NCBI GenBank assembly: GCA_001913845.2 | Contig: MKGP02000003.1 | Coordinates: 1-64,000 of the forward strand | Length of the DNA: 64,000 nt | DNA from: Limnothrix sp. CACIAM 69d | GTDB taxonomy: Bacteria > Cyanobacteriota > Cyanobacteriia > CACIAM-69d | Direction of reading: 5' to 3' | In this document: in pieces, positions 1 to 64,000 of the stretch | Layout: the number at the start of each line of letters is the position of its first letter | Numbering within the stretch: the first letter of the stretch is position 1 | Position numbers and translations under genes: made by a program | The notes under the pieces: generated by a model | The model's input: only the letters and a program-made list of their open reading frames with translations | The model's database searches: none | What the model was told of the DNA's origin: nothing

Positions 1-221
1 TTTGCGGGTAGGATTGGCAATGACCGGGAGACGACTCATGAGCTGGGTGATGCTTCGGGTAGGTCTAGCCTAAAACCAGATTTAGAGCTGCCAAGTCGGC
101 TTTAGCTTCTCTTTATGAATTAGCTGTCATAGGCCATTTCAAAATATTGCCGAAAGCTATAGGATTGCCCTGGACGCAGAATGCTTGGTCTAGTCATCGC
201 AATTCATCTCCAACCGCAACA
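1..221. other. Window edge without a supported gene
   Basis: No open frame here has recognisable protein features. The stretch lies downstream of the leftmost minus-strand gene and is more AT-rich than the window average. It may hold the 3' flank of that gene or part of a gene cut by the window edge. Confidence 0.4.
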
Positions 222-698
222 CTAAAAATGAAAAAGCCTTGCTCCTTCGTGTAAACAAGCTATTACCTGGGGCGAAACGCCTAAATTACGCATTCGCTCC
301 AATGAACGATAATTGTCATGTTGACCAGCAGTAAAGTCCAGTGAAAATGACAACTCAGTGACACGACCGTTAGGGTTAATCAAAAATTGGCGAGCGCTAG
401 ACATCTCACCAGAAAAAAAAGATAGCTCACCCCAACCACGATAGATTGTTGGGTCAGACATGTGCTCCAAGCTATCAGCAGTTGCGCCAAGATAGCGCCG
501 AACTGCGTCTTTCATAGATGCCACCTGAGCGGCTGAACCCACATAGGCTTGAGAATTTTGGGGACAAACTCGCCGCAATTGTTCCCAATTAATTGTCTGC
601 GCTGACGTGGGAGTTGAAACCAAGGCTAATCCAGCTAGAACGATCGCCGATTGACGAAGGATGAATGATCCCAACATAAACCACTGACTTAAAGACAA
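222..698 (-). CDS. Secreted hypothetical protein, 158 aa
   Basis: I do not recognise a family. The N-terminus reads as a Sec signal peptide: a hydrophobic stretch at about residues 14-27 (AIVLAGLALV) followed by a small-residue cleavage site near TSAQ at 31-34. The mature part is about 124 residues, mixed polar, with two cysteines (C45 and C148) that could form a disulphide in the periplasm. A second in-frame ATG at residue 8 is an alternative start. The decayed transposase lies just upstream on the same strand, so the gene sits in a locally disturbed, AT-richer segment and may be a recent acquisition. Function unknown. Confidence 0.55.
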   Translation of the reverse strand: MSLSQWFMLGSFILRQSAIVLAGLALVSTPTSAQTINWEQLRRVCPQNSQAYVGSAAQVASMKDAVRRYLGATADSLEHMSDPTIYRGWGELSFFSGEMSSARQFLINPNGRVTELSFSLDFTAGQHDNYRSLERMRNLGVSPQVIACLHEGARLFHF

Positions 699-773
699 TT
701 CTCAGTGTATTCCAAGGTTAATATTAATGACTGATACAACAAAATGAAAATTTCGAGACAGTAATGCTAGACA

Positions 774-1364
774 CTAGTTGCGTAGCAGATTAATTGTGTC
801 ACTCACCCTGAACCTAGCAAACAAGGCCATGGTTCAGTCAACCATATGCACTGATTTCAAGAGCTGTTGATCAGGTTTCTAGTCATCGGTGCAATAATAC
901 CGTCACCTGCCACTGCGATCATCGCTTCAGCAAACGACCTAAAGTTTGACGATCACGATTTCCCAATTCCCCGTCGATGAGTCGCCCAGTATTATGGTCA
1001 TATGCTTTCCAGACCCATAATCTGTTTTTTTATCCTGGATGAAATGCCATAACTCATCTAGCTCAACGACGATTGCAGATTCTGGAGCTGGCTTTTCATA
1101 ATTGGCTTCGCCAAAATCTCTGACCCAATTCAGGACTGATTGAGCAGAGACACCGAGCAGTTTGGCTGTCGCGTTCATGGACATACCGCTGAGGTACATC
1201 AAAACAGCCTCCAATTTCATCCAAAGTGGCTTACCCCGCTCCTTAGAGAAGTTTGTAAATTGGTAGTGACAGTCTTTGCACTTAAATCGTTGACGACCTT
1301 TGACTAAACCACTCTTGATGACGCTTTGAGAGTCACATTGAGGACAGTGAATTGTCATAACCAA
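774..1364 (-). pseudogene. Decayed IS1-family transposase
   Basis: The N-terminal 140 codons are intact: a C4 zinc ribbon (CPQC at 7-10, CKDC at 29-32), a helix-turn-helix (MNATAKLLGVSAQSVLNW) and the first catalytic region (VELDELWHF). At a run of seven A (window 1025-1031 as T) the frame is lost. Reading on in the -1 frame restores typical IS1 InsB sequence, KNRLWVWKAYDHNTGRL, then a TGA, then YYCTDD followed by TAG where W is expected, then HMVD, another TGA, and TMALFARFRV ending at 774. The central part of InsB is shorter than normal, so there is also a deletion. Several stops, a frameshift and a deletion make this a dead element. I could not identify terminal inverted repeats. Confidence 0.85.
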
Positions 1365-1695
1365 GATTTTGCGAAGAACAACTTGCTCCCTTTTGACACA
1401 ACATTATCTACTTGAAACTCTCGAAAATCAATCGTTTCAACTTGCCCCCAGGAAACGACGATGGGCCCCAGGATAGTCATGGGGGGCGATCGCTGGGGGA
1501 ATTTCCCTCAATCTGATCCCGATCGGGCTGATTTTGGGCAAGGTGTACCTAGAGATCTGCGTAGCCCCCTTAAGGCCGAACCCCGAAGCCTAGGTGCCCA
1601 GGTGGTTGATGCGGGTCTGGGACAGGGTTGCAAGCAGGCTCCCAATTGCGGCTGTCCTGTAGCATTGATTGTTTTGTGGCATTGGGTGAACGCGG
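1365..1695. other. Intergenic gap between transposase remnant and ribD-like gene
   Basis: About 330 bp between divergently oriented genes. The open frames here overlap the following gene and show no family features. No clear inverted repeats mark the edge of the transposase remnant. It probably holds the promoter of the ribD-like gene. Confidence 0.4.
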
Positions 1696-2436
1696 GTGAA
1701 CGATCGACCCCAAATTACGGTGGTGTTTGCCATCACCGCTGACGGCAAAATCAGCGATGCGCATGGGTCGCCGGGACGCTTTGGCAGTCCGGCCGATCGC
1801 GCGCATTTGGAAAAACAAGTGGCCCAAGCCGATGCGGTGTTGATGGGAGCCGGAACCCTCCGCTCGGAAGGGTTGGCCATGCCGGTTCTGGATCCAAAAC
1901 TCATTCAGGGGCGAATTGACCAGGGCAAACCGCCGCAACCCACCCAAATTATCTGTTCCGCCTCCGGGGCGATCGACCCTGGCTATGGCTTCTTTCGCCA
2001 GGCCTTGCCCCGATGGCTGTTGACCACGGAAGCCGGATCTCGGCAATGGCTCGATCGCTGGTCTGCCTCAGGGGATTCCGAGGATCCATCCTCCCATTCA
2101 AAAGCAGCCAATGGATTCGATCGAATCTTGCTCGGCCCGTTGGGCGATCGGGATTTTCAATGGCCCGAAATTCTCGCCCAACTGGCCCAGGAAGGAATCC
2201 AACAGCTTGCCGTTTTGGGTGGTGGGAACTTAGTCGGCTCCCTGTTGTCAATGGGAGCGATCGATCACCTGTGGCTGACGGTCTGCCCCCTGTTGGTGGG
2301 CGGAGCCGCCGCCCCCACGCCCATGGATGGTGTGGGTTTGCCGCTTCACGGGGCCCAATGGCTCAATTTGGTCAGTGCCGAAGCCCAAGGCCAAGAAGTG
2401 TTCCTGCATTACCAGCGGCGCGACACCCAACCTTAG
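1696..2436 (+). CDS. RibD C-terminal (reductase) domain protein
   Basis: A 246-aa stand-alone RibD reductase domain of the dihydrofolate-reductase fold. In the riboflavin pathway this domain uses NADPH to reduce the ribosyl side chain of the pyrimidine 5'-phosphate intermediate. Visible signatures are the N-terminal strand ITVVFAITADGKISD, the substrate loop VLMGAGTLRSEGLAMPV at about 50-65, and the NADPH-binding GGGNLVGSLL near 180. The deaminase half of a full RibD is absent, so this is either a paralogue or works with a separate deaminase. The start is GTG; no better ATG is available upstream. The next gene begins 64 bp downstream on the same strand but is functionally unrelated. Confidence 0.8.
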   Translation: MNDRPQITVVFAITADGKISDAHGSPGRFGSPADRAHLEKQVAQADAVLMGAGTLRSEGLAMPVLDPKLIQGRIDQGKPPQPTQIICSASGAIDPGYGFFRQALPRWLLTTEAGSRQWLDRWSASGDSEDPSSHSKAANGFDRILLGPLGDRDFQWPEILAQLAQEGIQQLAVLGGGNLVGSLLSMGAIDHLWLTVCPLLVGGAAAPTPMDGVGLPLHGAQWLNLVSAEAQGQEVFLHYQRRDTQP

Positions 2437-2500
2437 CGCCCGGTGAGTTTCTGCTTCTTGTTCTGCTGTTTGTTGCCCTTCCCCAAACCCGAGGTTTCCT

Positions 2501-3211
2501 ATGATTGCCTCTCGCCGTTTTCTCCGTCCCGATCGCTTATTGCAATTCTTGAGTCAATCTCGGAGTCAATCTCGGAGCCAATCTCGGAGCCAAACAATCC
2601 AGTGGCTGTTGACCCAAACCCTGCGCCATCGCCAGGCGACCCCGCAACCAACCGCGCGATCGGGCTTTACCTTGCTGGAACTGTTGGTGGTGCTGTTGAT
2701 GGTGACCATTCTGATGGCCATCAGTGCGCCCGTTTGGCTGTCAATGGTGGATGGCCAACGGCTCGGAGCCGCCCAAGACGATGCGTTTCGGGCCCTGCGA
2801 TCGGCCCAATCCAAAGCCAGGCAGCAACGACGACCCTGGGAAGCCTGTTTTCGCACCAACCCAGAAGATAAGCGTGCCATTCAATATTCGGTGCATCCCG
2901 CCGTGGGCGCAAAATGCAGCAAAGCCGTTTGGCGGCCCCTGGGAGCCGAAGCATCGACCTATGCCGCGATCGACGGCGGGAAATCAGACTTCACTCGCGA
3001 CGGCGGGAGTTATGTGGTGCAGTTTAATGGTCGCGGCTGGCTAGCTTCTTCCCAGGACGGCGCGGAATACAAAGGCAATGACGAGAATGCTGGAAATCGC
3101 ATTACCTTTCAAATGGCAGGCCGTCCTGATCTGACCGATCGAAGCTGTGTTTATGTGGAAACCTTGTTGGGCTCCCTGCGAGCCGGGCGCAATGATCGTT
3201 GTGACGATTAA
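2501..3211 (+). CDS. Pseudopilin / GspH-FimT-like prepilin
   Basis: A 236-aa type IV prepilin-like protein. The class III cleavage/methylation motif SGFTLLELLVVLLMVTI begins at about residue 53, followed by the usual hydrophobic helix; a prepilin peptidase would cut after the G. The rest resembles GspH/FimT minor pilins, including a C-terminal VETLLGSLRAG segment with paired cysteines. The start ATG follows a purine-rich site (GAGG, 8 bp upstream). The leader before the cut is unusually long (about 53 residues) and contains a tandem repeat (SRSQ units) encoded by a ~12-bp DNA repeat. It probably acts in the pilus or secretion machine that the pilT paralogue at 39739-41163 could also serve. 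Confidence 0.8.
   Translation: MIASRRFLRPDRLLQFLSQSRSQSRSQSRSQTIQWLLTQTLRHRQATPQPTARSGFTLLELLVVLLMVTILMAISAPVWLSMVDGQRLGAAQDDAFRALRSAQSKARQQRRPWEACFRTNPEDKRAIQYSVHPAVGAKCSKAVWRPLGAEASTYAAIDGGKSDFTRDGGSYVVQFNGRGWLASSQDGAEYKGNDENAGNRITFQMAGRPDLTDRSCVYVETLLGSLRAGRNDRCDD
2552..2595 (+). repeat. 12-bp tandem repeat inside prepilin leader
   Basis: About three and a half copies of a 12-bp unit (GTCAATCTCGGA and variants) in frame, giving the SRSQ repeat in the leader peptide. The period is a multiple of three, so copy number can change without a frameshift. Confidence 0.7.
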
Positions 3212-3223
3212 GCAACCAATCAG

Positions 3224-3637
3224 CTACTCCACCACATCACGGGCATATTCTTCATTCACAGCCCGGCGGGGAATGGTGCAAAAACGCTTGACCGTCAGGG
3301 CAATGGTCTTTTTAGGAACGCCGCCTTTGAGATAAATGTCATATTCCATGGCCAAGGTTTTTTCGGAAGCAATATAGGCCTTGACCATAATATATTCACT
3401 GTTAATGGCATTCACGCACTCCAAACATTGGGCGCGGGTGGCCGTTTCCGCAATGCCAAAAAGAGTCAGCAATCGCACCCGATCCTTGTTCTCGCTCAGG
3501 AACACATAGCACTTGATTTCTTCCTGAATCAGAATGTCGCCATCGTCATCGATCGAAACATCCATCAACGCTTCATCAAAGATGGATTGCAACAGGGCTT
3601 TTGAAGCATTATCGGGTGTGACTAGCTCTTCGTTCAT
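3224..3637 (-). CDS. YbjN domain protein
   Basis: A protein of 137 aa from the chosen ATG (MNEELVTPD). An in-frame ATG 63 bp further upstream would add a His/Asn-rich tail that looks untranslated. The sequence is acidic with a alternating strand/helix pattern typical of the YbjN/CesT-like chaperone fold: IFDEALMDVSIDDDGDILIQEEIKCYVFL, then a helix (RAQCLECVNAINSEY) and a final strand region. YbjN proteins are widespread in cyanobacteria; the molecular role is not settled, with chaperone-like binding suggested from structure. It converges on the prepilin gene with a 12-bp gap. The family call is by pattern, not by alignment. Confidence 0.65.
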   Translation of the reverse strand: MNEELVTPDNASKALLQSIFDEALMDVSIDDDGDILIQEEIKCYVFLSENKDRVRLLTLFGIAETATRAQCLECVNAINSEYIMVKAYIASEKTLAMEYDIYLKGGVPKKTIALTVKRFCTIPRRAVNEEYARDVVE

Positions 3638-3831
3638 AATTTTGGCCTGCGATGAATGGATGTGATGATTGTTGTTGGCCGAGTGGTGGTTAAAAGTCAT
3701 TCAGCAAGATCAATTCAGAAGGATTAATTGAGGACTGTGGCCAACAGGATGTTGAGTCCGTTCTTGTTTCGGCCTAATCTTAACAAGCGAAAGTGGGGAC
3801 TGATGGCGTTGTGGTGGCGGGCAGATCGACA

Positions 3832-5022
3832 ATGCGGTTTTTAGTGGAAGGTTGGCTGTCGGCTCCTCACTCCTACACGACGGTGAATCAGTTCCAATGC
3901 TTGGCACTGCTGGGGCGATCGGGACTGCAACTATTTCATCGCGAACAACCGTTGGCCCATGGCTGGCAGCCGATCGCGGGGCAATTGGATCCAGAGCGAT
4001 CGCGCCGCTTGGCCCAAATTCCGGCCCCCGATGGCGACCCGGTGGATGGACTGTTGCGGATCGATTCGCCCTACCGATTGGAGCCTGACCCGATCGCCCG
4101 TCGATCGTTGGTGTTTGCCACGGCGGAATTTGGCAAGCTGCACCATGAATATTGGCAATGGATGGGGTGCGCCCAAAAAACGGACAAATGGGCGGCGGCC
4201 GGGGGCGATCGGGGAGCCGTGGTGCTCACCCCTTCGGCCTGGTCGCGACAAGGGCTAATCCACAGCGGCGCAGCGCCCGATCAAGTCGTGGTGTTGCCTC
4301 ATGGGGTGGATCCCCAGATTTATCATCCCTTGGCAGCAGCCGATCGCTCAGCCCTGCGGCGGGCCTGGGGCTGGGAGGGTTGCCAAGTCCTGTTGAACGT
4401 GGGGGGCACGATTCCCCGCAAGGGTGGCGATTTGTTGATTTTGGCATTGGGGGCAGTGATGGAGCGATCGCCCCAATTGCGTTGGGTTTTGAAGGCCAAT
4501 GACGCAGTTTATGGGCGCGATCGGGGGCGGGCCGCCTGGGTGAAGCAGGTGCGATCGCTGTTGCCATCCGATCGCGCCCAACGGTTGCTCGATCGAACGA
4601 TTTACCTCAACAAATTTTTGTCCTACCAGGATATGGCCAAGCTCTATCAAGCGGCCGATGGCTATGTGTCGCCCTACCGCGCGGAGGGATTTAACCTGCC
4701 TGTGTTGGAAGCGATCGGCTGTGGGTTACCGGTCATTTGCACCCAAGGTGGGCCCACCGATGAATTTACCGACCCTGCCTTTACTCTCCCGATCGCTAGC
4801 CAACTGATTGAGCAACCCGTGCAATACCCGGATGGTGTTTCCGAAACCGTTTGGATGTGGGAGCCGGATTGCGATGCCTTGATTGATTGCCTAGAAACCT
4901 GGCTCGATCGCCCCCAATGGCACAAGGCGGCCCGGGCGGTCGGCCCCGCTTGGGTGCAAAGCCGGTTCACCTGGGATCACGCCGTGGACAAACTCCTGAG
5001 CCTGCTGATCCAGCAACCCTAG
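3832..5022 (+). CDS. Glycosyltransferase, GT4-like (GT-B fold)
   Basis: A 396-aa cytosolic or membrane-associated sugar transferase. The C-terminal nucleotide-sugar domain is clear: VGGTIPRKGGDLLI near 190 and the retaining GT4 motif E-x7-E in EGFNLPVLEAIGCGLPVI near 284. The N-terminal acceptor domain starts MRFLVEGWL, so the ATG at 3832 is preferred over an in-frame start 39 bp upstream. The acceptor and sugar are unknown; surface polysaccharide or glycolipid synthesis is likely. It ends 4 bp inside the convergent methyltransferase gene. Confidence 0.85.
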   Translation: MRFLVEGWLSAPHSYTTVNQFQCLALLGRSGLQLFHREQPLAHGWQPIAGQLDPERSRRLAQIPAPDGDPVDGLLRIDSPYRLEPDPIARRSLVFATAEFGKLHHEYWQWMGCAQKTDKWAAAGGDRGAVVLTPSAWSRQGLIHSGAAPDQVVVLPHGVDPQIYHPLAAADRSALRRAWGWEGCQVLLNVGGTIPRKGGDLLILALGAVMERSPQLRWVLKANDAVYGRDRGRAAWVKQVRSLLPSDRAQRLLDRTIYLNKFLSYQDMAKLYQAADGYVSPYRAEGFNLPVLEAIGCGLPVICTQGGPTDEFTDPAFTLPIASQLIEQPVQYPDGVSETVWMWEPDCDALIDCLETWLDRPQWHKAARAVGPAWVQSRFTWDHAVDKLLSLLIQQP

Positions 5023-5966
5023 TGCGCCCGAGCCACCAAAGCCCGGTGACGCACCGTAGTTTCTTGGATGGTGACCAGCTCAAAGCCCGCTTGCTCGATC
5101 GCCTCGCCCAAGTCCAGCGCAAAGTACTGATCCAAAAACGGCTCCGTACTCTTGAGCAGGGTCAGGATATAGGGTGGCATTTGGGCGTAAATCTGGGATT
5201 TGGGGTTCATGTCCATAATGCCCAGATAGCCGCCGGGTTTCAGCAACCGCCGGGCCTCTTGCAAAATCGCGATCGCCGCCGTCTGGGGCAGCTCATGGTA
5301 TAGCAGGCAAGCCGAAACTAAGTCATAGCTCGCGGCCGGTAAGCCGGTGTTTTCCGCTGCCGCATGAACCCAACGGGGCTGGGCCCGATCGGGATTCATG
5401 GGGGAGTGGTGAGTGTTGTAGGCGGCCACCGCCAGGAAATTAGGCGACAGATCCACCCCCGTTAGCTGGGCTTGGGGATAAACGCGCTGCAAGGCAAAGG
5501 TGCTCATCCCCACGCTGCATCCCAAGTCCACAATCTCCCGAGGCTCGATCGCCACCGTGGCCTTCAGCACGTCATGGTAAGCAGCCCGCAATTTTGCGTC
5601 CCCTTCCGGGGTTTTTTCGCCAAAAATGGTGGAATGCACCGAATAGGCCGCCACTTCCACTTCGCTGGCTGGCTCCCAACCCAAATTCCCGTCGGGATAG
5701 GCATGGAAGGGATTGAGGTAATAAGCCGGGTAGGTGAGGTTGGGGTTGCTGACCTGGGCCAGTTCCGCCGACCAATCCCGACTTTGCAACTCAGCGGCCG
5801 TCTTGCGCCAGGGAATGCCCATGCTTTCGGCCCGTTCAATCATCATCTTGCGGGCGCGGCTACGGGCAAAGTTAGCCAGGGGTTTGATGGACAGCAGCCC
5901 ATTCACCAAACGCGAGGCGGGGCCGGGTTTCACAAAGGCAGTGGCGGTCATGGAAAGGTCAGGCAA
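5019..5966 (-). CDS. Class I SAM-dependent methyltransferase
   Basis: A 315-aa enzyme with a Rossmann methyltransferase core. Motif I is VDLGCSVGMSTFAL near 143, the acidic ribose-binding residue is in GVDLSPNF near 170, and the later strands appear as LVSACLLYHELP and LKPGGYLGIMDMN. About 140 residues precede the core and include a YYLNPFHAYPDGNLGWEPA segment common to a group of cyanobacterial methyltransferases. The substrate is unknown. The stop overlaps the stop of the glycosyltransferase by 4 bp in tail-to-tail arrangement, so co-transcription is not implied. An alternative start is the ATG five codons in. Confidence 0.8.
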   Translation of the reverse strand: MPDLSMTATAFVKPGPASRLVNGLLSIKPLANFARSRARKMMIERAESMGIPWRKTAAELQSRDWSAELAQVSNPNLTYPAYYLNPFHAYPDGNLGWEPASEVEVAAYSVHSTIFGEKTPEGDAKLRAAYHDVLKATVAIEPREIVDLGCSVGMSTFALQRVYPQAQLTGVDLSPNFLAVAAYNTHHSPMNPDRAQPRWVHAAAENTGLPAASYDLVSACLLYHELPQTAAIAILQEARRLLKPGGYLGIMDMNPKSQIYAQMPPYILTLLKSTEPFLDQYFALDLGEAIEQAGFELVTIQETTVRHRALVARAH

Positions 5967-6157
5967 TCGTTGTTTGAGTTAAAGCTTTTTTGAGTTGAGG
6001 CTTTGGGATGAGATCTTGAGGGTGAAATTTTTGGGGCTAATTAAGTTTTTGCAAGTTTTTTGAATTTTGAAGATTGGGTTTTGAAGGTTGGGTGAGTTTT
6101 GAGGCTCGGAATGTTGAGGGTTGAACTTGGATTTTCTGGATATTGTATCAGTCTTCA
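5967..6157. repeat. Degenerate T/G-rich tandem repeats
   Basis: Upstream of the methyltransferase start, the + strand shows irregular repeats of a TTTTGAAG/TTGGGTT type, running into the first MITE copy. No gene is visible. Promoter elements for the methyltransferase probably lie here but I cannot assign them. Confidence 0.5.
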
Positions 6158-6284
6158 GAGAATGTCTGAAAAGCCCAAATTGCTACTTTGTGCGCCCCAG
6201 CGATCAGCGTAAACAAGGGGATTAAGCCCCTTCCACGACGATTGGTGCTTGGCCCATGCCAAAAGATACTTTTCAAACATCTTC
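6158..6284. mobile_element. MITE-like element, copy A
   Basis: Starts GAGAATGTCTGAAAAG and ends CTTTTCAAACATCTTC, imperfect inverted copies of the family terminus. The centre carries a degraded form of the CAAGGGG-CCCCTT palindrome. The flanking triplets are TCA (left) and TAA (right); both fit a TNA target but are not identical, so this copy looks old. There is no coding capacity. Its right half, read on the minus strand, closely matches the left half of the copy at 32968. Confidence 0.75.
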
Positions 6285-6445
6285 TAACGGTTGTGGTAAC
6301 AGTTGCGGTTCGATCGTCCCCTCGCAAGGGCAATCGATCAAACCGATCGCACAGATCGATCGCGTAGTTGGTCGCTTCCCAAGCCGTGAGCTATGATGCT
6401 GCCTGAATTTGCGAAAATCGCCGCCCTGGGACGAAACCCTGAACT

Positions 6446-6649
6446 TTGATGCAATCGCCCAACCCAGAAACCTTGAGCATGGTGCTGAAAGTCGCGGTTC
6501 TGTCCGTGGTGCTGTCGGTGGCCATCAAGCTAACGGCCTATGGATCGATCGGCACGCCGCCAGACTGGGTGGCTTGGGTCATGATCCTGTTGCCATCGCT
6601 GATTTTGGCGGGTTGGATGTGGCAGCAAAGCAAACCCGATCGCCCGTAG
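6446..6649 (+). CDS. Small membrane protein, 67 aa
   Basis: I do not recognise a named family. Two hydrophobic segments are visible, about residues 12-30 (MVLKVAVLSVVLSVAIKL) and 40-58 (WVAWVMILLPSLILAGWMW), giving a likely helical hairpin in the membrane with a short positively charged tail. The second ATG at codon 12 is an alternative start. The gene lies 127 bp upstream of the AI-2E family permease on the same strand, so the two may be transcribed together. Confidence 0.55.
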   Translation: MMQSPNPETLSMVLKVAVLSVVLSVAIKLTAYGSIGTPPDWVAWVMILLPSLILAGWMWQQSKPDRP

Positions 6650-6685
6650 ATCGCCCGTAAGTCATCCGTCAATCACCCCAACATC

Positions 6686-6765
6686 CGCCCCGCAAATCAC
6701 CCCGCAAATCACCCCGCAAATCGCCCAGACAGTTGCACAGGAAATTGCACAAGAAATCGCACAGG
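6686..6765 (+). repeat. 12-bp tandem repeats upstream of the permease
   Basis: Two adjacent arrays with 12-bp period: CCCCGCAAATCA (about three copies), then GCACAAGAAATC-like units (about three copies). In the frame of the downstream permease they would read as TPQI then AQEI units, but no ATG, GTG or TTG precedes them in that frame. Confidence 0.65.
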
Positions 6766-6776
6766 ACGCTCGGTTC

Positions 6777-7949
6777 ATGACCCTCGGACGCTGGTTAGGC
6801 TTACTGGTTTTTATTGCGGCCCTGTATGTGCTGTGGGCTGTGCGGCAGTTGGTGCTGATGATTTTTGGCGCGATCGCCATTGCCGTCGCGATCGACCGGT
6901 TGGCCCGCGCCCTGCTCACCCTTCAGTTTCGGGGGCGAAACTTGCTCCAGGATCGAACAAAGGCAATTTTTGGGGCGATCGGGCTGTTGGTGGCTTTTTT
7001 CTTGGGGGCCATGTTGTTGGTTGTGCCCCCCTTTGCAGCTCAATTTCGGGAGCTGACCGAGTTGGTTCCCGTGGCGCTCGATCGCCTCGATGCCTGGTTC
7101 AGCAACTTTTCCCAACAACCCTTGGGCCAGTGGTTACAAACGGTTCTCCCCAACCCCGACTTCCGCAGTTTGCTCACCCAGGCCCAACCGGCCATTAATC
7201 CGCTCTTTCGGGGCGGGTTTGCCCTGTTTGCCAGCACCCTGGGTGGGTTCTTCAACCTGCTGTTGGTGACCATCTTGGCCCTGATGATGCTGTTCGATCC
7301 ATTGCCCTATCGCAATGCCTTCGTGCAGCTCTTTCCCTCCTTCTATCGACGGCGGGCGATCACAATTCTCGATCGCTGCCGCAATTCTCTTGATGCTTGG
7401 CTGCTGGGCATTTTGCTGAACATGTCGATCATTGGTGTCCTCAGCGGCACGGGGCTGGCCTTGATGGGGGTGAAGCTGGCCCTGGCCCACGGGGTTTTGG
7501 CAGGCTTACTGACGTTCATTCCCAATGTGGGGCCGGTGTTGAGTGTGTTGCCGCCAATGTTGGTGGCGCTGTTGGATGATCCGCTCAAGTCCCTGTTGGT
7601 GCTGGGTTGGTACGTGATTGTGCAGCAGTTGGAAACCAATTTGCTCACGCCGATGGTGATGTCCAAGCAGGTGTCCCTGCTACCGGCCGTGACGCTGATT
7701 GCCCAAATCTTTTTTGCGACCTTTTTTGGGTTCACGGGGCTGGTGTTGGCGTTGCCGCTAACCGTGGTGGCTCAAGTTTGGTTCCAGGCGGTGTTGGTTG
7801 AGGATGTGCTGGACCATTGGGATCAGGGGCCGCGCTGGCTGCGATCGAGCCGAGAAGGGGCGATTAACTCCAACTCAGAACAGGCGTTACCAGCGGCCGT
7901 GGCCGTGGGTGGCGATGATCCTCAGACTCCTGAGCCATCAGACTCCTGA
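6777..7949 (+). CDS. AI-2E family transporter / permease
   Basis: A 390-aa integral membrane protein with the AI-2E transporter pattern: two N-terminal helices (LGLLVFIAALYVLWAV, LMIFGAIAIAVAI), a third (AIFGAIGLLVAFFLGAMLLVV), a central amphipathic region (about 90-150), then five C-terminal helices including the conserved GVLAGLLTFIPNVGPVLSVLPPMLVALL segment. Family members include the E. coli exporter linked to autoinducer-2 and sodium/proton antiporters, so the substrate here is open. The start ATG (MTLGRWLG) fits the family. It follows the small membrane gene in the same direction. Confidence 0.85.
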   Translation: MTLGRWLGLLVFIAALYVLWAVRQLVLMIFGAIAIAVAIDRLARALLTLQFRGRNLLQDRTKAIFGAIGLLVAFFLGAMLLVVPPFAAQFRELTELVPVALDRLDAWFSNFSQQPLGQWLQTVLPNPDFRSLLTQAQPAINPLFRGGFALFASTLGGFFNLLLVTILALMMLFDPLPYRNAFVQLFPSFYRRRAITILDRCRNSLDAWLLGILLNMSIIGVLSGTGLALMGVKLALAHGVLAGLLTFIPNVGPVLSVLPPMLVALLDDPLKSLLVLGWYVIVQQLETNLLTPMVMSKQVSLLPAVTLIAQIFFATFFGFTGLVLALPLTVVAQVWFQAVLVEDVLDHWDQGPRWLRSSREGAINSNSEQALPAAVAVGGDDPQTPEPSDS

Positions 7950-8126
7950 GCCACAGGATTGGCGATCGCGACCCGTGCAGCATCTTGGATTGTTGAGTTG
8001 AATGTTTGATCAAAATAGCCCATCATCCCCCAACGCCGCGAAACCCAGATCGCGCGATGGCAGCCACCCGGCTAAAATGGCAACAACTCACCACTTGCTC
8101 ATGGTTGGGGCAAGTGCTTGCGCTAC

Positions 8127-9212
8127 ATGGCCTTTAGCGACAGTCGGCGCTACTATCAAATTTTGGAACTGGAACCTGGCGCTTCAGCCGAGGAAGTGAA
8201 CCAGGCTTACAAAGACCTGGCTTTCGTTTGGCATCCCGATCGGATCCCAGACGACAATCCCCGTTTGAAAGCTAAGGCCCAAGAGAAGCTGAAGCAGCTC
8301 AATGAAGCGCGGGGCTTTTTTCGGGCCCATTTTCGGCAGCGGCCCAACAGCGGGGCCCCAACGGAACGAACCACCGCCCAACCCCACGGGCGATCGACGG
8401 CCCATCACCACAAAAATCCATACCATGCCGGTGTGCATCACCAAGGGGCTAGCCATAGTGCCAGCCACGGTGCTAATCACAGCACAAGCCACGGCACAAA
8501 CCACAGCGCGAACCATAACGGCTCCGCTCAAGGATTTGGGGTCAATGGGCAATCAACCCCCAAGGCGGGGGCCTATGGAGCCAGCGCCAATGGCTCCGGT
8601 GGATACAACGCCTATGGATACAGCGCCCAAGGCCCATCAACAGGTTCGGTTCATGGCCAAGGCATTCATCCCGAACCGGAGCCGTTCGCTTGGAAAACAC
8701 CACGTCGATCGCCCTTCAATAGCCATCCCCCCGGTGACCCCACGGCGGAAACGACCGCCAATCGATCGCCCGAACCGCCCCCACGACGACCTCGCCCCCC
8801 GATCGTGCCGCCCCAATGGCAAGATCAACCGCCACCTCGTCCTGCTGCCGATTTGAGCGGAGCCAAGATGCGCGGGGCCAACCTGCGGGAACGGGATTTT
8901 GCGAGCCGAAACCTGAGCGGGGCTGATCTAGCGGGAGCTGATTTGACGGATGCATTTATGCACCGCGTGAACCTGAGCGGGGCCAACCTGAGCGGAGCCC
9001 GGCTGTTTCGGGCCAACCTGCTGCAAGCGAACCTGAGCGGGGCCGACCTGAGCGGCACGGACTTGATCGGGGCTGACCTGAGTGGGGCTGACCTTCGGGG
9101 GGCCAATTTGACCAATGCCAAAATGACCGTCGGTGGGCGGCTGATGGTGCGGTTAACGGGGGCCAAGCTGGATGGGGCGATCGTTCCGGCGGATCTGAGG
9201 CGATCGCCCTAG
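8127..9212 (+). CDS. J-domain / pentapeptide-repeat fusion protein
   Basis: A 361-aa protein with three parts. Residues about 5-67 form a J domain (YYQILELEPGASAEEVNQAYKDL) with the HPD tripeptide needed to stimulate Hsp70 ATPase. Residues about 75-240 are a low-complexity linker rich in H, S, N, G and P, including a repeat of SASHGANHSTSHG type. The last ~120 residues are about 20 pentapeptide repeats (A-[DN]-L-S-G), which fold as a right-handed quadrilateral beta-helix. The ATG at 8127 is chosen; an in-frame TTG lies 9 bp upstream. It probably recruits DnaK to a client held by the beta-helix; the client is unknown. Confidence 0.9.
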   Translation: MAFSDSRRYYQILELEPGASAEEVNQAYKDLAFVWHPDRIPDDNPRLKAKAQEKLKQLNEARGFFRAHFRQRPNSGAPTERTTAQPHGRSTAHHHKNPYHAGVHHQGASHSASHGANHSTSHGTNHSANHNGSAQGFGVNGQSTPKAGAYGASANGSGGYNAYGYSAQGPSTGSVHGQGIHPEPEPFAWKTPRRSPFNSHPPGDPTAETTANRSPEPPPRRPRPPIVPPQWQDQPPPRPAADLSGAKMRGANLRERDFASRNLSGADLAGADLTDAFMHRVNLSGANLSGARLFRANLLQANLSGADLSGTDLIGADLSGADLRGANLTNAKMTVGGRLMVRLTGAKLDGAIVPADLRRSP

Positions 9213-9249
9213 CAATGGGTCAGGATTACCCCCAGTCCTGGAATTGCAC

Positions 9250-9870
9250 CTAAGCTTCCCAATCCGGACAAGCACCCTCCGTCCAACCGAAGGGATACAT
9301 CCCACAGATCAGCAGCGTGCCGTTGTAGACCCGGCCATGGTAGTGGCGACAGCCCACACAGGCGGCATGGCGGTCAACCGGCGGCACTTTGGGGTTGAGC
9401 TGGTCATAAAGCGCATCGTATTGGTTCAGGGTCGGCGGGGCCAAAGCTGCCCGATCGCCCTCCGATTCCGGTTCTTCGGGGGTGAAAGGATTGACCGGAA
9501 AACCGGTTTCCGCCCAGTCTGCCCACAGGGGCGCTAACCAATCGTTCACCTCGCTGGCCCACTGTTCGATCGCCCCGTCCACTTCCTGGCACAGTCGATC
9601 GACCTCAATTCCCCACTGTTCAGCCAAATGGGTTTCCACTTGCTCTTGAAGGTCAAGGGCCGTTTGCTCCAGTTCCCGGGCCGAATCCGTCAGCCATTGA
9701 TCCACCTGGGTTACGGTTGATTCCACCGATTCGCCCATGGTGGTGATCACTGCATCCAACGTGGCTTCCACTTCCCGGGCGATCGGCTCCCAATCCCGAG
9801 TAATGGGGGTCAACCACTGTTCAAGATTCTTAGCCCAGTTCCCGGCCCAATCGTCTCTCCAGTTGTCCAT
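9250..9870 (-). CDS. Conserved cyanobacterial protein with C-terminal Cys/His motif
   Basis: A 206-aa protein with two parts. Residues 1-120 are a long amphipathic, Trp- and Glu-rich helical region, likely coiled coil (repeated W-L-x-x and E-L-E-Q patterns). The last 50 residues carry ACVGCRHYHGRV...LLICGMYPFGW...CPDWE, with four cysteines and histidines spaced like a small metal-binding domain. I recognise the C-terminal motif as recurrent in cyanobacterial hypothetical proteins but know no function. The gene converges on the J-domain gene with a 37-bp gap. Confidence 0.7.
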   Translation of the reverse strand: MDNWRDDWAGNWAKNLEQWLTPITRDWEPIAREVEATLDAVITTMGESVESTVTQVDQWLTDSARELEQTALDLQEQVETHLAEQWGIEVDRLCQEVDGAIEQWASEVNDWLAPLWADWAETGFPVNPFTPEEPESEGDRAALAPPTLNQYDALYDQLNPKVPPVDRHAACVGCRHYHGRVYNGTLLICGMYPFGWTEGACPDWEA

Positions 9871-10194
9871 TCATGTCTCCGCGTTTCCGCTTGGGGCCCC
9901 CGTGTCACCAACTGCCGCCATCTCGGTGATGCGATCGAGTGGCCGGCTTGGGGGCTGTTCCCAGCTTAAGAGCTGGATCCCGATCGTTGCCAAGGGGATC
10001 CCTCCAAATTCCTGGGGGCAATTTCTGGGGGCAATTTCTGGGGGCAATTTCTGGGGGCGATCGGTTATCTCCTCAAAGCCGAACCGGATCCCGATCGCCC
10101 CGCCACGGGTGTTTGCGCCTATGATGCCTATGGTGTGCGTTGCACTTTTGCGCTGCTGCCTTATAAAGGCGCGATTTTTTTCCGGTACTTGCCC
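9871..10194. other. Intergenic region with 13-bp tandem repeat
   Basis: About 320 bp between divergent genes. The only clear structure is a tandem array at about 10014-10058 of a 13-bp unit (AATTTCTGGGGGC), about three and a half copies. No gene is supported. Both promoters should lie here. Confidence 0.6.
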
Positions 10195-10470
10195 ATGGAT
10201 ACTTCAATCAACCTGCTGGCCAACACCATCCTGCAATTCGTCAACATTTATACGCTGGTGATCTTCATTCGGATTCTGCTTAGTTGGTTTCCGAACATCG
10301 ATTGGTTTTCCCAGCCCTTTGCCACAGTGGGGCAGTTAACCGATCCTTACCTGAACCTGTTTCGATCGATCATCCCGCCCCTGGGTGGCTTAGATTTTTC
10401 GCCCATGCTGGCTATTTTGGCGCTGCAATTGCTGTCCCAATTGGTCAGCAGCGCTGTGATGGCCTTGTAG
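10195..10470 (+). CDS. YggT family membrane protein
   Basis: A 91-aa YggT/Ycf19-type protein. Two hydrophobic segments flank the signature FIRILLSWFPNIDWFSQP and LTDPYLNLFRSIIPPLGGLDFSPM, followed by a final helix (LAILALQLLSQLVSSAVM). The family is found in cyanobacteria and plastids and has been linked to chloroplast/nucleoid distribution and division. The ATG at 10195 gives the usual family length; an in-frame upstream start would add an implausible basic leader. Confidence 0.85.
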   Translation: MDTSINLLANTILQFVNIYTLVIFIRILLSWFPNIDWFSQPFATVGQLTDPYLNLFRSIIPPLGGLDFSPMLAILALQLLSQLVSSAVMAL

Positions 10471-10494
10471 CCAAAGGGCCCGGTCACCAATGGC

Positions 10495-11175
10495 TCAGAG
10501 CTGGCCCGGAGACGAGGGGCGATCGGGCTGGTGTTGTTGCTGGCGATAGAGACCATAGCCAATGGCGAAGGGTTTCAGCAGCCCATACAAACCAGCCAAC
10601 ACGCCCCAGATCAACCCAATCACCAGGGCCGGACGATGGGCCGCCAAGTCGTTGGCCATCCGCTCCAGCAGGGTATGGGGCTGGGTGAACAAGTCCCAAC
10701 TGTTGAAGCGCCAAAACCGACCCACAAACACCCCCACCGCCGACAGGCCATGGAGCAACTGTTCCATGAGCGGAATCCAGCGGCTGCGCCCGATCGCCCG
10801 GAGCCATCCATCCAGCCACACCAGCGACCAAACATAGGCCCCAAAACCCACGGCCACAAACAGAACGTATTGCGGAATCACGATCATCACCGTGGCCCAA
10901 AGGGACGTGTAGCGATAGCGAATGTCATTGACCAGATGAATCAAATCGGTCAAGACATAGGGCGCATTGGGTAAGAACAAAATGAACATGATCGCCAGCC
11001 CCCACCACAGGGGCGAGCGGGGCGATCGAGCGGGGCGGTGTCGAAAGAGCCAAGCGGCAATTCCCAAAGGGACAATGGCCAAGAATAAATTCCAAGCCAT
11101 CCAATAGCTGTTATCGGCCCAGAGTGCGATCGTAATCCGCAGCCACTGCGCCAATGTTTTGAGAAGGGGTTCCAT
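10495..11175 (-). CDS. DUF1361 membrane protein
   Basis: A 226-aa multi-pass membrane protein matching the DUF1361 pattern. It shows helices at about 23-43, 55-72, 95-118 and 155-175, with the conserved polar stretch MFILFLPNAPYVLTDLIHL and W-D-LF region (FNSWDLFTQP). No activity is established for the family. The gene converges on yggT with a 24-bp gap. Confidence 0.8.
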   Translation of the reverse strand: MEPLLKTLAQWLRITIALWADNSYWMAWNLFLAIVPLGIAAWLFRHRPARSPRSPLWWGLAIMFILFLPNAPYVLTDLIHLVNDIRYRYTSLWATVMIVIPQYVLFVAVGFGAYVWSLVWLDGWLRAIGRSRWIPLMEQLLHGLSAVGVFVGRFWRFNSWDLFTQPHTLLERMANDLAAHRPALVIGLIWGVLAGLYGLLKPFAIGYGLYRQQQHQPDRPSSPGQL

Positions 11176-11194
11176 AGCCGATCGCCTTGATCAG

Positions 11195-11400
11195 AAGCGT
11201 GTGAGATCAGAAGCGTTTAAAAACGGATTAGATTGAGTTAGGCAGATTGCATCAGGCAGATTCAACCGGGCAAATTCAATCAGGCAAGTTAAATAATCAG
11301 GCAAATTCAACCGGACAAATTTAACCAGATAGATTCAACCAAGCAAGCTAAGCCGGGCAAATTCAAAATTCAATCGAGCAAAACCCGACCCAAATCCTCT
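11195..11400. repeat. Degenerate CAGGCAAATTCAA-type repeats
   Basis: The spacer between the DUF1361 gene and the HEAT/TPR gene (both minus strand) contains about ten imperfect copies of a 13-15-bp unit resembling CAGGCAAATTCAACC. No gene is visible. The function, if any, is unknown. Confidence 0.65.
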
Positions 11401-11412
11401 CAGGAAGACTGA

Positions 11413-13464
11413 TCAGGAAGACTGAATTAGGGTTTGTAATCGATCGGCCGCTGGTTGATCTCCCAAGGCCAAGTAAAGATCTCGGGCCTGTTTCAGATGC
11501 TCGATCGCCTCAGCAGAACGGTGCTGAGATCGACGTAGACGGGCAAGCACCAGGTGTGGCTCCGGGTCGTGAGGATTATGGGCGATCGCCTGCTCCAGTT
11601 CCTTCGTTGCCTCGTCCCACTGTTCCTGTTGGATCAACACCCCAGCCCAGGCCACACGATAGGCCGCCTGATCCGGGTCAAGCCCCCTTGCTTGCCAAGT
11701 CTGTTCAATTGCCTTAGCCGCTTCGCCACGGCCTTGATAGGCATAAAGATCTCTCGCCGCGATCGCCGCTTGCAGGGCTTGGGCCTGTGCGCCGTGGGCC
11801 TCCAGAGCCTTCGCCAGGGCCAAATGGGCATCGGGATCGCTGGGATGTTGCCGAATCGCCGCCTCCAGCAGGGGAGCCGCTTCCGCTGGCTGGTCATTGT
11901 CCAGCAGCGCAATGCCTGCCATCAGGGGTGATTCCGTCAAAAATGAAGCATTAAACGCACTGCTGCCGCCGGTTTGAACCGTTTCCGCGATCGCCCGTAC
12001 CTGCTCCAACTTGCCCAGGGCCCAACTGGCGGTCTGTTGGACTTGTTGATCCGGGTCGCGGGCCGCCATGCCCATCATTTGGCTCAGGCGAGTCACTTGT
12101 TCATAAACCTGCGTTAAATCCCGAATCGCATTGGTACGCACTTCCGGATTCGGATCCCGCAGGGCCAGGGCCATCGCCTCCAGGGTGGGTTCCAACACCC
12201 GCGACCCGATCGAGGTTAAAGCCGCGATCGACAGGCTTCGTTGCTTGGAATCCCCATTCAGCAACACATCCATCAGGGGGCGCAGGGCCCGAGAGTCGCC
12301 CCGTTGCCCCAATTCCCAAATGGCCTTGCGGCGATCGGCCGCGTTGTCGCTGCGGAGATTTTGAATCGCCCGCTCAATCAGGCTCGGTTGCACCACCCGA
12401 GTCGGCGCAAGGGCCGTTGGGCTGGGCAAGGGAGCCGTCGGGTTGGGCGCGGCTTTCGGCGCAGCAGCATTCGCCACCGGATTGGGCAAGGGCGCAGGCG
12501 TGGCCGGTTCAGGTGCTGTGGATTCCGCAGGAGCCGGAGCCGCTGTTCCCGCAGGCTCGGCCGAAGGTTCCGCATTGGTTGCTGGGGCTGGTTTTTGCCA
12601 AGGAAACAACCGGCGACGGGGTTTCGATTCTGGCTTGATCTCCGAAGGGGCGATCGGGGCGGCCGTTTCCAACGCCATAGCATTCTGACCATTGTGGGCC
12701 GCCGCACTGTGGGCATCGAGGGTGGGGCCCACATCCCGAGGCCGGGTCGATCGTGCCGCCGGAGCCAACGGAGCACCCCAAGGGTCGATCGCCTCCAAAC
12801 CCTCTACGGCATCCGGATCCGCCAAAGGATCAAAATCCACTTCCGCATCCGCATCCGCCTCATCCCAACCAAAATGCTCATTATTCCGAACTTGGCGAAC
12901 AAACCAAACCAAGCCCCCCAACAAACCAAGCCCCCCAATTCCCGCCGCCCCAAACAATATGATTCGGCGTTGGAAAGCCCGTTGATCGTTTTTGGGTTTC
13001 TTGGGCTTTTTATTTTGTTGGTTTTGATTATTATTCTGATTATTGTTTTGAGTATTGTCTGAATTGCCTGAATTATTAGGCTGATTATTTTGATTATTCT
13101 GGCTATTGGAATTATTGCTATCAGAATTATTACTTGAACCGTTGTTGGAATTGCCTTGATTGCCTGAATTATCTTGCCCAGAATTTTGCCCAGAATTTTG
13201 CCCAGCATTCGCCGGTTGCGATTCATTGGGAGCCGCCTGGGCAACGGGCATCGATGCGGAAGATGGCGAAGACGGGCTAGAGCTGCGGTTGGGGCCGCTG
13301 ATGGCCGGTTGAACTTGGAGCAAGGCTTGGGCCACCGTTTCTGTGGCCGCCAGTCCACCGCCGGGGGTGGCCAAACTGCCCAACATCACGATCGCCATGG
13401 CCCGGGCTGCGCGATCGCGGGTGCGGGATTTGGCTCCTGTCCAACTAGCTCGCTTCATAAACAA
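11413..13464 (-). CDS. Membrane-anchored HEAT/TPR scaffold protein
   Basis: A 683-aa protein with clear modular order: an N-terminal hydrophobic segment (about 22-40, signal-like); an Asn/Gln/Ser-rich spacer at about 85-150; a basic patch and transmembrane helix (IILFGAAGIGGLGLLGGLVWF) near 170-190; an acidic stretch; a Pro/Ala-rich linker (about 270-360); HEAT repeats at about 365-495 (NLRSDNAADRRKAIWELG, DPNPEVRTNAIRDL, DPDQQVQQTASWALG); and TPR units at about 515-675 (DPDAHLALAKALEAHG, DPEPHLVLARLRRSQ). Such repeats bind proteins, so a membrane-tethered scaffold is inferred. I do not know its partners. It ends just before the AT-rich repeat spacer. Confidence 0.8.
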   Translation of the reverse strand: MFMKRASWTGAKSRTRDRAARAMAIVMLGSLATPGGGLAATETVAQALLQVQPAISGPNRSSSPSSPSSASMPVAQAAPNESQPANAGQNSGQNSGQDNSGNQGNSNNGSSNNSDSNNSNSQNNQNNQPNNSGNSDNTQNNNQNNNQNQQNKKPKKPKNDQRAFQRRIILFGAAGIGGLGLLGGLVWFVRQVRNNEHFGWDEADADAEVDFDPLADPDAVEGLEAIDPWGAPLAPAARSTRPRDVGPTLDAHSAAAHNGQNAMALETAAPIAPSEIKPESKPRRRLFPWQKPAPATNAEPSAEPAGTAAPAPAESTAPEPATPAPLPNPVANAAAPKAAPNPTAPLPSPTALAPTRVVQPSLIERAIQNLRSDNAADRRKAIWELGQRGDSRALRPLMDVLLNGDSKQRSLSIAALTSIGSRVLEPTLEAMALALRDPNPEVRTNAIRDLTQVYEQVTRLSQMMGMAARDPDQQVQQTASWALGKLEQVRAIAETVQTGGSSAFNASFLTESPLMAGIALLDNDQPAEAAPLLEAAIRQHPSDPDAHLALAKALEAHGAQAQALQAAIAARDLYAYQGRGEAAKAIEQTWQARGLDPDQAAYRVAWAGVLIQQEQWDEATKELEQAIAHNPHDPEPHLVLARLRRSQHRSAEAIEHLKQARDLYLALGDQPAADRLQTLIQSS

Positions 13465-13774
13465 CCGATCGAAAGGGGGCGCGAAATTTGCAGAAAACTT
13501 GCGGAAAACGCCTGGAACAGACGCTTGCAGGAGCCTAAAGACGAAGACCCTTATTCATCATTCCCTGAGATGCCACCAGCAAGACAATCGTAGGCCAGGA
13601 GTTTCAGATTCTTTGCTGATTCCTTCAATGCACCCATCCAGACGGGTTTAGATCTTCTAGACCGATGAGAGTGACCCGTTGGCTGATGCTGGCTCACGTC
13701 CACGATCGAGACATCTCTCATCGATACCTTGGTTGATATCTCTATTGTGGCATTGGTGCTCGATCGTCACCCCT
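13465..13774. other. Intergenic region with a possible hairpin
   Basis: About 310 bp between two minus-strand genes. A 9-bp inverted repeat, CGATGAGAG at 13663-13671 and CTCTCATCG at 13715-13723, could form a stem downstream of the lipoprotein gene. No T-run follows. No gene is supported. Confidence 0.4.
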
Positions 13775-14548
13775 CTAGGGTCGCGGTGTGCCGGTGGGGC
13801 TGGGATTGCTTTGGGCGGGCGCTGTATTAGGTTTACGTGGCTCCGTGGGCGACATCAGTTGAATTGAGTCAAAAAAAGCCTGCACCTGTGGAACCTTGAG
13901 TTTGCCGTCTTCGGCCGCCACAATGGCCCGATACCAAATTCCGTTGGCATAGAAAATTCGCACCCGAGCCGCAAACCCACCTGTGCGCGACAGTTCCAAA
14001 TCGCGCCCTTGGAAACCACTCTGTTGCAAGGGCTTTTCGGAAACCACCTTGGCGGAAATGCCCTTGGCGATGCTGTCGCGACTGGCATCCAAAGCCTTGA
14101 CCACATCCAACCCTGTGCCCGCCGGAACTGGAAAGCGATTGTGAGCAAACAGATAAAACCGCTTGGCCGGTCGGTCTTGGTAGCGGAGCATAATCACTTC
14201 CGCCGGGCCCACTTCGGTGGGGACGCGGCTGGTTTCTTCCTGGGGTTTGGCGGGAAATGCCACGGAAAAGCCGGCCTGGGGCGATTGGTAGCGTGGCCAG
14301 GTTTTCAGTAATCCGGCGATCGTGTTGGGGGTGGCGGAAGGGCTGGGCAACAGGGCCGCCGGGGCCATGTCCGGCAGCGTGATGCCTCCCGGTTGGGCGG
14401 CGGGCTGGGAGGTGGTGACCTGGTTAGTGCAGCCGATCGAGAGGCTGCCCAGCCCCAAACTGAGCAGGATTAGCCCGATCGGGCGAAACCAGTGAACGGA
14501 CAACGGAAGAATGCGATCGAGCATGGAACGCCGACAGTGAAACAGCAA
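13775..14548 (-). CDS. Probable lipoprotein, 257 aa
   Basis: The N-terminus has a hydrophobic helix (about 24-38) ending in SLSIGC, a near-consensus lipobox that would make C40 the lipidated residue. A spacer rich in Pro/Ser/Ala follows, then a ~150-residue domain (YQSPQAGFSVAFPAKPQEET ... FDSIQLM) resembling the small alpha/beta domains found in many cyanobacterial secreted proteins of unknown role. An ATG eight codons downstream would give a shorter, more typical signal. It lies downstream of the rRNA methyltransferase gene in the same direction with a 66-bp gap. Confidence 0.65.
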   Translation of the reverse strand: MLFHCRRSMLDRILPLSVHWFRPIGLILLSLGLGSLSIGCTNQVTTSQPAAQPGGITLPDMAPAALLPSPSATPNTIAGLLKTWPRYQSPQAGFSVAFPAKPQEETSRVPTEVGPAEVIMLRYQDRPAKRFYLFAHNRFPVPAGTGLDVVKALDASRDSIAKGISAKVVSEKPLQQSGFQGRDLELSRTGGFAARVRIFYANGIWYRAIVAAEDGKLKVPQVQAFFDSIQLMSPTEPRKPNTAPAQSNPSPTGTPRP

Positions 14549-14614
14549 AAAGGCTTGGGCCCGAAACGCCCTCCATTATGCGTTGCTGATTGCCCTGCTG
14601 CTAATTGGATCGGT

Positions 14615-15715
14615 TTAGAACGGCTTAGATCGGTCTGATTGCCAACGAATCAGAGACTGCAAGGCTCCGTGATTACCGAATAAGCTCGATCGCCCCGAAT
14701 TGGCTGGCTCTGAATTGGCTGGCTCTGGGTTGGCTGATTCTGGATTGACTGGCCCATTTCGCCCATCCCGCAGCAACACCACAAAAGAACCGGCCCCCAA
14801 GCCCGCTTGGGGAAACATTCGATAACCAGGAAAAGCGGCATGGGTCGATCGCCAAGGCTCCAGGGCCGGAACGGGTTGCGGCTCCAGGTGGGGAAAGCGA
14901 TCGAGCAGCCATTGGGTGGCCCCTTCGTTTTCCTCGATCGCGTAGGTGCAGGTCATGTAGGCCAGCCAACCGCCGGGAGCCACCAGGGCCGCCGCATTGG
15001 CTAAAATTCGTTTTTGGCGATTGGCATTTTTCCCGATCGTTAGGGGATGAAAACAGCCGGGATTTTTCTCCCCTTTAGCCAACAGGGATTGGCCCGAGCA
15101 GGGCGCATCCACAATCACCAAATCCGCCCAGCCGGGAATTGCCTGGGCCAAGGTTTCCGGGTCGGCACAGGTGGCGATCGCCGGGCCAAGGCCGCAGCGC
15201 TTCAGGTTGCTGACCAACATGCCGATCCGTTTGCCGATCGCCTCATTGGCCACCAGCAGCGACGGTTGCAGCGCCCGCCAGGCAAAGACACTTTTACCCC
15301 CCGGCGCGGCGCAGAGATCCACCAGCCGATCGACCCGATCGGGAATTGCCAGCAGGGCCGAAGCCGCAAACACCGAGGAAAAATCCAGACAATAGAACGC
15401 TCCCGCTTCGTGCAGGGGATGCTTGCCGGGTCGCCGGTTGGCCGGTTGGTCGGCGGTCAGATCCAGGCGATCGACCCAGGCCGGCTGCATCGCCAAAGGA
15501 GGCAGGGCCGCAAAGGGGAACGGATCGGGGCGATCGGTCAGCCACAACAAACAGGGCGCAAACCGCTGGGCTTGGCCAAGGCTCTGGACAAAGGCCGATC
15601 GCTCGATCGTGTCCCCAAACAGGCGATCGGCCAGCTTCAGCAACAGCCGCGACGGCTCCACCGCGATCGGCTCCGCTGCCGCTGGTTTGGTCGATCGTTT
15701 CTTCGACTTGCCCAT
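14615..15715 (-). CDS. RsmB/NOP2-type RNA cytosine-C5 methyltransferase
   Basis: A 366-aa RNA m5C methyltransferase. The SAM site is LVDLCAAPGGKSVFAW near 130. The two cysteines of the mechanism are both present: DAPCSGQ near 201 and MTCTY near 253. A second SAM-site region (PSLLVANEAIGKR) fits the NOL1/NOP2/Sun family, which modifies rRNA or tRNA. The start is the ATG at 15715 (MGKSKKR); an upstream in-frame start would translate the intergenic palindrome. The tail contains an in-frame 15-bp repeat giving ANPEPANSEPANSG. An N-terminal NusB-like domain, present in full RsmB, is missing, so it is closer to RsmF/YebU-type enzymes in layout. Confidence 0.85.
   Translation of the reverse strand: MGKSKKRSTKPAAAEPIAVEPSRLLLKLADRLFGDTIERSAFVQSLGQAQRFAPCLLWLTDRPDPFPFAALPPLAMQPAWVDRLDLTADQPANRRPGKHPLHEAGAFYCLDFSSVFAASALLAIPDRVDRLVDLCAAPGGKSVFAWRALQPSLLVANEAIGKRIGMLVSNLKRCGLGPAIATCADPETLAQAIPGWADLVIVDAPCSGQSLLAKGEKNPGCFHPLTIGKNANRQKRILANAAALVAPGGWLAYMTCTYAIEENEGATQWLLDRFPHLEPQPVPALEPWRSTHAAFPGYRMFPQAGLGAGSFVVLLRDGRNGPVNPESANPEPANSEPANSGRSSLFGNHGALQSLIRWQSDRSKPF
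14698..14757 (-). repeat. 15-bp tandem repeat in methyltransferase tail
   Basis: About four copies of a 15-bp unit (ATTGGCTGGCTCTGA on the + strand), in frame, encoding a PANSE-like repeat near the C-terminus. A multiple-of-three period keeps the frame. Confidence 0.75.
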
Positions 15716-15740
15716 CTCCACTCGCCCCCAACGGTAAGTA

Positions 15741-15764
15741 GACAAGGGGCTTAAGCCCCTTGTC
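15741..15764. repeat. Isolated MITE-centre palindrome
   Basis: A perfect palindrome containing CAAGGGGCTTAAGCCCCTTG, the same sequence as the centre of the MITE family. The terminal repeats are absent here. It sits between the lysyl-tRNA synthetase stop and the downstream methyltransferase start, where it may act as a hairpin in the transcript. Confidence 0.8.
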
Positions 15765-15804
15765 CCACAGGATCGCAACCCAGATTGGTGCGTTTAATTT
15801 GGCC

Positions 15805-17418
15805 CTAAACCGCCGCGCGATTCAGATCCAACACCGCTTGCAGGCGATCGAGCACCAGTTGCCGATCCAGGTAGGACAGCAGCGGCCCCGCCTTCGGCCC
15901 GCGCTCCTTATTCAAGAACGCCAGATAAATCGCCGAGAACGCCACCGGCATTTTCAAATCCAGCTCGCGCGTCGTGGCAAACAGAGCCGTTTGCAAGGTT
16001 TCGCCGTCCCAACTGTCCACCGTTGCCAGGGCCTTCAGCAATGCTTCCACATAGTTAGTTTGTTCCGGTGACAGTTGATTAGCTCGCTCCGGAATCGTAT
16101 CCAGATAAAGCACCAACTTTTCTTCTTCATCGGCGTAGTCATTCAGCCACTTTTGAGCAGCCGAAATCCGTTCGCGAGCAATTTGCCAATCGTAATCACT
16201 CAAAGGTTCAGCCGATCGCGCTGTCACTTCCTTTTCCACATCCAAATGGGGCACTTGCAGCAGCGAAATCGCCGTGCTCAATTCAAAGGGTTGATAGGGC
16301 TGAATTTCCCCATCCAACTGGGCATAAAATAGCGCCATCCAGTCTTCATTCAGTTCCGGTGGATTGCCGCCGTTGGCGATCGTTTCTCGGCGGTATTTGT
16401 CGATCAAATTGTCGTAATCACGGAACACGCGCGTAATGCTTTCGTAGTTGGGCGCGAAGTTAATCGCCGTGCGGGGCGGTGTGCGCAACATCAAAAAGCG
16501 CAACAACTGTGGCGGCAACAAATCGGCAATTTCGCGAGCGCTGGAACCGATGCCCTTGGAAGAACTCATTTTCGTGCCATTGACCAAAATGAATTCGTAG
16601 GGCGAATGGAAGGGCGGTTGCTGACCCAAAACCTTGCGAGAAATGGCGTTGGCCACATCGCGGGAGCCGCCCTTTTGGGAATGGTCTTTACCGGCTAGCT
16701 CGATCGTCACGCCCAGCAATTCCCACTTGGCCACCCATTCCACTTTCCAGGGCAATTTGCCGTTGCCATCGAAGGGCGAAACCCAACCGGAATGGCCGCA
16801 CCCTTGGGTGTAGTCCGTGGCATTGGGATCGCAGGTGTAGAACACTTTGCCATCTTGGTAGTCGGTGACTTGGGTGGTGGCAATTTTGCCGCAATGTTCG
16901 CAAATCACCTGGAAGGGATACCAGTTGCTGGGGCGATCGGCCTTGCTGACTTCTTTATAGGCTTCACGCACCAAATGGGCGTTTTTTAAGAAGCGATCGA
17001 TCGCAGGATTCAACTTACCCGATCGATACAAATCCCGCAGGTAATAAATCTCGGGCCGCACCCCCAAATACTCAAACACCTCCAGAAATTCGCCCATGAA
17101 ATATTTGGCGTAATCACTGGCGCGATCGCCCGGTGCGGTGTCATCGGGCGAGGGCACATTGCAGAGGGGCCAGCCCAAATAGCGCTCAAATTTTTCCCGA
17201 TCGAGGTAACGCGGCACGGTGTCCAGCGCGTCGTAATCATCCACGCCGTAGATGAATTTCACGGGCTTGCCGGCCTGTTTCAGGGCGCGATAGATCGTGT
17301 CGTGAATCACGACTCCCCGCAAGGAGCCAACGTGAACACGCCCCGATGGCGTTTTGGAGTCGTTAACGATCTGTGGACCCTGTGCGTCGGCGGCGATTTT
17401 ATCTGCCCAGAAACTCAT
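15805..17418 (-). CDS. lysK: Lysyl-tRNA synthetase, class I
   Basis: A 537-aa class I LysRS that charges tRNA-Lys. The Rossmann signature HIGH-type motif is TPSGRVHVGSLRG at 23-35 and the KMSKS-type motif is KMSSSKG near 285. A zinc-ribbon insertion has CEHC at about 172-175 and a second C pair further on (TCDPN...GCGHSG). The full C-terminal helical anticodon-binding region is present, so it looks functional. Most cyanobacteria I know use the unrelated class II LysS; whether one exists elsewhere in this genome cannot be seen here. The gene is followed on the same strand by the rRNA methyltransferase, 89 bp away with the palindrome between. Confidence 0.93.
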   Translation of the reverse strand: MSFWADKIAADAQGPQIVNDSKTPSGRVHVGSLRGVVIHDTIYRALKQAGKPVKFIYGVDDYDALDTVPRYLDREKFERYLGWPLCNVPSPDDTAPGDRASDYAKYFMGEFLEVFEYLGVRPEIYYLRDLYRSGKLNPAIDRFLKNAHLVREAYKEVSKADRPSNWYPFQVICEHCGKIATTQVTDYQDGKVFYTCDPNATDYTQGCGHSGWVSPFDGNGKLPWKVEWVAKWELLGVTIELAGKDHSQKGGSRDVANAISRKVLGQQPPFHSPYEFILVNGTKMSSSKGIGSSAREIADLLPPQLLRFLMLRTPPRTAINFAPNYESITRVFRDYDNLIDKYRRETIANGGNPPELNEDWMALFYAQLDGEIQPYQPFELSTAISLLQVPHLDVEKEVTARSAEPLSDYDWQIARERISAAQKWLNDYADEEEKLVLYLDTIPERANQLSPEQTNYVEALLKALATVDSWDGETLQTALFATTRELDLKMPVAFSAIYLAFLNKERGPKAGPLLSYLDRQLVLDRLQAVLDLNRAAV

Positions 17419-17702
17419 GGCGGTGGGGCGGTGATGACGAGGTAATGGTTACAGAAAAAGATGGGTGCAGAATGCCAAGGTTGCAAAATGCCTATTCATT
17501 TTAGGGACTTGGGGCCTTTTACGCGCGATCGCCCCTGAAAGGACACTGAAAACGCTGCATTGCCAAAGACTAATTGAGCGGCTTGGGTCGATCAGGTTGA
17601 TTCAGTTAATCCAGCAATCCAGTCCCTTTCAACGCTTTTCGTCCAATCCGGCCGATCGCCCGTTGGCATAATGAGACCAATTGCCATCTTGAGGACAAGC
17701 CG

Positions 17703-18380
17703 ATGGTTGCCCAAATTCCCCCGATCGAGCCGGGAAAGGTTCAACCCAAGCCGATCAAGTATCCCGACAGTGACGGCCAGCCGATGGCAGACAACACCAA
17801 GCAATTTCACTGGATCCAGACCATTCAAAGCAACCTCGCCGCCATTTTGGGTGACGATCCGCAGGTGTTTGTGGCCGGTGATTTGCTTTGGTATCCCGTG
17901 GAAGGTAGCAACACGATTCGCCAAGCGCCTGATGTGATGGTTGTTTTTGGGGTTCCCAAGGGCGATCGCGGTTCCTACATGCAGTGGCGCGAAAACAACA
18001 TCGCCCCTCAAGTGGTGTTTGAAATTTGGTCGCCGGGCAATCGTTTTGGAGAAATGCTGAAAAAGCAGATGTTTTATAACCGCTATGGCGTTGAGGAATA
18101 TTACATCTATGACCCCGATCGCAATGAATTAAACATTTTGACGCGGGGAGCCAGTGGCGATCTAGAACCCGTGGAGGATCCCCAAAATTGGGTCAGTCCT
18201 CGGCTGGGCATCCGCTGCCAACTGGATGAGGAAACTCTCACCTTGTTTGGGCCCGATGGTCAGCCCTTTTCCACCTTGCGGGAAGAACGACAACGGGCCG
18301 ATCGGGAACGGGAACGGGCCGATCGACTGGCGGCCCGGCTACGGGAGCTGGGTTTGGATCCCGACGCGATCGACCCCTAG
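17703..18380 (+). CDS. Uma2 family (DUF820) endonuclease-like protein
   Basis: A 225-aa PD-(D/E)xK-fold protein. The core shows APDVMVVFG with D77, then VVFEIWSPGN with E107, then the family block KKQMFYNRYGVEEYYIYDP. A basic/acidic helix with repeated R-E-R-A-D units closes the protein (ADRERERADRLAARL), as is common in this family. Uma2 genes are amplified in cyanobacterial genomes; a nuclease role is inferred from fold and the biological target is unknown. It is divergent from lysK, with 284 bp between starts. Confidence 0.9.
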   Translation: MVAQIPPIEPGKVQPKPIKYPDSDGQPMADNTKQFHWIQTIQSNLAAILGDDPQVFVAGDLLWYPVEGSNTIRQAPDVMVVFGVPKGDRGSYMQWRENNIAPQVVFEIWSPGNRFGEMLKKQMFYNRYGVEEYYIYDPDRNELNILTRGASGDLEPVEDPQNWVSPRLGIRCQLDEETLTLFGPDGQPFSTLREERQRADRERERADRLAARLRELGLDPDAIDP

Positions 18381-18451
18381 GGCCCTGAGCTACCAGCCCG
18401 AATGACCACCATCAGCACTCGCAGCCATCGGGATTGTGGTCAATGTCAACC

Positions 18452-19783
18452 CTACAACAACCCAGAAACCTCGTAGAGCTGGCGGGTGCGGGACAAAATC
18501 TTATCGCCATAGTTCATATCCGCCTCCCAACGCCCACTCAGCAGCGCCACCGTGGGAGCCACGCCGCGCGGCACAAAGCTAAACCGAGGATCCACCACCG
18601 CATTGGCCAAAGGCTCCGTGCTGGCGTAGGCCTTGAGGTGTTGGATGTGGGCCCGCACCCCCAGCCGCGCACTGGCAAAGGAAGCCCCCTCGGGATTGCC
18701 GCCCAAGGCCCCCAACCCTCCAAAGTTGTTTTGGCTGGATTTGGTGGGGCCCGGAAATTGCAGAAAGTCTGTTTCCACGCACATTTGGGCAAAGGCTAGA
18801 TCAAAATTGACACCCTCGGCGATCGCCTCTTCGCGGTAAAGACGCGGTAAATCGGGAAATTGGTTACCCGCATTGGGGTTAAAGGCCCTCAGAAAGGTCA
18901 GCATTTGGGAATCAACGGTGCTGCCCAGTCCCATGATCTGCCCCTTCAAGGTGTTGGAAACCAGAAGGTTGGTGCGGAGGGTGACGGCGCGGGTTTGGCT
19001 GTTCCAGCCTACGGAGATGTTGTACTGCCGCAGGTCGATCGCCTTGAAATAAACGATGTTTTGGTAGCGCACCCGGACGATTTGCGGGTTGGTGGCCACC
19101 TTGATACCCAGGCGATCGGCCAGGTCGATCGGGATGTAGGAATTGCCATTGATCAGCACGCCCCGCTCGGGATAGCGCTGATTATTCACCTCAATTTGAA
19201 TGCTGCTGTAGGGCTGGGCGGGGAATTCCAGCAAAATTTGTTGCAGGCCATCGCTGAGGCCGGTGGCAATGCCCCAACCTTGATTTCTGAGAATGGTGCG
19301 ATCGGTCTCGTTGGTTAAAAAGCCCACTTCCACCAACAGCGAAGGAACCGTCAGTTGACGACAGAACAGCCGATTTCCCAACCCCGTGGCCGTGTCGGGC
19401 AATGCCCCCCGCGAAAGGAGTTGGGGTACCCGCGCCAGGGTCGATCGCAACAGAATTTCTGCCTGGGTTTGGCGTACCTGATTATTCGCAATGAAATAGA
19501 CCGTCGTGCCTCGGGTGGCGGGGTTGCTGGAACCATCCAAGTGAATTTCCAAGGCCACATCCCCGGTGCGCCCTCGGGCATTGATCCAAGCGATCGTCTG
19601 TTGCAGGCTCAAGTCATCGGGAACCGTCAGCACTTCAATGCCCTGTCGTTGCAGGGTTTGGGCTGTGGCTTCCCGCAGCCAAATCATTTCCCGGGCTTCG
19701 GTGGTTCCGGCCGCCATAATGCCAGGATCCAAAACCCCGTTTTCATAGCCCCCATGGCCCGCTGAAAGGAGAACCCGCCCCAT
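18452..19783 (-). CDS. N-acetylmuramoyl-L-alanine amidase with glucosaminidase domain
   Basis: A 443-aa cell-wall hydrolase with two catalytic parts. Residues 1-190 are an Amidase_3 zinc domain: SAGHGG at 7-12, EIHLDGSS near 80 and the glutamate in LLVEVGFLTN near 140. A copper-amine-oxidase-type substrate-like domain follows (about 200-285; VNNQRYPERGVLINGNSYIP). The C-terminal part resembles a glucosaminidase domain (FDLAFAQMCVETDFLQF, NNFGGLGALGG). No signal peptide is present and an in-frame TAA directly precedes the ATG, so export must use another route or the enzyme is released by lysis. It lies divergently upstream of minCDE. Confidence 0.88.
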   Translation of the reverse strand: MGRVLLSAGHGGYENGVLDPGIMAAGTTEAREMIWLREATAQTLQRQGIEVLTVPDDLSLQQTIAWINARGRTGDVALEIHLDGSSNPATRGTTVYFIANNQVRQTQAEILLRSTLARVPQLLSRGALPDTATGLGNRLFCRQLTVPSLLVEVGFLTNETDRTILRNQGWGIATGLSDGLQQILLEFPAQPYSSIQIEVNNQRYPERGVLINGNSYIPIDLADRLGIKVATNPQIVRVRYQNIVYFKAIDLRQYNISVGWNSQTRAVTLRTNLLVSNTLKGQIMGLGSTVDSQMLTFLRAFNPNAGNQFPDLPRLYREEAIAEGVNFDLAFAQMCVETDFLQFPGPTKSSQNNFGGLGALGGNPEGASFASARLGVRAHIQHLKAYASTEPLANAVVDPRFSFVPRGVAPTVALLSGRWEADMNYGDKILSRTRQLYEVSGLL

Positions 19784-20034
19784 GAATTACTCTCGATCGA
19801 ACTTCGACCAATGCTAAATCACCCGATTCCCAAAAATCACTAGGAGCGTTGTTGTTCAGAATCCTTCCGCACGATTCCGAGGTCGATCAAGCGGTTGATT
19901 GGCCAACCGAGTTGGAATTTCCCACCCTTGATCTGGTCGAAATTCACCGTTTTGGAGCCACAAGCAACGGAGCTGGCGGCCGTCCGGTACACTGCATAGA
20001 TCCGTTGTCGGGTTGATCGCCCGGATTGCTGATC

Positions 20035-21381
20035 ATGGTTGAAGCTGCTGCATTTTCTGAGCACCCAAATCCTGAAGATTTAGAAAACTTAGAAAATTTA
20101 CAAAATCTAGAAACCCTTGAACAAGAAAAATTTGCAGCATTAGAAGACTTACCAGAGCCGGAGGAATTGCCCGATCGGCCGGTGGCCAACGGCGATGACT
20201 TGCCCGATGATTTGGTGTCGGCCTTGGCGATGCCCTTGCGGGGAGCCAAATTGCCCTCCACATCCGCAACCACCCAGCAGCCGGCCGAACAGCCTTCAAC
20301 TGTGCATGACCCGGCTGAATCGCCCACCGAACCCAGCTCGGAAACCGGCAACAAAGTTCCTGTGGCCGAGTTGCCACCCCTGTCGCCAGAAGCGGCCAAG
20401 CTGGCGCGAGAATTACTGACGGGAGCCGATCGCCCCGTGGCGGATCTGACCGGGGAACGGGGGCCCCAAGTGCGCCTCTGGATTCCGGACTGGGCTGAAC
20501 CTCCAAAGACGGAACCGGCAACAGGTTGGGAATTTCAGCCAGAATCGCAAGCTGCGGTCTCTGAGCCTGTCGAGAGCAACACCACTTCCACCGCAAACCC
20601 CTCTGAGGTCAACCCCCCCGAGGCCAAAGCAACCGACACAACGGAGAGCGCCGATCGAACCCAGCCGGTGCGCCTGGTGTTGCCGCCGGACTTTGTGGCC
20701 GAACAGCCCGATCGGGGCTTGGCCTGGACAGATTTGTGGCAACAACTGATGCATCGGCTCTATGGGGGAGAGCGGGGCTGGGCACCCGACGGGCCCGTTA
20801 CGCTGCAAGTGATCGATCGGGCCTTGGAAGCCAGGCAACTGAAGGCGATCGCCGATGCCCTTCAGGAAGTGCAACTGCGGCTGACCCGGGTGGAAACCAA
20901 CCATCCCGCCACCGCAGCCCTGGCGATCGAAATGGGCTATGCACTGCAGTTCACACCACCCGCACCCACCCAGGAACCGATCGCGGTCGATCCTGACCTC
21001 GACCTTGCGCCCGATTGTTTGTATTTGGACAAAACCTTGCGATCGGGGGCGGAAATTCGTTACCCGGGCACGGTGGTGATTCGCGGCGATGCCAACCCGG
21101 GCAGCGCGATCGCGGCCGGGGGCGACATCCTCGTTTGGGGGCGGCTGTGTGGCGTGGCCCACGCGGGCATTAATGGCAACGAAAGCGCCATCATCATGGC
21201 CCTGAACCTGGCGACCAATCAGGTGCGTATTGCCAGCCGCACGGCCCGGGTTCCCGAGTCCAAGCTCGATGTGCCCTGTCCGGAAGTGGCTTACATTTCC
21301 GGAAAAGGGATCCGAATCTCGCCGGCCGCCGACTTTGCCAAAAATGAAGTGCGATCGCGCCTGGGGGAACCACCCGCCTAA
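20035..21381 (+). CDS. minC: Septum site-determining protein MinC
   Basis: MinC inhibits FtsZ assembly away from mid-cell together with MinD. The C-terminal ~100 residues are the beta-helical MinC dimerisation and MinD-binding domain: DKTLRSGAEIRYPGTVVIRGDANPG and GGDILVWGRLCGVAHAG, ending with RIASRTARVP. The ~240 residues before the middle domain are an acidic, Pro/Glu/Thr-rich extension (repeated LENLE units at the very start), much longer than in E. coli MinC. The ATG at 20035 is preferred over a TTG 9 bp upstream. It is first in a minC-minD-minE series; minD begins 149 bp downstream. Confidence 0.9.
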   Translation: MVEAAAFSEHPNPEDLENLENLQNLETLEQEKFAALEDLPEPEELPDRPVANGDDLPDDLVSALAMPLRGAKLPSTSATTQQPAEQPSTVHDPAESPTEPSSETGNKVPVAELPPLSPEAAKLARELLTGADRPVADLTGERGPQVRLWIPDWAEPPKTEPATGWEFQPESQAAVSEPVESNTTSTANPSEVNPPEAKATDTTESADRTQPVRLVLPPDFVAEQPDRGLAWTDLWQQLMHRLYGGERGWAPDGPVTLQVIDRALEARQLKAIADALQEVQLRLTRVETNHPATAALAIEMGYALQFTPPAPTQEPIAVDPDLDLAPDCLYLDKTLRSGAEIRYPGTVVIRGDANPGSAIAAGGDILVWGRLCGVAHAGINGNESAIIMALNLATNQVRIASRTARVPESKLDVPCPEVAYISGKGIRISPAADFAKNEVRSRLGEPPA

Positions 21382-21529
21382 ACGCTTGCCTCACCCCCCG
21401 ATCGCCCCTCGATCGCCATGCTAAATTGAGGTGTCTTTTCGGGTTCCGCCCGATCGCACCGCCCTTGGCTGTTCTGAATCCACCCTTCTCGATCGACCCT
21501 TCAGCCGTTGTCAACTATCAGGCAATCCC

Positions 21530-22339
21530 ATGAGCCGCATCATCGTAATCACCTCCGGCAAAGGTGGCGTAGGCAAAACCACCTGCACCGCCAACTTGGG
21601 CATGGCCCTGGCGCAACTGGGGCGAAAAGTGGCGCTAGTGGATGCCGACTTTGGCCTGCGTAACCTAGACCTGTTGTTGGGTCTGGAAAATCGCGTGGTC
21701 TACACCGCCGTGGAATACCTGGCCGGTGAGTGCCGCCTGGAGCAGGCCCTCGTGCGCGACAAACGACAGCCCCGATTGGTGCTGATGCCCGCCGCCCAAA
21801 ACCGCACCAAAGAATCGGTCACCCCCGACCAAATGAAAGCGTTGGTTTTGACCCTGGCCAAAAGCTTTGACTATGTGTTGGTGGACTGTCCGGCGGGCAT
21901 TGAAATGGGCTTCCGCAACGCGATCGCCGCCGCCCGCGAAGCGATCATCGTCACCACCCCCGAAATTGCCGCCGTGCGCGATGCCGATCGGGTGGTGGGC
22001 CTGTTGGAAGCCGAGGGCATCAAAAACGTTCGGTTGGTGGTGAACCGGCTGCGGCCGCAAATGGTGCAAGCCAACGACATGATGTCCGTGGACGATGTGC
22101 GCGAAATTTTGGCGATTCCGTTGGTGGGGATTTTGCCCGACGATGAACGGGTGATCACCTCCACCAACCGGGGGGAACCGCTGGTGCTGTCGGAGCAAGT
22201 CTCCGTGCCCAAGATGGCGTTTAGTAACATTGCGCGCCGTCTGGAGGGTCAAAACGTGGAATTTTTAGATCTCACCGCCAGCCACGATTCCTTGCTGAAG
22301 CGGCTGAAGCGCTGGCTGAAGGGTAGCCCTCGCGGTTAG
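21530..22339 (+). CDS. minD: Septum site-determining ATPase MinD
   Basis: A 269-aa ParA/MinD-type ATPase that cycles on the membrane and recruits MinC. It has the deviant Walker A SGKGGVGKTT at 9-18, switch I/II regions LVDADFGLRNLDLLLG and LVDCPAGIEMGF, and a C-terminal amphipathic helix (LKRLKRWLKGS) acting as membrane-targeting sequence. The start is the ATG giving MSRIIVITSGKGG; an in-frame TTG/GTG further upstream would add a non-conserved leader. It is followed by minE with a 263-bp gap. Confidence 0.97.
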   Translation: MSRIIVITSGKGGVGKTTCTANLGMALAQLGRKVALVDADFGLRNLDLLLGLENRVVYTAVEYLAGECRLEQALVRDKRQPRLVLMPAAQNRTKESVTPDQMKALVLTLAKSFDYVLVDCPAGIEMGFRNAIAAAREAIIVTTPEIAAVRDADRVVGLLEAEGIKNVRLVVNRLRPQMVQANDMMSVDDVREILAIPLVGILPDDERVITSTNRGEPLVLSEQVSVPKMAFSNIARRLEGQNVEFLDLTASHDSLLKRLKRWLKGSPRG

Positions 22340-22602
22340 CCTGGATGGGCGAGCCGCTCCCGATCGGCCGCTGGAAGCTTCCCTGACCGCTGGCTCAGTC
22401 TTGACCAAGCTGGTCTCATCCATTGGGTGGTGTGTCTTGACTGCAAGGGCTGTTGCGATCGCCCGGGGCCCATGACCGGCACAAAACCAATCAACGCCAA
22501 TCAACCGGGCGGTTTTGGCTCCGTTGGCAACCAGCCCTCAACCCACAACTCGTTTTTTCCCTCAGATCGCCCTTCGATCCAGCGCGCTGCGTTATCTGCG
22601 TC

Positions 22603-23001
22603 ATGTTAAGCGAACTTCTCGATAAACTTTTTGCCCGCGATCCCGACAGCCGCAGCGTGGTGAAACAGCGGTTGCAATTGCTGTTAGCCCATGACCGAAC
22701 TGATCTTTCGCCGCAGTCGCTCGATCGAATGCGCCAAGAGATTTTGGATGTAATTTCTCGCTATGTGGAAATTGATAGCGAGGGATTGCAATTCATGCTG
22801 GAAAACGACCTTCGCACCACGGCGTTGATTGCCAATGTGCCCATTCGGCGGGTGCGCCCGGACAATGACCCCTCGGAGGAAGCGGCCGCAGCCATGGAAA
22901 CCCCGATCGAGCGTGTGATCTCGGAAGCCCCTTCCGAAACGGACGAAATCATCGATTTGGAATCCTTGCCCCTTGATGGGCCCACGGAAATTACCCCCTA
23001 G
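22603..23001 (+). CDS. minE: Cell division topological specificity factor MinE
   Basis: A 132-aa MinE that stimulates MinD ATPase and drives Min oscillation. The core is typical: an N-terminal helix ([11 protein letters not shown]), the anti-MinCD segment [19 protein letters not shown], and the topological domain [22 protein letters not shown]. The tail from about 85 on is an acidic extension as seen in other cyanobacterial MinE proteins. Some upstream in-frame codons are open but unconserved, so the ATG at 22603 is taken. Its 3' end overlaps the preferred start of the aldolase gene. Confidence 0.95.
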
Positions 23002-23797
23002 CAAGGTGGATCAGCCAGTGTTGGGTAATGGCGATGCGGCAGACCCCCTGAAACCGCAGGAGGGCAGTCAGTTCCAATCGGGGGAGCCATTGGACAAGGG
23101 GGAAACAACGACCTTGGCCACGGTGCGATCTCGCTGGGTACAGCGGCTGCGGCACGATCGCGCGATCGCCGTGATTCGATCGCACAACTGGCTTCAGGGG
23201 TTGGCCATGGCCCAGGCGGTCGCCGAAGGGGGCCTGCGACTCATTGAAATTACTTGGAACAGCGTTCGACCGGCGGAATTGGTGGCGGAACTGCGCGATC
23301 GTTTGCCCCATTGCCAAATTGGGGCCGGCACGCTGTTGGATGCGGCCATGGTGCGGGAAGCGGTGGCGGCGGGGGCCCAATTTGGCTTTGCGCCCTTTGG
23401 CGACTCGGGGGCGATCGCGGCGGCGGTGGCGGCCGGCATCCCGATCGTGCCGGGAGCCTTGACCCCCACGGAAATTGCCCAGGCTTGGCGGGCCGGAGCC
23501 AGCAGCGTTAAGGTGTTTCCCATTTCTGCGGTCGGCGGAGCAGCCTATGTGCGATCGCTCGTGCCCGTGTTGCCCATGCCCTTGATTCCCACCGGGGGGG
23601 TCACTTTGGCCAATGCGGCGGAATTTTTGGCGGCCGGGGCGATCGCGATCGGCCTGTCGGGGGAACTGTTTCCAGCGGAAGCCGTGGCTGCTGGTCGTTG
23701 GGATCACGTGCGCGATCGGGCCCGTCGCTTGGCCGAGCAAGTGGCCCCCCACTGTCTTCCAGAGATGGCCGCCCCGATCGAGGATCTCCGCTCCTAG
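22976..23797 (+). CDS. eda: KDPG/KHG aldolase (Eda-type)
   Basis: A TIM-barrel aldolase that splits 2-keto-3-deoxy-6-phosphogluconate to pyruvate and glyceraldehyde 3-phosphate (Entner-Doudoroff route). Signatures: the general acid/base glutamate in LIEITWNS, the IGAGTLLD loop, and the Schiff-base lysine in [20 protein letters not shown], followed by IPTGGVT. The core starts only at about residue 55 of the longest form, so the true start may be GTG at 23006 or 23123; the ATG given overlaps the end of minE by 26 bp. Substrate range (KDPG, KHG or a related keto acid) is inferred from family only. Confidence 0.85.
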
Positions 23798-23954
23798 GCC
23801 AACTGCCCGGCGACATTCTGGTCAATTAACCGGATACACCAGAAAATCGACTGGGAAACCGATCATCTTTCAAGTTTCAAGCACTTCGTGGCCCCAATCA
23901 TTGGCCCCACGAAAATTGCCCGGTTAAAATGCGAAACAATCTGCTCGATCGCCG

Positions 23955-24010
23955 TGCTGCGGACTTGGCAGATTTTTTTGCAGACTTGGCAGATTTTGCA
24001 AATTTTTTTA
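23955..24010 (+). repeat. Direct repeat before the transpeptidase gene
   Basis: Two copies of a ~20-bp unit built on GACTTGGCAGATTTT separated by a T-run, then AAATTTTTTTAGG, directly upstream of the transpeptidase ATG. The AGGAACC before the ATG could serve as ribosome site. Confidence 0.55.
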
Positions 24011-24019
24011 GGAACCTCC

Positions 24020-24772
24020 ATGACAGGGCTGCTGGCAAAACTCGATGACACCCGCGATCGAGTGGTCGATCGCACCCGAGCACTCAGACAACGGCCGCCC
24101 CAGTGGTTGCGTCGGCCCAAGTTTTTGATTGCGGGGTCACTGGTGACCTTTGCCGCCTCCTGGGCCGGGGCCCAATCCAGCGCCGCTCACTACTACTTCG
24201 ATCAGTGGGAGCGGGCGCAACTGACCAAAACCCTGGCCGTTTTGAACCAACCCACGCCGGATCAGCAACCCCGCTGGGCCGCCATCACCGATCAACGCTG
24301 GAGCTTTTTGGAGCGATCGACCCGGGCCATGGCCCAAGCCGCCAGCACCGGCCTGGTGAACTTCAAGGAACTGCCCTTTAATCCCAAGGCATCGATGGCA
24401 ATTCTGAAGCGGCTGGATAATGTTCGTTGGCTCCAGGTCGATATTGGCAACCAACGATTAACCGCCTGGGAAGGAAATCGCCAAGTCCGCACGGATGCGG
24501 TTTCCACCGGCAAAGCCCGCACACCCACCCTGCCCGGCACCTGGACGATTTACACCAAGCTGCGATCAACCCGGATGCGTGGCCCCGGCTATGACGTGCC
24601 CAATGTGCCCTACACGATGTATTACGACGGGGGCTATGGCATCCATGGAGCCTACTGGCACAACAACTTCGGCACACCCATGAGCCACGGTTGCACGAAT
24701 CTCCCGGTGTCTACCTCCCGCTGGTATTTCAACTGGGCAGAGGTGGGCACGCCTGTGGTGGCCCATCGCTAG
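24020..24772 (+). CDS. L,D-transpeptidase (YkuD family)
   Basis: A 250-aa enzyme of the YkuD family, which forms 3-3 peptidoglycan cross-links or attaches proteins to the wall. One N-terminal transmembrane/signal helix (FLIAGSLVTFAASWAGA, about 35-51) would place the rest in the periplasm. The catalytic domain starts near WLQVDIGNQRLTAW and holds the signature GIHGAYW...MSHGCTNL with nucleophile C225. The ATG at 24020 is preferred; a longer in-frame start would add an unconserved hydrophobic leader. It converges on the next gene with a 4-bp overlap. Confidence 0.92.
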   Translation: MTGLLAKLDDTRDRVVDRTRALRQRPPQWLRRPKFLIAGSLVTFAASWAGAQSSAAHYYFDQWERAQLTKTLAVLNQPTPDQQPRWAAITDQRWSFLERSTRAMAQAASTGLVNFKELPFNPKASMAILKRLDNVRWLQVDIGNQRLTAWEGNRQVRTDAVSTGKARTPTLPGTWTIYTKLRSTRMRGPGYDVPNVPYTMYYDGGYGIHGAYWHNNFGTPMSHGCTNLPVSTSRWYFNWAEVGTPVVAHR

Positions 24773-25416
24773 GGGCGATTGGGGGTGACGGGATCCCGCA
24801 CCCACAGGGCCAAACCGCCACTGCGCCCCCGAGCCGCCAGCCCCGATTCACCGGCCCAACAGAACGCAAAAAAGGGCAAATAACCGATCGCCCGGCGGTT
24901 AAATGGCTCCTGGGTCAGGGCTTTTGTGGCCGGCCGTTCGCCCCGGACTGGGCCGCGATACACCACCCGATCGCCAATCCCGATCGCCAGTTCCAAAAAA
25001 TCAAAAGCCAGTAAATTTCGTTGGCCCACCCAACGGGCTGGGCCAGAAAACTCCATAAAAATTGGCCCCACCTGCACTCGGTTGGTGATCCGGGCGATCG
25101 CCCCCGTGGCTTCGTTGGCCAAAAAAGTCAAATAGGCCGGGGCAAAGGCTGGAAAATAAAACCCCCGATCGCGCTGGGCCGACTTTTTGGGCGACACCAC
25201 CCCCAAACGCCAGCGACCCACCAGCGACCCCTCCGAGAGCTGCACCCGATCGCGGCGGGTTTGGGTTTCCACGGTTTTCAGCGCGGTCACCACGGCGGCC
25301 GGCCGCGGGCGCTCAGGCTGGAACTGGGGATTTTGGATCGATCGCGCTGTCTGTTCCAGCAGTTGCGCGGCGGCCGGTTGCATTGCGATTTCGGTTGCCA
25401 TGATGGAGGCGGTCAT
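24769..25416 (-). CDS. Conserved protein, possibly PAP/fibrillin-like
   Basis: A 215-aa protein. The pattern of strands resembles plastid-lipid-associated (PAP/fibrillin) lipocalin-like proteins: GSLVGRWRLGVVSP, a middle IARITNRVQVGPIFMEF, then NLLAFDFLELAIGIGDRVVYRGPVRG and a Gly-rich end GRSGGLALWVRD. This is by eye and weak; I would not assign a function. In-frame ATGs at codons 6 and 12 are alternative starts. It overlaps the transpeptidase stop by 4 bp, tail to tail. Confidence 0.6.
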   Translation of the reverse strand: MTASIMATEIAMQPAAAQLLEQTARSIQNPQFQPERPRPAAVVTALKTVETQTRRDRVQLSEGSLVGRWRLGVVSPKKSAQRDRGFYFPAFAPAYLTFLANEATGAIARITNRVQVGPIFMEFSGPARWVGQRNLLAFDFLELAIGIGDRVVYRGPVRGERPATKALTQEPFNRRAIGYLPFFAFCWAGESGLAARGRSGGLALWVRDPVTPNRP

Positions 25417-25525
25417 AGTCAGATAGCCATAGTCAATAATAGTTCTGCTCTTCGGGATGCCAACGGCTCCCGGCCACCCCTCCTCGATCTGCTATTCCTT
25501 CTCGATCCGCCATGCATATCTCGCC

Positions 25526-26356
25526 ATGAATATTTTGATTAGCAACGATGACGGGATTTTTGCCCTGGGCATTCGCGCCCTTGCCAATGCCTGCGCCGAA
25601 GCGGGTCACCAAGTGACGATTGTCTGTCCCGATCGGGAACGTTCCGCTACGGGGCATGGCCTGACGCTTCAGGATCCCATTCGCACGGAACTGGTTCCCA
25701 ACCTGTTTCACCCCAGCATCACCGCTTGGGCCTGTTCTGGAACACCCGCCGATTGCGTCAAGCTGGCCCTGGGGGCCCTGCTCGATCGCAAGCCCGATGT
25801 GGTGCTGTCGGGGATTAACCACGGCCCCAACCTGGGAACCGATGTGCTCTACTCGGGAACCGTTTCGGCAGCCATGGAAGGCCTGCTGGAGGATATTCCC
25901 AGCTTTGCCTTCAGCCTGGCCAAGTTTGGCCATCTTGACTTCAGTGCCGCCGCCGAGTTTGCCGTGCAAGCGGTGGCCCAACTGATTGCCCAGCCACCCG
26001 CCCGGCCCATGCTGCTGAATGTGAATATTCCAGCGCCCGACGGCCCGATCGCGGGTGTGCAGCTCACCAAACTCGGCTTCCGGCGCTATCACGACCTGTT
26101 TGAAAAGCGGGTGGATCCCCGTGGCCGCACCTACTATTGGCTGTCGGGAGAAGTGCTTGAAGAAATTGACCCGGAAACCATGCCCGGGGGCCAAACTTCG
26201 CCCCTGATCACCGATGTGCAAGGAATTCGGCAAAACTACATTACCCTCACTCCCTTGCATTTCAATTTGACCGATTGGGCGGAGATGCCCGCCTGGCAAC
26301 CTTGGATCGATCGGCTGGCCGAAAGTTACGGGCCCGTGCCTAATCCCGCAGGCTAA
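25526..26356 (+). CDS. surE: 5'-nucleotidase SurE
   Basis: A 276-aa SurE acid phosphatase/nucleotidase acting on nucleoside 5'- and 3'-monophosphates, with a divalent metal. Motifs are complete: [10 protein letters not shown] (metal ligands D8, D9), [13 protein letters not shown], and the conserved [28 protein letters not shown]. The C-terminal region ends in the usual [16 protein letters not shown]. The ATG at 25526 gives the canonical start; the longer in-frame start is not conserved. Confidence 0.97.
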
Positions 26357-26396
26357 TCCATCAGGTCAATTTCCCAAGAATGGGTTAATCAACTGT

Positions 26397-26846
26397 TTAA
26401 ATACCCCAAATTTGTAGAGAAACGGAGCGCGATCGGGGGCCGTCTAACTCAAACAGCAGCACCGATTGCCATTGCCCCAAACCCAATGCTCCATTCACCA
26501 GAGGAATCACCTGAGAGTTGCTCAGGGCGATCGCCATCAAATGGGAATGGGCATTGATCGGTTCATCTTCCGGCACATCTCGCAAATGCAGATCATTGTG
26601 GCGATAGGAACCCATCGGTGGGGCCAAAGTTTTGAGCCAAACCTTCAAATCCTGCAACAATCGCACTTCATATTCGTTCACCGCCAAGGCCGTGGTGGTA
26701 TGCAAAGAAGAGACCAGAATTTGACCGCTTTGAGCACCGGTTTGGTGACAAAATTCGGCAACTTTTTCGCGAATTTCGGGAGTTAAATCATAGATTTCAA
26801 TCCCTGAATCGGTGTTTCGTTTCAGGGTGTGGTGAACAATTTGCAT
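26397..26846 (-). CDS. YjbQ family protein (UPF0047)
   Basis: A 149-aa YjbQ protein of typical length. The conserved segments are LVSSLHTTTALAVNEYE, the DLHLRDVPEDEPINAHSHLMAIALSNSQVIPLVNG block and the C-terminal GQWQSVLLFELDGPRSRSV. Some members show thiamine-phosphate synthase activity in complementation tests, but the cellular job is unsettled. It converges on surE (40-bp gap) and is followed by a stretch of TTTGAATTG-type repeats before rbgA. Confidence 0.9.
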   Translation of the reverse strand: MQIVHHTLKRNTDSGIEIYDLTPEIREKVAEFCHQTGAQSGQILVSSLHTTTALAVNEYEVRLLQDLKVWLKTLAPPMGSYRHNDLHLRDVPEDEPINAHSHLMAIALSNSQVIPLVNGALGLGQWQSVLLFELDGPRSRSVSLQIWGI

Positions 26847-26977
26847 GGAGCTAAGGGAACGATGGGCAGAGAACGAAAAGACAAATCAACAGGAGCAAAT
26901 CGGAGCGAACAGGAGCGAATGGGGCTGAATTAATTTGAATTGGGTTGATTTGAATTGATTTGAATTAACTTGGATTG

Positions 26978-27967
26978 CTAACTGGGCGGTAGTTCTAGGG
27001 GCAAATTACCCAACGCACCCTTCCGAAAGTCTTGCAACAGGGTACGGGCCGCCCGTTCCCGATCGCCCTGATAACGAAATTCCGCCAACGCGGGCACATA
27101 GTCCTCGCCGTTCAGGAGTCCCGGAGCTAAGCCATAGCGTTTTTCCAATGCCCGATCGCCCGTCGATCGCGCCGCTGCCTCCGGGAGTTCCGTGGCGATT
27201 TCTGTTAAAGATCCCGGCGAGGTTTCTGTCAAAGATTCCGGCAAAGTTTCTGGCGAAATATCCGCCGAGGTTTCTGAGGTCGGTTGCGGATCCAAATGCA
27301 ACCCACAGAGCAAATCCACCAAAGCCGCCGCCACCTTTTGGTTGTCGTAGGCCGCCTGGCCAATGTCGTCGCAAATGGCTAGTTTCACGGCCGCCGACTG
27401 ATCCACCAAATTGGCGGGCAAAATACCCGGCGCATCCAGTAATTCCAATTCTGAAGAAATTCGCACCCACCGCAATTGGCGCGTTACCCCCGGTTTGGCC
27501 GCACTTTCCACCACGCGCCGCTTCACCAATCGGTTAATCAGCGCCGACTTGCCCACATTCGGAAATCCAATCACCGCCGCCCGCACTGGCCGCGGCCGCA
27601 TTCCCCGTTGCAGCCGCCGCTCATTCACCCAAGCCGCCACATCCTGGGCCGCATGGGCGATCGACTTCACCCCCTGGCCCTGGCGTGCATCGGTGAAATA
27701 GGGCGTTTCTCCTTGCGATCGCATCCATTGTTCCCAATTTTGGCGAATGGGCCCCGGGATGGAGTCCACCCGATTCAGCACCAACACGCGGCCGGTTTTG
27801 GTGCCGGGGCGCTCCAGCCAACTTTGCAACTTTGGGTGATGGGTGGCCAGGGGAATTCGTGCATCCCGCACCTCAAAAACCACATCCACCAATTTGAGTT
27901 GCTCCAGAAGGGCTTTTTCGGCTTTGGCAATGTGACCGGGATACCATTGAATGGTTGGGGTAATCAT
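26978..27967 (-). CDS. rbgA: Ribosome biogenesis GTPase RbgA (YlqF)
   Basis: A 329-aa circularly permuted GTPase needed for late 50S subunit assembly. The order is G4 (LNRVDSI, near 65), G1 (GFPNVGKSALINRL, near 134), G2-like (GVTRQLRW) and G3 (LLDAPGILPANL), as expected for the YlqF class. The N-terminal QWYPGHIAKAEK is the family start. Residues ~225-265 hold an insertion of Ser/Thr/Glu/Pro-rich near-repeats (PETLPESLTETSPGSLTE), absent from typical RbgA and probably a flexible loop before the C-terminal domain. Confidence 0.95.
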   Translation of the reverse strand: MITPTIQWYPGHIAKAEKALLEQLKLVDVVFEVRDARIPLATHHPKLQSWLERPGTKTGRVLVLNRVDSIPGPIRQNWEQWMRSQGETPYFTDARQGQGVKSIAHAAQDVAAWVNERRLQRGMRPRPVRAAVIGFPNVGKSALINRLVKRRVVESAAKPGVTRQLRWVRISSELELLDAPGILPANLVDQSAAVKLAICDDIGQAAYDNQKVAAALVDLLCGLHLDPQPTSETSADISPETLPESLTETSPGSLTEIATELPEAAARSTGDRALEKRYGLAPGLLNGEDYVPALAEFRYQGDRERAARTLLQDFRKGALGNLPLELPPS

Positions 27968-28001
27968 GGGCGGGCAAGGGTGGAGAAGAACTGGAAACGG
28001 G

Positions 28002-29501
28002 CTACTCGTTCATATCTTTGTAAGTGGCAACGGCGGAAGGCGAAATGCGATTGAGATATCGGAAAATCCAATACTTAATCACGGCATCCAAAATCACCGG
28101 AAAGGTGGCAATAAACAAAAACATGAAGTCTTTATTTTCCGGTAGCCCCAGGTGTCGAGAAATGCCGCTGACCACCACTTCCCAACCGTGGGCCGAGTGA
28201 TATCCCACAAAGATATCGGTTGAAAGAATGATCACGAAGGCCTTAGCGCTGTCGCTCAGACCATACATAATCTCATCAATGAAGGACTTGAGAACGGCGA
28301 TTTCTTCACGACTATAGGCAATGACTAGTCCAAACCCGGCCAGGGACAGGAAATCGGAAAAGACATTTTTGAGGGCATCGGCGCTGCGAACCCAGGATTC
28401 ATTGGCAATTTCTTCGGCTTTTTCTTGAACTTTGACCTCAATTTCTTCGGGGGTGAGTTTGGGAGTTTTGCCCAGCAAGGACTGGAAGTGCAGGAAGTTT
28501 TCATAGTGCTCTAGCTCAACCATGGCTTCTTCTTGCATGTCCATGTTGAGGAAGACGTTGTTGATGCTGGGGTGATAGACCCGATCGACGATCGGCCCCA
28601 CCAGGAAGTTTTTGGACATCTGCTGCACCAACAGGGGCACCAAAATCAGCAGCAAGATGAATTTGAGCGAAACGATCGTCCGCACTTTGGAGGTGCGATA
28701 GTTTTGCAGCACTTCTTCTTCGGAACGATCGTCCAGGTCGCGCCGCACGCGATCGAAGGTGGTGAGGAGCGATCGGGGAATGAGGCCGGTGCTGCCGGTG
28801 GCGGAGGGTTTGCGCATTCCGCCGGAGATGTTGCGCGTGGCCACGTTCAGGGCCCCAGCTCGCCAACTGGAGGGCCGCTTGGGGCGAATTTTGGCGGCAC
28901 TGGCCGCGGCCTGCCACGATCGGGACTGGTCTAGGGGGGCGGTGGTGGTGGTGGTGGTGGTGACGGGTGGTGATTCCTCCGGGGTGGCGGGCAGGTTGTC
29001 GCTGTTGAGTTCCAGGCGATCGACCGATCGACCGTGAACATAGCGATCCAAGGTATTGTCAATTAGCTCCAGTTTTTTGAGCACGATGAAGGAGCGATCG
29101 CCCGGTTCCGAAAATCGCCGGCCGCTCGCGTCGGTGCTGGTGGCGATCGGGGCGCTGGGATTGCTCAGGCCCGCTTCGGTTTTGCGGCTGGGAATCCCGA
29201 TCGTTTTGGTGCCAAAGTCCAAAAAAGCATTGCTGCTGTTGAATTCCCACAACCGCACATCGATCATTTTCAGTTGTTTTTGCAGCTCGGTGCGAAAGTA
29301 ATCGCAGGTGCTGTCACCGTAGCGGGCGCTGTCGAGGTCGATTGGATTGCCCTCGAAGTAGCGATCTTCCAGGGCCCGAATGGCGAGGGCCGCTTCATAG
29401 GCCTGGTTGAGCGCCCGTTCTGGGGTGGACTCGTACCAACTCCCCGCATTCGCCCAGAGCGATCGCAAACCCGGAAGCCACCGATTCTTCATATTTCTCA
29501 A
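28002..29501 (-). CDS. pxcA: Proton extrusion protein PxcA (CemA family)
   Basis: A 499-aa CemA/PxcA membrane protein; in Synechocystis the homologue is needed for light-induced proton extrusion and supports carbon uptake. The N-terminal ~270 residues are soluble (RALNQAYEAALAIRALEDRYFEG and a Thr-rich TTTTTTAPLDQS stretch). The C-terminal CemA domain has helices at about 280-297 (IVSLKFILLLILVPLLVQQM), 390-405, 425-445 and 470-485, with the conserved GYHSAHGWEVVVSG loop. A start three codons downstream (MKNRWLP) is possible. Confidence 0.93.
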   Translation of the reverse strand: MRNMKNRWLPGLRSLWANAGSWYESTPERALNQAYEAALAIRALEDRYFEGNPIDLDSARYGDSTCDYFRTELQKQLKMIDVRLWEFNSSNAFLDFGTKTIGIPSRKTEAGLSNPSAPIATSTDASGRRFSEPGDRSFIVLKKLELIDNTLDRYVHGRSVDRLELNSDNLPATPEESPPVTTTTTTTAPLDQSRSWQAAASAAKIRPKRPSSWRAGALNVATRNISGGMRKPSATGSTGLIPRSLLTTFDRVRRDLDDRSEEEVLQNYRTSKVRTIVSLKFILLLILVPLLVQQMSKNFLVGPIVDRVYHPSINNVFLNMDMQEEAMVELEHYENFLHFQSLLGKTPKLTPEEIEVKVQEKAEEIANESWVRSADALKNVFSDFLSLAGFGLVIAYSREEIAVLKSFIDEIMYGLSDSAKAFVIILSTDIFVGYHSAHGWEVVVSGISRHLGLPENKDFMFLFIATFPVILDAVIKYWIFRYLNRISPSAVATYKDMNE

Positions 29502-29738
29502 ATCAAAGGCGGTTGAAATGCTGTGGCCTGAAATGCTGTGGCCAGCGATCGGGCTGACAAGTTAACACCTTTCCCTGACAAAGATTCAGGGAATTCCGAG
29601 CCGTTATTGAACCCCACAACCGCAGTTGCCCAACGAGACCCAAAGGGCAACCCTGAGGCGGGACTTGAGGCTTGGGTATTGGGGTGATCGTTTGGAATCA
29701 CTGGGCGATCGGTATCATAGCAAAACCATCATTTTTCC

Positions 29739-31967
29739 GTGCTTGTGGCTAACCATTTACCGGATTCCGCCACGTTTGCGCCCGATCGCCCGGCTTCGAT
29801 CGCCCAATCAATGTGGATCACGGGCGGGGCCCTCAGCGGCAAAACCCAAACCCTGGTCGATTGGTTCCAGGAATTGCGGGATCAGTTGCCTCCGGGGAGT
29901 CGGGTGTTGGCCCTGGCGGCCAGCAGCGAAACCCGTTGGGCCCTGATGGAACGGTTGGCGGCGGTGGGTTGGCCGGCAATCGACTGCACCACGCCTCTGG
30001 GGTTTTTTGAGCAGGAGGTGATGCTGTTCTATCCATTGCTGGCGGAGCGGGCGGGGTTTGTGCCGCAATTTCCGCTGCTGTTGCGCCCGGAAAATGAACA
30101 GGAACTGGCGGGGCAGTTGTGGGGCCCGGCACTGGCTGAACACCCTGATTCACCGATCGCCCAGCCCTTGCGAGAGCGGGCCGTGCGGCGGCTGTTGGAT
30201 CTGTTGCAGTTGGCGGCCAACAGCGGCACGGATTTGGCGGAAATTCCCGATCGCCTGGTGCAAGGTCTGGGGCCAGCGGCGGCGGTGGAACTGCCGGGAA
30301 ATTGGGTCGATCGGGCGGGCGCTCTGATTGTGGAATGGCGAGACTGGTGCTTGCGGCGCGGTTTGCTCACCTACGGGCTGGTGAGTTGGCTTTATGGCAA
30401 CTTTTTGCTGTCGGATCCGCGCTATCTCGATCGACTGCAACGACGCTATCAAGTGGTGTTGGCCGATGACACCGATGATTTTCCGGCCCTGGCGGGGCGG
30501 CTGCTGACCCTGTTGCAAGAAGGCGGGGCCTGGGCGGGCTACACCCACAATCGGGATGGGGCCAGCCGCTTGGGGTTGGGTGCGGATCCCGCGGCCTTGC
30601 AACCCTTAGCCGATCGCTGCGAAGGTCGTCTGGATTTGGGACGCGCGAATCACGATTTGGTGCAACGGGTGGCTCCGTTGCTGACCACGGTGGCGCGGGA
30701 ACCCTTTGCGATCGCCCAATGGGCCGAAGCTTGGCCCCCCAAGGTGCAAGTGTTGACCACCATTGCTCGGGCCCAACTGCTGCGGGAAACGGCCGAAACC
30801 ATTGTCCAAGCCGTCCAAACGGAAACCCTCCAACCCCAGGACATTGCGGTGATTAGTCCCGGTTTGGACTCGATCGCGGGCTACACCCTGGCCACCATCC
30901 TGCGCGATCGGGGATTACCCGTGACCCTGTTGGGCAACCAGCGGCCCCTGATCAGTTCGCCCACGGTGCGATCGCTTCTGACCCTTTGGACGTTGGTTTA
31001 TGCGGGTTTGGGCGACTGGCTGAATCGGGAAGATGTGGCGGAAATGTTGGTGGGGCTGAGTACAGAACCGGATCCTTGGTTGGCCACCCCGGAACCGGCG
31101 GCCACCGGGGCCGGGTCGATCGGGACAGAAGCGGCGTTGGATTTGGCGCTGCCGGACTTGGCGGAAACCAGCCCCACGGGCCTGCGCCGGGCGATCGATC
31201 CCGTGCGTGCCGGCCTGATTGCCGATCACTGCTTCCGTCCCGATCGACAGCGGCCGGAACTGTTGCCCGTGGAAGTCTTTGCCCGTTGGGATCGATTGGG
31301 CTACCGAGCCACCATGGCCTATCAAAAGCTGCGATCGTGGATTAGCGAACAACAGCAACAACTCCGCCAACGCCTGATTCGCAGCCCCCTAATTGTGCTC
31401 GATCGCGCCGTTCAGCAGTTTTTGTGGCATGGGGGGCGCTTGGATCCCGTCGAATTGGCCGCCCTGCGCGAACTCCTAGAGGCCGCCCATCGCTATTGGG
31501 ACATCAGCCACCGCATTGATCCCCAAGCACCGGAAGCGGAGACCATCCGCCAATTCATTGCTCTGTTACGACGCGGCACGATCGCCGCCAACCCCTTCCC
31601 CAGCCAAGTGCTGAACCCGGCCCCCAGTGGCATCATCCTCGCCAATATTTTCCAGTACCGCACGGCTCGCCTTGCCCACCGCTGGCACTTTTGGCTAGAT
31701 GCCTCCTCGCCCCTTTGGCCCCGGGGGGGCGCAGCGGTGTTGTTCGGTTCACCCCTGTTCTTGCAAGATTGGAACGGTCGCCGCCGCACCCCAGACGACG
31801 AGGAACAAGCAGACCTCGATCGGTTCGATCGGGTGGTGCATGACCTGTTGGGGCGTTGCCGCGATCGGCTTTATCTGTGCCACAGCGATCTATCGGTCAC
31901 CGGCCAAGACCAGTTGGGCCCCATGCGCCCGGTGATTGATGCCAGCGAGCTTGGCGTAGGCGATTAA
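29739..31967 (+). CDS. Superfamily I helicase-like P-loop protein
   Basis: A 742-aa protein related to UvrD/RecB-like ATPases and found in cyanobacteria under names such as recombinase family protein. The Walker A is GGALSGKTQTL near residue 29, a motif II-like acidic segment is VVLADDTDDFPAL near 243, and the C-terminal half carries UvrD_C-like elements (DIAVISPGLDSIAGYTLATILRDRGLPV). Motif II is not the usual DExx, so helicase activity is uncertain. The start is GTG. It could act in DNA recombination or repair; I infer this from family only. Confidence 0.75.
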   Translation: MLVANHLPDSATFAPDRPASIAQSMWITGGALSGKTQTLVDWFQELRDQLPPGSRVLALAASSETRWALMERLAAVGWPAIDCTTPLGFFEQEVMLFYPLLAERAGFVPQFPLLLRPENEQELAGQLWGPALAEHPDSPIAQPLRERAVRRLLDLLQLAANSGTDLAEIPDRLVQGLGPAAAVELPGNWVDRAGALIVEWRDWCLRRGLLTYGLVSWLYGNFLLSDPRYLDRLQRRYQVVLADDTDDFPALAGRLLTLLQEGGAWAGYTHNRDGASRLGLGADPAALQPLADRCEGRLDLGRANHDLVQRVAPLLTTVAREPFAIAQWAEAWPPKVQVLTTIARAQLLRETAETIVQAVQTETLQPQDIAVISPGLDSIAGYTLATILRDRGLPVTLLGNQRPLISSPTVRSLLTLWTLVYAGLGDWLNREDVAEMLVGLSTEPDPWLATPEPAATGAGSIGTEAALDLALPDLAETSPTGLRRAIDPVRAGLIADHCFRPDRQRPELLPVEVFARWDRLGYRATMAYQKLRSWISEQQQQLRQRLIRSPLIVLDRAVQQFLWHGGRLDPVELAALRELLEAAHRYWDISHRIDPQAPEAETIRQFIALLRRGTIAANPFPSQVLNPAPSGIILANIFQYRTARLAHRWHFWLDASSPLWPRGGAAVLFGSPLFLQDWNGRRRTPDDEEQADLDRFDRVVHDLLGRCRDRLYLCHSDLSVTGQDQLGPMRPVIDASELGVGD

Positions 31968-32060
31968 GAAATCGGGGCTTTCCCGTTCGTCGGCAACCTT
32001 GATTCCACCGTGGCGAGATCGTGGGGTGCAAGGGGCTGAGGGCTGGTCGTCAAATTGCCT

Positions 32061-32210
32061 GAAACCCTAATGATCTCGTTCTCCCAACCAATCAGTCGGA
32101 GGGGCGGGGTCTCCTCGCCCAGTTCCCGTGATCCTTGGGTGTTCCCAGGGGTGAACAGGGTTAGGGCGATCGCCCGGGTTAGGGTTGGGAGACCCAATCC
32201 CTACGGCGAT
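32061..32210 (-). repeat. 150-bp hairpin repeat, copy 1
   Basis: Matches, in inverted orientation, the sequence at 61723-61875. It contains two potential hairpins: GGGCGGGG/CCTCGCCC and GGTTGGG/CCCAATCC. Hairpins of this CCCCGCCC type are common between genes in cyanobacteria. No coding potential. It lies between two convergent genes, so it may also terminate transcription. Confidence 0.8.
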
Positions 32211-32227
32211 GGAAATGACGACAGGCC

Positions 32228-32830
32228 CTAAGCCCAGGCCAGGTAAGGCAAACGGCCGGCAGTGGCCTGCACGGCCTCTCCTTGACTGACCAATTGACCG
32301 CAGCTATCCCACATGCCGCTGAGGAAGGCCTGGCGCGGCCCTTCCTTCATGGTGACGGTGATGGTTAAGTCCCCGATCGCGGCGGTCAGATTCACTAAAT
32401 CCAAGGAAACCGAGGCACTGGGGTTGGCCTCAATGGCCCCTTGCAACGCCAACACATCCTCATGGCTAGCTGTGACGCAGGGAATCCCGATCGCCACGCA
32501 ATTGCTAAAGAAGATTTCCGCAAAACTTTCGCCCACAATCGCCCCAATCCCCCAACGGGCGATCGCCTGGGGTGCATGTTCGCGGCTGGAACCACAACCA
32601 AAGTTACGATTCACCACCAACAGCTTGGCCCCTTGGTATTGAGCCTGATCAAAAGGATGCTCGCCGTTCAGTTGGGTGCGATCGTCCACAAAGGCATATT
32701 CACCCAACCCATCAAAGGTGACACAGCGCAGAAAGCGAGCCGGAATGATGCGATCGGTGTCAATGTCATCACCGCGTAACGGCAAACCAGTACCCGAAAC
32801 CCGCTGAACTTGACTGTTGATTTCGCTCAT
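32228..32830 (-). CDS. leuD: 3-isopropylmalate dehydratase small subunit
   Basis: A 200-aa LeuD swivel-domain protein. Together with LeuC (not in this window) it isomerises 2-isopropylmalate to 3-isopropylmalate in leucine synthesis. Signatures are [14 protein letters not shown] near 21-34 and [22 protein letters not shown] near 75, then [17 protein letters not shown]. Length and order are normal. Confidence 0.97.
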
Positions 32831-32967
32831 AGGACTGCTAAAAGGCGGCTGATGGTCATGAAACAGAGTGGAATTATCCTACCGCAATCGGATGATTTAG
32901 TGATTTAGTTCAGAGGACTGAGTTGAACCCTGAATCGTAACGCAATGCTCTGAACGTAATGGACTTA

Positions 32968-33098
32968 GAGGATGTCTGAAAAGTGTCTTTTGGCACGGGC
33001 AATGCACCAATAGTCGTGGGGGCAAGGGGCTTAAGCCCCTTGTCTTCGTCGATCGATGAGGCGTGTAGAGTATCGATTTTGGCTTTTCAGACATCCTC
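32968..33098. mobile_element. MITE-like element, copy B
   Basis: The best-defined copy: it begins GAGGATGTCTGAAAAG and ends CTTTTCAGACATCCTC, perfect 16-bp inverted repeats, flanked on both sides by TTA (32965-32967 and 33099-33101). The centre is CAAGGGGCTTAAGCCCCTTG at 33023-33042. 131 bp, no coding capacity. It lies between leuD and dnaA. Confidence 0.9.
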
Positions 33099-33099
33099 T

Positions 33100-33160
33100 T
33101 AGCACAATGCCCTTAGCGCAATGCCCTTAAACCAATACTCTTAACTGAATGCCCTTAACT
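33100..33160. repeat. Degenerate ATGCCCTTA repeats after dnaA
   Basis: Four imperfect copies of a ~16-bp unit (CAATGCCCTTAGCG, CAATGCCCTTAAAC, CAATACTCTTAACT, GAATGCCCTTAACT) run from the MITE edge into the dnaA stop region. Confidence 0.55.
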
Positions 33161-34582
33161 GGCCGTTGGTGGAGCCGGAGGTTGAGCCGCCAAATTAATT
33201 CGATCGCTCAGTTGGCGCAAATTTTGGGCAAACTCCGGATCCGCATCCTTTAATTGCGCCACTTTGTCACAGCTATACATCACCGTGGTGTGATCTTTGC
33301 CGCCAAATTCTTCTCCAATTCGGGGCAAACTCAAATCCGTATGTTGCCGCATCAAATACATCCCAATTTGACGGGCTTGGCTAATTTCCCGGCGGCGAGA
33401 ATTGCCCTTCAAATCCTCAATCGAGATGTTGAATGCATCCGCCACAATTTGAATCACCGACTCGGGCGAAGCTTCCACCGTTTCCACAGGCGGGTTCAAA
33501 ACCGGCGCAATGTTCTGCACCGTCATCGGCAATCCCGAGATCGAAATATAGGCCACCGCCCGAATTAGGGCCCCTTCCAACTCCCGAATATTGGAAGTAT
33601 AGCTAGCGGCAATATATTCAATTACATCGCGGGTCATCCGAATATTTTCGTACTCGGCTTTTTTTTGCAAAATGGCCATCCGGGTTTCAAAATCCGGCGG
33701 CTGAATGTCAGCAATTAAGCCCATGGAAAACCGGGACGAAAGCCGTTCTTGCAACCGAGGAATTTGACTGGGCGGGCGATCGCTCGCCAACACCACTTGC
33801 TTGCCCGCTTCATGCAACGTATTGAAGGTATAGAAAAACTCTTCTTGGGTATATTCTTTACCTTCAATAAATTGAATGTCGTCCACAATGAGCACATCAA
33901 CGGCGCGGTAAAACTCTCGAAACCGCTGCATCCCATCCTTGCGAATGGCCGCGATCAAATCATTGGTGAATTGCTCAGTAGAGACGTAATAAATTCTGGC
34001 GTTTGGATCAGTTTCCAGGCGGTAATGGCCGATCGCCTGCATCAAATGGGTTTTGCCCAGTCCCACTCCCCCACACAAAAACAGGGGGTTAAATTCCCGA
34101 CCCGGCGACTCGGCCACCGCCAGGGAAGCCGCGTGGGCCATGCGGTTGTTGGCCCCCACCACAAAGCGCGAAAAGGTATATTTCGGGTTCAGTTCCGTGG
34201 CGGTGCGGCCCCGATCGCTGGGGGCGGGGCTGGCGATCGGCGGGGCACTGGGGGGATCGGCGATCGGCTCCGGTGGCGGCAAAAAGGCTTCCGGGTCGAT
34301 CGCCCCGCCAACGCTTTCATCACCCCGGGCCGCCACGATCTGAATTTCCACCTCATGGCCCAACACTTCGCGGGCCGCCTGGGAAATAGCCTTTAGGTAA
34401 TACTTTTGCAGCCAATTGCGAGCAAAGGGCGTGGGAGTCCGCACCACCAAAGCCTGATCGTCTAAGCGCTCTGCGATGGCCGTTTTGATCCAAGTTTCAA
34501 ACGTTGGCCGACTCAGTTGGTTTTGGAGCTGATCCAAAACCTGACCCCAGAACGCATCGAGCGATTTTTCCACGGTGGACAT
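33155..34582 (-). CDS. dnaA: Chromosomal replication initiator DnaA
   Basis: A 475-aa DnaA. Domain I ([20 protein letters not shown]) is followed by a Pro/Ala-rich linker, the AAA+ ATPase with Walker [17 protein letters not shown] and Walker [13 protein letters not shown], and the C-terminal DNA-binding helix-turn-helix with the DnaA signature [15 protein letters not shown]. The ATG at 34582 is preferred; ten additional in-frame codons upstream lack conservation. No dnaN or rpmH neighbours are seen. The upstream region has repeats but no convincing DnaA-box cluster. Confidence 0.97.
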
Positions 34583-35360
34583 CCTCTGGACGAATCTCGA
34601 TCGAACCCCCATCGCAGGTCACCGGTAGCGATTCCACCCGTGCCCAACACCCCCAACGGTGTATTGCCCCGCGACTTCAGTTCGATGGCAACCATTCGAT
34701 TGCACTGGTTGACTGCATAGGTTGACTGCATAGCATTGACTGCTGGGATGGCAGCGATCGCCACAACCGGCAACCAGTGCAGCGAAGTTATTCTAGCCGT
34801 CTTTGTTCGATTGGACGGATCGAACCCGACCCAGCACACAAAAACCCGGTCAAAATCAACGCAACAGCCCCGAAACCCAGGGCAGCGATCGGGCAATTGG
34901 GTCACCCTCGCGCCATGGCGAGCCATTGCGTTGGCTCCGTCAGTAGGCTGGCAGTGCTCCTTCAGCCGTCCTCGGTCAGCACTGGATCCGTACGCAGTCA
35001 GTACATTGGACTGGGCCAATCGACCCGTCATCAGATTCCTCAAGACCCTGATTCCATGCTGGTCTGGTCGATCGCGCTCCAATCATCACCACAACTCCAG
35101 CAGCGAAATGCAGCATGAAGGGTCTGCTCGCTGACATCTAGTGTCCAGCAAAGAGCCATAAACCTATCATGAATCGGGCCAAGGGGCGATCGGCCGGAAT
35201 TTCTTAAACAATTAATTCTGCTGATTCGGCCGATTCCGCCCTTGGGACTCGGCGTGGTTAATGACTGGATGTAACTGAACGCAACGAATGGGAAGAATTT
35301 ACGGATAATCTAATGCGGGCCATCTGCCCCTAATTCCTGTTGTTAAACCGATCTGAACCT
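34583..35360. promoter_or_regulatory. Long dnaA upstream region with iterons and inverted repeat
   Basis: About 780 bp between dnaA and the divergent amidase gene. TTGACTG-core direct repeats start at 34709, 34722 and 34736 (13-14 bp apart). They are enclosed by a perfect 11-bp inverted repeat, TGCACTGGTTG at 34701-34711 and CAACCAGTGCA at 34771-34781. The block starts about 120 bp upstream of the dnaA ATG. It could regulate dnaA or bind an initiation factor. I found no clear DnaA boxes. The remainder has no supported gene. Confidence 0.5.
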
Positions 35361-36170
35361 ATGAAGTCCTACCTGGCGGCGGCAGTCCAAATGAACAGCC
35401 AGCCCGATCTGGCCCACAACCTGGCCCAAGCCGAAGACTTAATTGATCTGGCCGTGAACCGGGGGGCAGAACTGATTGGCCTGCCGGAAAATTTCTCCTT
35501 TTTGGGCGAAGAAAACGCAAAACTTGCCCAGGCCAGCGAGATTGCCGCCGCCAGCGAAAAATTCCTGAAAACCATGGCCCAAAAATATCAGGTCACCATT
35601 TTGGGAGGTGGATTTCCCGTGCCAGTGCCGGACAACCAGGTGGCCAACACGGCGCTGCTGGTGGATCCCGATGGCTCCGTGGTGCGATATGAAAAGGTGC
35701 ATTTGTTCGATGTGGATTTGCCCGATGGCAACACCTACCGCGAATCGCAAACGGTGTTGGCCGGTTCCCACTTGCCGCCCCTCTATCGATCGGACAATTT
35801 GGGCAATTTGGGCCTCTCGGTTTGTTATGACGTGCGGTTTCCGGAGCTATATCGCCACCTGTCCAAGCAGGGCGCAGATGTGTTGTTTGTGCCCGCAGCG
35901 TTCACGGCCTACACGGGCAAGGATCATTGGCAAGTGTTGCTGCAAGCCCGGGCGATCGAGAACACCTGTTACGCGATCGCCCCGGCCCAAACGGGTCTCC
36001 ATTATGGCCGCCGCCAGTCCCATGGCCACGCGGTGATTATTGATCCTTGGGGCACAATCCTGGCCGACGCGGGAGATCCGGTGGGCCTCGCGATCGCAGA
36101 AATCAACCCCGATCGGTTGGCCCAAGTCCGTCGCCAAATGCCCTGCCTGGAGCACCGCGTTTTCGGCTAA
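35361..36170 (+). CDS. Nitrilase-family amidohydrolase (Nit-like)
   Basis: A 269-aa carbon-nitrogen hydrolase. The catalytic triad is visible: E43 in GLPENFSF, K112 in YEKVHLFDVDLP and C155 in LSVCYDVRFPELYR. The sequence is close to the Nit1/NitB group, which hydrolyses deaminated glutathione in a metabolite-repair role; other omega-amidase substrates are possible. The start is MKSYLAAA; a TTG seven codons upstream is unlikely. A hairpin at 36216-36236 may end the transcript. Confidence 0.9.
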   Translation: MKSYLAAAVQMNSQPDLAHNLAQAEDLIDLAVNRGAELIGLPENFSFLGEENAKLAQASEIAAASEKFLKTMAQKYQVTILGGGFPVPVPDNQVANTALLVDPDGSVVRYEKVHLFDVDLPDGNTYRESQTVLAGSHLPPLYRSDNLGNLGLSVCYDVRFPELYRHLSKQGADVLFVPAAFTAYTGKDHWQVLLQARAIENTCYAIAPAQTGLHYGRRQSHGHAVIIDPWGTILADAGDPVGLAIAEINPDRLAQVRRQMPCLEHRVFG

Positions 36171-36215
36171 ATGCCCATCTGATTAACGCCCATCCAAACA
36201 AGCCATCCAAAAAAC

Positions 36216-36236
36216 GGGGGCGCAACACCCGCCCCC
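36216..36236 (+). terminator. Candidate terminator after the amidase gene
   Basis: A 7-bp GC-only stem, GGGGGCG at 36216-36222 and CGCCCCC at 36230-36236, with a 7-nt loop, followed within ten bases by TTGATTTTCT. The T-tract is interrupted, so confidence is moderate. Confidence 0.55.
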
Positions 36237-36336
36237 AAACCTTGATTTTCTAATTATTTGCAAATTCCCTTTCCTGCGAAAACCCAGATATTATTAAACG
36301 AAGCATTTTATGTAAGCTTTTGAGTTCCAAGCTGCC

Positions 36337-36951
36337 ATGGTTCCTCGAGTCAAGCTTTTGGCCCTGATGGTAACAGGATTGTTGCTCACGGCGGGCTTTG
36401 GCAAATCAGCCCAGGGCCAGGACACAGACCCCCTGTGCTACTTCACCGATGCGGCTGGCAACCGCCGGGATCTGAGTGCTTGGTGTGGTCGGCCGGGCAA
36501 CGGTCTAACTTCACCAACCAGCGCTCCGGCATCAGTGCCGATGGGGCCACCTCCGGAGGCTACGAGTGCCAACGGGGGCGGCAATGTGGATTTGTTGCAG
36601 TGCCGCGTTCAAGCAGAGCGTCGCACCGAGCAGGCTAGCCCCAGTCAACGCTTGATCGTTCATCTCATGGGTTCTGTGCAAAACCGAACGGGTAAACCTG
36701 TGAGCAATGTAACGGTGCGCTATGTCGTGAAATCAGAAGCCAGCATTTTGAGTCGCGATGGACGCTCATTAAATGAATCGCTGCTAGGGATCGGCGATCG
36801 CGGCACTTTTGATCGAAAAGATAAACCAATCGCCCTAGAAGCTGTGACTAGTAGCGATAACCGTTGGCGAATTGAGGTTGAGGGTATTGACTGGGTAGAA
36901 GCAGGTATGGCTCGATCGCGTCAACTTTCGCCCCCAACCCGTTGTTATTGA
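36337..36951 (+). CDS. Secreted hypothetical protein, 204 aa
   Basis: A signal peptide is evident (VKLLALMVTGLLLTAGFGKSAQG, cleavage near residue 26). The mature part begins DTDPLCYFTDAAGNRRDLSAWCG, with two cysteines, then a Pro/Ser/Ala linker and a ~100-residue domain with alternating strands (LIVHLMGSVQNRTGKPVSNVTVRYVV) that resembles an Ig/FxLYD-like beta-sandwich. I cannot name a family. It is probably periplasmic. Confidence 0.65.
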   Translation: MVPRVKLLALMVTGLLLTAGFGKSAQGQDTDPLCYFTDAAGNRRDLSAWCGRPGNGLTSPTSAPASVPMGPPPEATSANGGGNVDLLQCRVQAERRTEQASPSQRLIVHLMGSVQNRTGKPVSNVTVRYVVKSEASILSRDGRSLNESLLGIGDRGTFDRKDKPIALEAVTSSDNRWRIEVEGIDWVEAGMARSRQLSPPTRCY

Positions 36952-37005
36952 TTCGTTGCTATTGATTACGATCCATCATCACTCATTGGGCTGGGTGACG
37001 GAATG

Positions 37006-37551
37006 TCATTCAGGCGCGGGGTCACTGGGCAGATTGTTAGTCAGGCTCATGGTTTCCAATTGATCAAAGCCTTCTGCCAGTTCCGGGGGCGATTGATCCA
37101 ATTGTTGGGCCATCCGTTCAATGACATGGGCGGGAACCTGTCGATCGCGCTGGGCATTCCAGGCCAAGCATTGCTCCAACGGGGTTTGCACCCACCAGCC
37201 GATGATCTGGTTAAAACCCAATTCCCGAGCGGTTTCTAAGATTCGCTGTCGTTGGCGCGGGTCAGCATTGGTGGCATCGTAAACGGCATCGGCTGCGTTG
37301 GCGATCGCGGTTTGCAGTCGATCGCACACCACCTGCCAAATGGCTGACCAATCGCCCTGAACAGCCGCATCACCAAAGAGTTCAGCCCGAATGGCATCGG
37401 TGGAAATCCAATGTCGATCGGGAGCGGCGGCTTGCCACTGGCGGGCCAGGGTGGACTTGCCACAGCCCGGCGGCCCAATCAGCAAAATCAGGCGAACCTT
37501 GGACAGGCCCGAGGCGGGGGGATCAGCAATGGGGCGATCGGGAAGTGGCAT
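37006..37551 (-). CDS. P-loop kinase-like ATPase (AAA_33 type)
   Basis: A 181-aa P-loop protein with Walker A GPPGCGKST at about 26-34, a DxD-like WISTDAIRAELFGD, and VYDATNADPRQRQRILETAREL, the pattern of zeta-toxin/polynucleotide-kinase-like small-molecule or nucleic-acid 5'-kinases. Substrate unknown. The gene is divergent from hflX. Confidence 0.8.
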   Translation of the reverse strand: MPLPDRPIADPPASGLSKVRLILLIGPPGCGKSTLARQWQAAAPDRHWISTDAIRAELFGDAAVQGDWSAIWQVVCDRLQTAIANAADAVYDATNADPRQRQRILETARELGFNQIIGWWVQTPLEQCLAWNAQRDRQVPAHVIERMAQQLDQSPPELAEGFDQLETMSLTNNLPSDPAPE

Positions 37552-37635
37552 GGCGCTGGAATGGGCGAATCAGCCGGTTAACGCCACAGGTTAACGCTGT
37601 AGGTTAACGACATCGGCTAACGAGATGGTTTGAGC

Positions 37636-39624
37636 ATGGTTGAGCCGTTGAACCGCCTAAGGATCAGGGATCTCCCTCGCCTTAGCTGGCCCGGCCCGCC
37701 TAAAATTGAACCATTCTCCACCGCCCGATCGCCCCTCCCCGGCGGGAGATACGTGGCGATCGCCGTTGGGGAAATCTGGCTCATTTTGCCGTTCTATTCT
37801 TTCCCGTTTTCTTGTCGCATTCTGAGGTGGCTTATCGAAACCATTCATGGAGATCTGAAAGGTCTCAAAACCAACCAACTCAAACAACTGAAGCGGCTTT
37901 ATCATCAGCGCGTGCCCGGCGATCGCTTCACCACGCCGGAATTTGCCCAGCGCCTGGCCGCCATCAGCACCGAACTGGAAAAACCCCTTTGCGTTTACGT
38001 TAACCGGCGGGGCCAGGTGATTCGAGTCGGTGTGGGCACGCCGCGCCAAACCCAAATCCCGCCTTTGGAATTGCCGCGTTACGGGGCCGAGCGCCTGTGC
38101 GGAATTCGCTGCATGGCCACTGCGCCCGAGTCAGACCAGCCAGGAACCGGAGCGTTGACGGCCTTGGCCCTGCAACGGTTGGATGCGTTGGTTTGGTTAC
38201 CGCTCACGGGCAGTGGTTTTGCGCGGCGGGGCGGTGGTGTGGGGGGCTATGTGAAATCGGCGCGGGTGGCCCATCTGTTGCCGCCGTCCAATCTGCCGGG
38301 GCTGGTGGTGCGAGGGACAGAATCGGCGGCCGAAAGCGTCACCCAAAGCACCACGGTGTTGCCGCCTGTCCCGATCGAGGATTTGGCAGAGCAGGACTTT
38401 CTGGACTTTGTGACGGGGCTGGAGGCCGAGTTTGCCCGGGAAGTGTCCGGCTTAGAGATTGATCAAGCGGGCGATCGGGTGTTGTTGGTGGGGGTGCAAA
38501 CGAGCGATCGGGATCCCAGGGCCTTTGAAGACGGGCTGGCGGAACTCGATCGGCTGGTGGACACGGCCGGCGGTTCCGTGGTTGGTGTGGTGCGCCAAAA
38601 GCGATCGCGCCCCCATCCCCAAACCGTGGTGGGTGAAGGGAAGGTGGAAGAAATTGCCCTCCAGGCCCAGAGCTTGGGGGCCAACCTGGTGGCGTTCGAT
38701 CGGGACTTGTCCCCGGCCCAAATCCGCAACTTGGAAAAATTCATCGGCACGCGTGTGGTCGATCGCACCGAGGTGATTCTCGATATCTTTGCGCAACGGG
38801 CCCGATCGGGCGCGGGCAAGCTGCAAGTGGAACTGGCCCAGTTGGAATATCTCATGCCTCGGCTGACAGGCCGTGGCCAGGCCATGTCTCGGTTGGGCGG
38901 TGGCATTGGAACCCGGGGGCCCGGTGAAACCAAATTGGAAACCGAACGCCGGGTGATTCAACGGCGCATTTCTCGCTTGCAACGGGAGGTGAACGAACTC
39001 CAGGCCCACCGCAACCGCCTGCGCCAACGTCGCCAACACCACGATGTGCCCACCGTGGCGATCGTGGGTTACACCAACGCTGGAAAATCAACCCTGCTGA
39101 ACGTGCTAACCGATGCGGAGGTCTACGCGGCCGATCAACTGTTTGCCACGTTGGATCCAACCACTCGCCGCCTGACCCTGACTGTGCCCGCCCCGATCGC
39201 CCCGATCGCTGAATCGGAATTTCCAGACAGCCCCGAATTTGCGGAACCCACCGAAGGGCGATCGATCCTGCTCACGGACACGGTGGGGTTTATTCAAGAG
39301 CTGCCCCCGCCCTTGATGGATGCCTTCCGCGCCACCCTGGAGGAGGTGACGGAAGCAGAGGCCCTGTTGCACTTGGTGGATTTATCCCATCCTTCCTGGC
39401 CCCGACATATTGCGGCGGTGCATGAAATTTTGGGTGAAATGCCGATCGTTCCGGGGCCGGAGCTGCTGGTTTTTAACAAAATCGACGCGGCCAGCTCCGA
39501 GGCGATCGAACAGGCCAAGGCGGAATGTCCCCACGGGGTGTTTATTTCCGCAGGCGATCGCCTAGGTCTCGAAACCCTCCGGCAACAGTTGCTGAACCTG
39601 GTTCGCTACGCCACGGGCGAATAG
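37636..39624 (+). CDS. hflX: GTPase HflX
   Basis: A ribosome-associated GTPase that splits stalled or hibernating ribosomes. The HflX domain shows VGVQTSDRDPRAFEDGLAEL and RSRPHPQTVVGEGKVEEI, then the glycine-rich SRLGGGIGTRGPGETKLE, and the GTPase core with G1 VGYTNAGKST, G3 LTDTVGFIQELP and G4 NKID. The N-terminal ~270 residues form the longer cyanobacterial version (ETIHGDLKGLKTNQLKQLKRLYHQRVP), likely the true domain start. Codons before residue ~65 are doubtful: ATG at 37636, GTG at 37753 or a rarer start further in are all possible. Confidence 0.93.
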   Translation: MVEPLNRLRIRDLPRLSWPGPPKIEPFSTARSPLPGGRYVAIAVGEIWLILPFYSFPFSCRILRWLIETIHGDLKGLKTNQLKQLKRLYHQRVPGDRFTTPEFAQRLAAISTELEKPLCVYVNRRGQVIRVGVGTPRQTQIPPLELPRYGAERLCGIRCMATAPESDQPGTGALTALALQRLDALVWLPLTGSGFARRGGGVGGYVKSARVAHLLPPSNLPGLVVRGTESAAESVTQSTTVLPPVPIEDLAEQDFLDFVTGLEAEFAREVSGLEIDQAGDRVLLVGVQTSDRDPRAFEDGLAELDRLVDTAGGSVVGVVRQKRSRPHPQTVVGEGKVEEIALQAQSLGANLVAFDRDLSPAQIRNLEKFIGTRVVDRTEVILDIFAQRARSGAGKLQVELAQLEYLMPRLTGRGQAMSRLGGGIGTRGPGETKLETERRVIQRRISRLQREVNELQAHRNRLRQRRQHHDVPTVAIVGYTNAGKSTLLNVLTDAEVYAADQLFATLDPTTRRLTLTVPAPIAPIAESEFPDSPEFAEPTEGRSILLTDTVGFIQELPPPLMDAFRATLEEVTEAEALLHLVDLSHPSWPRHIAAVHEILGEMPIVPGPELLVFNKIDAASSEAIEQAKAECPHGVFISAGDRLGLETLRQQLLNLVRYATGE

Positions 39625-39628
39625 GCCC

Positions 39629-39664
39629 CCTGCCCGATCGATTCTGCCCGATCGATCGGGCAGG
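39629..39664. terminator. Hairpin between convergent hflX and pilT-like genes
   Basis: A 12-bp stem, CCTGCCCGATCG at 39629-39640 pairing with CGATCGGGCAGG at 39653-39664, with a 12-nt loop. An internal perfect 18-bp palindrome lies at 39645-39662. Both flanking genes end here, so a two-way terminator is possible, though no T-run follows. Confidence 0.45.
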
Positions 39665-39738
39665 CCACGCCGCCGCAATGGGTTAATCAACCGTTAAAAC
39701 AGCAGCTTCCATAGGGGCGTGAGAACTTGTGCCCCGAC

Positions 39739-41163
39739 CTAGACCGCAGAGCTGTAAAGGGAGCCACCTCGCAACATAATCGCCATTTCGTTCTCGCGGG
39801 GTGAATTGGCGAGGGCAATCTCCTCGTTGATTCGCCCTTCCAAATAGAGCTTGTAGAGAATTTGGTTCATCGTACACATGCCCTCGTATTCCGATCGGGG
39901 GATGATGTCCTCCACCTCGTCAATCTGACCTTTCTTGATGTAATCCCGCACCGCATCGGTGTTGATCAGCACTTCAAAGACCGGGGCCCGTTTGCCGTCG
40001 GTGGTGGGCACGAGGGCTTGGGAAATGCAAGCCACCATCGCTTCCGCAATTTGGGTGCGCACGGCCTCGCGATCTTCCGGTGAGTAGAGGGCCAAAATCC
40101 GCTCGATCGTCTTGACGGCCCCGTTGGTGTGCAGGGTTCCAAACACCAAGTGACCGGTTTGGGCGGCCTTCAGGGCGGTTTCCACCGTTTCCCGATCGCG
40201 CATTTCCCCAATCAGAATCACGTCTGGATCTTCCCGCAAGGAAGCCCGCAACGCATTGTCAAACCGTAGGGAGTGAATCCCCACCTCCCGCTGATTGATC
40301 ACCGACTTGCGGCTTTGGTGGACAAACTCGATCGGGTCTTCGATCGTGATGATGTGCCGGGTCATGTTGCGGTTGATGTAGTCAATCATGGCCGCCAAGG
40401 TGGTGGACTTCCCGGAGCCGGTGGGCCCCGTCACCAAAATCAACCCCTTGTGGGCATGGCAAACATTGGCAAAGGCCGCCGGTAAACAAAGTTGCTCAAA
40501 GGTCTTGATTTCCATTGGAATCAAGCGCAACACCATCGCCGGCCCGTTCAGGGTTTCAAACAAATTGATCCGCACCCGCGCAAAGGGATATTGGGCCGCG
40601 CCGTCAAAGTCCAAATGTTCTTGAAACTGCTGAATTTCCAGATCACTCAACACTTCCTGCATCCAGGCCATGAAGGTGTTGTCATCGGTGGTGGGGTAGG
40701 TGGTGGGCTGCATTTGCCCCCGGCTGCGGAAGCGCGGTTCTCGGCCCACAGCCAAATGCACATCGGAATAGTTGTTGCGGAAGGCTTCTTCCACCAACTG
40801 CCGCAGGGTGGGCGCACCTTCTGCGGCCTTCGCCCGAGGGAGGGGACGACGGCCGTTGACGGGGCTGGCTTCTGGGACGATCGGGCCCGGTGGGGCCGTT
40901 TCGCCATTTTCCCCAATCACCTGAAACGACCAGTCCGCCCGCCGATCGCCCAAATTCACACTCAGGTGATGGTTGCCGGGCTTGGGAAACACCAGGTCTA
41001 AGCGCCAAGTGCCGTCCTTGGCCACGATCGGCCCTGTCATCTTGAAGTCATTATTCAGACTGACGACCAACGGTTTGCCCGCATCATCGGGCGTTGCCAC
41101 ACCGGCCACCACAAACCGCTGGAGCGGGCGCACAGGTTGGCTGGGAGCCTGAACAATTTTCAT
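39739..41163 (-). CDS. pilT: PilT-type retraction ATPase with N-terminal Ig-like domain
   Basis: A 474-aa PilT/PilB-superfamily hexameric ATPase that would power pilus retraction. The core is complete: Walker A GPTGSGKST near 248, Asp box ITIEDPIEFVHQ, Walker B DPDVILIGEMRD, His box GHLVFGTLHTNGAVKTI, and a C-terminal AVRDYIKKGQ. Before the usual N-domain (APTLRQLVEEAFRNNYSDVHL) there are about 115 extra residues with a beta-rich, Ig-like pattern (PLVVSLNNDFKMTGPIVAKD, GNHHLSVNLG). The start at 41163 is fixed by a GGAGG site 7 bp upstream. It is a paralogue; the standard short pilT is not in this window. Confidence 0.9.
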   Translation of the reverse strand: MKIVQAPSQPVRPLQRFVVAGVATPDDAGKPLVVSLNNDFKMTGPIVAKDGTWRLDLVFPKPGNHHLSVNLGDRRADWSFQVIGENGETAPPGPIVPEASPVNGRRPLPRAKAAEGAPTLRQLVEEAFRNNYSDVHLAVGREPRFRSRGQMQPTTYPTTDDNTFMAWMQEVLSDLEIQQFQEHLDFDGAAQYPFARVRINLFETLNGPAMVLRLIPMEIKTFEQLCLPAAFANVCHAHKGLILVTGPTGSGKSTTLAAMIDYINRNMTRHIITIEDPIEFVHQSRKSVINQREVGIHSLRFDNALRASLREDPDVILIGEMRDRETVETALKAAQTGHLVFGTLHTNGAVKTIERILALYSPEDREAVRTQIAEAMVACISQALVPTTDGKRAPVFEVLINTDAVRDYIKKGQIDEVEDIIPRSEYEGMCTMNQILYKLYLEGRINEEIALANSPRENEMAIMLRGGSLYSSAV

Positions 41164-41170
41164 TGAGAAA

Positions 41171-41175
41171 CCTCC
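41171..41175 (-). promoter_or_regulatory. Ribosome binding site of the pilT-like gene
   Basis: GGAGG on the minus strand, 7 bp before the ATG at 41163. It decides this start against an in-frame start 45 bp further upstream. Confidence 0.8.
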
Positions 41176-41501
41176 AAAATCCGTCACTACTTCACTAGCA
41201 ATTGCCACCCTTCGCTCACGAAGGCCGCAATCGGGAGGCTTCCTGCTTCATCACGGCGAAGTCCGGTTCATCCGTAACCCAAACCGGACTGGCCGCCGTT
41301 TCGAGATGAATCGCCCCGTTTCAGCCACAGTCGATTTTCAATCCATAGTTTGGCCCATGGTCGAAAGCCCTTGCATTCAGCCTGACCCACCCCTACCGGC
41401 CTGCTGCTGGGGAACTGGGAAACCGGAAAGAGGGTTCCCCTGAACTCCGTGATTTTGCGGATCAGGCTCCCTTTGTTTCTAATCCAAAACCAATGGATTT
41501 G
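41176..41501 (-). promoter_or_regulatory. Leader of the pilT-like gene with two hairpins
   Basis: About 330 bp between folC and the pilT-like gene, both on the minus strand. A perfect 6-bp stem with tetraloop lies at 41209-41224 (CCTTCG/CGAAGG) and an 8-bp inverted repeat at 41261-41289 (GTCCGGTT/AACCGGAC). No gene is visible. These may be leader RNA structures. Confidence 0.4.
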
Positions 41502-42944
41502 TCAGCTTTTGGCCGATAGGGCTGGGGAAAGGGTGGGGGTGCTGATCCGGAAGAATTGCCCCAAAAGATACAGGGAGCCACAGAGCACCACGGGCCGATC
41601 GCCCGCCAGGGCCACCTCCAAAGCTGGCAACAGATCCGTGAAGGGGCGAGTTTCCGTCAGGGCGATCGCCTCGGGAACCAGATGCACCAAGGCTTCGGGG
41701 GCGATCGACTGGGGATCTGGAACAGGCACGGTGTAGAGCCGATCGCCCGATCGCAACAGGATCCGCAACACGGCGGCCGCGTCCTTGGTGCTCAACATGC
41801 CCATCACCCAGGTCACGGGCCCCAAATTTTGCTGATCCACATAGTCCCGCAGCACGCGGGCTGAGTCATCGTTGTGGGCCCCATCTACCAGCAGCGATCG
41901 CCCTTGATGGGTTGTCCATTGCAACCGGCCCGGCCAGCGGGCTTTGGCCATGCCGGTTTGAATGGCTGGGTTGGCAATGGCCCAACCGGCTGATCGTAAT
42001 TGCTGCACCAGCCCGATCGCGACGGCCGCGTTGGTGCGCTGGACAGTTCCGGCCAGGGGCAGCGGATAGGTCAAATCGCCCGATCGCACCCAAGGTAAGT
42101 GGGGCCAAGATTCAGACGGCGGGGCGATCGGCTCGGCCGGCTCCACCCAATCGATCGGGCAGGCCAGTTGGGCCGCGCGATCGGCCACCACGGTTCGGGC
42201 CTCGGGCGGCAGGGGAGCCACCACCAGCGGCCGCCCCGGCTTCAGGATGCCGGCCTTTTCCCCGGCAATTTGTCCCAAGCTGTCGCCCAAAACCTGCCAA
42301 TGATCTCGCCCAATCGAGGTGATGGCACAGGCGATCGGCCCATCCACCACATTGGTCGCATCCAACCGTCCGCCTAGCCCCACTTCCATCACCGCCAAAT
42401 CCACCCGCTGGCGCGCAAAATACAGCCAAGCGGCCACGGTCACCAGCTCGAATTGGGTTAAGGAAATGCCGGTTTGGGCGATCGCCTGTTCCCCCTCGCG
42501 CAGCAACTCAGCCAACACTTGCGGCGCGATCGGGACTTGATCCACCGTGATTCGCTCCGTCCAATCCACCAAGTGCGGCGAAGTGTAACGCCCGGTGCGA
42601 TAGCCGGCCGCCGTCAGAATGCTGGACAGGTAAGCACAAACGGAGCCTTTGCCATTGGTTCCTGCCACATGGACGATCGGCATCTGTTGCTGAGGGTTCC
42701 CCAAAGCCGCCAGCACCCCTAGCATCCGCTCTAAGCCCAACTGCACGCCCAGGGGTTGGAAACTGGCTAATTGCTGGTCTAGTTGGCCTACCTGCTTGGT
42801 CTGATGATCCTGATTGACCTGGTGAGCGTGATTGACCTGATTGCCCTGGTGGCTCTGATGATCCGGGGCTGCCGGATGAGCTGCACTGACCAAATTCGTT
42901 GAATCTAGCGGCCCTGGGTTTGATGGCTCGATCGCCGGAGTCAT
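41502..42944 (-). CDS. folC: Folylpolyglutamate/dihydrofolate synthase
   Basis: A 480-aa FolC, which adds glutamate to dihydropteroate and folates. It has the P-loop VAGTNGKGSVCAYLSSIL near 90, the family motif YTSPHLVDWTERI and the Mur-ligase-like EVGLGGRLDATNVVDGPIACAITSIGRDH, ending with a C-terminal domain carrying LLVDGAHNDDSARVL. Upstream of the domain is a ~45-residue His/Gln/Asn-rich tract of near repeats (HQVNQDHQTKQVGQLDQQ). The ATG at 42944 is chosen because further upstream codons cross the psbY terminator hairpin. Confidence 0.93.
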   Translation of the reverse strand: MTPAIEPSNPGPLDSTNLVSAAHPAAPDHQSHQGNQVNHAHQVNQDHQTKQVGQLDQQLASFQPLGVQLGLERMLGVLAALGNPQQQMPIVHVAGTNGKGSVCAYLSSILTAAGYRTGRYTSPHLVDWTERITVDQVPIAPQVLAELLREGEQAIAQTGISLTQFELVTVAAWLYFARQRVDLAVMEVGLGGRLDATNVVDGPIACAITSIGRDHWQVLGDSLGQIAGEKAGILKPGRPLVVAPLPPEARTVVADRAAQLACPIDWVEPAEPIAPPSESWPHLPWVRSGDLTYPLPLAGTVQRTNAAVAIGLVQQLRSAGWAIANPAIQTGMAKARWPGRLQWTTHQGRSLLVDGAHNDDSARVLRDYVDQQNLGPVTWVMGMLSTKDAAAVLRILLRSGDRLYTVPVPDPQSIAPEALVHLVPEAIALTETRPFTDLLPALEVALAGDRPVVLCGSLYLLGQFFRISTPTLSPALSAKS

Positions 42945-43012
42945 GGTGTTGTTCCTTAGCCTATTGCGCCTTGCAGAGGACAAAAAATGCCCAAAAAAAT
43001 GCCCAAAAACAA

Positions 43013-43039
43013 GTAGGAGCGCCATCAAAGCGCCCCTAC
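43013..43039 (-). terminator. Probable terminator of psbY
   Basis: Read on the minus strand: GTAGGGGCGC, a 7-nt loop and GCGCTCCTAC (one mismatch), then TTGTTTTTGGGC and further T-runs. This is a good intrinsic terminator just downstream of psbY. A similar GTAGGGGCG stem occurs in other intergenic repeats of cyanobacteria. Confidence 0.75.
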
Positions 43040-43099
43040 CATTCTGCGATTGGGTATCGATTGTGGGCGATCGCGACAAAACCGCCAGAGTTTACGAAC

Positions 43100-43213
43100 C
43101 TAGCTGTCTAGCTGACGACGCAATTGCTCGAGAGCTGCCTTACCAATGTTGAAAACAGCCCAGCCAGCAGCCAGCAGCAGCGGAGACACCACAACCAAAA
43201 CGCGCCAATCCAT
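43100..43213 (-). CDS. psbY: Photosystem II protein PsbY
   Basis: A 37-aa single-helix subunit of photosystem II, peripheral next to cytochrome b559. The start is [18 protein letters not shown], then [19 protein letters not shown]. This is the PsbY pattern: the MDWR start, the helix, then the FNIG and AL-x-QL signature. GGGAGAT precedes the ATG by about 5 bp. The terminator at 43013-43039 follows. The gene was below the size at which automated open-frame lists pick genes up. Confidence 0.9.
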
Positions 43214-43360
43214 ATCTTGATCTCCCGTAACAGTTCTAAAAACAGGCGAGCCAATTTAATTAAATGCCATTGTCGGGCATTTGGGGCCTCCCGAACGCGA
43301 CCAGTCGATCGGAATCCTGGGAACTGAGTCATTGGCAGGCATTGGGGTAGGCCGAGTTAC

Positions 43361-43915
43361 CTATTGTGCCCCGTGAAACCCCAGATCCGTGCCTTGGCCA
43401 CCATGCACCAGGGCCAACTTCACGTAGCGGGCCGCATGTTCAATTTGTTCCGCCACTTCTTGATCACTGAGCGATCGGACGACCTTGCCCGGAATCCCCA
43501 CCACGAGCGATCGGGGCGACACCTCTTTGGTGACCACGGCCCCAGCTCCCACGATGCTACCCGCACCCACGCGCACGCCGTTGAGAATGATGGCTCCCAT
43601 CCCGATCGTGCAGCCCCGTTCGATGTGGGCGGAGTGGATGATGGCCCGGTGGCCCACGGTCACATCGGCCTCAAGGATCGTGGGCTGGCCCGGGTCGCCA
43701 TGGATCACTGCGCCATCTTGAACATTGGTGTTTTCGCCAATGTCAATTCGCTCCACATCCCCCCGCAGCACCGCGCCGTACCAAATGTTGGCCCCGGTGG
43801 CCAGGGTGACCCGGCCGATAATGGTGGCGTTGGGAGCGACAAAGGCCGCGGCCGCGATGTCCGGTTTGCCCAAAATGGGATGGGCGATCGCCCCTGTTGC
43901 CTCTAGACGTGACAT
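43361..43915 (-). CDS. Gamma-carbonic-anhydrase family hexapeptide protein
   Basis: A 184-aa left-handed beta-helix protein of the YrdA/PaaY gamma-carbonic-anhydrase group. Isoleucine-patch hexapeptides run throughout (IIGRVTLATGANIWYGAVLRG). The zinc ligands are the His in VIHGDPG and the pair in VGHRAIIHSAH, spaced five apart as in gamma-CA. Active carbonic anhydrase is likely but not assured, since many family members are inactive. It lies near psbY on the same strand with a ~150-bp gap. Confidence 0.9.
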   Translation of the reverse strand: MSRLEATGAIAHPILGKPDIAAAAFVAPNATIIGRVTLATGANIWYGAVLRGDVERIDIGENTNVQDGAVIHGDPGQPTILEADVTVGHRAIIHSAHIERGCTIGMGAIILNGVRVGAGSIVGAGAVVTKEVSPRSLVVGIPGKVVRSLSDQEVAEQIEHAARYVKLALVHGGQGTDLGFHGAQ

Positions 43916-44062
43916 AAACGTGACAAATATTTAAATATTTCAAGAAGCGTTTGTTTTGCCCAGACCGCCAAAATGCCATCGCTATAATAGGGTAGCGAGG
44001 CGACGGCCCGCGATCGAACCCCCGCTCCCACCGCCGTCCTGCACGAGGTTTCGATCGAACCC

Positions 44063-44569
44063 ATGCTGAATCCGACGTTGCAATATCCCATCTTTGGCCC
44101 AGAAATTTTGTGTCCCCATTGTCGGCAGCCGATCCCGGCCCTGACCCTTACGGACACGTACCTTTGCCCTCGGCATGGGGCCTTTGAAGCCGACCCCAAC
44201 ACCAAAGAACTGGTGCATTTGCAATCCAGTCGCCATTGGCGGCAGTGGGAAGGTGAATGGTATCGCCAGCATACGCACCCCGACGGGATTCGCTTTGAGA
44301 TTCATGAAGCGCTCGATCGGCTCTATACCCAAGGTTTTCGGGCCACAAAGGTGACGGTTGCCCATCGTTACCAAACCCTCATTGCGTCCTATCTTGATCG
44401 AGCAAACCCGCGCAATCCCAGTTCCGACGGTCGGCCGCGGCTTTATGGCTTGCCGGTGGAATTCAGCGCCACGGAGGCGGCGGATCCCTGCTGGGATGTG
44501 ATTAATTTTGTGTTGGACAAGGAACCCGGTGTGCCGGTGCGCTATCCCTATTTCCGGCTGTTTGAGTAG
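44063..44569 (+). CDS. TIGR02652 family protein
   Basis: A 168-aa cyanobacterial protein I recognise as the TIGR02652 type. It starts MLNPTLQYPIFGPEILCPHC, has a zinc-ribbon-like pair CPHC...YLCPRHGAFEAD, then HLQSSRHWRQWEGEWYRQHTHPDGIRFEIHEALDRLY, and ends RYPYFRLFE. No function is known. The next gene follows 25 bp downstream on the same strand, suggesting co-transcription. Confidence 0.85.
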   Translation: MLNPTLQYPIFGPEILCPHCRQPIPALTLTDTYLCPRHGAFEADPNTKELVHLQSSRHWRQWEGEWYRQHTHPDGIRFEIHEALDRLYTQGFRATKVTVAHRYQTLIASYLDRANPRNPSSDGRPRLYGLPVEFSATEAADPCWDVINFVLDKEPGVPVRYPYFRLFE

Positions 44570-44594
44570 CCCCAGCGGGGTAAGTAGCGGCGCA

Positions 44595-45050
44595 ATGCAC
44601 CATGTTTCCTTAAAAACGGCGGATATTCACCGGGCGATCGCGTTTTATGAGGCGATCGGGTTTGGGATGGCCGAACGGTTCACGGCGGGCATGACCCTGG
44701 CCTGTTGGATGGAAGGTTGGGGGGGACGGATTGAGCTGCTGCAAGTGCCGGAACCCCAATCGCCGCCCGATCCCTTCGGCAACGAGCATTATGTGGGCTA
44801 CTACCATTTGTCGCTAGATTTGGCCCAATCGCCCGATCGCCCAGCAACCCTAATGGATTGGCTGAACCTGATGGGCGATCGCCTGGCTCCACAGCTCTTG
44901 CCCCTGTTGTTGGCTCCTTGCCAGCAGATGATCGGCGATCGGGTCTATGAGGTGGCATTCATCGCAGACCCGGATGGAATGCCGATCGAACTGTTGCGCC
45001 TTCAAGCCCAACTCCCGCCACCCAAGGCCGCGATCGGCTCTGAACATTGA
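44595..45050 (+). CDS. VOC (glyoxalase-fold) family protein
   Basis: A 151-aa vicinal-oxygen-chelate-fold protein. It starts MHHVSLKTADIHRAIAFYEAIGFGMAERF and has two beta-alpha-beta units, with FIADPDGMPIELLRL giving the typical end. Metal ligands are plausible (H2/H3, E in the IELLQV region, H in YYHLSL, E in IELLRL). Substrate unknown. An upstream in-frame start would overlap the TIGR02652 gene and is rejected. Confidence 0.8.
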   Translation: MHHVSLKTADIHRAIAFYEAIGFGMAERFTAGMTLACWMEGWGGRIELLQVPEPQSPPDPFGNEHYVGYYHLSLDLAQSPDRPATLMDWLNLMGDRLAPQLLPLLLAPCQQMIGDRVYEVAFIADPDGMPIELLRLQAQLPPPKAAIGSEH

Positions 45051-45138
45051 GCCATCATTCAACACCTGGCCTTGAGAGACCCTGGCCTTGAGAGTCTTGC
45101 TCAGGGATCGCGTTGAGAGAGAGCGTGATTAGAAGACC

Positions 45139-45510
45139 CTAAAACAGCCCGATCGTGCGGGCCGCCTGCACCAGACCATCCACCGCCGCCGGCGGCCAGC
45201 CCCCTTCGGCCCCCCGCCCCGACAGCAACACAAACCGCACCCCAAAGGCATCTGTATAGCCCTCGGCCCCCATCCAGAGCCGATCGCTCTCCACCTCGCA
45301 AGCAATCTTTTCCTCGGGCATTAGCTCATCGGCGATCGCCCGTACTGAATCCACCAGCCGATCGAGCAGTCGGCAAAAGTCGGTTAACTCCGGCTCCGTC
45401 AGCTCCACGGCCCAGTCATCACTGCCCACCAATCCCGAAAATTTCGTGGCCGAAGGCTGCCAGCCCAATCGCCATCCTGGGCCAGACTTCAAGATTCGAT
45501 CGTTAGCCAT
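45139..45510 (-). CDS. DUF1818 family protein
   Basis: A 123-aa protein with the DUF1818 pattern common in cyanobacteria: RILKSGPGWRLGWQPSA, the WAVELTEPELTDFCRLLDRL helix region and the end ALVQAARTIG-like (DGLVQAARTIGLF). Function unknown. The ATG at 45510 is preferred; the longer open frame crosses the MITE fragment at 45572-45600. Confidence 0.8.
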   Translation of the reverse strand: MANDRILKSGPGWRLGWQPSATKFSGLVGSDDWAVELTEPELTDFCRLLDRLVDSVRAIADELMPEEKIACEVESDRLWMGAEGYTDAFGVRFVLLSGRGAEGGWPPAAVDGLVQAARTIGLF

Positions 45511-45571
45511 AGCGCTGTTGATGGGCCCTAAATTGCCGGATTTAGCGTATCTCCGGATTGAACCAACCCGA

Positions 45572-45600
45572 GAAGATGTCTGAAAAGTGCCTTCATGGCA
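45572..45600. repeat. Truncated MITE end, copy C
   Basis: GAAGATGTCTGAAAAG plus about 13 bp similar to the start of the other copies. Neither the palindromic centre nor the other terminus follows, so this is a solo end. Confidence 0.65.
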
Positions 45601-45688
45601 ACCAGCCCATTTTCCCACTGCTCCTGTTCAGTCCTAGGATGGAATCTAGGATTGAACCATTGAAGCTCCATGTCGATCGAACTCCACC

Positions 45689-46333
45689 ATGGCTCTTAAG
45701 CTCTTCTTTTTGCGTCATGCTCAGACGGCCTACAGTGCATCCGGTGGTTATTGCGGCACGCCTGAAAATGATCCCGGCCTCACGCCCGAGGGGCATGAAA
45801 TGGCTGAGAAGTTCGCGATCGCCTATGCCTCCCTTGAGTGGACAGCCATTTACACCAGTCCGCTGCGCCGCGCCATCCAAACGGCAACGCCGCTGTGCGA
45901 AATGACGGGGCTGAATATGCAGTTGCGAGATGGGCTAAGGGAAATTGCCTACGGGAAGTGGGAAGGGTTGCACCCCCGCGAGGTCGATCGGATCTATCAC
46001 GATGACTATGTGCGGTGGCTGACGGATCCGGCTTGGAATGCGCCCACGGGAGGCGAGCGGGGTGTGGACATTGCCCGCCGGGCTTCATTGGTTCTGGACG
46101 AAATTGAGCGTCGTCACCCCACGGGTTCAGTGCTGTTGGTGTCCCATAAGGCGACGATTCGGATCTTGCTTTGTGTGTTGATGGGCATTGATGTGGGCCG
46201 CTATCGCGATCGCTTCTCGTTGCCGGTGGCGGGGTTGAATGTGGTGGAAATGAGCGATCGGGGGCCCCTGTTCCACAGTGTGGCCGATCGTAGTTATTTG
46301 GATGAACGATTGCGGGCCCTTCCTTCCACTTAA
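45689..46333 (+). CDS. Histidine phosphatase family protein
   Basis: A 214-aa phosphoglycerate-mutase-fold phosphatase. The phospho-accepting His is H10 in FLRHAQT (usual RHG/RHA), with the second basic pocket IYTSPLRRAIQTATPL, the acid in LREIAYGKWEG and the second His in LLVSHKATIRILL. Family members include alpha-ribazole phosphatases and broad phosphatases; the substrate cannot be told here. Length is typical. Confidence 0.88.
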   Translation: MALKLFFLRHAQTAYSASGGYCGTPENDPGLTPEGHEMAEKFAIAYASLEWTAIYTSPLRRAIQTATPLCEMTGLNMQLRDGLREIAYGKWEGLHPREVDRIYHDDYVRWLTDPAWNAPTGGERGVDIARRASLVLDEIERRHPTGSVLLVSHKATIRILLCVLMGIDVGRYRDRFSLPVAGLNVVEMSDRGPLFHSVADRSYLDERLRALPST

Positions 46334-46354
46334 TCAACTAAGACAAGGGACTTA

Positions 46355-46495
46355 GGGGGTATCGTCATTTTTCGAGGTGATGCTGAAACGGTTGATCTTC
46401 CATACCCTAATCGTCGTAACAAGGGGCTTAAGCCCCTTGTCCCCCACGACTACTAGTGCTTTACCAGTACCCCAAGTGATGTCTCAGACCTTTTC
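46355..46495. mobile_element. MITE-like element, copy D
   Basis: Flanked by TTA on both sides (46352-46354 and 46496-46498). The right end GTCTCAGACCTTTTC is a diverged family terminus and the left end GGGGGTATCGTC more so. The centre keeps CAAGGGGCTTAAGCCCCTTG at 46420-46439. Its right half matches that of the copy at 55804 better than others. 141 bp, noncoding. Confidence 0.7.
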
Positions 46496-46498
46496 TTA

Positions 46499-46695
46499 GG
46501 AGCATGGCTAAAAATCTGGCCAGAAATCTGGGCAAGACCGATCGCCGTGGCTTTTCCTCCAGGGAATAAAGATAGCCGCCGCAATCAGTTCTCAGATTCC
46601 CGATCGATTTGATAAGACGGAAGGAATCAGCAGGAATTAACGCCTCTCGTTGATTCCTGGTCGAATCCCTTGCCATTTACTTCCCCCCATAAACG
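46499..46695. other. Spacer before the oxygenase gene
   Basis: The rest of the 360-bp gap after the phosphatase gene holds no recognisable gene or repeat. It should contain the promoter for the oxygenase. Confidence 0.4.
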
Positions 46696-47673
46696 GTGAC
46701 TCAATCAGATGGAATGGAGGGCCTGCTCGATCGAGCAGTGAGCACCCTCAATGAAGCGCTGGACTCTCCTGAACTGTCATTGCGCGATCGAACCTTGGTG
46801 GCCCTGCGTGTTTTGGAATTGGCCCATGGAACCGACCCGATCGAAGGCCTAAACACCGATGGTTGGGAATTGCCGCAACTGACCCAACGCCTGACGAACC
46901 CGACCAATCAGCGCCCGGAACCACGACCAGAATCGCACCTTGACGCAAGATTGAGGTTCGCCCCCAACGGCCAGCCCGCCACCGGCCCCGATCGACCCCA
47001 TTCAGACAGCACCACCTACCCCGATCGGGCCCTTTTGTACCCCGTGGCGGTGGCTCCTGCGTCGGTGAGTAATACCCAAGTTTTGGAGCCAACGGTTTTA
47101 GAAATTGACAACTTTCTAAGCCATGAAGAGCATCAATTTGCCCTCAGCACGGCCTTGAATAAGGCCGATCAATTTGTTGGTTCCAAAACCACCACCAACG
47201 CCAGCGATTACCGTCGTTCCAGTATTTTGTATGCCACGCTCTATCCAGATCTCTACGAACTCTTGCGCCAAAGGTTAATTGGTCTATTGCCAACGGTTGT
47301 GCAGCAATTGGGAATGCCTGGCTTTGAGCCGGGACAAGTGGAGATGCAGCTAACGGCTCACAATGATGGCTGTTTCTATAAAATTCACAACGATTCAGGC
47401 AGTCTAGAAACGGCCACGCGCGTCCTGACCTATGTTTACTATTTCTATCAAGAACCCAAGCGGTTTTCGGGTGGTGAATTGCGAATGTATGAAACGGATA
47501 TCAGCGGGCCCATGGTGACCGCTTCCGATCGCTTCGAGACCATTGAGCCGCTGAATAATCGGATTGTCTTTTTTGATAGTCGCTGTAAACATGAAGTGCT
47601 GCCCGTTGTTTGTCCGTCGCGCCAATTTGACCATGGCCGGTTCACGCTCAATGGCTGGATTCGGCGGGCTTAG
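46696..47673 (+). CDS. 2-oxoglutarate/Fe(II)-dependent oxygenase
   Basis: A 325-aa 2OG-Fe(II) oxygenase. The iron ligands are H231 and D233 in YKIHNDSG and H299 in CKHEVLPV; the 2OG-binding arginine is in HGRFTLNGWIRR. The N-terminal ~65 residues are a helical region (LLDRAVSTLNEALDSPELSLRDRTLVALRVLELA), followed by a Pro/Arg-rich linker. The fold is of the prolyl-hydroxylase-like kind (Rps23-type) with YVYYFYQEPKRFSGGELRMY. Substrate unknown. Start is GTG; an ATG five codons in is also possible. It overlaps the next gene by about 41 bp. Confidence 0.88.
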   Translation: MTQSDGMEGLLDRAVSTLNEALDSPELSLRDRTLVALRVLELAHGTDPIEGLNTDGWELPQLTQRLTNPTNQRPEPRPESHLDARLRFAPNGQPATGPDRPHSDSTTYPDRALLYPVAVAPASVSNTQVLEPTVLEIDNFLSHEEHQFALSTALNKADQFVGSKTTTNASDYRRSSILYATLYPDLYELLRQRLIGLLPTVVQQLGMPGFEPGQVEMQLTAHNDGCFYKIHNDSGSLETATRVLTYVYYFYQEPKRFSGGELRMYETDISGPMVTASDRFETIEPLNNRIVFFDSRCKHEVLPVVCPSRQFDHGRFTLNGWIRRA

Positions 47674-48697
47674 TCCTCGGCGGGGATCAGTCCGGCGGGT
47701 TTGGTTCGGTTGTCTGGGGGCGGGGTTGCTGTGGTTGGCGGCGGAGGTGGCCGGGGCGATCGAACCATCCCAACCGGCCCGGCCGGCTCCCATTTCCTAC
47801 GTGGCGTTCGATCGAACCGAGTTGCAGTTATATCCCTATCGTGGCCGCAATTTGGTGTGGCTGTTGCCGGAGGGAACTTGGGAGCCGGAACGATTGCAAC
47901 CCCTGATTGAACTGGTCGATCGCGCCTATGATTTCTATGCCGAAGCCGTGGCCGGCAAGCCCACTCCCTACGGCCCCACCGTTCGCGATCAATTGGGAAC
48001 GGTGGCCATTGTTCCCAAAACCTGTGGTGGTGGCTGTGGCTACATCTCCAGCACCGGCATTGAAGTAAAGGCTCCTTATTTCCAAGATCTTTACAAGACC
48101 TATCAGAAAACCGGTGAATTTGAGACCCTGCCCATTTATGAATTGGGGCGCAATTTTTGGCTGAAATCCTATGCCAAAAAACTGGAATATCAGGGAGCCG
48201 ATGCCAGCGTCACGGTACGCACCGGGTTTGCGGCTTTCATGCGTTTGGAAGTGCTGGATGTGCTGCAAATTGAGCCGGGATCGGTGTATGGCACACCGTT
48301 TGAAATTTATCGCCAGGATTTGCGATCGCTCCTGTGGCGCTATCAAGCCGATCGCACCTTGAATTGGCACAATACCCTGCGATCGGGTCAAGCTCCCAAA
48401 AACCCCCTTTGTTCCGAGCGGGGAATTTGCATTGGTGCGCCGGAATTGTGGGCGGCCATGTTGCTAGAAGTGCGCGATCGCTACAGTCCCAACGATCCCA
48501 CCTTTGCCAAGCGACTATGGGCCGCCGTGCGCGATCGCCCCGATGCCACCAGCACCCAAGCGGCGGTAGACAACTGGATCATTGCCCTCAGCGAAACCAC
48601 CCAGCACAATTTGGTTTGGCTCTTTGAAGATGTGTGGCGCTGGCCCGTGTCCGATCGCGCCAAACGTGCCGTCCGACATCTGCCGCGCGGGATTTAG
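47633..48697 (+). CDS. Exported protein of unknown function
   Basis: A 354-aa protein with an N-terminal signal anchor (VRRVWFGCLGAGLLWLAAEVAGA) and mature part from about residue 35. It shows PKTCGGGCGYISSTGIEVK (three cysteines), the ELGRNFW...YAKKLEYQGADASVTVRTGFAAFMRLEVLDVL region and a C-terminal all-alpha-like part. The ELGRNFW stretch loosely resembles a metallopeptidase helix but lacks an HExxH motif, so I assign no activity. Starts at 47633 or 47651 both overlap the oxygenase gene, suggesting translational coupling. Confidence 0.65.
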   Translation: MAGSRSMAGFGGLSPRRGSVRRVWFGCLGAGLLWLAAEVAGAIEPSQPARPAPISYVAFDRTELQLYPYRGRNLVWLLPEGTWEPERLQPLIELVDRAYDFYAEAVAGKPTPYGPTVRDQLGTVAIVPKTCGGGCGYISSTGIEVKAPYFQDLYKTYQKTGEFETLPIYELGRNFWLKSYAKKLEYQGADASVTVRTGFAAFMRLEVLDVLQIEPGSVYGTPFEIYRQDLRSLLWRYQADRTLNWHNTLRSGQAPKNPLCSERGICIGAPELWAAMLLEVRDRYSPNDPTFAKRLWAAVRDRPDATSTQAAVDNWIIALSETTQHNLVWLFEDVWRWPVSDRAKRAVRHLPRGI

Positions 48698-48735
48698 CCC
48701 AGGGTGCTGAACAGGTTGGATTCACCGGGCGGCAT

Positions 48736-49179
48736 TTAGCCTTTGGCAGGGAAAGTTGCTAAAAACCGCTCCACCAGTACGATCGCCGCAATGTCATCCA
48801 CCGGGCGGGGCGGCTGACGCAGGCCCCGAGGCAGCAACTTGCGCCAACCCCGAGGCGGATAGAGTTCCCAATAGCGATCGCGCGCGGCTAGGGTGCTGTA
48901 GCGTTCATCAACTCGTTGGATTGGGGGGGCATCGGGCCAACCCTGTTCCAGACGGCTGACCCAGGCCTTGGACGTGGTTTGGTCACCCATAATGATGGCC
49001 GTGGCTTGGTATTGCTGCTGCCATTGGCGCAATTGCTCGATCGCCCCGTCCGATCGCACCACTTCATGGGCCAAAATCTCGCCACTCGATCGCAGCACCG
49101 CCAATCCACATTTAGCGCTGCCCGGATCAAACCCCAAATAAACCGCTCCCGAATCAACCGCTCCTGAATAAACCGCCAT
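48736..49179 (-). CDS. YqgF-like RNase H-fold nuclease
   Basis: A 147-aa RNase H-fold protein related to RuvX/YqgF, which processes pre-16S rRNA or resolves junctions. The first acidic residue is in YLGFDPGSAKCGLAVL near 18, a middle strand is ATAIIMGDQTTS, the glutamate is in RVDERYST and the last Asp in PVDDIAAIVLVERFL. The set of acidic residues is present, so activity is plausible. Which nucleic acid it cuts is open. Confidence 0.75.
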   Translation of the reverse strand: MAVYSGAVDSGAVYLGFDPGSAKCGLAVLRSSGEILAHEVVRSDGAIEQLRQWQQQYQATAIIMGDQTTSKAWVSRLEQGWPDAPPIQRVDERYSTLAARDRYWELYPPRGWRKLLPRGLRQPPRPVDDIAAIVLVERFLATFPAKG

Positions 49180-49221
49180 AGACTCTCATCGGTTGCTCAG
49201 AACCAGAACACAGCAACCCGC

Positions 49222-50040
49222 CTACTTAGCCGCACCGGCCGCCCGCCGCGTTTTCAGGGTGACATTCATGCCCTCGCCGGACTGCTCCAACACCAGCAAC
49301 GGCGTGGGTTTGGCCTTTTGATCCCAACTGATGGTGACGATGCGGCCCTGGATCGTCGGTTGCCACCGATCGTCATCATCATCCGCCAAACTGAGGTAGC
49401 GCTCCAGGCAGTTGATAATTTCCTCGATCGTCCGGGACGTGGGCTGGGTGGGCAATTTGGTGATGCGAACCTGCACTCGAAACAACACCCGCTTCACCCG
49501 CTTCACGCCATCGGTGCAAGTTTCATACTCCACATCAAAGAGCTGATCCACTTGGCGGCCTTGGTTGGTTTGCGCGTTGTTTTGATTGCCGGCCTGTTGT
49601 TGGGTTGGCCGCAGGGCCACGGACACCATGGTTTTGATCTTCATCTTGATCTGATTCACGATCGCGAAGTGGAAGATCTCCTCCTGCATCCGCATTCGCA
49701 AGTAATCCAAGTTGAACTCACGAGAATTCACAAGATCGGGGTTTGCTTCCATCTTGTGAATGCTTTTGAGGGCTAAGTCAAGGCGTTTTTTGAGTTCACG
49801 AACTCGGAATTCTTCTGCACGAATTCTCTTTTGGAGCTTGTCTGTTTCTAGCTTGAAATAAACACCACCAGCGACCAGCAACACTGCCAAAGCGCCACTG
49901 CTCATGAACCATAAATTATTAGCAGGAGCCGGGGTGGTCGGGGCCTGGGCCAGGGGCCCGGCGGGCAAGCTAATGACCGGAATAATGGGGGTCGTCATGA
50001 CAGGCAATGGTGTCATTGAATGACTCATTGGGCAACTCAC
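49222..50040 (-). CDS. Membrane-anchored coiled-coil protein
   Basis: A 272-aa protein. One transmembrane helix is at about 48-66 (LWFMSSGALAVLLVAGGVYF), then a coiled coil (KLQKRIRAEEFRVRELKKRLDLALKSIHKME) at 70-100, then a mixed alpha/beta domain with an Asn/Gln-rich loop (QQQAGNQNNAQTNQGRQVDQ) and an Asp-rich SLADDDDDRW loop. I do not recognise a named family. Two further in-frame ATGs (codons 8 and 15) are alternative starts. Confidence 0.65.
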   Translation of the reverse strand: MSCPMSHSMTPLPVMTTPIIPVISLPAGPLAQAPTTPAPANNLWFMSSGALAVLLVAGGVYFKLETDKLQKRIRAEEFRVRELKKRLDLALKSIHKMEANPDLVNSREFNLDYLRMRMQEEIFHFAIVNQIKMKIKTMVSVALRPTQQQAGNQNNAQTNQGRQVDQLFDVEYETCTDGVKRVKRVLFRVQVRITKLPTQPTSRTIEEIINCLERYLSLADDDDDRWQPTIQGRIVTISWDQKAKPTPLLVLEQSGEGMNVTLKTRRAAGAAK

Positions 50041-50423
50041 AGATACGAATCCTCACGGGCGATCGGTGAATTTGTTGAACTCGATGAATTTTTCGATGAA
50101 TTTAGAAAATTTCCCGCTTCCCCCGCTGTTAGTCAACGGTAACTTTCCCCCTGAGCCAATCACCGTAGCTTCCGTGCGATTGGGTGGGGCCAAAACTTCC
50201 TAGACGCAGACAAGCACAAAGCCACCCCCACCGCGACCACTGGCAACGTTGAGAATTGCGAGAATTGTGGTCTGTGGGGCCATGCTGGTTGGGTTGGGTT
50301 CCGTGAGCCTGAACCCATTCGGTTGGAGATAACACCCATCGTTCACATCTAGTCTACATTGGCAATAGAGACGATAGAATAAACGCCTTGGAATATAAGC
50401 TTTGAACGTCATTAATAGAAACA
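50041..50423. other. Intergenic region, 380 bp
   Basis: Divergent promoters are expected here. A short minus-strand frame (about 27 codons from an internal ATG) has no support from a ribosome site or from composition. No repeat or RNA gene can be recognised. Confidence 0.35.
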
Positions 50424-50795
50424 ATGGATTACACCAGCGGCGGATCGCCCTACGTGTTGTTGGCGGCCGGGGTGGCGGCGGGAGCGCTGTCGGGGTTGGC
50501 CTTTGCTAGGAGTTTGCGCGAGCAGGGCCGGGTTTGGCTCAAGTCGCCCGATCGAGATCCGGCGGCCATGAAGGGGCCTGAATTGTGGCTCCCGTTTGTG
50601 GGGATGGCCGGCGGGGCTGGCTTTTTTTTGGCGGCCACGTTGCAGTGCTTCGCGTTCCCGATCGCCCTGTCCTATAAACTTTCCCTGCCGGTGGCGGTGG
50701 GCGGAGCACTGACGGTTTGGTGGCAGTTTGGGATTATTTTGCGCCAAATCCAACGGGGCGGCGTGGGGGCGATCGACCTGAACTCGTTGCGCTAG
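50424..50795 (+). CDS. Small membrane protein, 123 aa
   Basis: Three hydrophobic segments: about 10-27 (YVLLAAGVAAGALSGLAF), 55-72 (WLPFVGMAGGAGFFLAA) and 80-100 (IALSYKLSLPVAVGGALTVW). Short polar loops and a C-terminal RQIQRGG. No family is recognised. The start ATG is preceded by ATAGAAACA, a weak ribosome site. Confidence 0.6.
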   Translation: MDYTSGGSPYVLLAAGVAAGALSGLAFARSLREQGRVWLKSPDRDPAAMKGPELWLPFVGMAGGAGFFLAATLQCFAFPIALSYKLSLPVAVGGALTVWWQFGIILRQIQRGGVGAIDLNSLR

Positions 50796-50872
50796 GGCCA
50801 AAGGAGCCTGCCACCCCATGAAACCCACGCAGCCAGCAACGAGTTGATTGCGGATTGATTGCGGATCCAGGG

Positions 50873-51388
50873 CTAGTTGATTGCGCTCGCTAGGCGATCG
50901 AACACTTGCGCCACCACCCGTTGGGCTTTTTCATCCAGCCGATGCCAGTCCACATCCCCATCCTCCCCAATCAAATCCAAATCAATGGTGACCATCACCT
51001 CATCGCCCGCGCTGAGGGTACTGAGGGCTTGGTAGTCGCGGAAGCAAATGCTGTAGCACAGTTCCCACACGTCAACGCGGGTGGACTGGCCATCGTGCTC
51101 CAGGGTGAACCAATAGCCCGGATAGGGTTGCGGCAGGTCATCCAACGCCGCCGTAATTTCCGCTGCCCGTTCGCCGCTGGCGGTGGTTAACTCTTGCTGC
51201 AAAAGGGTAACGCGGGTTTGGATTTCTTCCGACGTGCCGTAGGGAAAGACGGGAAATTCTTCGTAGGTTCCTTTCCATCCGGAAGATTCCAATTGCTTGC
51301 GAATGTTGTCGATCGTTCGCAGGAAGGCTGGCTGCATCAGTAACTCAGCCCGATACCAATCGTTTAAATCTGTTAATTTGGGACGCAT
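50873..51388 (-). CDS. Conserved hypothetical protein, 171 aa
   Basis: The protein from the ATG at 51388 (MRPKLTDLNDWYRAELLMQP) is 171 aa; the longer open frame continues into noncoding sequence. It is acidic, with no membrane segment. The WELCYSICFRDYQ and IDLDLIGEDGDVDWHRLDEKAQRVVAQVF stretches look conserved but I do not recognise the family. It is divergent from the permease gene at 51712. Confidence 0.6.
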   Translation of the reverse strand: MRPKLTDLNDWYRAELLMQPAFLRTIDNIRKQLESSGWKGTYEEFPVFPYGTSEEIQTRVTLLQQELTTASGERAAEITAALDDLPQPYPGYWFTLEHDGQSTRVDVWELCYSICFRDYQALSTLSAGDEVMVTIDLDLIGEDGDVDWHRLDEKAQRVVAQVFDRLASAIN

Positions 51389-51711
51389 CTGCTGTCGATG
51401 AACCGTCAAAACTGCAATAAAAAAACTGCCTAGAACACCTAGCTTATCCGCTCCGGTCGTTGGCGCGCATCTCTTGATTCTGATGGCGCTGATTGCTTGG
51501 TCTGATGAGGTTGTCTGATGAGGTTGATTGAGCGGATTGGGCGGATTGCCGCTAACCCGTGCCCACAAGTCACGCTGCTAACCTGCGCTCCTAACCGGTT
51601 CCAATTCAATCGGGATTATTGACCGGAGCTGGCGGCACTTTGGCGGCATTTTGGCAGCACTCTGACCGATGATTGATTTCACCTGCTTGGCGATTCTTTT
51701 TTAGGTGGTCT

Positions 51712-52953
51712 ATGCCCTCGATCGCCCGTAAAAACCTCTTTGAAGATATTCCGCGCCTGTTGGTGGCCCAAGCGGGAATTTTGTTTGCCGTGAGCCTGGT
51801 GACCATCCAAACGGGCGTGTTTCGCGGTTTCACGGAATCCACATCGCTGCTGGTCGATCGCTCCAAGGCCGATATTTGGGTCACGTCCAAGGACTTGGTG
51901 CATTTGGAACTGACCCTGCCCCTGTCCTTCGACCACCTGAGCCGTGTCCAGCGGTTGGCGGGGGTGGAACGGGCGGAGCCGTTGATTTTTGGCAAAGTGC
52001 TGTGGCGCGCCCCCAGTAATCGGATTGAGTCGGTGATTACCTTGGGCTATCAACCGGATGGGGTGTTATTTCAGCCCTGGAACCTGACCCAAGGGCGGGC
52101 AACCGAAGTTCAACAACCCTACCGGGCGATCACCGACGTGACGAACCTTCGGAAGTTGGGGCTGTCGCGGGTGGGCGATCGGGGCACGGTGGGTTCCACC
52201 CCATTGCAAGTGGGCGCGGTGGGTCAAGGGTTGCAGTCAATCGTGTTCAGTCCGTTTTTGTTTATGTCTGCCGTGTCGGCCAACAGCCTGCTGAGTGCCG
52301 GACGGGAATCGCGGTTGACCTGTAGTGTGCAGCCCGATGGGGGACTGGATTGTGTGAATCGGATCAGCCCCAAGCCCACCGGAGCCGATCGCCCCGTGCC
52401 ACCTCGATCGCTCAATGCGTCCGACCCGGTGAACTTTATTTTGGTGCGGGCCAAGCCGGGCAGCTCGATTCCAGATCTTCAACACCGCATTGAAGCGGCC
52501 TTGCCAGACTCCCGAGCCTTCACCCGCGCGGAATTGTCCCGCCTCTCGCAAACCTACTGGCGCGATCGCACGGGGGTGGGGTTTATCTTGACCCTCGGGG
52601 CGATCGTTGGGGCGATCGTGGGCATCGCGATCGTGGGTCAAATCCTTTACGCCTCCGCCAGCGAGCGCGTCCGCGAATTTGCCACCCTCAAGGCCATGGG
52701 CGCTTCCAGTTGGGTTTTGCGCGGCATTATTGTTGAACAGTCCCTTTGGATGGCCGTTTTGGGATATTTACCCGGCATGGGTCTTTGTGTGGGCGTGGCC
52801 CAATTTGCCACCACGGCCGGTGTTGTCATTGCCATTACGCCCCTCAGTGCCTTTTTGACCTTTGGTGTGACGGTGGTGATGTGCGTCAGTTCGGCCCTGT
52901 TTGCCATCCAAAAGGTTAATCGCATTGACCCCGCCGTGGTTTTCAAGGCCTAG
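51712..52953 (+). CDS. FtsX/MacB-type ABC transporter permease
   Basis: A 413-aa permease with the one-plus-three topology of the FtsX family: helix 1 at about 17-37 (RLLVAQAGILFAVSLVTIQTG), a large extracytoplasmic domain (about 40-275), and three C-terminal helices (FILTLGAIVGAIVGIAIVGQ, LWMAVLGYLPGMGLCVGVAQ, AFLTFGVTVVMCVSSALF). It resembles the permease of DevBCA-type glycolipid/lipoprotein exporters. The ATG at 51712 has AGGTGG 7 bp upstream. Its ATPase partner is the gene at 53780; no HlyD/DevB-type adaptor gene is next to it. Confidence 0.85.
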   Translation: MPSIARKNLFEDIPRLLVAQAGILFAVSLVTIQTGVFRGFTESTSLLVDRSKADIWVTSKDLVHLELTLPLSFDHLSRVQRLAGVERAEPLIFGKVLWRAPSNRIESVITLGYQPDGVLFQPWNLTQGRATEVQQPYRAITDVTNLRKLGLSRVGDRGTVGSTPLQVGAVGQGLQSIVFSPFLFMSAVSANSLLSAGRESRLTCSVQPDGGLDCVNRISPKPTGADRPVPPRSLNASDPVNFILVRAKPGSSIPDLQHRIEAALPDSRAFTRAELSRLSQTYWRDRTGVGFILTLGAIVGAIVGIAIVGQILYASASERVREFATLKAMGASSWVLRGIIVEQSLWMAVLGYLPGMGLCVGVAQFATTAGVVIAITPLSAFLTFGVTVVMCVSSALFAIQKVNRIDPAVVFKA

Positions 52954-53779
52954 AAAGAGCCATCATGACCCGGCGATTGCGCTAAGATGCGATCAATCAG
53001 TCTGTGCCCCATCCTTAGCCATTCATGAGTGATTTATTAATCATGAATTGGTTTTGCATGAGTTGCTGCTCGGTCATTCGTGGCTACTTGCGGTTTTAAT
53101 GATCCGCAATTCATATCAATTAGCATTCTTGAATTAATCAAGACAAATCAATTAAGAAATTAATTAGAAGCTAGTTAGAAACTAATCGATCGCCCCATTG
53201 CCCAATCTTTGCTTCATTGTCGGTTTCTCATTCTTGAAAAATCAACTTAAGATTGCTTTAATATTGCTTCTATATTCTCTTGCTTCTGCCCTGTGATGCA
53301 ATGCTTTCTCTGGTTGTTTTGTTGGTCATCATCTTAGTTATTTATCTCGTATCTTCCGGCGATTGAGGATTACTCTATGTTTTGATTAACTTTGCTTTTG
53401 AGTCGCCTGTGAGTGATTTTTGACCTGCTTTTGGCTTGCTTTTCTCGTTGGGCTATTTTTGTAGCCGCTTCTGAAATTGTCTGTCATGGACGGAAATAAA
53501 CGAATCCCCGTGGCTGAAACTGGAGATATCGATCGCCTGGAGTCGCGAATTCCCAAAATTTCCCCTAGTCCTGGGCAACCTTGGAAATAGACAATTCTAA
53601 AATGGAGAGCTATAGACAATTAATGAAGTGGTTAATGGGCCTCCTGTTCCCGATCGCCAAGAACTGATCGATTAGTCACCTCGGCCAGGTCGGTTAACCG
53701 CTTACACTAAGCTCTACCCCCACCACCCACCTCGATCGAATCGGTATCATCTCCCATCCCTAAACCAGCCGTTTCCCCC
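52954..53779. other. AT-rich 830-bp gap between permease and ATPase genes
   Basis: Markedly more AT-rich than its surroundings, with palindromic patches such as TGATTTATTAATCA and TTAATTAAGAAATTAATTAG. No gene of normal size is supported. A 21-codon frame at 53301-53366 would encode one hydrophobic helix but lacks a ribosome site. A possible promoter for the ATPase is around GGTTAACC...TTACACT at about 53692-53708. Confidence 0.5.
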
Positions 53780-54553
53780 ATGACCGCGTCTACCAATTTC
53801 ACGACTGCGCCCGCTTTAACTGCTCCGGTGTCGCCACCCCTGATCCGTCGCGATCGCTGCCATGAGGGCAAAGGCGATTGTACTTGGGCGATCGATGCGC
53901 GGCATGTTGACATGCGCTACAGCGGTGGCGATGAAGCCATCCCTGTGCTGAAGGATGTGAGCCTGCGGGTGAAGCGGGGGGATATTCAATTGCTGATGGG
54001 GCCGTCGGGGTCGGGCAAAACCACGCTGCTGTCAATTTTGGCGGGCATTTTGACCCCCACCAGCGGCCATGTGGATTTGCTGGGTCAGACGATTACCCAG
54101 TTGTCTCCCAAGCAGTTGGCTAATTTCCGGCTCCAAAATATTGGATTTGTGTTTCAGGGGTTCAATCTGTTTCCGGCCCTGTCGGCGGCAGAAAACGTGG
54201 AAGTGGCCCTGAATTTAAAGGGCATTCGTGGCCCCCAGGCTAAGAAGATGGCGCGTAAGTTACTCGATCGCGTGGCCTTGAGCCATCGAGCGGATCATCT
54301 GCCCAAGGTGATGTCGGGTGGGGAAAAACAACGGGTGGCGATCGCCCGGGCCTTGGCGGGTCATCCACCGCTAATTTTGGCCGATGAACCAACAGCCGCC
54401 TTGGACTCCCGCAATGGTCATGGGGTGATGGAACTGTTGCGGAGTTTGGCCAAGGAAGATGGCAGCACGATCGTGATTGTGACCCACGATCCCCGAATTA
54501 TGGATATTGCCGATCGGGTGGCCCACTTGGAAGATGGCGAATTGAGCAATTGA
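53780..54553 (+). CDS. ABC transporter ATPase, DevA/LolD/MacB type
   Basis: A 257-aa ABC ATPase. Walker A is MGPSGSGKTTLL near 74, Q-loop VFQGFNLFPALSA, signature VMSGGEKQRVAIARALA, Walker B PLILADEPTAALD and H-loop VIVTHDPRI. The sequence groups with the MacB/LolD/DevA class that pairs with FtsX-type permeases to drive periplasmic or outer-membrane export of lipids or lipoproteins. A ~38-residue N-terminal extension precedes the domain. It follows the permease gene on the same strand with an 830-bp gap. Confidence 0.93.
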   Translation: MTASTNFTTAPALTAPVSPPLIRRDRCHEGKGDCTWAIDARHVDMRYSGGDEAIPVLKDVSLRVKRGDIQLLMGPSGSGKTTLLSILAGILTPTSGHVDLLGQTITQLSPKQLANFRLQNIGFVFQGFNLFPALSAAENVEVALNLKGIRGPQAKKMARKLLDRVALSHRADHLPKVMSGGEKQRVAIARALAGHPPLILADEPTAALDSRNGHGVMELLRSLAKEDGSTIVIVTHDPRIMDIADRVAHLEDGELSN

Positions 54554-54602
54554 ACTGAGCGATTGAACTGAGCAATTAGGGGCAACTCCGCACGGGTTTT
54601 GG

Positions 54603-55298
54603 CTATTTGCCCAACTTGCCCATGGCGCGATCGGCTTCTTGCTGTAACTGTTGGCGACCGTTGCGAATCACCCGCAGCATGTCGCCCAGTTGCCGCTCAA
54701 TGCTGCCCAAGACCCGATCGGCATAATCATCGGCCCCATCCTGAATCGCTTCGCATTCCGAAATGGCGGCCCGCCGCATTTCCTCCAGCTCAGCGGCGGC
54801 GGCCTGGCGCGTTTGGTCTAATTCATTCAGCAGCCGATCGCGTGCGGCCTGGCATTCTTCTTCCACTTGCTGCCGAATCGAGTCTGCCTCCAGTTGGGCG
54901 TGGCGCACCAGCTCCGTTTCGGAAATGGCGCGGGCGGCCTGCTGTTTGGCCCCTTCGATGATGTCTTTGGCCTGCTGCTGGGCTTCAAAGAGAATTTGCT
55001 CCCGTTGCCGCACGATCGCCTCGGCCTCCCGGAAGGCGGCGGGCAAATTCAGCCGCACCGAATCCAGTTGATCCAGCAACACTTCCTCATCCACCAACGT
55101 GCGTCGCCCAAAGGGAATGCGGGGACTGTCCAGCACGATTTCTTCAAGCCGATCGAGGGCCCGTTGCACATCAAAGCCGCTCGATCGTCCCTGGGAACTC
55201 GCCGCCGATTGCGTCTCATTCGCTGCTGGTTCCGCCGCCGAAGCTGCCGAATCCGCTACGGGCTGGGGGGCGAAACCAGAGGCATCTGAGGAAAACAT
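54603..55298 (-). CDS. Coiled-coil protein downstream of coaD
   Basis: A 231-aa protein. About 45 Ala/Ser/Glu-rich residues are followed by [53 protein letters not shown] and then a long heptad-pattern coiled coil to the end (about 80-225). It resembles cyanobacterial proteins next to coaD and, loosely, DivIVA-like or ATP-synthase-b-like coils. Its start overlaps coaD by 43 bp, indicating coupling. I do not know its role. Confidence 0.7.
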
Positions 55299-55765
55299 CG
55301 CTGAATCTCCGCAACAACAGGATCGGGAACGAGGCGATCGACCGGGCCACCAAAGCGGGCGATCTCTTTCACCAAGCTACTACTCAAAAAACTATACTCA
55401 TTGCGCGTTGCCAAAAAGACGGTCTCGATCGCCTCGGAGAGCGTCTTGTTGGTATGGGCCATTTGCAGCTCGTACTCAAAATCCGACAACACGCGCAATC
55501 CCCGTAATAATACGGTTGCCTTTTGTTGTCGAGCGTACTCCACCGTCAAACCATTGAAGGTATCGACCTTAACATTGCTTAAATGGTTGGTCGATCGCTC
55601 AATCAGTTCAATCCGTTGGGCCACCTCGAACAGGGGTTGTTTGTTGGGATTGCGCAACACCGCCACAATCACCTGATCGAACAGTTGGCAGCCTCGCTCA
55701 ATGATATCCAAATGCCCCAAGGTGATGGGGTCAAAACTCCCCGGATAGATCGCCCTGACACCCAT
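55256..55765 (-). CDS. coaD: Phosphopantetheine adenylyltransferase
   Basis: A 169-aa CoaD that makes dephospho-CoA from 4'-phosphopantetheine and ATP. The nucleotidyl-transferase motif TxGH is in [14 protein letters not shown] at 9-22, the phosphopantetheine site is in [21 protein letters not shown] and the ISSTxxR-like region is [14 protein letters not shown]. Complete and typical in length. The MITE copy E lies just upstream. Confidence 0.97.
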
Positions 55766-55803
55766 ATGGTCTCTGCTCTAGCTCAATTGGATCAGAAAAT
55801 TCA

Positions 55804-55995
55804 GAGGATGTCTGAAAAGCCCACGCTACTACTTTGTGGATTGCATCGAGTGACGTTGCATCGAGCGACGTTGCATCGAGCGACGTTGCATTGAGCGACG
55901 TTGCATTGAGCGACGAAGACAAGGGGCTTAAGCCCCTTGCCCCCAAGGTTACGAGCACCTTCGCAAGTTCCCCAAGTGACTTCTCAGACATCCTC
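55804..55995. mobile_element. MITE-like element, copy E, with internal tandem repeat
   Basis: Begins GAGGATGTCTGAAAAG and ends CTTCTCAGACATCCTC, flanked by TCA on both sides (55801-55803, 55996-55998), a clean TNA duplication. The centre CAAGGGGCTTAAGCCCCTTG is at 55920-55939. 192 bp, longer than its relatives because of the tandem array at 55844-55917. Confidence 0.9.
55844..55917. repeat. 15-bp tandem array in MITE copy E
   Basis: About five copies of a 15-bp unit (GCATCGAGCGACGTT and one-base variants) side by side with no spacers. This expansion explains the extra length of this MITE copy. Confidence 0.85.
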
Positions 55996-56039
55996 TCAGA
56001 AGATTCAGCAAATTTACTTCAGGAATTGGGATTCAGCAT

Positions 56040-56285
56040 TCAGGGGGTCTGCACCCGTTCCAGATATTGCGCCGTCAGCAGATAAGCCCCATTGGCAAAC
56101 CGAATGGCCCAACAGTTCCCGGGCCGACAACCCAGCACCGTCCCCAAGTCCCCGATCGCCAAAACCGATGGCGGCCGCAACATTGGCAGCGGTTCCGCCG
56201 TTTTGACGTAGGGCGGTAGGGCCACAAGCCGCACCCGATCGCCCGCGGCCAGGGTGAAACGGTCAGAGTCTTGCAATTCGCTCAT
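56040..56285 (-). CDS. sipA: SipA regulatory protein (DUF3148)
   Basis: An 81-aa small beta-rich protein matching SipA, which binds the histidine kinase NblS (Hik33) and changes its activity in stress signalling. Diagnostic parts are GDRVRLVALPPYVKTAEPLPMLRPP and the end WAIRFANGAYLLTAQYLERV. Length is normal. MITE copy E ends 45 bp past its stop. Confidence 0.93.
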   Translation of the reverse strand: MSELQDSDRFTLAAGDRVRLVALPPYVKTAEPLPMLRPPSVLAIGDLGTVLGCRPGNCWAIRFANGAYLLTAQYLERVQTP

Positions 56286-56485
56286 AGTTGGGAATCAGGT
56301 GAGAACGCAGGTTTGCACGCGGGTCGGGACTGGGGTTGGAATTTGAATCGGGATTTGAATCGGGAGCGGGCAAATTAGGATGGCTGAATGAAAGCTCAAC
56401 CGGGGCCCGATCGCCCATTCCCCCCGTCCAGCCTAGCACCCGGCTTTCAGTGGCTGATCCGTTGCGGACGAATCGCCCCTAACCG

Positions 56486-56535
56486 GTATCGCAAGCCAGT
56501 ATCGCAAGCTGGTATCGCAAGCTGGTATCGCAAGT
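56486..56535 (+). repeat. 13-14-bp tandem repeat before acyltransferase gene
   Basis: About four copies of GTATCGCAAGCTG (13 bp, first spacing 14), upstream of the acyltransferase start. The region shows no gene. Confidence 0.75.
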
Positions 56536-56589
56536 TTGTATTCTTGCTTTCAGTTGTTTGCACCGGTTGATTAACCCACCGGTTTTGCC

Positions 56590-57768
56590 ATGACGGTCGA
56601 TCGCCCTTTGCCCGCCGAACCTACCAAACCCCCAAGGTTTCGGTGCTTAGACCTGCTGCGGGGCCTGGCGATCGCCGCCATGATTTTGGTGAACAATCCG
56701 GGTAGTTGGGCCCAGGTTTATCCCCCCTTGCTCCACGCCGAGTGGCACGGATTCACGCCCACGGATTTGGTCTTTCCGCTGTTTTTGTTCGTGGTTGGGG
56801 GAGCCATGGCCTTCTCCTTGGGGCGCGTGGCGGAAAAGGCCCCAATCGATCGCCCCCAACAGCGACAAATCCATCGCAAATTGCTGCAACGGGTGCTGAT
56901 TTTGTTTGGCTTAGGTTTAGCCCTGAATGCTTCCACCCTGTTGATGCGGACTTGGTTTGAAGGGGCCCCGCTCCTGTGGGAAAAGTGGCGAATTTTGGGC
57001 GTTTTGCAGCGAATTGCCTTGGCCTATGGTGCTTCGGCGCTCTTGGTTTTGCACTGCTCTCGACGGGCCCAAGCGATCGCCGTGGCGGGCCTGTGGTTGG
57101 GCTATTGGGCCCTGTTGAGCACCACGCCGCTCACGCCCGATGGTTCGATCGTCGGTTGGGTCGATCGAACCCTGCTCGGCGCAAGTCATCTTTACCAACT
57201 CACCCTGAATCAACAAACCGTGGCCTTTGACCCGGAAGGGCTGTTGAGCACCATCCCCGCGATCGGATCCACCCTCGCGGGCTATTGGGCGGTGCAGTGG
57301 CTGAAAACCCAGCCCATCAAAGCCCTAACCACCTGGCGCTTGACGGGGGCCGGCGTAGGGGCGATCGCCCTAGGTCGCCTCTGGGATTTGGCGTTACCGC
57401 TCAATAAGCAACTTTGGACCAGTTCCTATGCGCTCTATGCCGCCGGTTGGTCGATCGTCTTGCTTGCGGGGTGCTATGCCCTCACGGAAATTCGGCGCGC
57501 CCACGGCATTAGCCGCCCCTTTGAAATTTTTGGGATGAACGCGATCGCGGCTTTTGTGGGTTCCGGGTTGGTGGGGCGGCTGCTGAACCGCACCCACATT
57601 GGCAGCGGCCCCGATGCCCCCAGCACCTATCAATGGCTCTATCAAACCCTGTTCGCTTCCTGGGCAGGCCCCATGAGCGGCTCGCTGTTGTTTGCGATCG
57701 CCATGGTGCTGCTGTGGTGGTTGGCCATGTATGGGTTCTATCGCCGGGGCTGGTTCCTGAAGGTTTGA
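56590..57768 (+). CDS. HGSNAT-like membrane acyltransferase (DUF5009)
   Basis: A 392-aa membrane protein with about ten helices. The family start RFRCLDLLRGLAIAAMILVNNPGSW and the motif HAEWHGFTPTDLVFPLFLFVVGGAMAFS fit the heparan-alpha-glucosaminide N-acetyltransferase-like (DUF5009/DUF1624) family; the His in the AEWHG loop corresponds to the proposed acetyl-transferring region. Bacterial members probably acetylate surface sugars. The acceptor is unknown. Confidence 0.85.
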   Translation: MTVDRPLPAEPTKPPRFRCLDLLRGLAIAAMILVNNPGSWAQVYPPLLHAEWHGFTPTDLVFPLFLFVVGGAMAFSLGRVAEKAPIDRPQQRQIHRKLLQRVLILFGLGLALNASTLLMRTWFEGAPLLWEKWRILGVLQRIALAYGASALLVLHCSRRAQAIAVAGLWLGYWALLSTTPLTPDGSIVGWVDRTLLGASHLYQLTLNQQTVAFDPEGLLSTIPAIGSTLAGYWAVQWLKTQPIKALTTWRLTGAGVGAIALGRLWDLALPLNKQLWTSSYALYAAGWSIVLLAGCYALTEIRRAHGISRPFEIFGMNAIAAFVGSGLVGRLLNRTHIGSGPDAPSTYQWLYQTLFASWAGPMSGSLLFAIAMVLLWWLAMYGFYRRGWFLKV

Positions 57769-58059
57769 GGCTTAAGACCTCGAGGGTGATGGGCTGGCAG
57801 CGTTGAGCACTAGCGAATTTGCAGAGCAATTAACCACTCGATCGCCCCGATCGTCGCGCCTCATTTTCCACTCATCTGGGACTCATCTTGCCCGCCTACC
57901 TTGGTAAATGTGGACAGGCAACCCAGCAACTCCAACCAGCGCGATCGCCTCAAACCTTGTTGTGTAGAGACCCTGTGAATTCCTCAGGGGTGCTGCCTTG
58001 CCGCCGCCACGCCAGATTTTTCAGCGACCCAATCTTTAGGTTCCGAGGACTGAATCGTT

Positions 58060-58521
58060 ATGAAACGGACTGTTGTAGCGTTGGTTTTGGCTATGAGCGC
58101 GATCGCCCCGGTTGCTTCCATGGCCGTTGCACACAGCCCCTCTGCCACCCTAGCCCAGCAAAGTCGCGTCACCCTGCCCAAGCAATCAGCAAGGGTGCTC
58201 AAGTCCGGAAACTTCATGGCCCTGGAGCATCCCACCCAAGGCACAGCCCGAATCGTGATGGAAGGCTCTCAGAAGATTCTGGAATTTGGCAACAACTTCC
58301 GCAGTGACAGTGGCCCAGCTCTGAGGGTGGTGTTGCATCGATCCGCTCGACCGGGAATGCAACTAACGGAAGGCCAATACGTGGTGTTGAGTGCGTTGCA
58401 AAAAACCTCCGGTTCCCAACGTTACGTGATCCCCAACAATCTCAATTTGGCGCAGTACCAATCTGTGGCCATTTGGTGCCAACAGTTCAATGCCACCTTT
58501 GGGGCCGCAACGCTGAACTAG
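58060..58521 (+). CDS. Secreted DM13 domain protein
   Basis: A 153-aa protein with a signal peptide (VVALVLAMSAIAPVASMAVA, cut near 24) and one DM13 domain: SGNFMALEHPTQGTARIVMEGSQKILEFGNNFRSDSGPALRVVL, then QRYVIPNNLNLAQYQSVAIWCQQFNATFGAA. DM13 domains are proposed to take part in redox or electron transfer at the cell surface. The gene converges on the cyclase gene. Confidence 0.9.
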   Translation: MKRTVVALVLAMSAIAPVASMAVAHSPSATLAQQSRVTLPKQSARVLKSGNFMALEHPTQGTARIVMEGSQKILEFGNNFRSDSGPALRVVLHRSARPGMQLTEGQYVVLSALQKTSGSQRYVIPNNLNLAQYQSVAIWCQQFNATFGAATLN

Positions 58522-58566
58522 CGTCGTTATTTTCGGGGGCTGTGCAACGGGGGTTTAAGCAGTAGC

Positions 58567-60279
58567 TCATGACGGGGGATGTGGATGCAAATCAGGATCT
58601 GGCTCTTGGTGGCTGCTGAGTTCACCGATTAACCAATAGGTGATCATTTCGCCTTTGCCCTTCACAGCAATTGTGCCCCGTTGCTCCAAGTGGAAATAGC
58701 TGTGCAGGCGATCGAAGGCGGCTTGGCTGACCTGGATTCGGCCCGGCTGCCCCAGGGTTTCCATTCGACTGGCCACATTCACCGTGTCGCCCCACAGGTC
58801 ATAGACCAGCTTTTTCATGCCAATCACCCCAGCCACGGCGCTGCCGCTGTGGATGCCGATTCGCAATCGAAAGGGACTGCCATCGGGCTTGCGATATTGC
58901 CCGATCGCCTGTTGCATGGCCAGGGCTAAATGGGCGATCGCAAAGGCACTGTTCGATCGGGGCTTGGGCACACCGCCCACCACCATGTAGGCATCCCCGA
59001 TCGTCTTGATTTTTTCCAGGCCATATTGCTCCACCAAGTCATCGAAGGTGCAAAACACATCATTCAGAAATTGCACCACCACCGTGGGCGGATGCTGGGC
59101 GGCAAAGCTGGTGAAATCCACGATGTCCGCAAACAAAACAGTCACATCGTTAAAGGTTTCCGCCACGGTTTGGGAGCCGCTGGCCAGTTGTTCCGCCACA
59201 CCAGCGGGCAAGATGTTGTGCAACAGGTCGTTGATGCGATCGGTCTGGGCCGCCAGTTGAGCGGTGCGGCGGGCCACGCGCTGTTCCAGTTCACGGTTGA
59301 GGGCCGCGAGCGATCGCGCCGATCGGGAGCGCTCGGATTCCGCCGCCGACAGCACCATCGAAGTGATCGTGATTACGCCCAAAAAGGCCTGCAAAAACAG
59401 CACCGCCTGTTGGGTGCTGCTGGCTTTGGCCACAAAGGGGCCCATCCCAAAGGCCGTGCCCCCGATCGCGATCGCTGAAATCAAAAATGCCCCCACCGCT
59501 GCGGCTCTTGGCCCAAACTGCATCCCCGCCCACACCACCAGGGGAAAGGGCAAATATTCCAAAGGATAGCGAGCAATGTCCGCCTCCGTTTGGGCCCAAA
59601 AGACAATGCCGCTGCTGCCGAGTAGTAGCCCGAGCCAGAGGGTGCGCAGGAGCGATCGGCGCGTGCTTTTATGTCGGCGCAGGCGGGTGAGCCGTCGCCA
59701 ATCTTGCCGCTGGAGTTGGGCCACCATCAAAATCAGCGGCACAAAGACCAACACGCCCATGGCATCGCCCAAAAACCAGCCCCAACGCACCGTTGCAAAC
59801 TCCGACCAAGGCAAGTTGCCGGTCAAGCACAGGGCCAGCACACCGCAGGTGCAATTAATTTGGGGGGCAATCAGCACGCCGCTGACCAAAAACTTCAGCA
59901 CATTCGACACGCGATCGAACACATTGCTGCCCCCCAGCCGCCGAAACAGCCACACCCCCAGGACAGCCTGAACCGTTGCGCCCGTGCAACCAAACAGTCC
60001 CAACAGGGGAATGGTGATTCCCGGGTGGATCAGGTCATAGAAATTGATGCCAATGGCGATCGCCGGCCACAGCCGAAAACCGCCCAACATCAGGGCCGCT
60101 TGGGCAATGCCGGCCGAGGGCCAAACCGCCGTGCCGATTTGGTGCAAACCCGGCAGGGAAACGGCCACATAGGCCGCGAGGCCGTAGGCGATCGCCACCA
60201 CAATAATGGACCCGACCCATTCTCCTCGGGAGCCGGGTTGCGCAATGTTCCCAAATTTGACCAGCCAGCGATGATTCAA
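58567..60279 (-). CDS. Membrane adenylate cyclase with MASE1 sensor
   Basis: A 570-aa class III cyclase. Residues about 20-310 are a MASE1-like sensor with eight hydrophobic segments (AVWPSAGIAQAALMLGGFRLWPAIAIG, NCTCGVLALCLTG). A coiled coil (SLAALNRELEQRVARRTAQL) links to the catalytic domain: FADIVDFTSFAAQHPP (metal Asp), GLEKIKTIGDAYMVVGGVP with the adenine-selecting Lys, and LWGDTVNVASRME with the Asp and Arg. These residues favour ATP, hence cAMP production. What MASE1 senses here is unknown. The end is Pro/His-rich. Confidence 0.92.
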   Translation of the reverse strand: MNHRWLVKFGNIAQPGSRGEWVGSIIVVAIAYGLAAYVAVSLPGLHQIGTAVWPSAGIAQAALMLGGFRLWPAIAIGINFYDLIHPGITIPLLGLFGCTGATVQAVLGVWLFRRLGGSNVFDRVSNVLKFLVSGVLIAPQINCTCGVLALCLTGNLPWSEFATVRWGWFLGDAMGVLVFVPLILMVAQLQRQDWRRLTRLRRHKSTRRSLLRTLWLGLLLGSSGIVFWAQTEADIARYPLEYLPFPLVVWAGMQFGPRAAAVGAFLISAIAIGGTAFGMGPFVAKASSTQQAVLFLQAFLGVITITSMVLSAAESERSRSARSLAALNRELEQRVARRTAQLAAQTDRINDLLHNILPAGVAEQLASGSQTVAETFNDVTVLFADIVDFTSFAAQHPPTVVVQFLNDVFCTFDDLVEQYGLEKIKTIGDAYMVVGGVPKPRSNSAFAIAHLALAMQQAIGQYRKPDGSPFRLRIGIHSGSAVAGVIGMKKLVYDLWGDTVNVASRMETLGQPGRIQVSQAAFDRLHSYFHLEQRGTIAVKGKGEMITYWLIGELSSHQEPDPDLHPHPPS

Positions 60280-60825
60280 AATCCGTTGGGCGCTTGCTTG
60301 GGGAGCCTAGTGGGGAGTGATCGAGGTTGGATCGGACGCGATGCTAATGGAGATCCTAATGCGAGAAACGCTGAAGCATCGATCAAGGCCGGCGCTGGGA
60401 AATCGGGATTAAGGGCGATGAGTTCCTGGATTAGTCCATGAACGGGGCATTTTCAGCCATGGATTTGGTCAGGTCATGAATTAGTCCAACCTTAGCCAAG
60501 TCATGGATTGGGTCACGAGTTGAGTGATTGGGTTGGGCGACTGGGTTGGGTCATTGAGATTGGCTGATCGCCCCAAACGGCCATCACCAAACGACCACAA
60601 TCAAAATGGCGATCAGATTCAATGGCAGTTGACAGAACACCAAGCCTTGGGGATGATGATAAATCGGCGCTTAGTCAGCCAACGACGACCTAGCGACCCC
60701 CGATCGCCCCGCTTGTTTGAAACGGCTGCGATCGAGTCGCGTTGCAATCTTGCTCGGATCGGGTCGAGCAAAAGCCAGCCTCCGCGCCAGCTACCCGTAC
60801 GGCAACCCTCATTTTCGGAACTTTC
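60280..60825. other. Spacer between cyclase and rplU
   Basis: About 550 bp between divergent genes. It contains degenerate TCATGGATTGGGTC/ACTGGGTTGGGTC-like repeats at about 60420-60560 and no supported gene. The rplU promoter and leader must lie here. Confidence 0.45.
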
Positions 60826-61164
60826 ATGGCCTACGCAATTGTTGAAACCAGCGGCACACAACTTTGTGTCGAACCGGGTCGTTTCTATGACGTGAACCGC
60901 GTGTTCGCAGAAGTAGACGAAACCGTTACGCTCGATCGCGTTCTGTTGGTTCGCGACGGCGAAACGATCGACATCGGCGCACCCACCCTCGAAGGGGCTA
61001 CCGTCACCGCCAAAGTGCTGCGCCACTTCCGCGGCCGGAAGATTATTGTTTATAAGATGCGCCCCAAAAAGAAAACCCGCAAAAAGCAAGGTCATCGCCA
61101 AGAATTGACCCGTTTGGTGATTGAGTCGATCACCTACGGTGGCAAGACCGTTGCGGCGGAATAA
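60826..61164 (+). CDS. rplU: 50S ribosomal protein L21
   Basis: A 112-aa L21. The start is MAYAIVETSGTQLCVEPGRFYDVNR and the L21 signature IIVYKMRPKKKTRKKQGHRQELTRL is near 80. It binds 23S rRNA. It sits 124 bp upstream of rpmA, the usual L21-L27 order. The longer in-frame start is not conserved. Confidence 0.98.
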   Translation: MAYAIVETSGTQLCVEPGRFYDVNRVFAEVDETVTLDRVLLVRDGETIDIGAPTLEGATVTAKVLRHFRGRKIIVYKMRPKKKTRKKQGHRQELTRLVIESITYGGKTVAAE

Positions 61165-61288
61165 ATCGATCGGGAATTGCTTTGGCTCATCTCCATCAGT
61201 TCGCTGGTGGTTACATGGGCGAAGGTGCGATCGAGTGGCAGCCCCCACAGTAGCGAAATTCAACCGAAGTTTTTAGAGGTAGCTCGTC

Positions 61289-61555
61289 ATGGCTCATAAA
61301 AAAGGGACAGGTAGTACTCGTAACGGTCGCGACTCTAATTCCAAGCGCTTGGGTGTGAAGCGCTACGGCGGTCAGATCGTCCGCGCTGGAAATATCCTGG
61401 TGCGTCAACGGGGCACTCAGGTTCACCCCGGCAACAACGTGGGTCGCGGCAACGATGACACCCTGTTTGCCTTGGTGGATGGTGTGGTGACCTTCGAGCG
61501 TCGCGGCAAGAGTGGCAAAAAGGTCAGCGTTTATCCTGCTGCTGCCGAAGCCTAG
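61289..61555 (+). CDS. rpmA: 50S ribosomal protein L27
   Basis: An 88-aa L27, whose N-terminus reaches the peptidyl-transferase centre. [22 protein letters not shown] is the conserved start and [12 protein letters not shown]-like ([13 protein letters not shown]) and [14 protein letters not shown] are the rest. No N-terminal extension needing cleavage is present. Confidence 0.98.
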
Positions 61556-61565
61556 GGGCTTTTTC
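61548..61565 (+). terminator. Possible terminator at the end of rpmA
   Basis: AAGCC at 61548-61552 can pair with GGCTT at 61557-61561, leading straight into a T-run (GGGGCTTTTTCC). The stem is only 5 bp and overlaps the stop codon. Confidence 0.4.
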
Positions 61566-61722
61566 CGTCTCTCAGCATCGCTAATTAGATTGACCTTTGA
61601 GGGGCGATCGAGCGATTCAAGATCAGAACATTCAGCCATCATTGGGCGAATTTTTTGAATTCTGGATCCAAGGCTCGATCGCCCCTTAAGTTATGGCTGG
61701 ATCGATTGCTGCTCCCAACCCG

Positions 61723-61875
61723 ATCGCCGTAGGGGTTGGGTCTCCCAACCCTGACCTGAGTGATCGATACAACCCTGTCTATCCCGGGAACACCCAAGGA
61801 TCACGGGGGCTGGGCGGGGAAACCCCGCCCCTACGACTGATCGGTTGGGAGGGCGAGATCATCAGGGCTTTGGGG
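61723..61875 (+). repeat. 150-bp hairpin repeat, copy 2
   Basis: Inverted counterpart of 32061-32210. The two hairpins are better preserved: GGTTGGG/CCCAACC and GGGCGGGG/CCCCGCCC. Intergenic, lying just beyond the stop of the WGR gene, which comes from the other side. Confidence 0.85.
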
Positions 61876-61891
61876 GATTGGGCCACGGCTC

Positions 61892-63319
61892 CTAGTCCAC
61901 CAGCCGCTTAATTTCCCCGCAAACGCGATAAAACTGCCCTCGGGCCGATTCTCGTAACTCGCTCACCACATACTTAGCGCCCTCTTCGCGCACATTGCGG
62001 GGAAACTGCACGTTCCAATCGGCATGGTAACCGGGGGACAAAACCCGCACTCGCAACTTGTCCCGATCGCGCACACATTGCACCACGATGCCTTCGCCGG
62101 GACTGCTGACCCGTTCCACCACATCCGAAACCGCCGTGCCCGCCCTTTGGGGTGCAAGAATTTCAGCCGGTGCGGGAATTTGTCCTTGCTGGGCCGCCTC
62201 GATCGCCTCGAGACTCACATCCAAACAAGCCAAATAACCATTGGTCGTCACCAAATACAACCGGCGATCGTGCCATTGCATCGACAGGGCCGATCCACAG
62301 CCGCTGGCTAACTTCCAAAGCCGTGTTCCAGTGCGATCGAAACAATAAACCGACGAGCAATTATCCCCCGCAAAAATATATTGCCCCTCCGCATCAGCCG
62401 CACAAGAATAAACCGCTGAATCGCACTGACATTGGGTTAATAATTCGCCCTGTTTGCTGAATTCATAAACCAATTTACTGCTTGTGCCTGCATAAACCGT
62501 GGAGCGCCCTTGCCAACCAAATAGCACAGAGCCTTTGGTGGATTGTTGCCATTGCACGCGCCCTTCCAAAAAGTCATAGCAGGTGATGCCATTGCTGTGG
62601 CCGTGGTAGATCCCTTGGTCATCGCAGCGCACCATCCAACCGGCTTGGCCCGTGGAAAGCCTCGTCCAATTGCGCTCTTCGTCTTCCGGGTGAAACAGCG
62701 CCACCTGACCATTTTGATCGGAAACGCCTAGCCATCCGTCATAGATATCGAGCCAATAAATGTCGATATTTTCTTCAATTTCATAGGCCAATCGCGGCAG
62801 TTTTCCCGACAAGTCATAGACATTGCCGTCATCGCACCCGGCATAGAACCAAAGATCATCGGCTACCAAACATTTCACACCGTCGGGTAGCTGAAATTGA
62901 TTGAGAACTTGGCCTTGCTGGTCAAGGGCAAACACTTGGCCCGATTGATTGCCCACCCAACAGGCGGTGGGGCCGATGAAAATGCCAAAGGCGGCGGCTC
63001 CGGAGTTGAATTGCCAAAGAACGGGGGCCGATCGGGCGGTGGAACGGCTGCTGGTGACCTGGCGGCGCGTGACGGAACGCTTGGGCCGGCCCCCTTGCAC
63101 GGCGGGTTCGTAGCCCTTGCGCAGTTTTTCTTGAATCTTTTTTTGGGCAGCGGCCTGGGCTTTTTCGGGGGTGGGATAGTCCTGGGTTTGCAGCCGTCCA
63201 GAATCCCCGATTCGGCCGTAGCGGATGTTGACGGTGGTGTCTTGCACCGTGACTTCATAAAACTTGTGGGATCCGCCGTCGGCTTCTGACAGTTCCAGGT
63301 AGGTGACGGAATGGCTCAT
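61892..63319 (-). CDS. WGR domain protein with beta-propeller
   Basis: A 475-aa protein. Residues 1-75 are a WGR-type domain (SVTYLELSEADGGSHKFYEVTVQ...VNIRYGRIGDSG), known from PARP1 and bacterial DNA-linked proteins. A basic linker (GRPKRSVTRRQVTS) leads to a propeller of about six PQQ/WD-like repeats (GNQSGQVFALDQQGQVLNQF, GCDDGNVYDLSGKLP, AGDNCSSVYCFDRTGTRLWKL). The last ~100 residues are a separate alpha/beta segment. The ATG at 63319 is taken; the longer frame adds an unconserved leader. Function unknown; a sensor or binding protein is likely. Confidence 0.85.
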   Translation of the reverse strand: MSHSVTYLELSEADGGSHKFYEVTVQDTTVNIRYGRIGDSGRLQTQDYPTPEKAQAAAQKKIQEKLRKGYEPAVQGGRPKRSVTRRQVTSSRSTARSAPVLWQFNSGAAAFGIFIGPTACWVGNQSGQVFALDQQGQVLNQFQLPDGVKCLVADDLWFYAGCDDGNVYDLSGKLPRLAYEIEENIDIYWLDIYDGWLGVSDQNGQVALFHPEDEERNWTRLSTGQAGWMVRCDDQGIYHGHSNGITCYDFLEGRVQWQQSTKGSVLFGWQGRSTVYAGTSSKLVYEFSKQGELLTQCQCDSAVYSCAADAEGQYIFAGDNCSSVYCFDRTGTRLWKLASGCGSALSMQWHDRRLYLVTTNGYLACLDVSLEAIEAAQQGQIPAPAEILAPQRAGTAVSDVVERVSSPGEGIVVQCVRDRDKLRVRVLSPGYHADWNVQFPRNVREEGAKYVVSELRESARGQFYRVCGEIKRLVD

Positions 63320-63482
63320 GGGGGGCTGAGGAAGAGTGGAAATCTGCCCGATCGGGGAGACTTGCTCCAACCTAGCTTCTGTGGATGGGTTGATCAACCG
63401 ATTGCCCATTGGGGGCACTGTGGGCGGCAGGATGACCGAATTCCTCATTCCTTGATCGCGCCACCCGATCGCCTCAAATACC

Positions 63483-64000
63483 TCAAAGGGCCGATTGACT
63501 CAGCCAAGCGATCGCCTCTCGGATCCAACGTTCTGGATCGCCTTCCTTGCTGAGGGCGGTTTGCTGGCCCACGGTCTCCAGGGCTTGGGTCACCTCCCGA
63601 TCGCTGTAGCCCAAAGCCAAAAGGGTCATTTCCACATCTTCCCGCACCAGCCCCACCGGCCCGGCCGCGGGCGTGGTGGATAGCCCCGACTGATCGCGCC
63701 ATTCCGCCAACTTGGTTTTCAGTTCAAGGGCAATTCGGCCGGCGGTTTTGGGGCCAATGCCGGGGGTTTTTGCCAGCAGGTTGGCGTTGCCGCTAACGAT
63801 CGCTTGGATCAGCACCGGTAATTCCAGGCGATCGAGCAGGGCGATCGCCAACTGTGGCCCCACACCATTCACGGCAATCAGTTGCCGAAACAGATCCCGC
63901 TCCGCCACCGTGGCAAACCCGAACAGCAACCATCGATCGTCTCGCAGTTGCAAATGGGTAAAAACCTGTACCGTTTCGCCAATGACCCATTCCATGGCCG
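63483..64000 (-). CDS. ruvA: Holliday junction helicase subunit RuvA (5' end outside window)
   Basis: The last ~170 residues of RuvA, which binds four-way junctions and loads the RuvB motor. Visible are the end of domain I ([24 protein letters not shown]), domain II with helix-hairpin-helix units ([16 protein letters not shown] and [20 protein letters not shown]) and the RuvB-binding domain III ([22 protein letters not shown]). The start lies beyond the right edge of the window. Confidence 0.96.

Follow-up and report, generated by a model that had tools for sequence, protein, structure and literature searches.

The window analysed here, bases 1-64000 of contig C35, comes from a host draft genome of 4.57 Mb in 100 contigs, whose dnaA has an 'Oscillatoriales cyanobacterium' MAG as its nearest named record (94% protein identity). 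It contains copies of two MITE families, A and B, an element that combines both, and a palindrome that is located inside these elements and also on its own (Table 1). Five palindromes were found in the window (at 6214, 15743, 33023, 46420 and 55920), compared with 0 expected. Relatives available for comparison were two congeners (G001 and G002), along with three genomes from the same family; G002 is ~95% identical to the window and syntenic over most of its length. Host copies were read from searches and from stretches of the short-contig draft. An Rfam search of the window returned nothing above gathering score, and the terminus and palindrome strings were absent from the relevant literature searched. 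The window also carries an IS1-type ORF (939-1364, minus strand; InsA zinc ribbon, PF03811), and sequence similar to it breaks up a family A copy where host contig C13 ends.

Table 1. Repeat elements and their parts in the 64,000-base window.
Feature	Position	Strand	Remarks
MITE A copy, 127 bp	6158-6284	-	Flanks TCA/TAA; core 6214-6233; orthologous G002 site empty
Solo palindrome GACAAGGGGCTTAAGCCCCTTGTC, without MITE ends	15741-15764		Palindrome match at 15743
Family B variant, 189 bp	32040-32228		Inside palindrome-like site (GCAAGGGGCTGA...TAAGCCC)
MITE A copy, 131 bp, perfect 16-bp ends	32968-33098	+	Flanks TTA/TTA; core 33023-33042
Single terminus-like 16-mer	45572-45587	+	No demonstrated tie to family A
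A/B chimera, rearranged	46330-46498	-	TTA duplications at 46330 and 46496
Chimera: A-arm remnant	46333-46352	-	
Chimera: TA	46353-46354	-	
Chimera: B end and half	from 46355	-	
Chimera: core	46420-46439	-	
Chimera: A arm	46440-46495	-	
MITE A copy, 192 bp	55804-55995	-	Flanks TCA/TCA; core 55920-55939

Family A is well supported as an element of an ordinary kind, a MITE: it is short and non-coding (~131 bp), has inverted terminal repeats of 16 bp (GAGGATGTCTGAAAAG), occurs in many copies, and is flanked by a duplication of fixed type. An earlier note on this DNA had described a family of six, but the family is far larger, with 225 termini genome-wide at ≤2 mismatches (113 forward and 112 reverse, or ~110 element equivalents); a reversed-pattern control gave 0 matches across the whole genome. 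Within the window, eight terminus matches were found at ≤3 mismatches (0.47 expected), a number reached by 0 of 100 shuffles. The host sequence examined held 62 distinct complete copies with a consensus of 131 bp, of which 35 were exactly that length and 51 were flanked by identical TNA triplets. The terminus was indeed shared by both ends of the 6158, 32968 and 55804 copies, and the triplets flanking the latter two were identical, as had been claimed. Two supposed fragments were reassessed. The one at 15741 is a solo palindrome that lacks MITE ends and is also present in G002, where its position is conserved and its flanks have diverged, while the one at 45572 is a lone terminus-like 16-mer that is found at the orthologous place in G002 too; since it occurs in both species, it is not a recent insertion. 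A match at 51507 (3 mismatches) adjoins an indel relative to G002, but was rejected as an A copy because it is not MITE-like; ~174 bp at 51509-51682 are absent from G002 and are likewise not MITE-like.

Family A also shows insertion polymorphism. All four window A copies are absent from G002, in which clean empty sites were identified at 6158, 46330 and 55804, with one TTA at the second of these. The 32968 copy, which lies between dnaA and leuD, is missing from G002, where a larger flanking stretch also differs, and from the more distant L061. A further A copy (C35:76840) is missing from G002 too, with small local differences. The two checks proposed in the earlier note, for empty sites and for a transposase with matching ends, thus gave the results it anticipated: the sites are not all occupied, and such transposases exist in relatives. 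Its description of all copies as intergenic holds for three of them, but the insertion at 46330 falls within the upstream ORF's stop codon (TAG in G002, TAA in the host).

Judging by its ends, the mobility of family A would depend on a DUF4096/DDE_Tnp_1-type transposase of the IS5 family, in line with the IS5-type link suggested earlier. Autonomous elements with matching ends, either exact or with 1-3 differences, were found in related genomes. These include an 882-bp element with transposase code (L251; ends GAGGGTGTCTGAAAAG, flanks TTA/TTA), an 897-bp element in a same-family member (L245; ends GTGGATGTCTGAAAAG, flanks TAA/TAA), and an element encoding a 264-aa transposase (L290), which has A-like ends but unequal flanks (TCA/TAA). 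In addition, many contigs of G040 begin ~110 bases within an element that has transposase-like code and ends in the exact terminus. Pfam identified DUF4096 and DDE_Tnp_1 in L245 and L290. The identical TNA flanks of L251 and L245 resemble those of A, whereas these IS5-family elements are coding and ~880-1080 bp long, and sharing of their interiors with A was not seen. In the host draft, which breaks up multicopy IS elements and thereby affects such searches, PF13340 gave no match and PF01609 recovered just fragments of another IS (ends GAGCTGATTTATAAAGC) and no autonomous IS with family A ends. This other IS has a DUF4096-bearing full-length relative in G002; hence, the first part that is missing in the host probably represents an assembly gap, and the lack of an A-ended IS is therefore not proven. 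As none was found in the draft, we infer that the transposase acts in trans, and the IS supplying it has probably been lost from the host genome or lies within an assembly gap. It is improbable that the GAGCTGATTTATAAAGC element itself moves A through cross-recognition: although it has a DDE_Tnp_1/DDE_Tnp_1_2 transposase, TNA flanks in the host and the full-length relative mentioned above, of its 16 terminal positions, only about half are the same as in A. Other candidate partners were discarded. A DDE_Tnp_4 element of congener G001 (L221) is a different IS with ends AGACCTCTTGCACGAAT, pairs of termini spaced at IS length on C69 (706 bp) and C27 (704 bp) are neighbouring ends without a transposase, and two terminus matches in viral contigs both lay in apparent coding sequence. 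The AGACCTCTTGCACGAAT IS was also noted at the ends of host contigs C39 and C49 (L041 and L142), and similar ends interrupt an A copy at C39.

The central palindrome is shared by the MITE copies, as had been noted, but is not private to family A. This self-complementary 20-mer occurs at 317 host loci (≤1 mismatch) and covers 0.14% of the genome, and exact matches were found at 272 loci in G001, at 109 in G002, and in 26 of 145 cyanobacterial genomes representing 15 genera. In 462 kb of host sequence, a sample partly picked for its termini, complete A copies accounted for 12 of the 53 palindromes, 3 were near a single end and 38 were elsewhere, the last group including members of other repeats; just 2 of the 38 were within predicted ORFs. 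One solo palindrome of G002 (C16:63722) has no counterpart in the host. A third repeat family (TTAATACATTGGGTCAAAGTTGCGGAGCCAGTCGT...) has the palindromic core at mid-element (C24:36197, C24:133264 and C53:118642), and in the distant cyanobacterium G039 (L415-L420) the 20-mer belongs to yet another repeat, whose flanks are conserved, close to a B-like GGTATGTCATC sequence. Overall, the palindrome is a repeat in its own right, although its route of spread and its role are unproven.

Folded as RNA, the 32968 copy is predicted to be highly stable on both strands (plus, -67.3 kcal/mol, z -8.1; minus, -50.5 kcal/mol, z -7.6), with a weaker fold for the decayed 6158 copy (z -2.5), and the solo palindrome at 15741 yields a perfect 10-bp stem. 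Any role of the hairpin is putative. The strong fold of the whole element, and the recognisable palindromic core kept in 60 of the 62 A copies, are what would be expected if the palindrome were native to family A and needed for its hairpin, with solo and B-borne copies being decayed or captured A derivatives. We consider this improbable too, given that palindromes outnumber A, are found in family B and alone, and are present in genomes, such as G004 and G013, where searching for exact matches did not reveal the A terminus. The palindrome could instead be a transcription terminator that is under selection and was captured by the MITEs, for which the perfect stem at 15741 and its placement relative to genes might speak. 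Palindromes outside A were found in 10 convergent, 17 tandem and 2 divergent intergenic regions (one count per region, with genes called by a simple longest-ORF approximation), such that convergent spaces were favoured and divergent ones avoided (P = 0.0095 by base pairs and 0.051 by number of regions). A directional terminator was rejected, since the palindromes showed no consistent strand relative to the genes next to them (8 with, 10 against and 2 ties). A terminator in general is unlikely, as T-runs are inconsistent and exact identity over hundreds of loci would be unnecessary.

Somewhat more plausible, albeit still doubtful, is that the palindrome is a REP-like repeat with its own enzyme (e.g., a RAYT), which inserted into the ancestors of A and B. 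Its size (within 20-40 bp), copy number (>100), mostly intergenic position and convergent bias all resemble those of REPs, which are also known to serve as IS targets (PMC1525189). On the other hand, the GTAG tag of REPs is absent beside the stem, and no clean empty site was found for any solo palindrome. A CGTC lies a few bases past the stem in family A only, and not in most solo copies.

The second MITE, family B, is of mostly fixed length (142 bp), has inverted ends (GGGnnTGTCGTCA), and often carries the same core as A or a variant of it. Its target duplication is TA; of 32 candidate pairs of ends, some of them due to chance, 18 had a TA at either side. About 12 of 27 credible B copies were located in the centre of a palindrome (GGGGCT|TA|AGCCCC), as counted by eye from the list that includes chance pairs, and three A copies of 270-271 bp each consist of A with B inside its palindrome. 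For the variant at 32040-32228, G002 retains just a remnant of the B end. Elements with B-type ends (GGGCGTGTCATCA/GGGCGTGTCGTCA), TA flanks, and DUF4096 or DDE code were found in G018 (L232) and G004 (L235), the latter sitting in ggctta...taagcc; we take them to be IS427-like. L232 and L235 are similar to B in their ends and flanks, but they are coding, whereas B is a 142-bp element with the core. Nested elements arise when B, bearing the same core as A, enters the central TA of a palindrome, as it often does.

By its sequence, the copy at 46330-46498 is the only true chimera among the window copies. Read on the minus strand, it comprises the left half of A, the core and the right half of B, after which come a TA and a short residual piece of A's right arm. 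The earlier note had recognised a real copy here but placed its start at 46355, which is the B end; the bounding TTA duplications lie at 46330 and 46496. The note had also described arms shared in a mosaic way between copies. This mostly represents one element in opposite orientations, as both the 6158 copy (alignment score of 79.5 as reverse complement vs 28.0) and the 55804 copy are reverse complements relative to the 32968 copy, and is therefore not general evidence of recombination; the chimera alone bears the description out. At 55843-55915, one arm of the 55804 copy is lengthened by a tandem repeat of ~15 bp that resembles TTGCATCGAGCGACG, so that the copy reaches 192 bp. As to the putative order of events in the chimera, B would have inserted in the palindrome of A, creating direct repeats from an A half-palindrome and B's own core, and recombination between these repeats would leave the form now seen.

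Cores also differ between copies that are otherwise the same. The 32968 copy and a copy at C27:24686 have identical arms (111/111) and different cores, CAAGGGGCTTAAGCCCCTTG (V0) and CAAGGGGCTTGAGCATCTTG (V1), respectively. V0 was found 71 times and V1 21 times in the host sequence examined; two simple V0/V1 intermediates, searched for in the same sequence, were found 0 times, and a partial core form, TTGAGCCTC, was seen twice. V1 is also present in other repeats, and two A copies carry it in inverted orientation with respect to their arms. These core differences could be due to exchange between copies or to template switching within a hairpin, while those seen in a single copy could include assembly errors, as the draft consists of short contigs. 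Correction of a quasi-palindrome toward its other half lacks positive support, as a search for the product it predicts, CAAGATGCTCGAGCATCTTG, gave no match. Recombination itself is supported by the A/B chimera and by copies with identical arms and differing cores, and we propose that it would proceed between homologous cores (by deletion, conversion or template switch), generating chimeras as well as core swaps between arm-sharing copies. Whether the core is an exchangeable module, serving as a target for one MITE family, a part of two families, and a solo repeat, with centres being swapped, is in our view evenly balanced. Taken as a whole, the best explanation is probably that family A is a MITE moved by an IS5-type transposase, that the core is a separate repeat, that B nests in palindromes, and that cores recombine.

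The nearest precedents are a MITE of Coxiella burnetii and the REPs, both as IS targets and within palindromes. QMITE2 of C. burnetii is a MITE in which a REP palindrome serves as a target for IS1111 (PMC10969869); here, by comparison, the invader bears the same palindrome, which is common to two MITE families, and the ends differ. REPs are also found inside other palindromes (PMC3733652). REP elements and the IS that target them resemble the present case in that a short, abundant and intergenic palindrome is the insertion target, although the palindrome here lacks GTAG beside its stem and sits inside MITEs. Nezha (Zhou et al. 2008) is similar in being a small cyanobacterial MITE. Family A by itself would be one more IS5-driven MITE; it is the core, in being shared, targeted and exchanged, that is more worth following. 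A single genome displays the target, a palindrome-bearing invader, nested insertions, a resolved chimera and differences confined to the core, so that it becomes possible to test in cyanobacteria how chimeric MITEs originate and how REP-like palindromes spread. If the core is indeed exchanged, MITE families would evolve through the swapping of their centres, and the chimera and the identical-arm copies would be snapshots of this process.

Follow-up and report, generated by a model that had tools for sequence, protein, structure and literature searches.

Class I lysyl-tRNA synthetase as the only LysRS found in a Limnothrix genome and as an alternative to the class II enzyme within Cyanobacteriia

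The window analyzed here, by which we mean the whole 64-kb stretch of DNA (positions 1-64000), contains a gene for a class I lysyl-tRNA synthetase (LysRS), and no class II LysRS was found in the genome to which it belongs. Our main reading, which we hold with a probability of about 87%, is that this gene encodes the housekeeping LysRS of the organism and that the two LysRS classes are alternatives that have been exchanged within the class Cyanobacteriia while tRNA-Lys remained unchanged. Since class I LysRS occurs in 11 families of our samples, the finding concerns exchange across the class rather than a single genome. The gene and its parts are as follows:

15805..17418 including the stop codon, minus strand: lysK-type gene for a class I LysRS of 537 aa (open reading frame, PF01921, TIGR00467, 1irx).
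17323..17349, minus strand: HIGH-type signature PSGRVHVGS, residues 24-32, of the class I catalytic domain; residues 24-29, 31 and 32 are invariant in 18 relatives.
16798..16902, minus strand: zinc-ribbon-like segment C173-x2-C176 ... C196 ... C207, a putative zinc site; the cysteines are invariant in 18 relatives.
16552..16572, minus strand: KMSKS-type signature KMSSSKG, residues 283-289, invariant in 18 relatives.
15832..16080, minus strand: C-terminal anticodon-binding domain PF19269 (Anticodon_2), residues 447-529, over the Pfam cut-off.

By every sequence criterion applied, the window gene is a class I LysRS over its entire length. The product of the open reading frame, which starts with ATG, scored 298.6 bits against PF01921 (Pfam cut-off 27) and 320 bits against the NCBIfam equivalog TIGR00467, "lysine--tRNA ligase" (cut-off 147.55), with residues 3-527 covering positions 2-512 of the 515 in a profile that is also matched by all 18 aligned cyanobacterial members. 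Its only strong relative of solved structure is the class I LysRS of Pyrococcus horikoshii (1irx, E 3.7e-58, residues 4-527), the next being a CysRS at 4e-4, and Cys 173, 176, 196 and 207 are all invariant in the alignment of 18 cyanobacterial relatives. Profiles, structure and alignment thus confirm an earlier note on this DNA, which had listed all class I LysRS hallmarks, PSGRVHVGS, KMSSSKG and a zinc ribbon, and whose coordinates, 15805-17418, proved exact. The protein does not belong to the alphaproteobacterial type as defined by model NF001968 (121.4 bits, cut-off 648). Such genes very likely receive the name "lysine--tRNA ligase" in automatic annotation, because the NCBIfam model that supplies it scores far over its cut-off.

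The rest of the genome, which comprises 4.57 Mb in 100 contigs and is 99.99% complete, was searched for class II lysS, as the earlier note had proposed. There was one class I match and no class II LysRS (TIGR00499), for which the best match reached 120.8 bits against a cut-off of 427.6; this lone class II-like match is the aspartate--tRNA ligase AspRS (858 bits for NF001750). Membership of the family predicts aminoacylation activity, and lysylation of tRNA-Lys by the window enzyme is very likely because no other LysRS was found in the genome; the enzyme is presumably essential.

The two classes were mutually exclusive wherever we looked. Among 39 relatives, nine had class I and 30 had class II over the cut-off, with none having both or neither. 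A phylum-wide set of 386 genomes comprised 44 with class I, 340 with class II at E<=1e-100 (338 over the cut-off), none with both and two with neither, and class I was present in 69 of 388 Cyanobacteriia genomes. Class II was found at E<=1e-50 in none of the 33 further class I genomes that this class-level sample added, which brings the total to 81 class I cyanobacterial genomes, none with class II at the thresholds applied. The earlier note had left open whether class I replaces class II or coexists with it in a divided role; the lack of class II in the window's genome and in the other class I genomes decides for replacement and against coexistence. Its premise that class II is usual in cyanobacteria holds for most of them (340 of the 386 phylum-wide genomes, Synechococcus elongatus among them), and class I did not turn out to be an ancestral gene of most cyanobacteria, a result that would have removed the novelty, but is the minority form (69/388). 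What did not stand is the implied rarity of a class I LysRS in a cyanobacterium, given the 11 families that carry it.

Every class I carrier belongs to the window's own class, Cyanobacteriia. Class I was the only kind in our samples of families f1 (the window's family), f21, f22, f23, f28, f33 and f40, and both kinds occurred within f13 (one fragmented genome), f16, f29 and f30. All six sampled members of f1 have class I, indicating that the trait is old in the window's family. Named carriers among the best 80 loci, all of them cyanobacterial by record title, include Dolichospermum, Pseudanabaena, Sphaerospermopsis, Richelia, Laspinema, Roseofilum, Myxacorys, Leptolyngbya and some Microcystis. 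Many of the sampled genomes are drafts, though several with class I are single-contig assemblies (G026, G058, G081, G209 and G364). In the f13 genome (G616), whose assembly is fragmented and 5% contaminated, the N-terminal part of a class I gene lies at the end of a contig; this genome was not relied on. The two genomes that matched neither LysRS model at the thresholds used, G071 (73% complete) and G086 (9% contaminated), represent other classes within the phylum; their assemblies may be too incomplete or contaminated, or the enzyme may have diverged. Two f23 genomes (G523 and G597; L367 and L368) encode a LysRS-I about 30 residues longer than that of relatives, in frames of 569-570 aa. A CAAD membrane-anchor domain, looked for by eye in the LysRS-I of G144 (open frame 743 aa), was rejected, since the additional sequence lies before the natural ATG and resembles a non-coding frame.

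Analysis of tRNA-Lys and RpoB covered 80 of the 93 genomes first chosen. A tRNA-Lys candidate was identified by pattern in 73 of the 80. Of the 40 genomes in each class, 35 with class I and 37 with class II gave a clear tRNA-Lys(UUU), and every one of these 72 tRNAs, that of the window's genome included, has G1-C72, G2-C71, G3-C70 and A73. Moreover, tRNA-Lys(UUU) is identical letter for letter in three class I and four class II Microcystis genomes, and likewise between class I G309 and class II G038, which belong to one genus. The class I genomes lacking a clear tRNA-Lys(UUU) are G026, G027, G096 and G228 (no match) and G326 (an aberrant tRNA only), alongside three of the 40 class II genomes, and a changed tRNA may be present in these; the counts exclude the aberrant G326 tRNA (L314), and CUU copies were kept apart (four class I and five class II among those fetched). 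In one genome, G176, the normal UUU gene with A73 has close by it another tRNA-Lys-like gene (L209), in which the anticodon is CUU and position 73 is C. No tRNA gene was found by ARAGORN within the 64-kb window.

According to a review (PMC9976931), Borrelia provides the sole identity set known for a class I LysRS, in which G2-U71 is essential and A73 marginal, and G2-U71 hinders the class II LysRS of Escherichia coli. The Borrelia-type pair was found in none of the 35 clear class I tRNA-Lys(UUU), all of which have G2-C71, indicating that the cyanobacterial class I enzyme must read tRNA-Lys without G2-U71. As far as the acceptor stem can be judged from its bases, it shows no feature that would bar either enzyme, and a tRNA unlocked in this way would permit exchange.

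The exchange itself can be traced in Microcystis, where three of seven sampled genomes have class I and four have class II. In the class II reference G123, the lysS coding sequence occupies L094 6343-8064. In the class I genome G255 (Microcystis viridis FACHB-1342), homology to this locus ends at 6231 and restarts at 8109, so that 6232-8108, comprising the class II coding sequence and spacers, is missing, both neighbors are kept, and a scar of 159 bp lies between the homology blocks. Homology in the class I genome G257 also ends at 6231 but restarts at 8083, with L094 6232-8082 missing and 23 bp in between, and in G375, again class I, it ends at the same 6231 with the other side on a different contig. 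Since the class II genome G125 is likewise broken at 6231, this point is a hot spot of small repeats. On one 161-kb contig of G255, lysK and the scar lie about 21 kb apart; gain and loss therefore occurred at separate places, and the presence of both on a single Microcystis contig speaks against contamination. At the lysK insertion site, the two flanks are about 245 bp apart in class II G125 (L375), and the lysK of G375 lies about 700 bp away from its G255 position.

The incoming gene was recently transferred between families: the Microcystis lysK shares 87.8% DNA identity with that of Myxacorys, which belongs to another family, and BLAST aligned the two at 88.7% over 1652 bp with unrelated flanks. 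Microcystis is nested inside f16 in the tree (f16 as a clade was rejected, p-AU 0.0185), and transfer from f16 to Microcystis is suggested. The direction is uncertain because of the low GC content of the f16 lysK copies, 0.43-0.44 in Myxacorys (L081) and Leptolyngbya FACHB-321 (L361) within loci at 0.49, and these copies may themselves be imports. Several other features of these loci were observed. The acquired lysK of G255 adjoins a restriction-modification pair (L074 8691-10562) made up of a cytosine-5 methyltransferase (TIGR00675) with a BsaWI-like endonuclease (PF18643), and short multi-copy Microcystis repeats border the lysK insertion (L074 7525-7970) and occur near the lysS region (L094 5356-5496). 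The Microcystis class II LysRS (L094 6343-8064) has 573 aa and extends about 60 residues beyond the end of the TIGR00499 match at 510, an extra C-terminal part that we take to resemble a KTSC domain.

A tree of LysRS-I was built with six plasmid-collection records, one halovirus (HGTV-1), one contaminant and 1irx as outgroups, a set without spirochaetes. The 19 cyanobacterial rows grouped in a single clade (97/98), which has a long stem and stands well apart from the alphaproteobacterial rows. Of the affinities that the earlier note had proposed for such a tree, the alphaproteobacterial one was thus contradicted, and the nearest rows were 1irx and the HGTV-1 gene, joined among long branches in a tree with no spirochaete row, a placement that we regard as unsafe. 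Most families were single groups within the cyanobacterial clade. G157 yielded no RpoB, and the RpoB tree comprised the other 79 genomes, 40 with class I and 39 with class II. On this tree the class I/class II label requires 12 changes, at least seven of them forced by well-supported branches. The LysRS-I data rejected the RpoB topology, also when Microcystis was left out (p-AU 3.5e-6), which we take as moderate evidence because a single-gene RpoB tree is a weak standard.

The ratio of LysRS-I to RpoB distance had a median of 1.69 over 639 cross-family pairs. It was 0.51-0.54 in the three Microcystis-Myxacorys pairs, the next lowest value being 1.24. For class II LysRS the median was 1.68 over 274 pairs, drawn from the 25 genomes for which both genes were to hand. 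These ratios make one between-family transfer plain and the remaining history old; outside Microcystis, the likeness of the class I and class II values is as compatible with old vertical inheritance as with old transfers. Thus, the suggestion in the earlier note that the gene was acquired by transfer holds for one lineage, Microcystis and f16; for the window's own family, the same route is what we infer.

An early cyanobacterial ancestor might instead have carried both enzymes, with each lineage losing one and little transfer needed, as could be expected from the single cyanobacterial class I clade (97/98) and from class I being the only kind in sampled f1, f22, f23, f28 and f33. This history would require long coexistence on many branches, yet dual carriers numbered 0 among 81 class I genomes; in addition, the lysK data reject the RpoB topology with and without Microcystis, albeit by a one-gene yardstick, and the Microcystis copy was clearly received by transfer. 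We therefore consider it rather unlikely. Far less probable is that class I is an additional LysRS with a specialized function, as in Bacillus cereus or Methanosarcina, and that class II was simply overlooked. Dual carriers are described in other phyla (PMC1475646, PMC2916919 and PMC7373986), but no such dual system was found in any of the 81 class I cyanobacterial genomes at the thresholds used, single-contig ones included, and in Microcystis the class II gene is physically excised from its known place. That the class I signals are contamination from class I-bearing heterotrophs is barely credible, and for the window already contradicted, since one case alone fits it (a second class I LysRS of alphaproteobacterial type in G585, an f23 genome with 6% contamination; L359 1271-2938, NF001968, 848 bits; set aside as probably a contaminant contig) whereas sequences of the cyanobacterial type branch as a separate clade at a great distance from the alphaproteobacterial type, are found on long native contigs and in genomes assembled as one contig, and substitute for class II one to one.

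Neighboring genes and possible carriers were also examined. The window and loci L084 and L085, all of one family, share no neighbor but lysK, which was not counted as evidence of mobility because class II loci of different genera also share few neighbors. Divergent from lysK, at 17703-18380 (+), lies a gene for an Uma2-family putative restriction endonuclease (PF05685, 65 bits). Further along, at 20026-22998 (+), consecutive genes match MinC (in its C-terminal domain), a MinD/ParA-type ATPase and MinE; the next ORF, for a KDPG/KHG aldolase, begins before the MinE ORF has ended. No Rfam family, and hence no T-box or lysine riboswitch, was over threshold at positions 15000-19000 of the window. 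The patterns used retrieved no relative from IMG/VR that would indicate a phage carrier, INPHARED yielded only the halovirus HGTV-1 gene at 26% identity, and the plasmid collection gave only records 25-28% identical rather than a close plasmid carrier.

In the exchange that we favor, the window enzyme would use ATP and a class I active site to activate lysine, which it would load onto a standard tRNA-Lys(UUU). A class I gene would arrive at a new chromosomal site and the class II gene would then be lost, gain before loss being the order we infer. The tRNA could stay unchanged throughout, as it lacks the G2-U71 pair that, going by the Borrelia work, would tie it to class I. A stronger version, to which we give somewhat less than even odds, is that the two LysRS are freely interchangeable: the cyanobacterial class I enzyme, unlike that of Borrelia, would read a G2-C71 tRNA, and a single-gene cassette of about 1.7 kb would replace the essential class II gene with no change to the tRNA, repeatedly and lately among Microcystis species, perhaps favored by the resistance of class I to lysine analogues. 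Thialysine affects class I LysRS much less, and Bacillus subtilis reportedly became resistant when its class II enzyme was replaced by class I. Analogue resistance could thus be one hypothetical selective reason for the swap. In Shaul et al. (PMC1475646), carrying both LysRS kinds is proposed to help where the environment contains LysRS inhibitors, and PMC2916919 reports that B. subtilis with the B. cereus class I LysRS has a growth defect in rich medium and does not propagate in minimal medium.

Bloom-forming cyanobacteria hold natural class I/class II pairs, and those of Microcystis, within one genus, with identical tRNA and with insertion and excision scar still readable, constitute an unusually clean natural experiment. 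What makes one LysRS class give way to the other has long been an open question, and these pairs bring it within reach of work on culture collections, where one could ask which of the two prevails with a given analogue or nutrient and how class I recognizes a tRNA lacking G2-U71. The finding also corrects the habit of taking class II LysRS as universal in cyanobacteria. Our searches of the openly licensed PMC literature turned up no paper describing class I LysRS in cyanobacteria.

To our knowledge, no synthetase other than LysRS occurs in both structural classes. The class II enzyme (lysS; TIGR00499), missing from the window's genome, has its reaction and tRNA in common with class I but is unrelated in fold and family. 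Among class I enzymes (LysRS1, lysK; TIGR00467, PF01921, 1irx), which the window protein matches in whole length, signatures, cysteine ribbon and anticodon domain, the cyanobacterial proteins form a separate clade on a long stem, and non-cyanobacterial copies from the plasmid collection are only 25-28% identical. The LysRS1 of Borrelia burgdorferi is likewise a class I enzyme acting on tRNA-Lys; it is reported (PMC9976931) to need G2-U71, whereas G2-C71 is present in 35/35 clear class I cyanobacterial cases. Displacement of one LysRS class by the other is already known as a kind of event: in Shaul et al. 2006 (PMC1475646), whose class II (LysRS2) tree includes a group of nine cyanobacteria, class I displaced class II in spirochaetes and alphaproteobacteria, one class replacing the other by gene transfer as we find here. 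In comparison with that account, the cyanobacterial exchange takes place within one class and even within one genus, and the tRNA keeps G2-C71.
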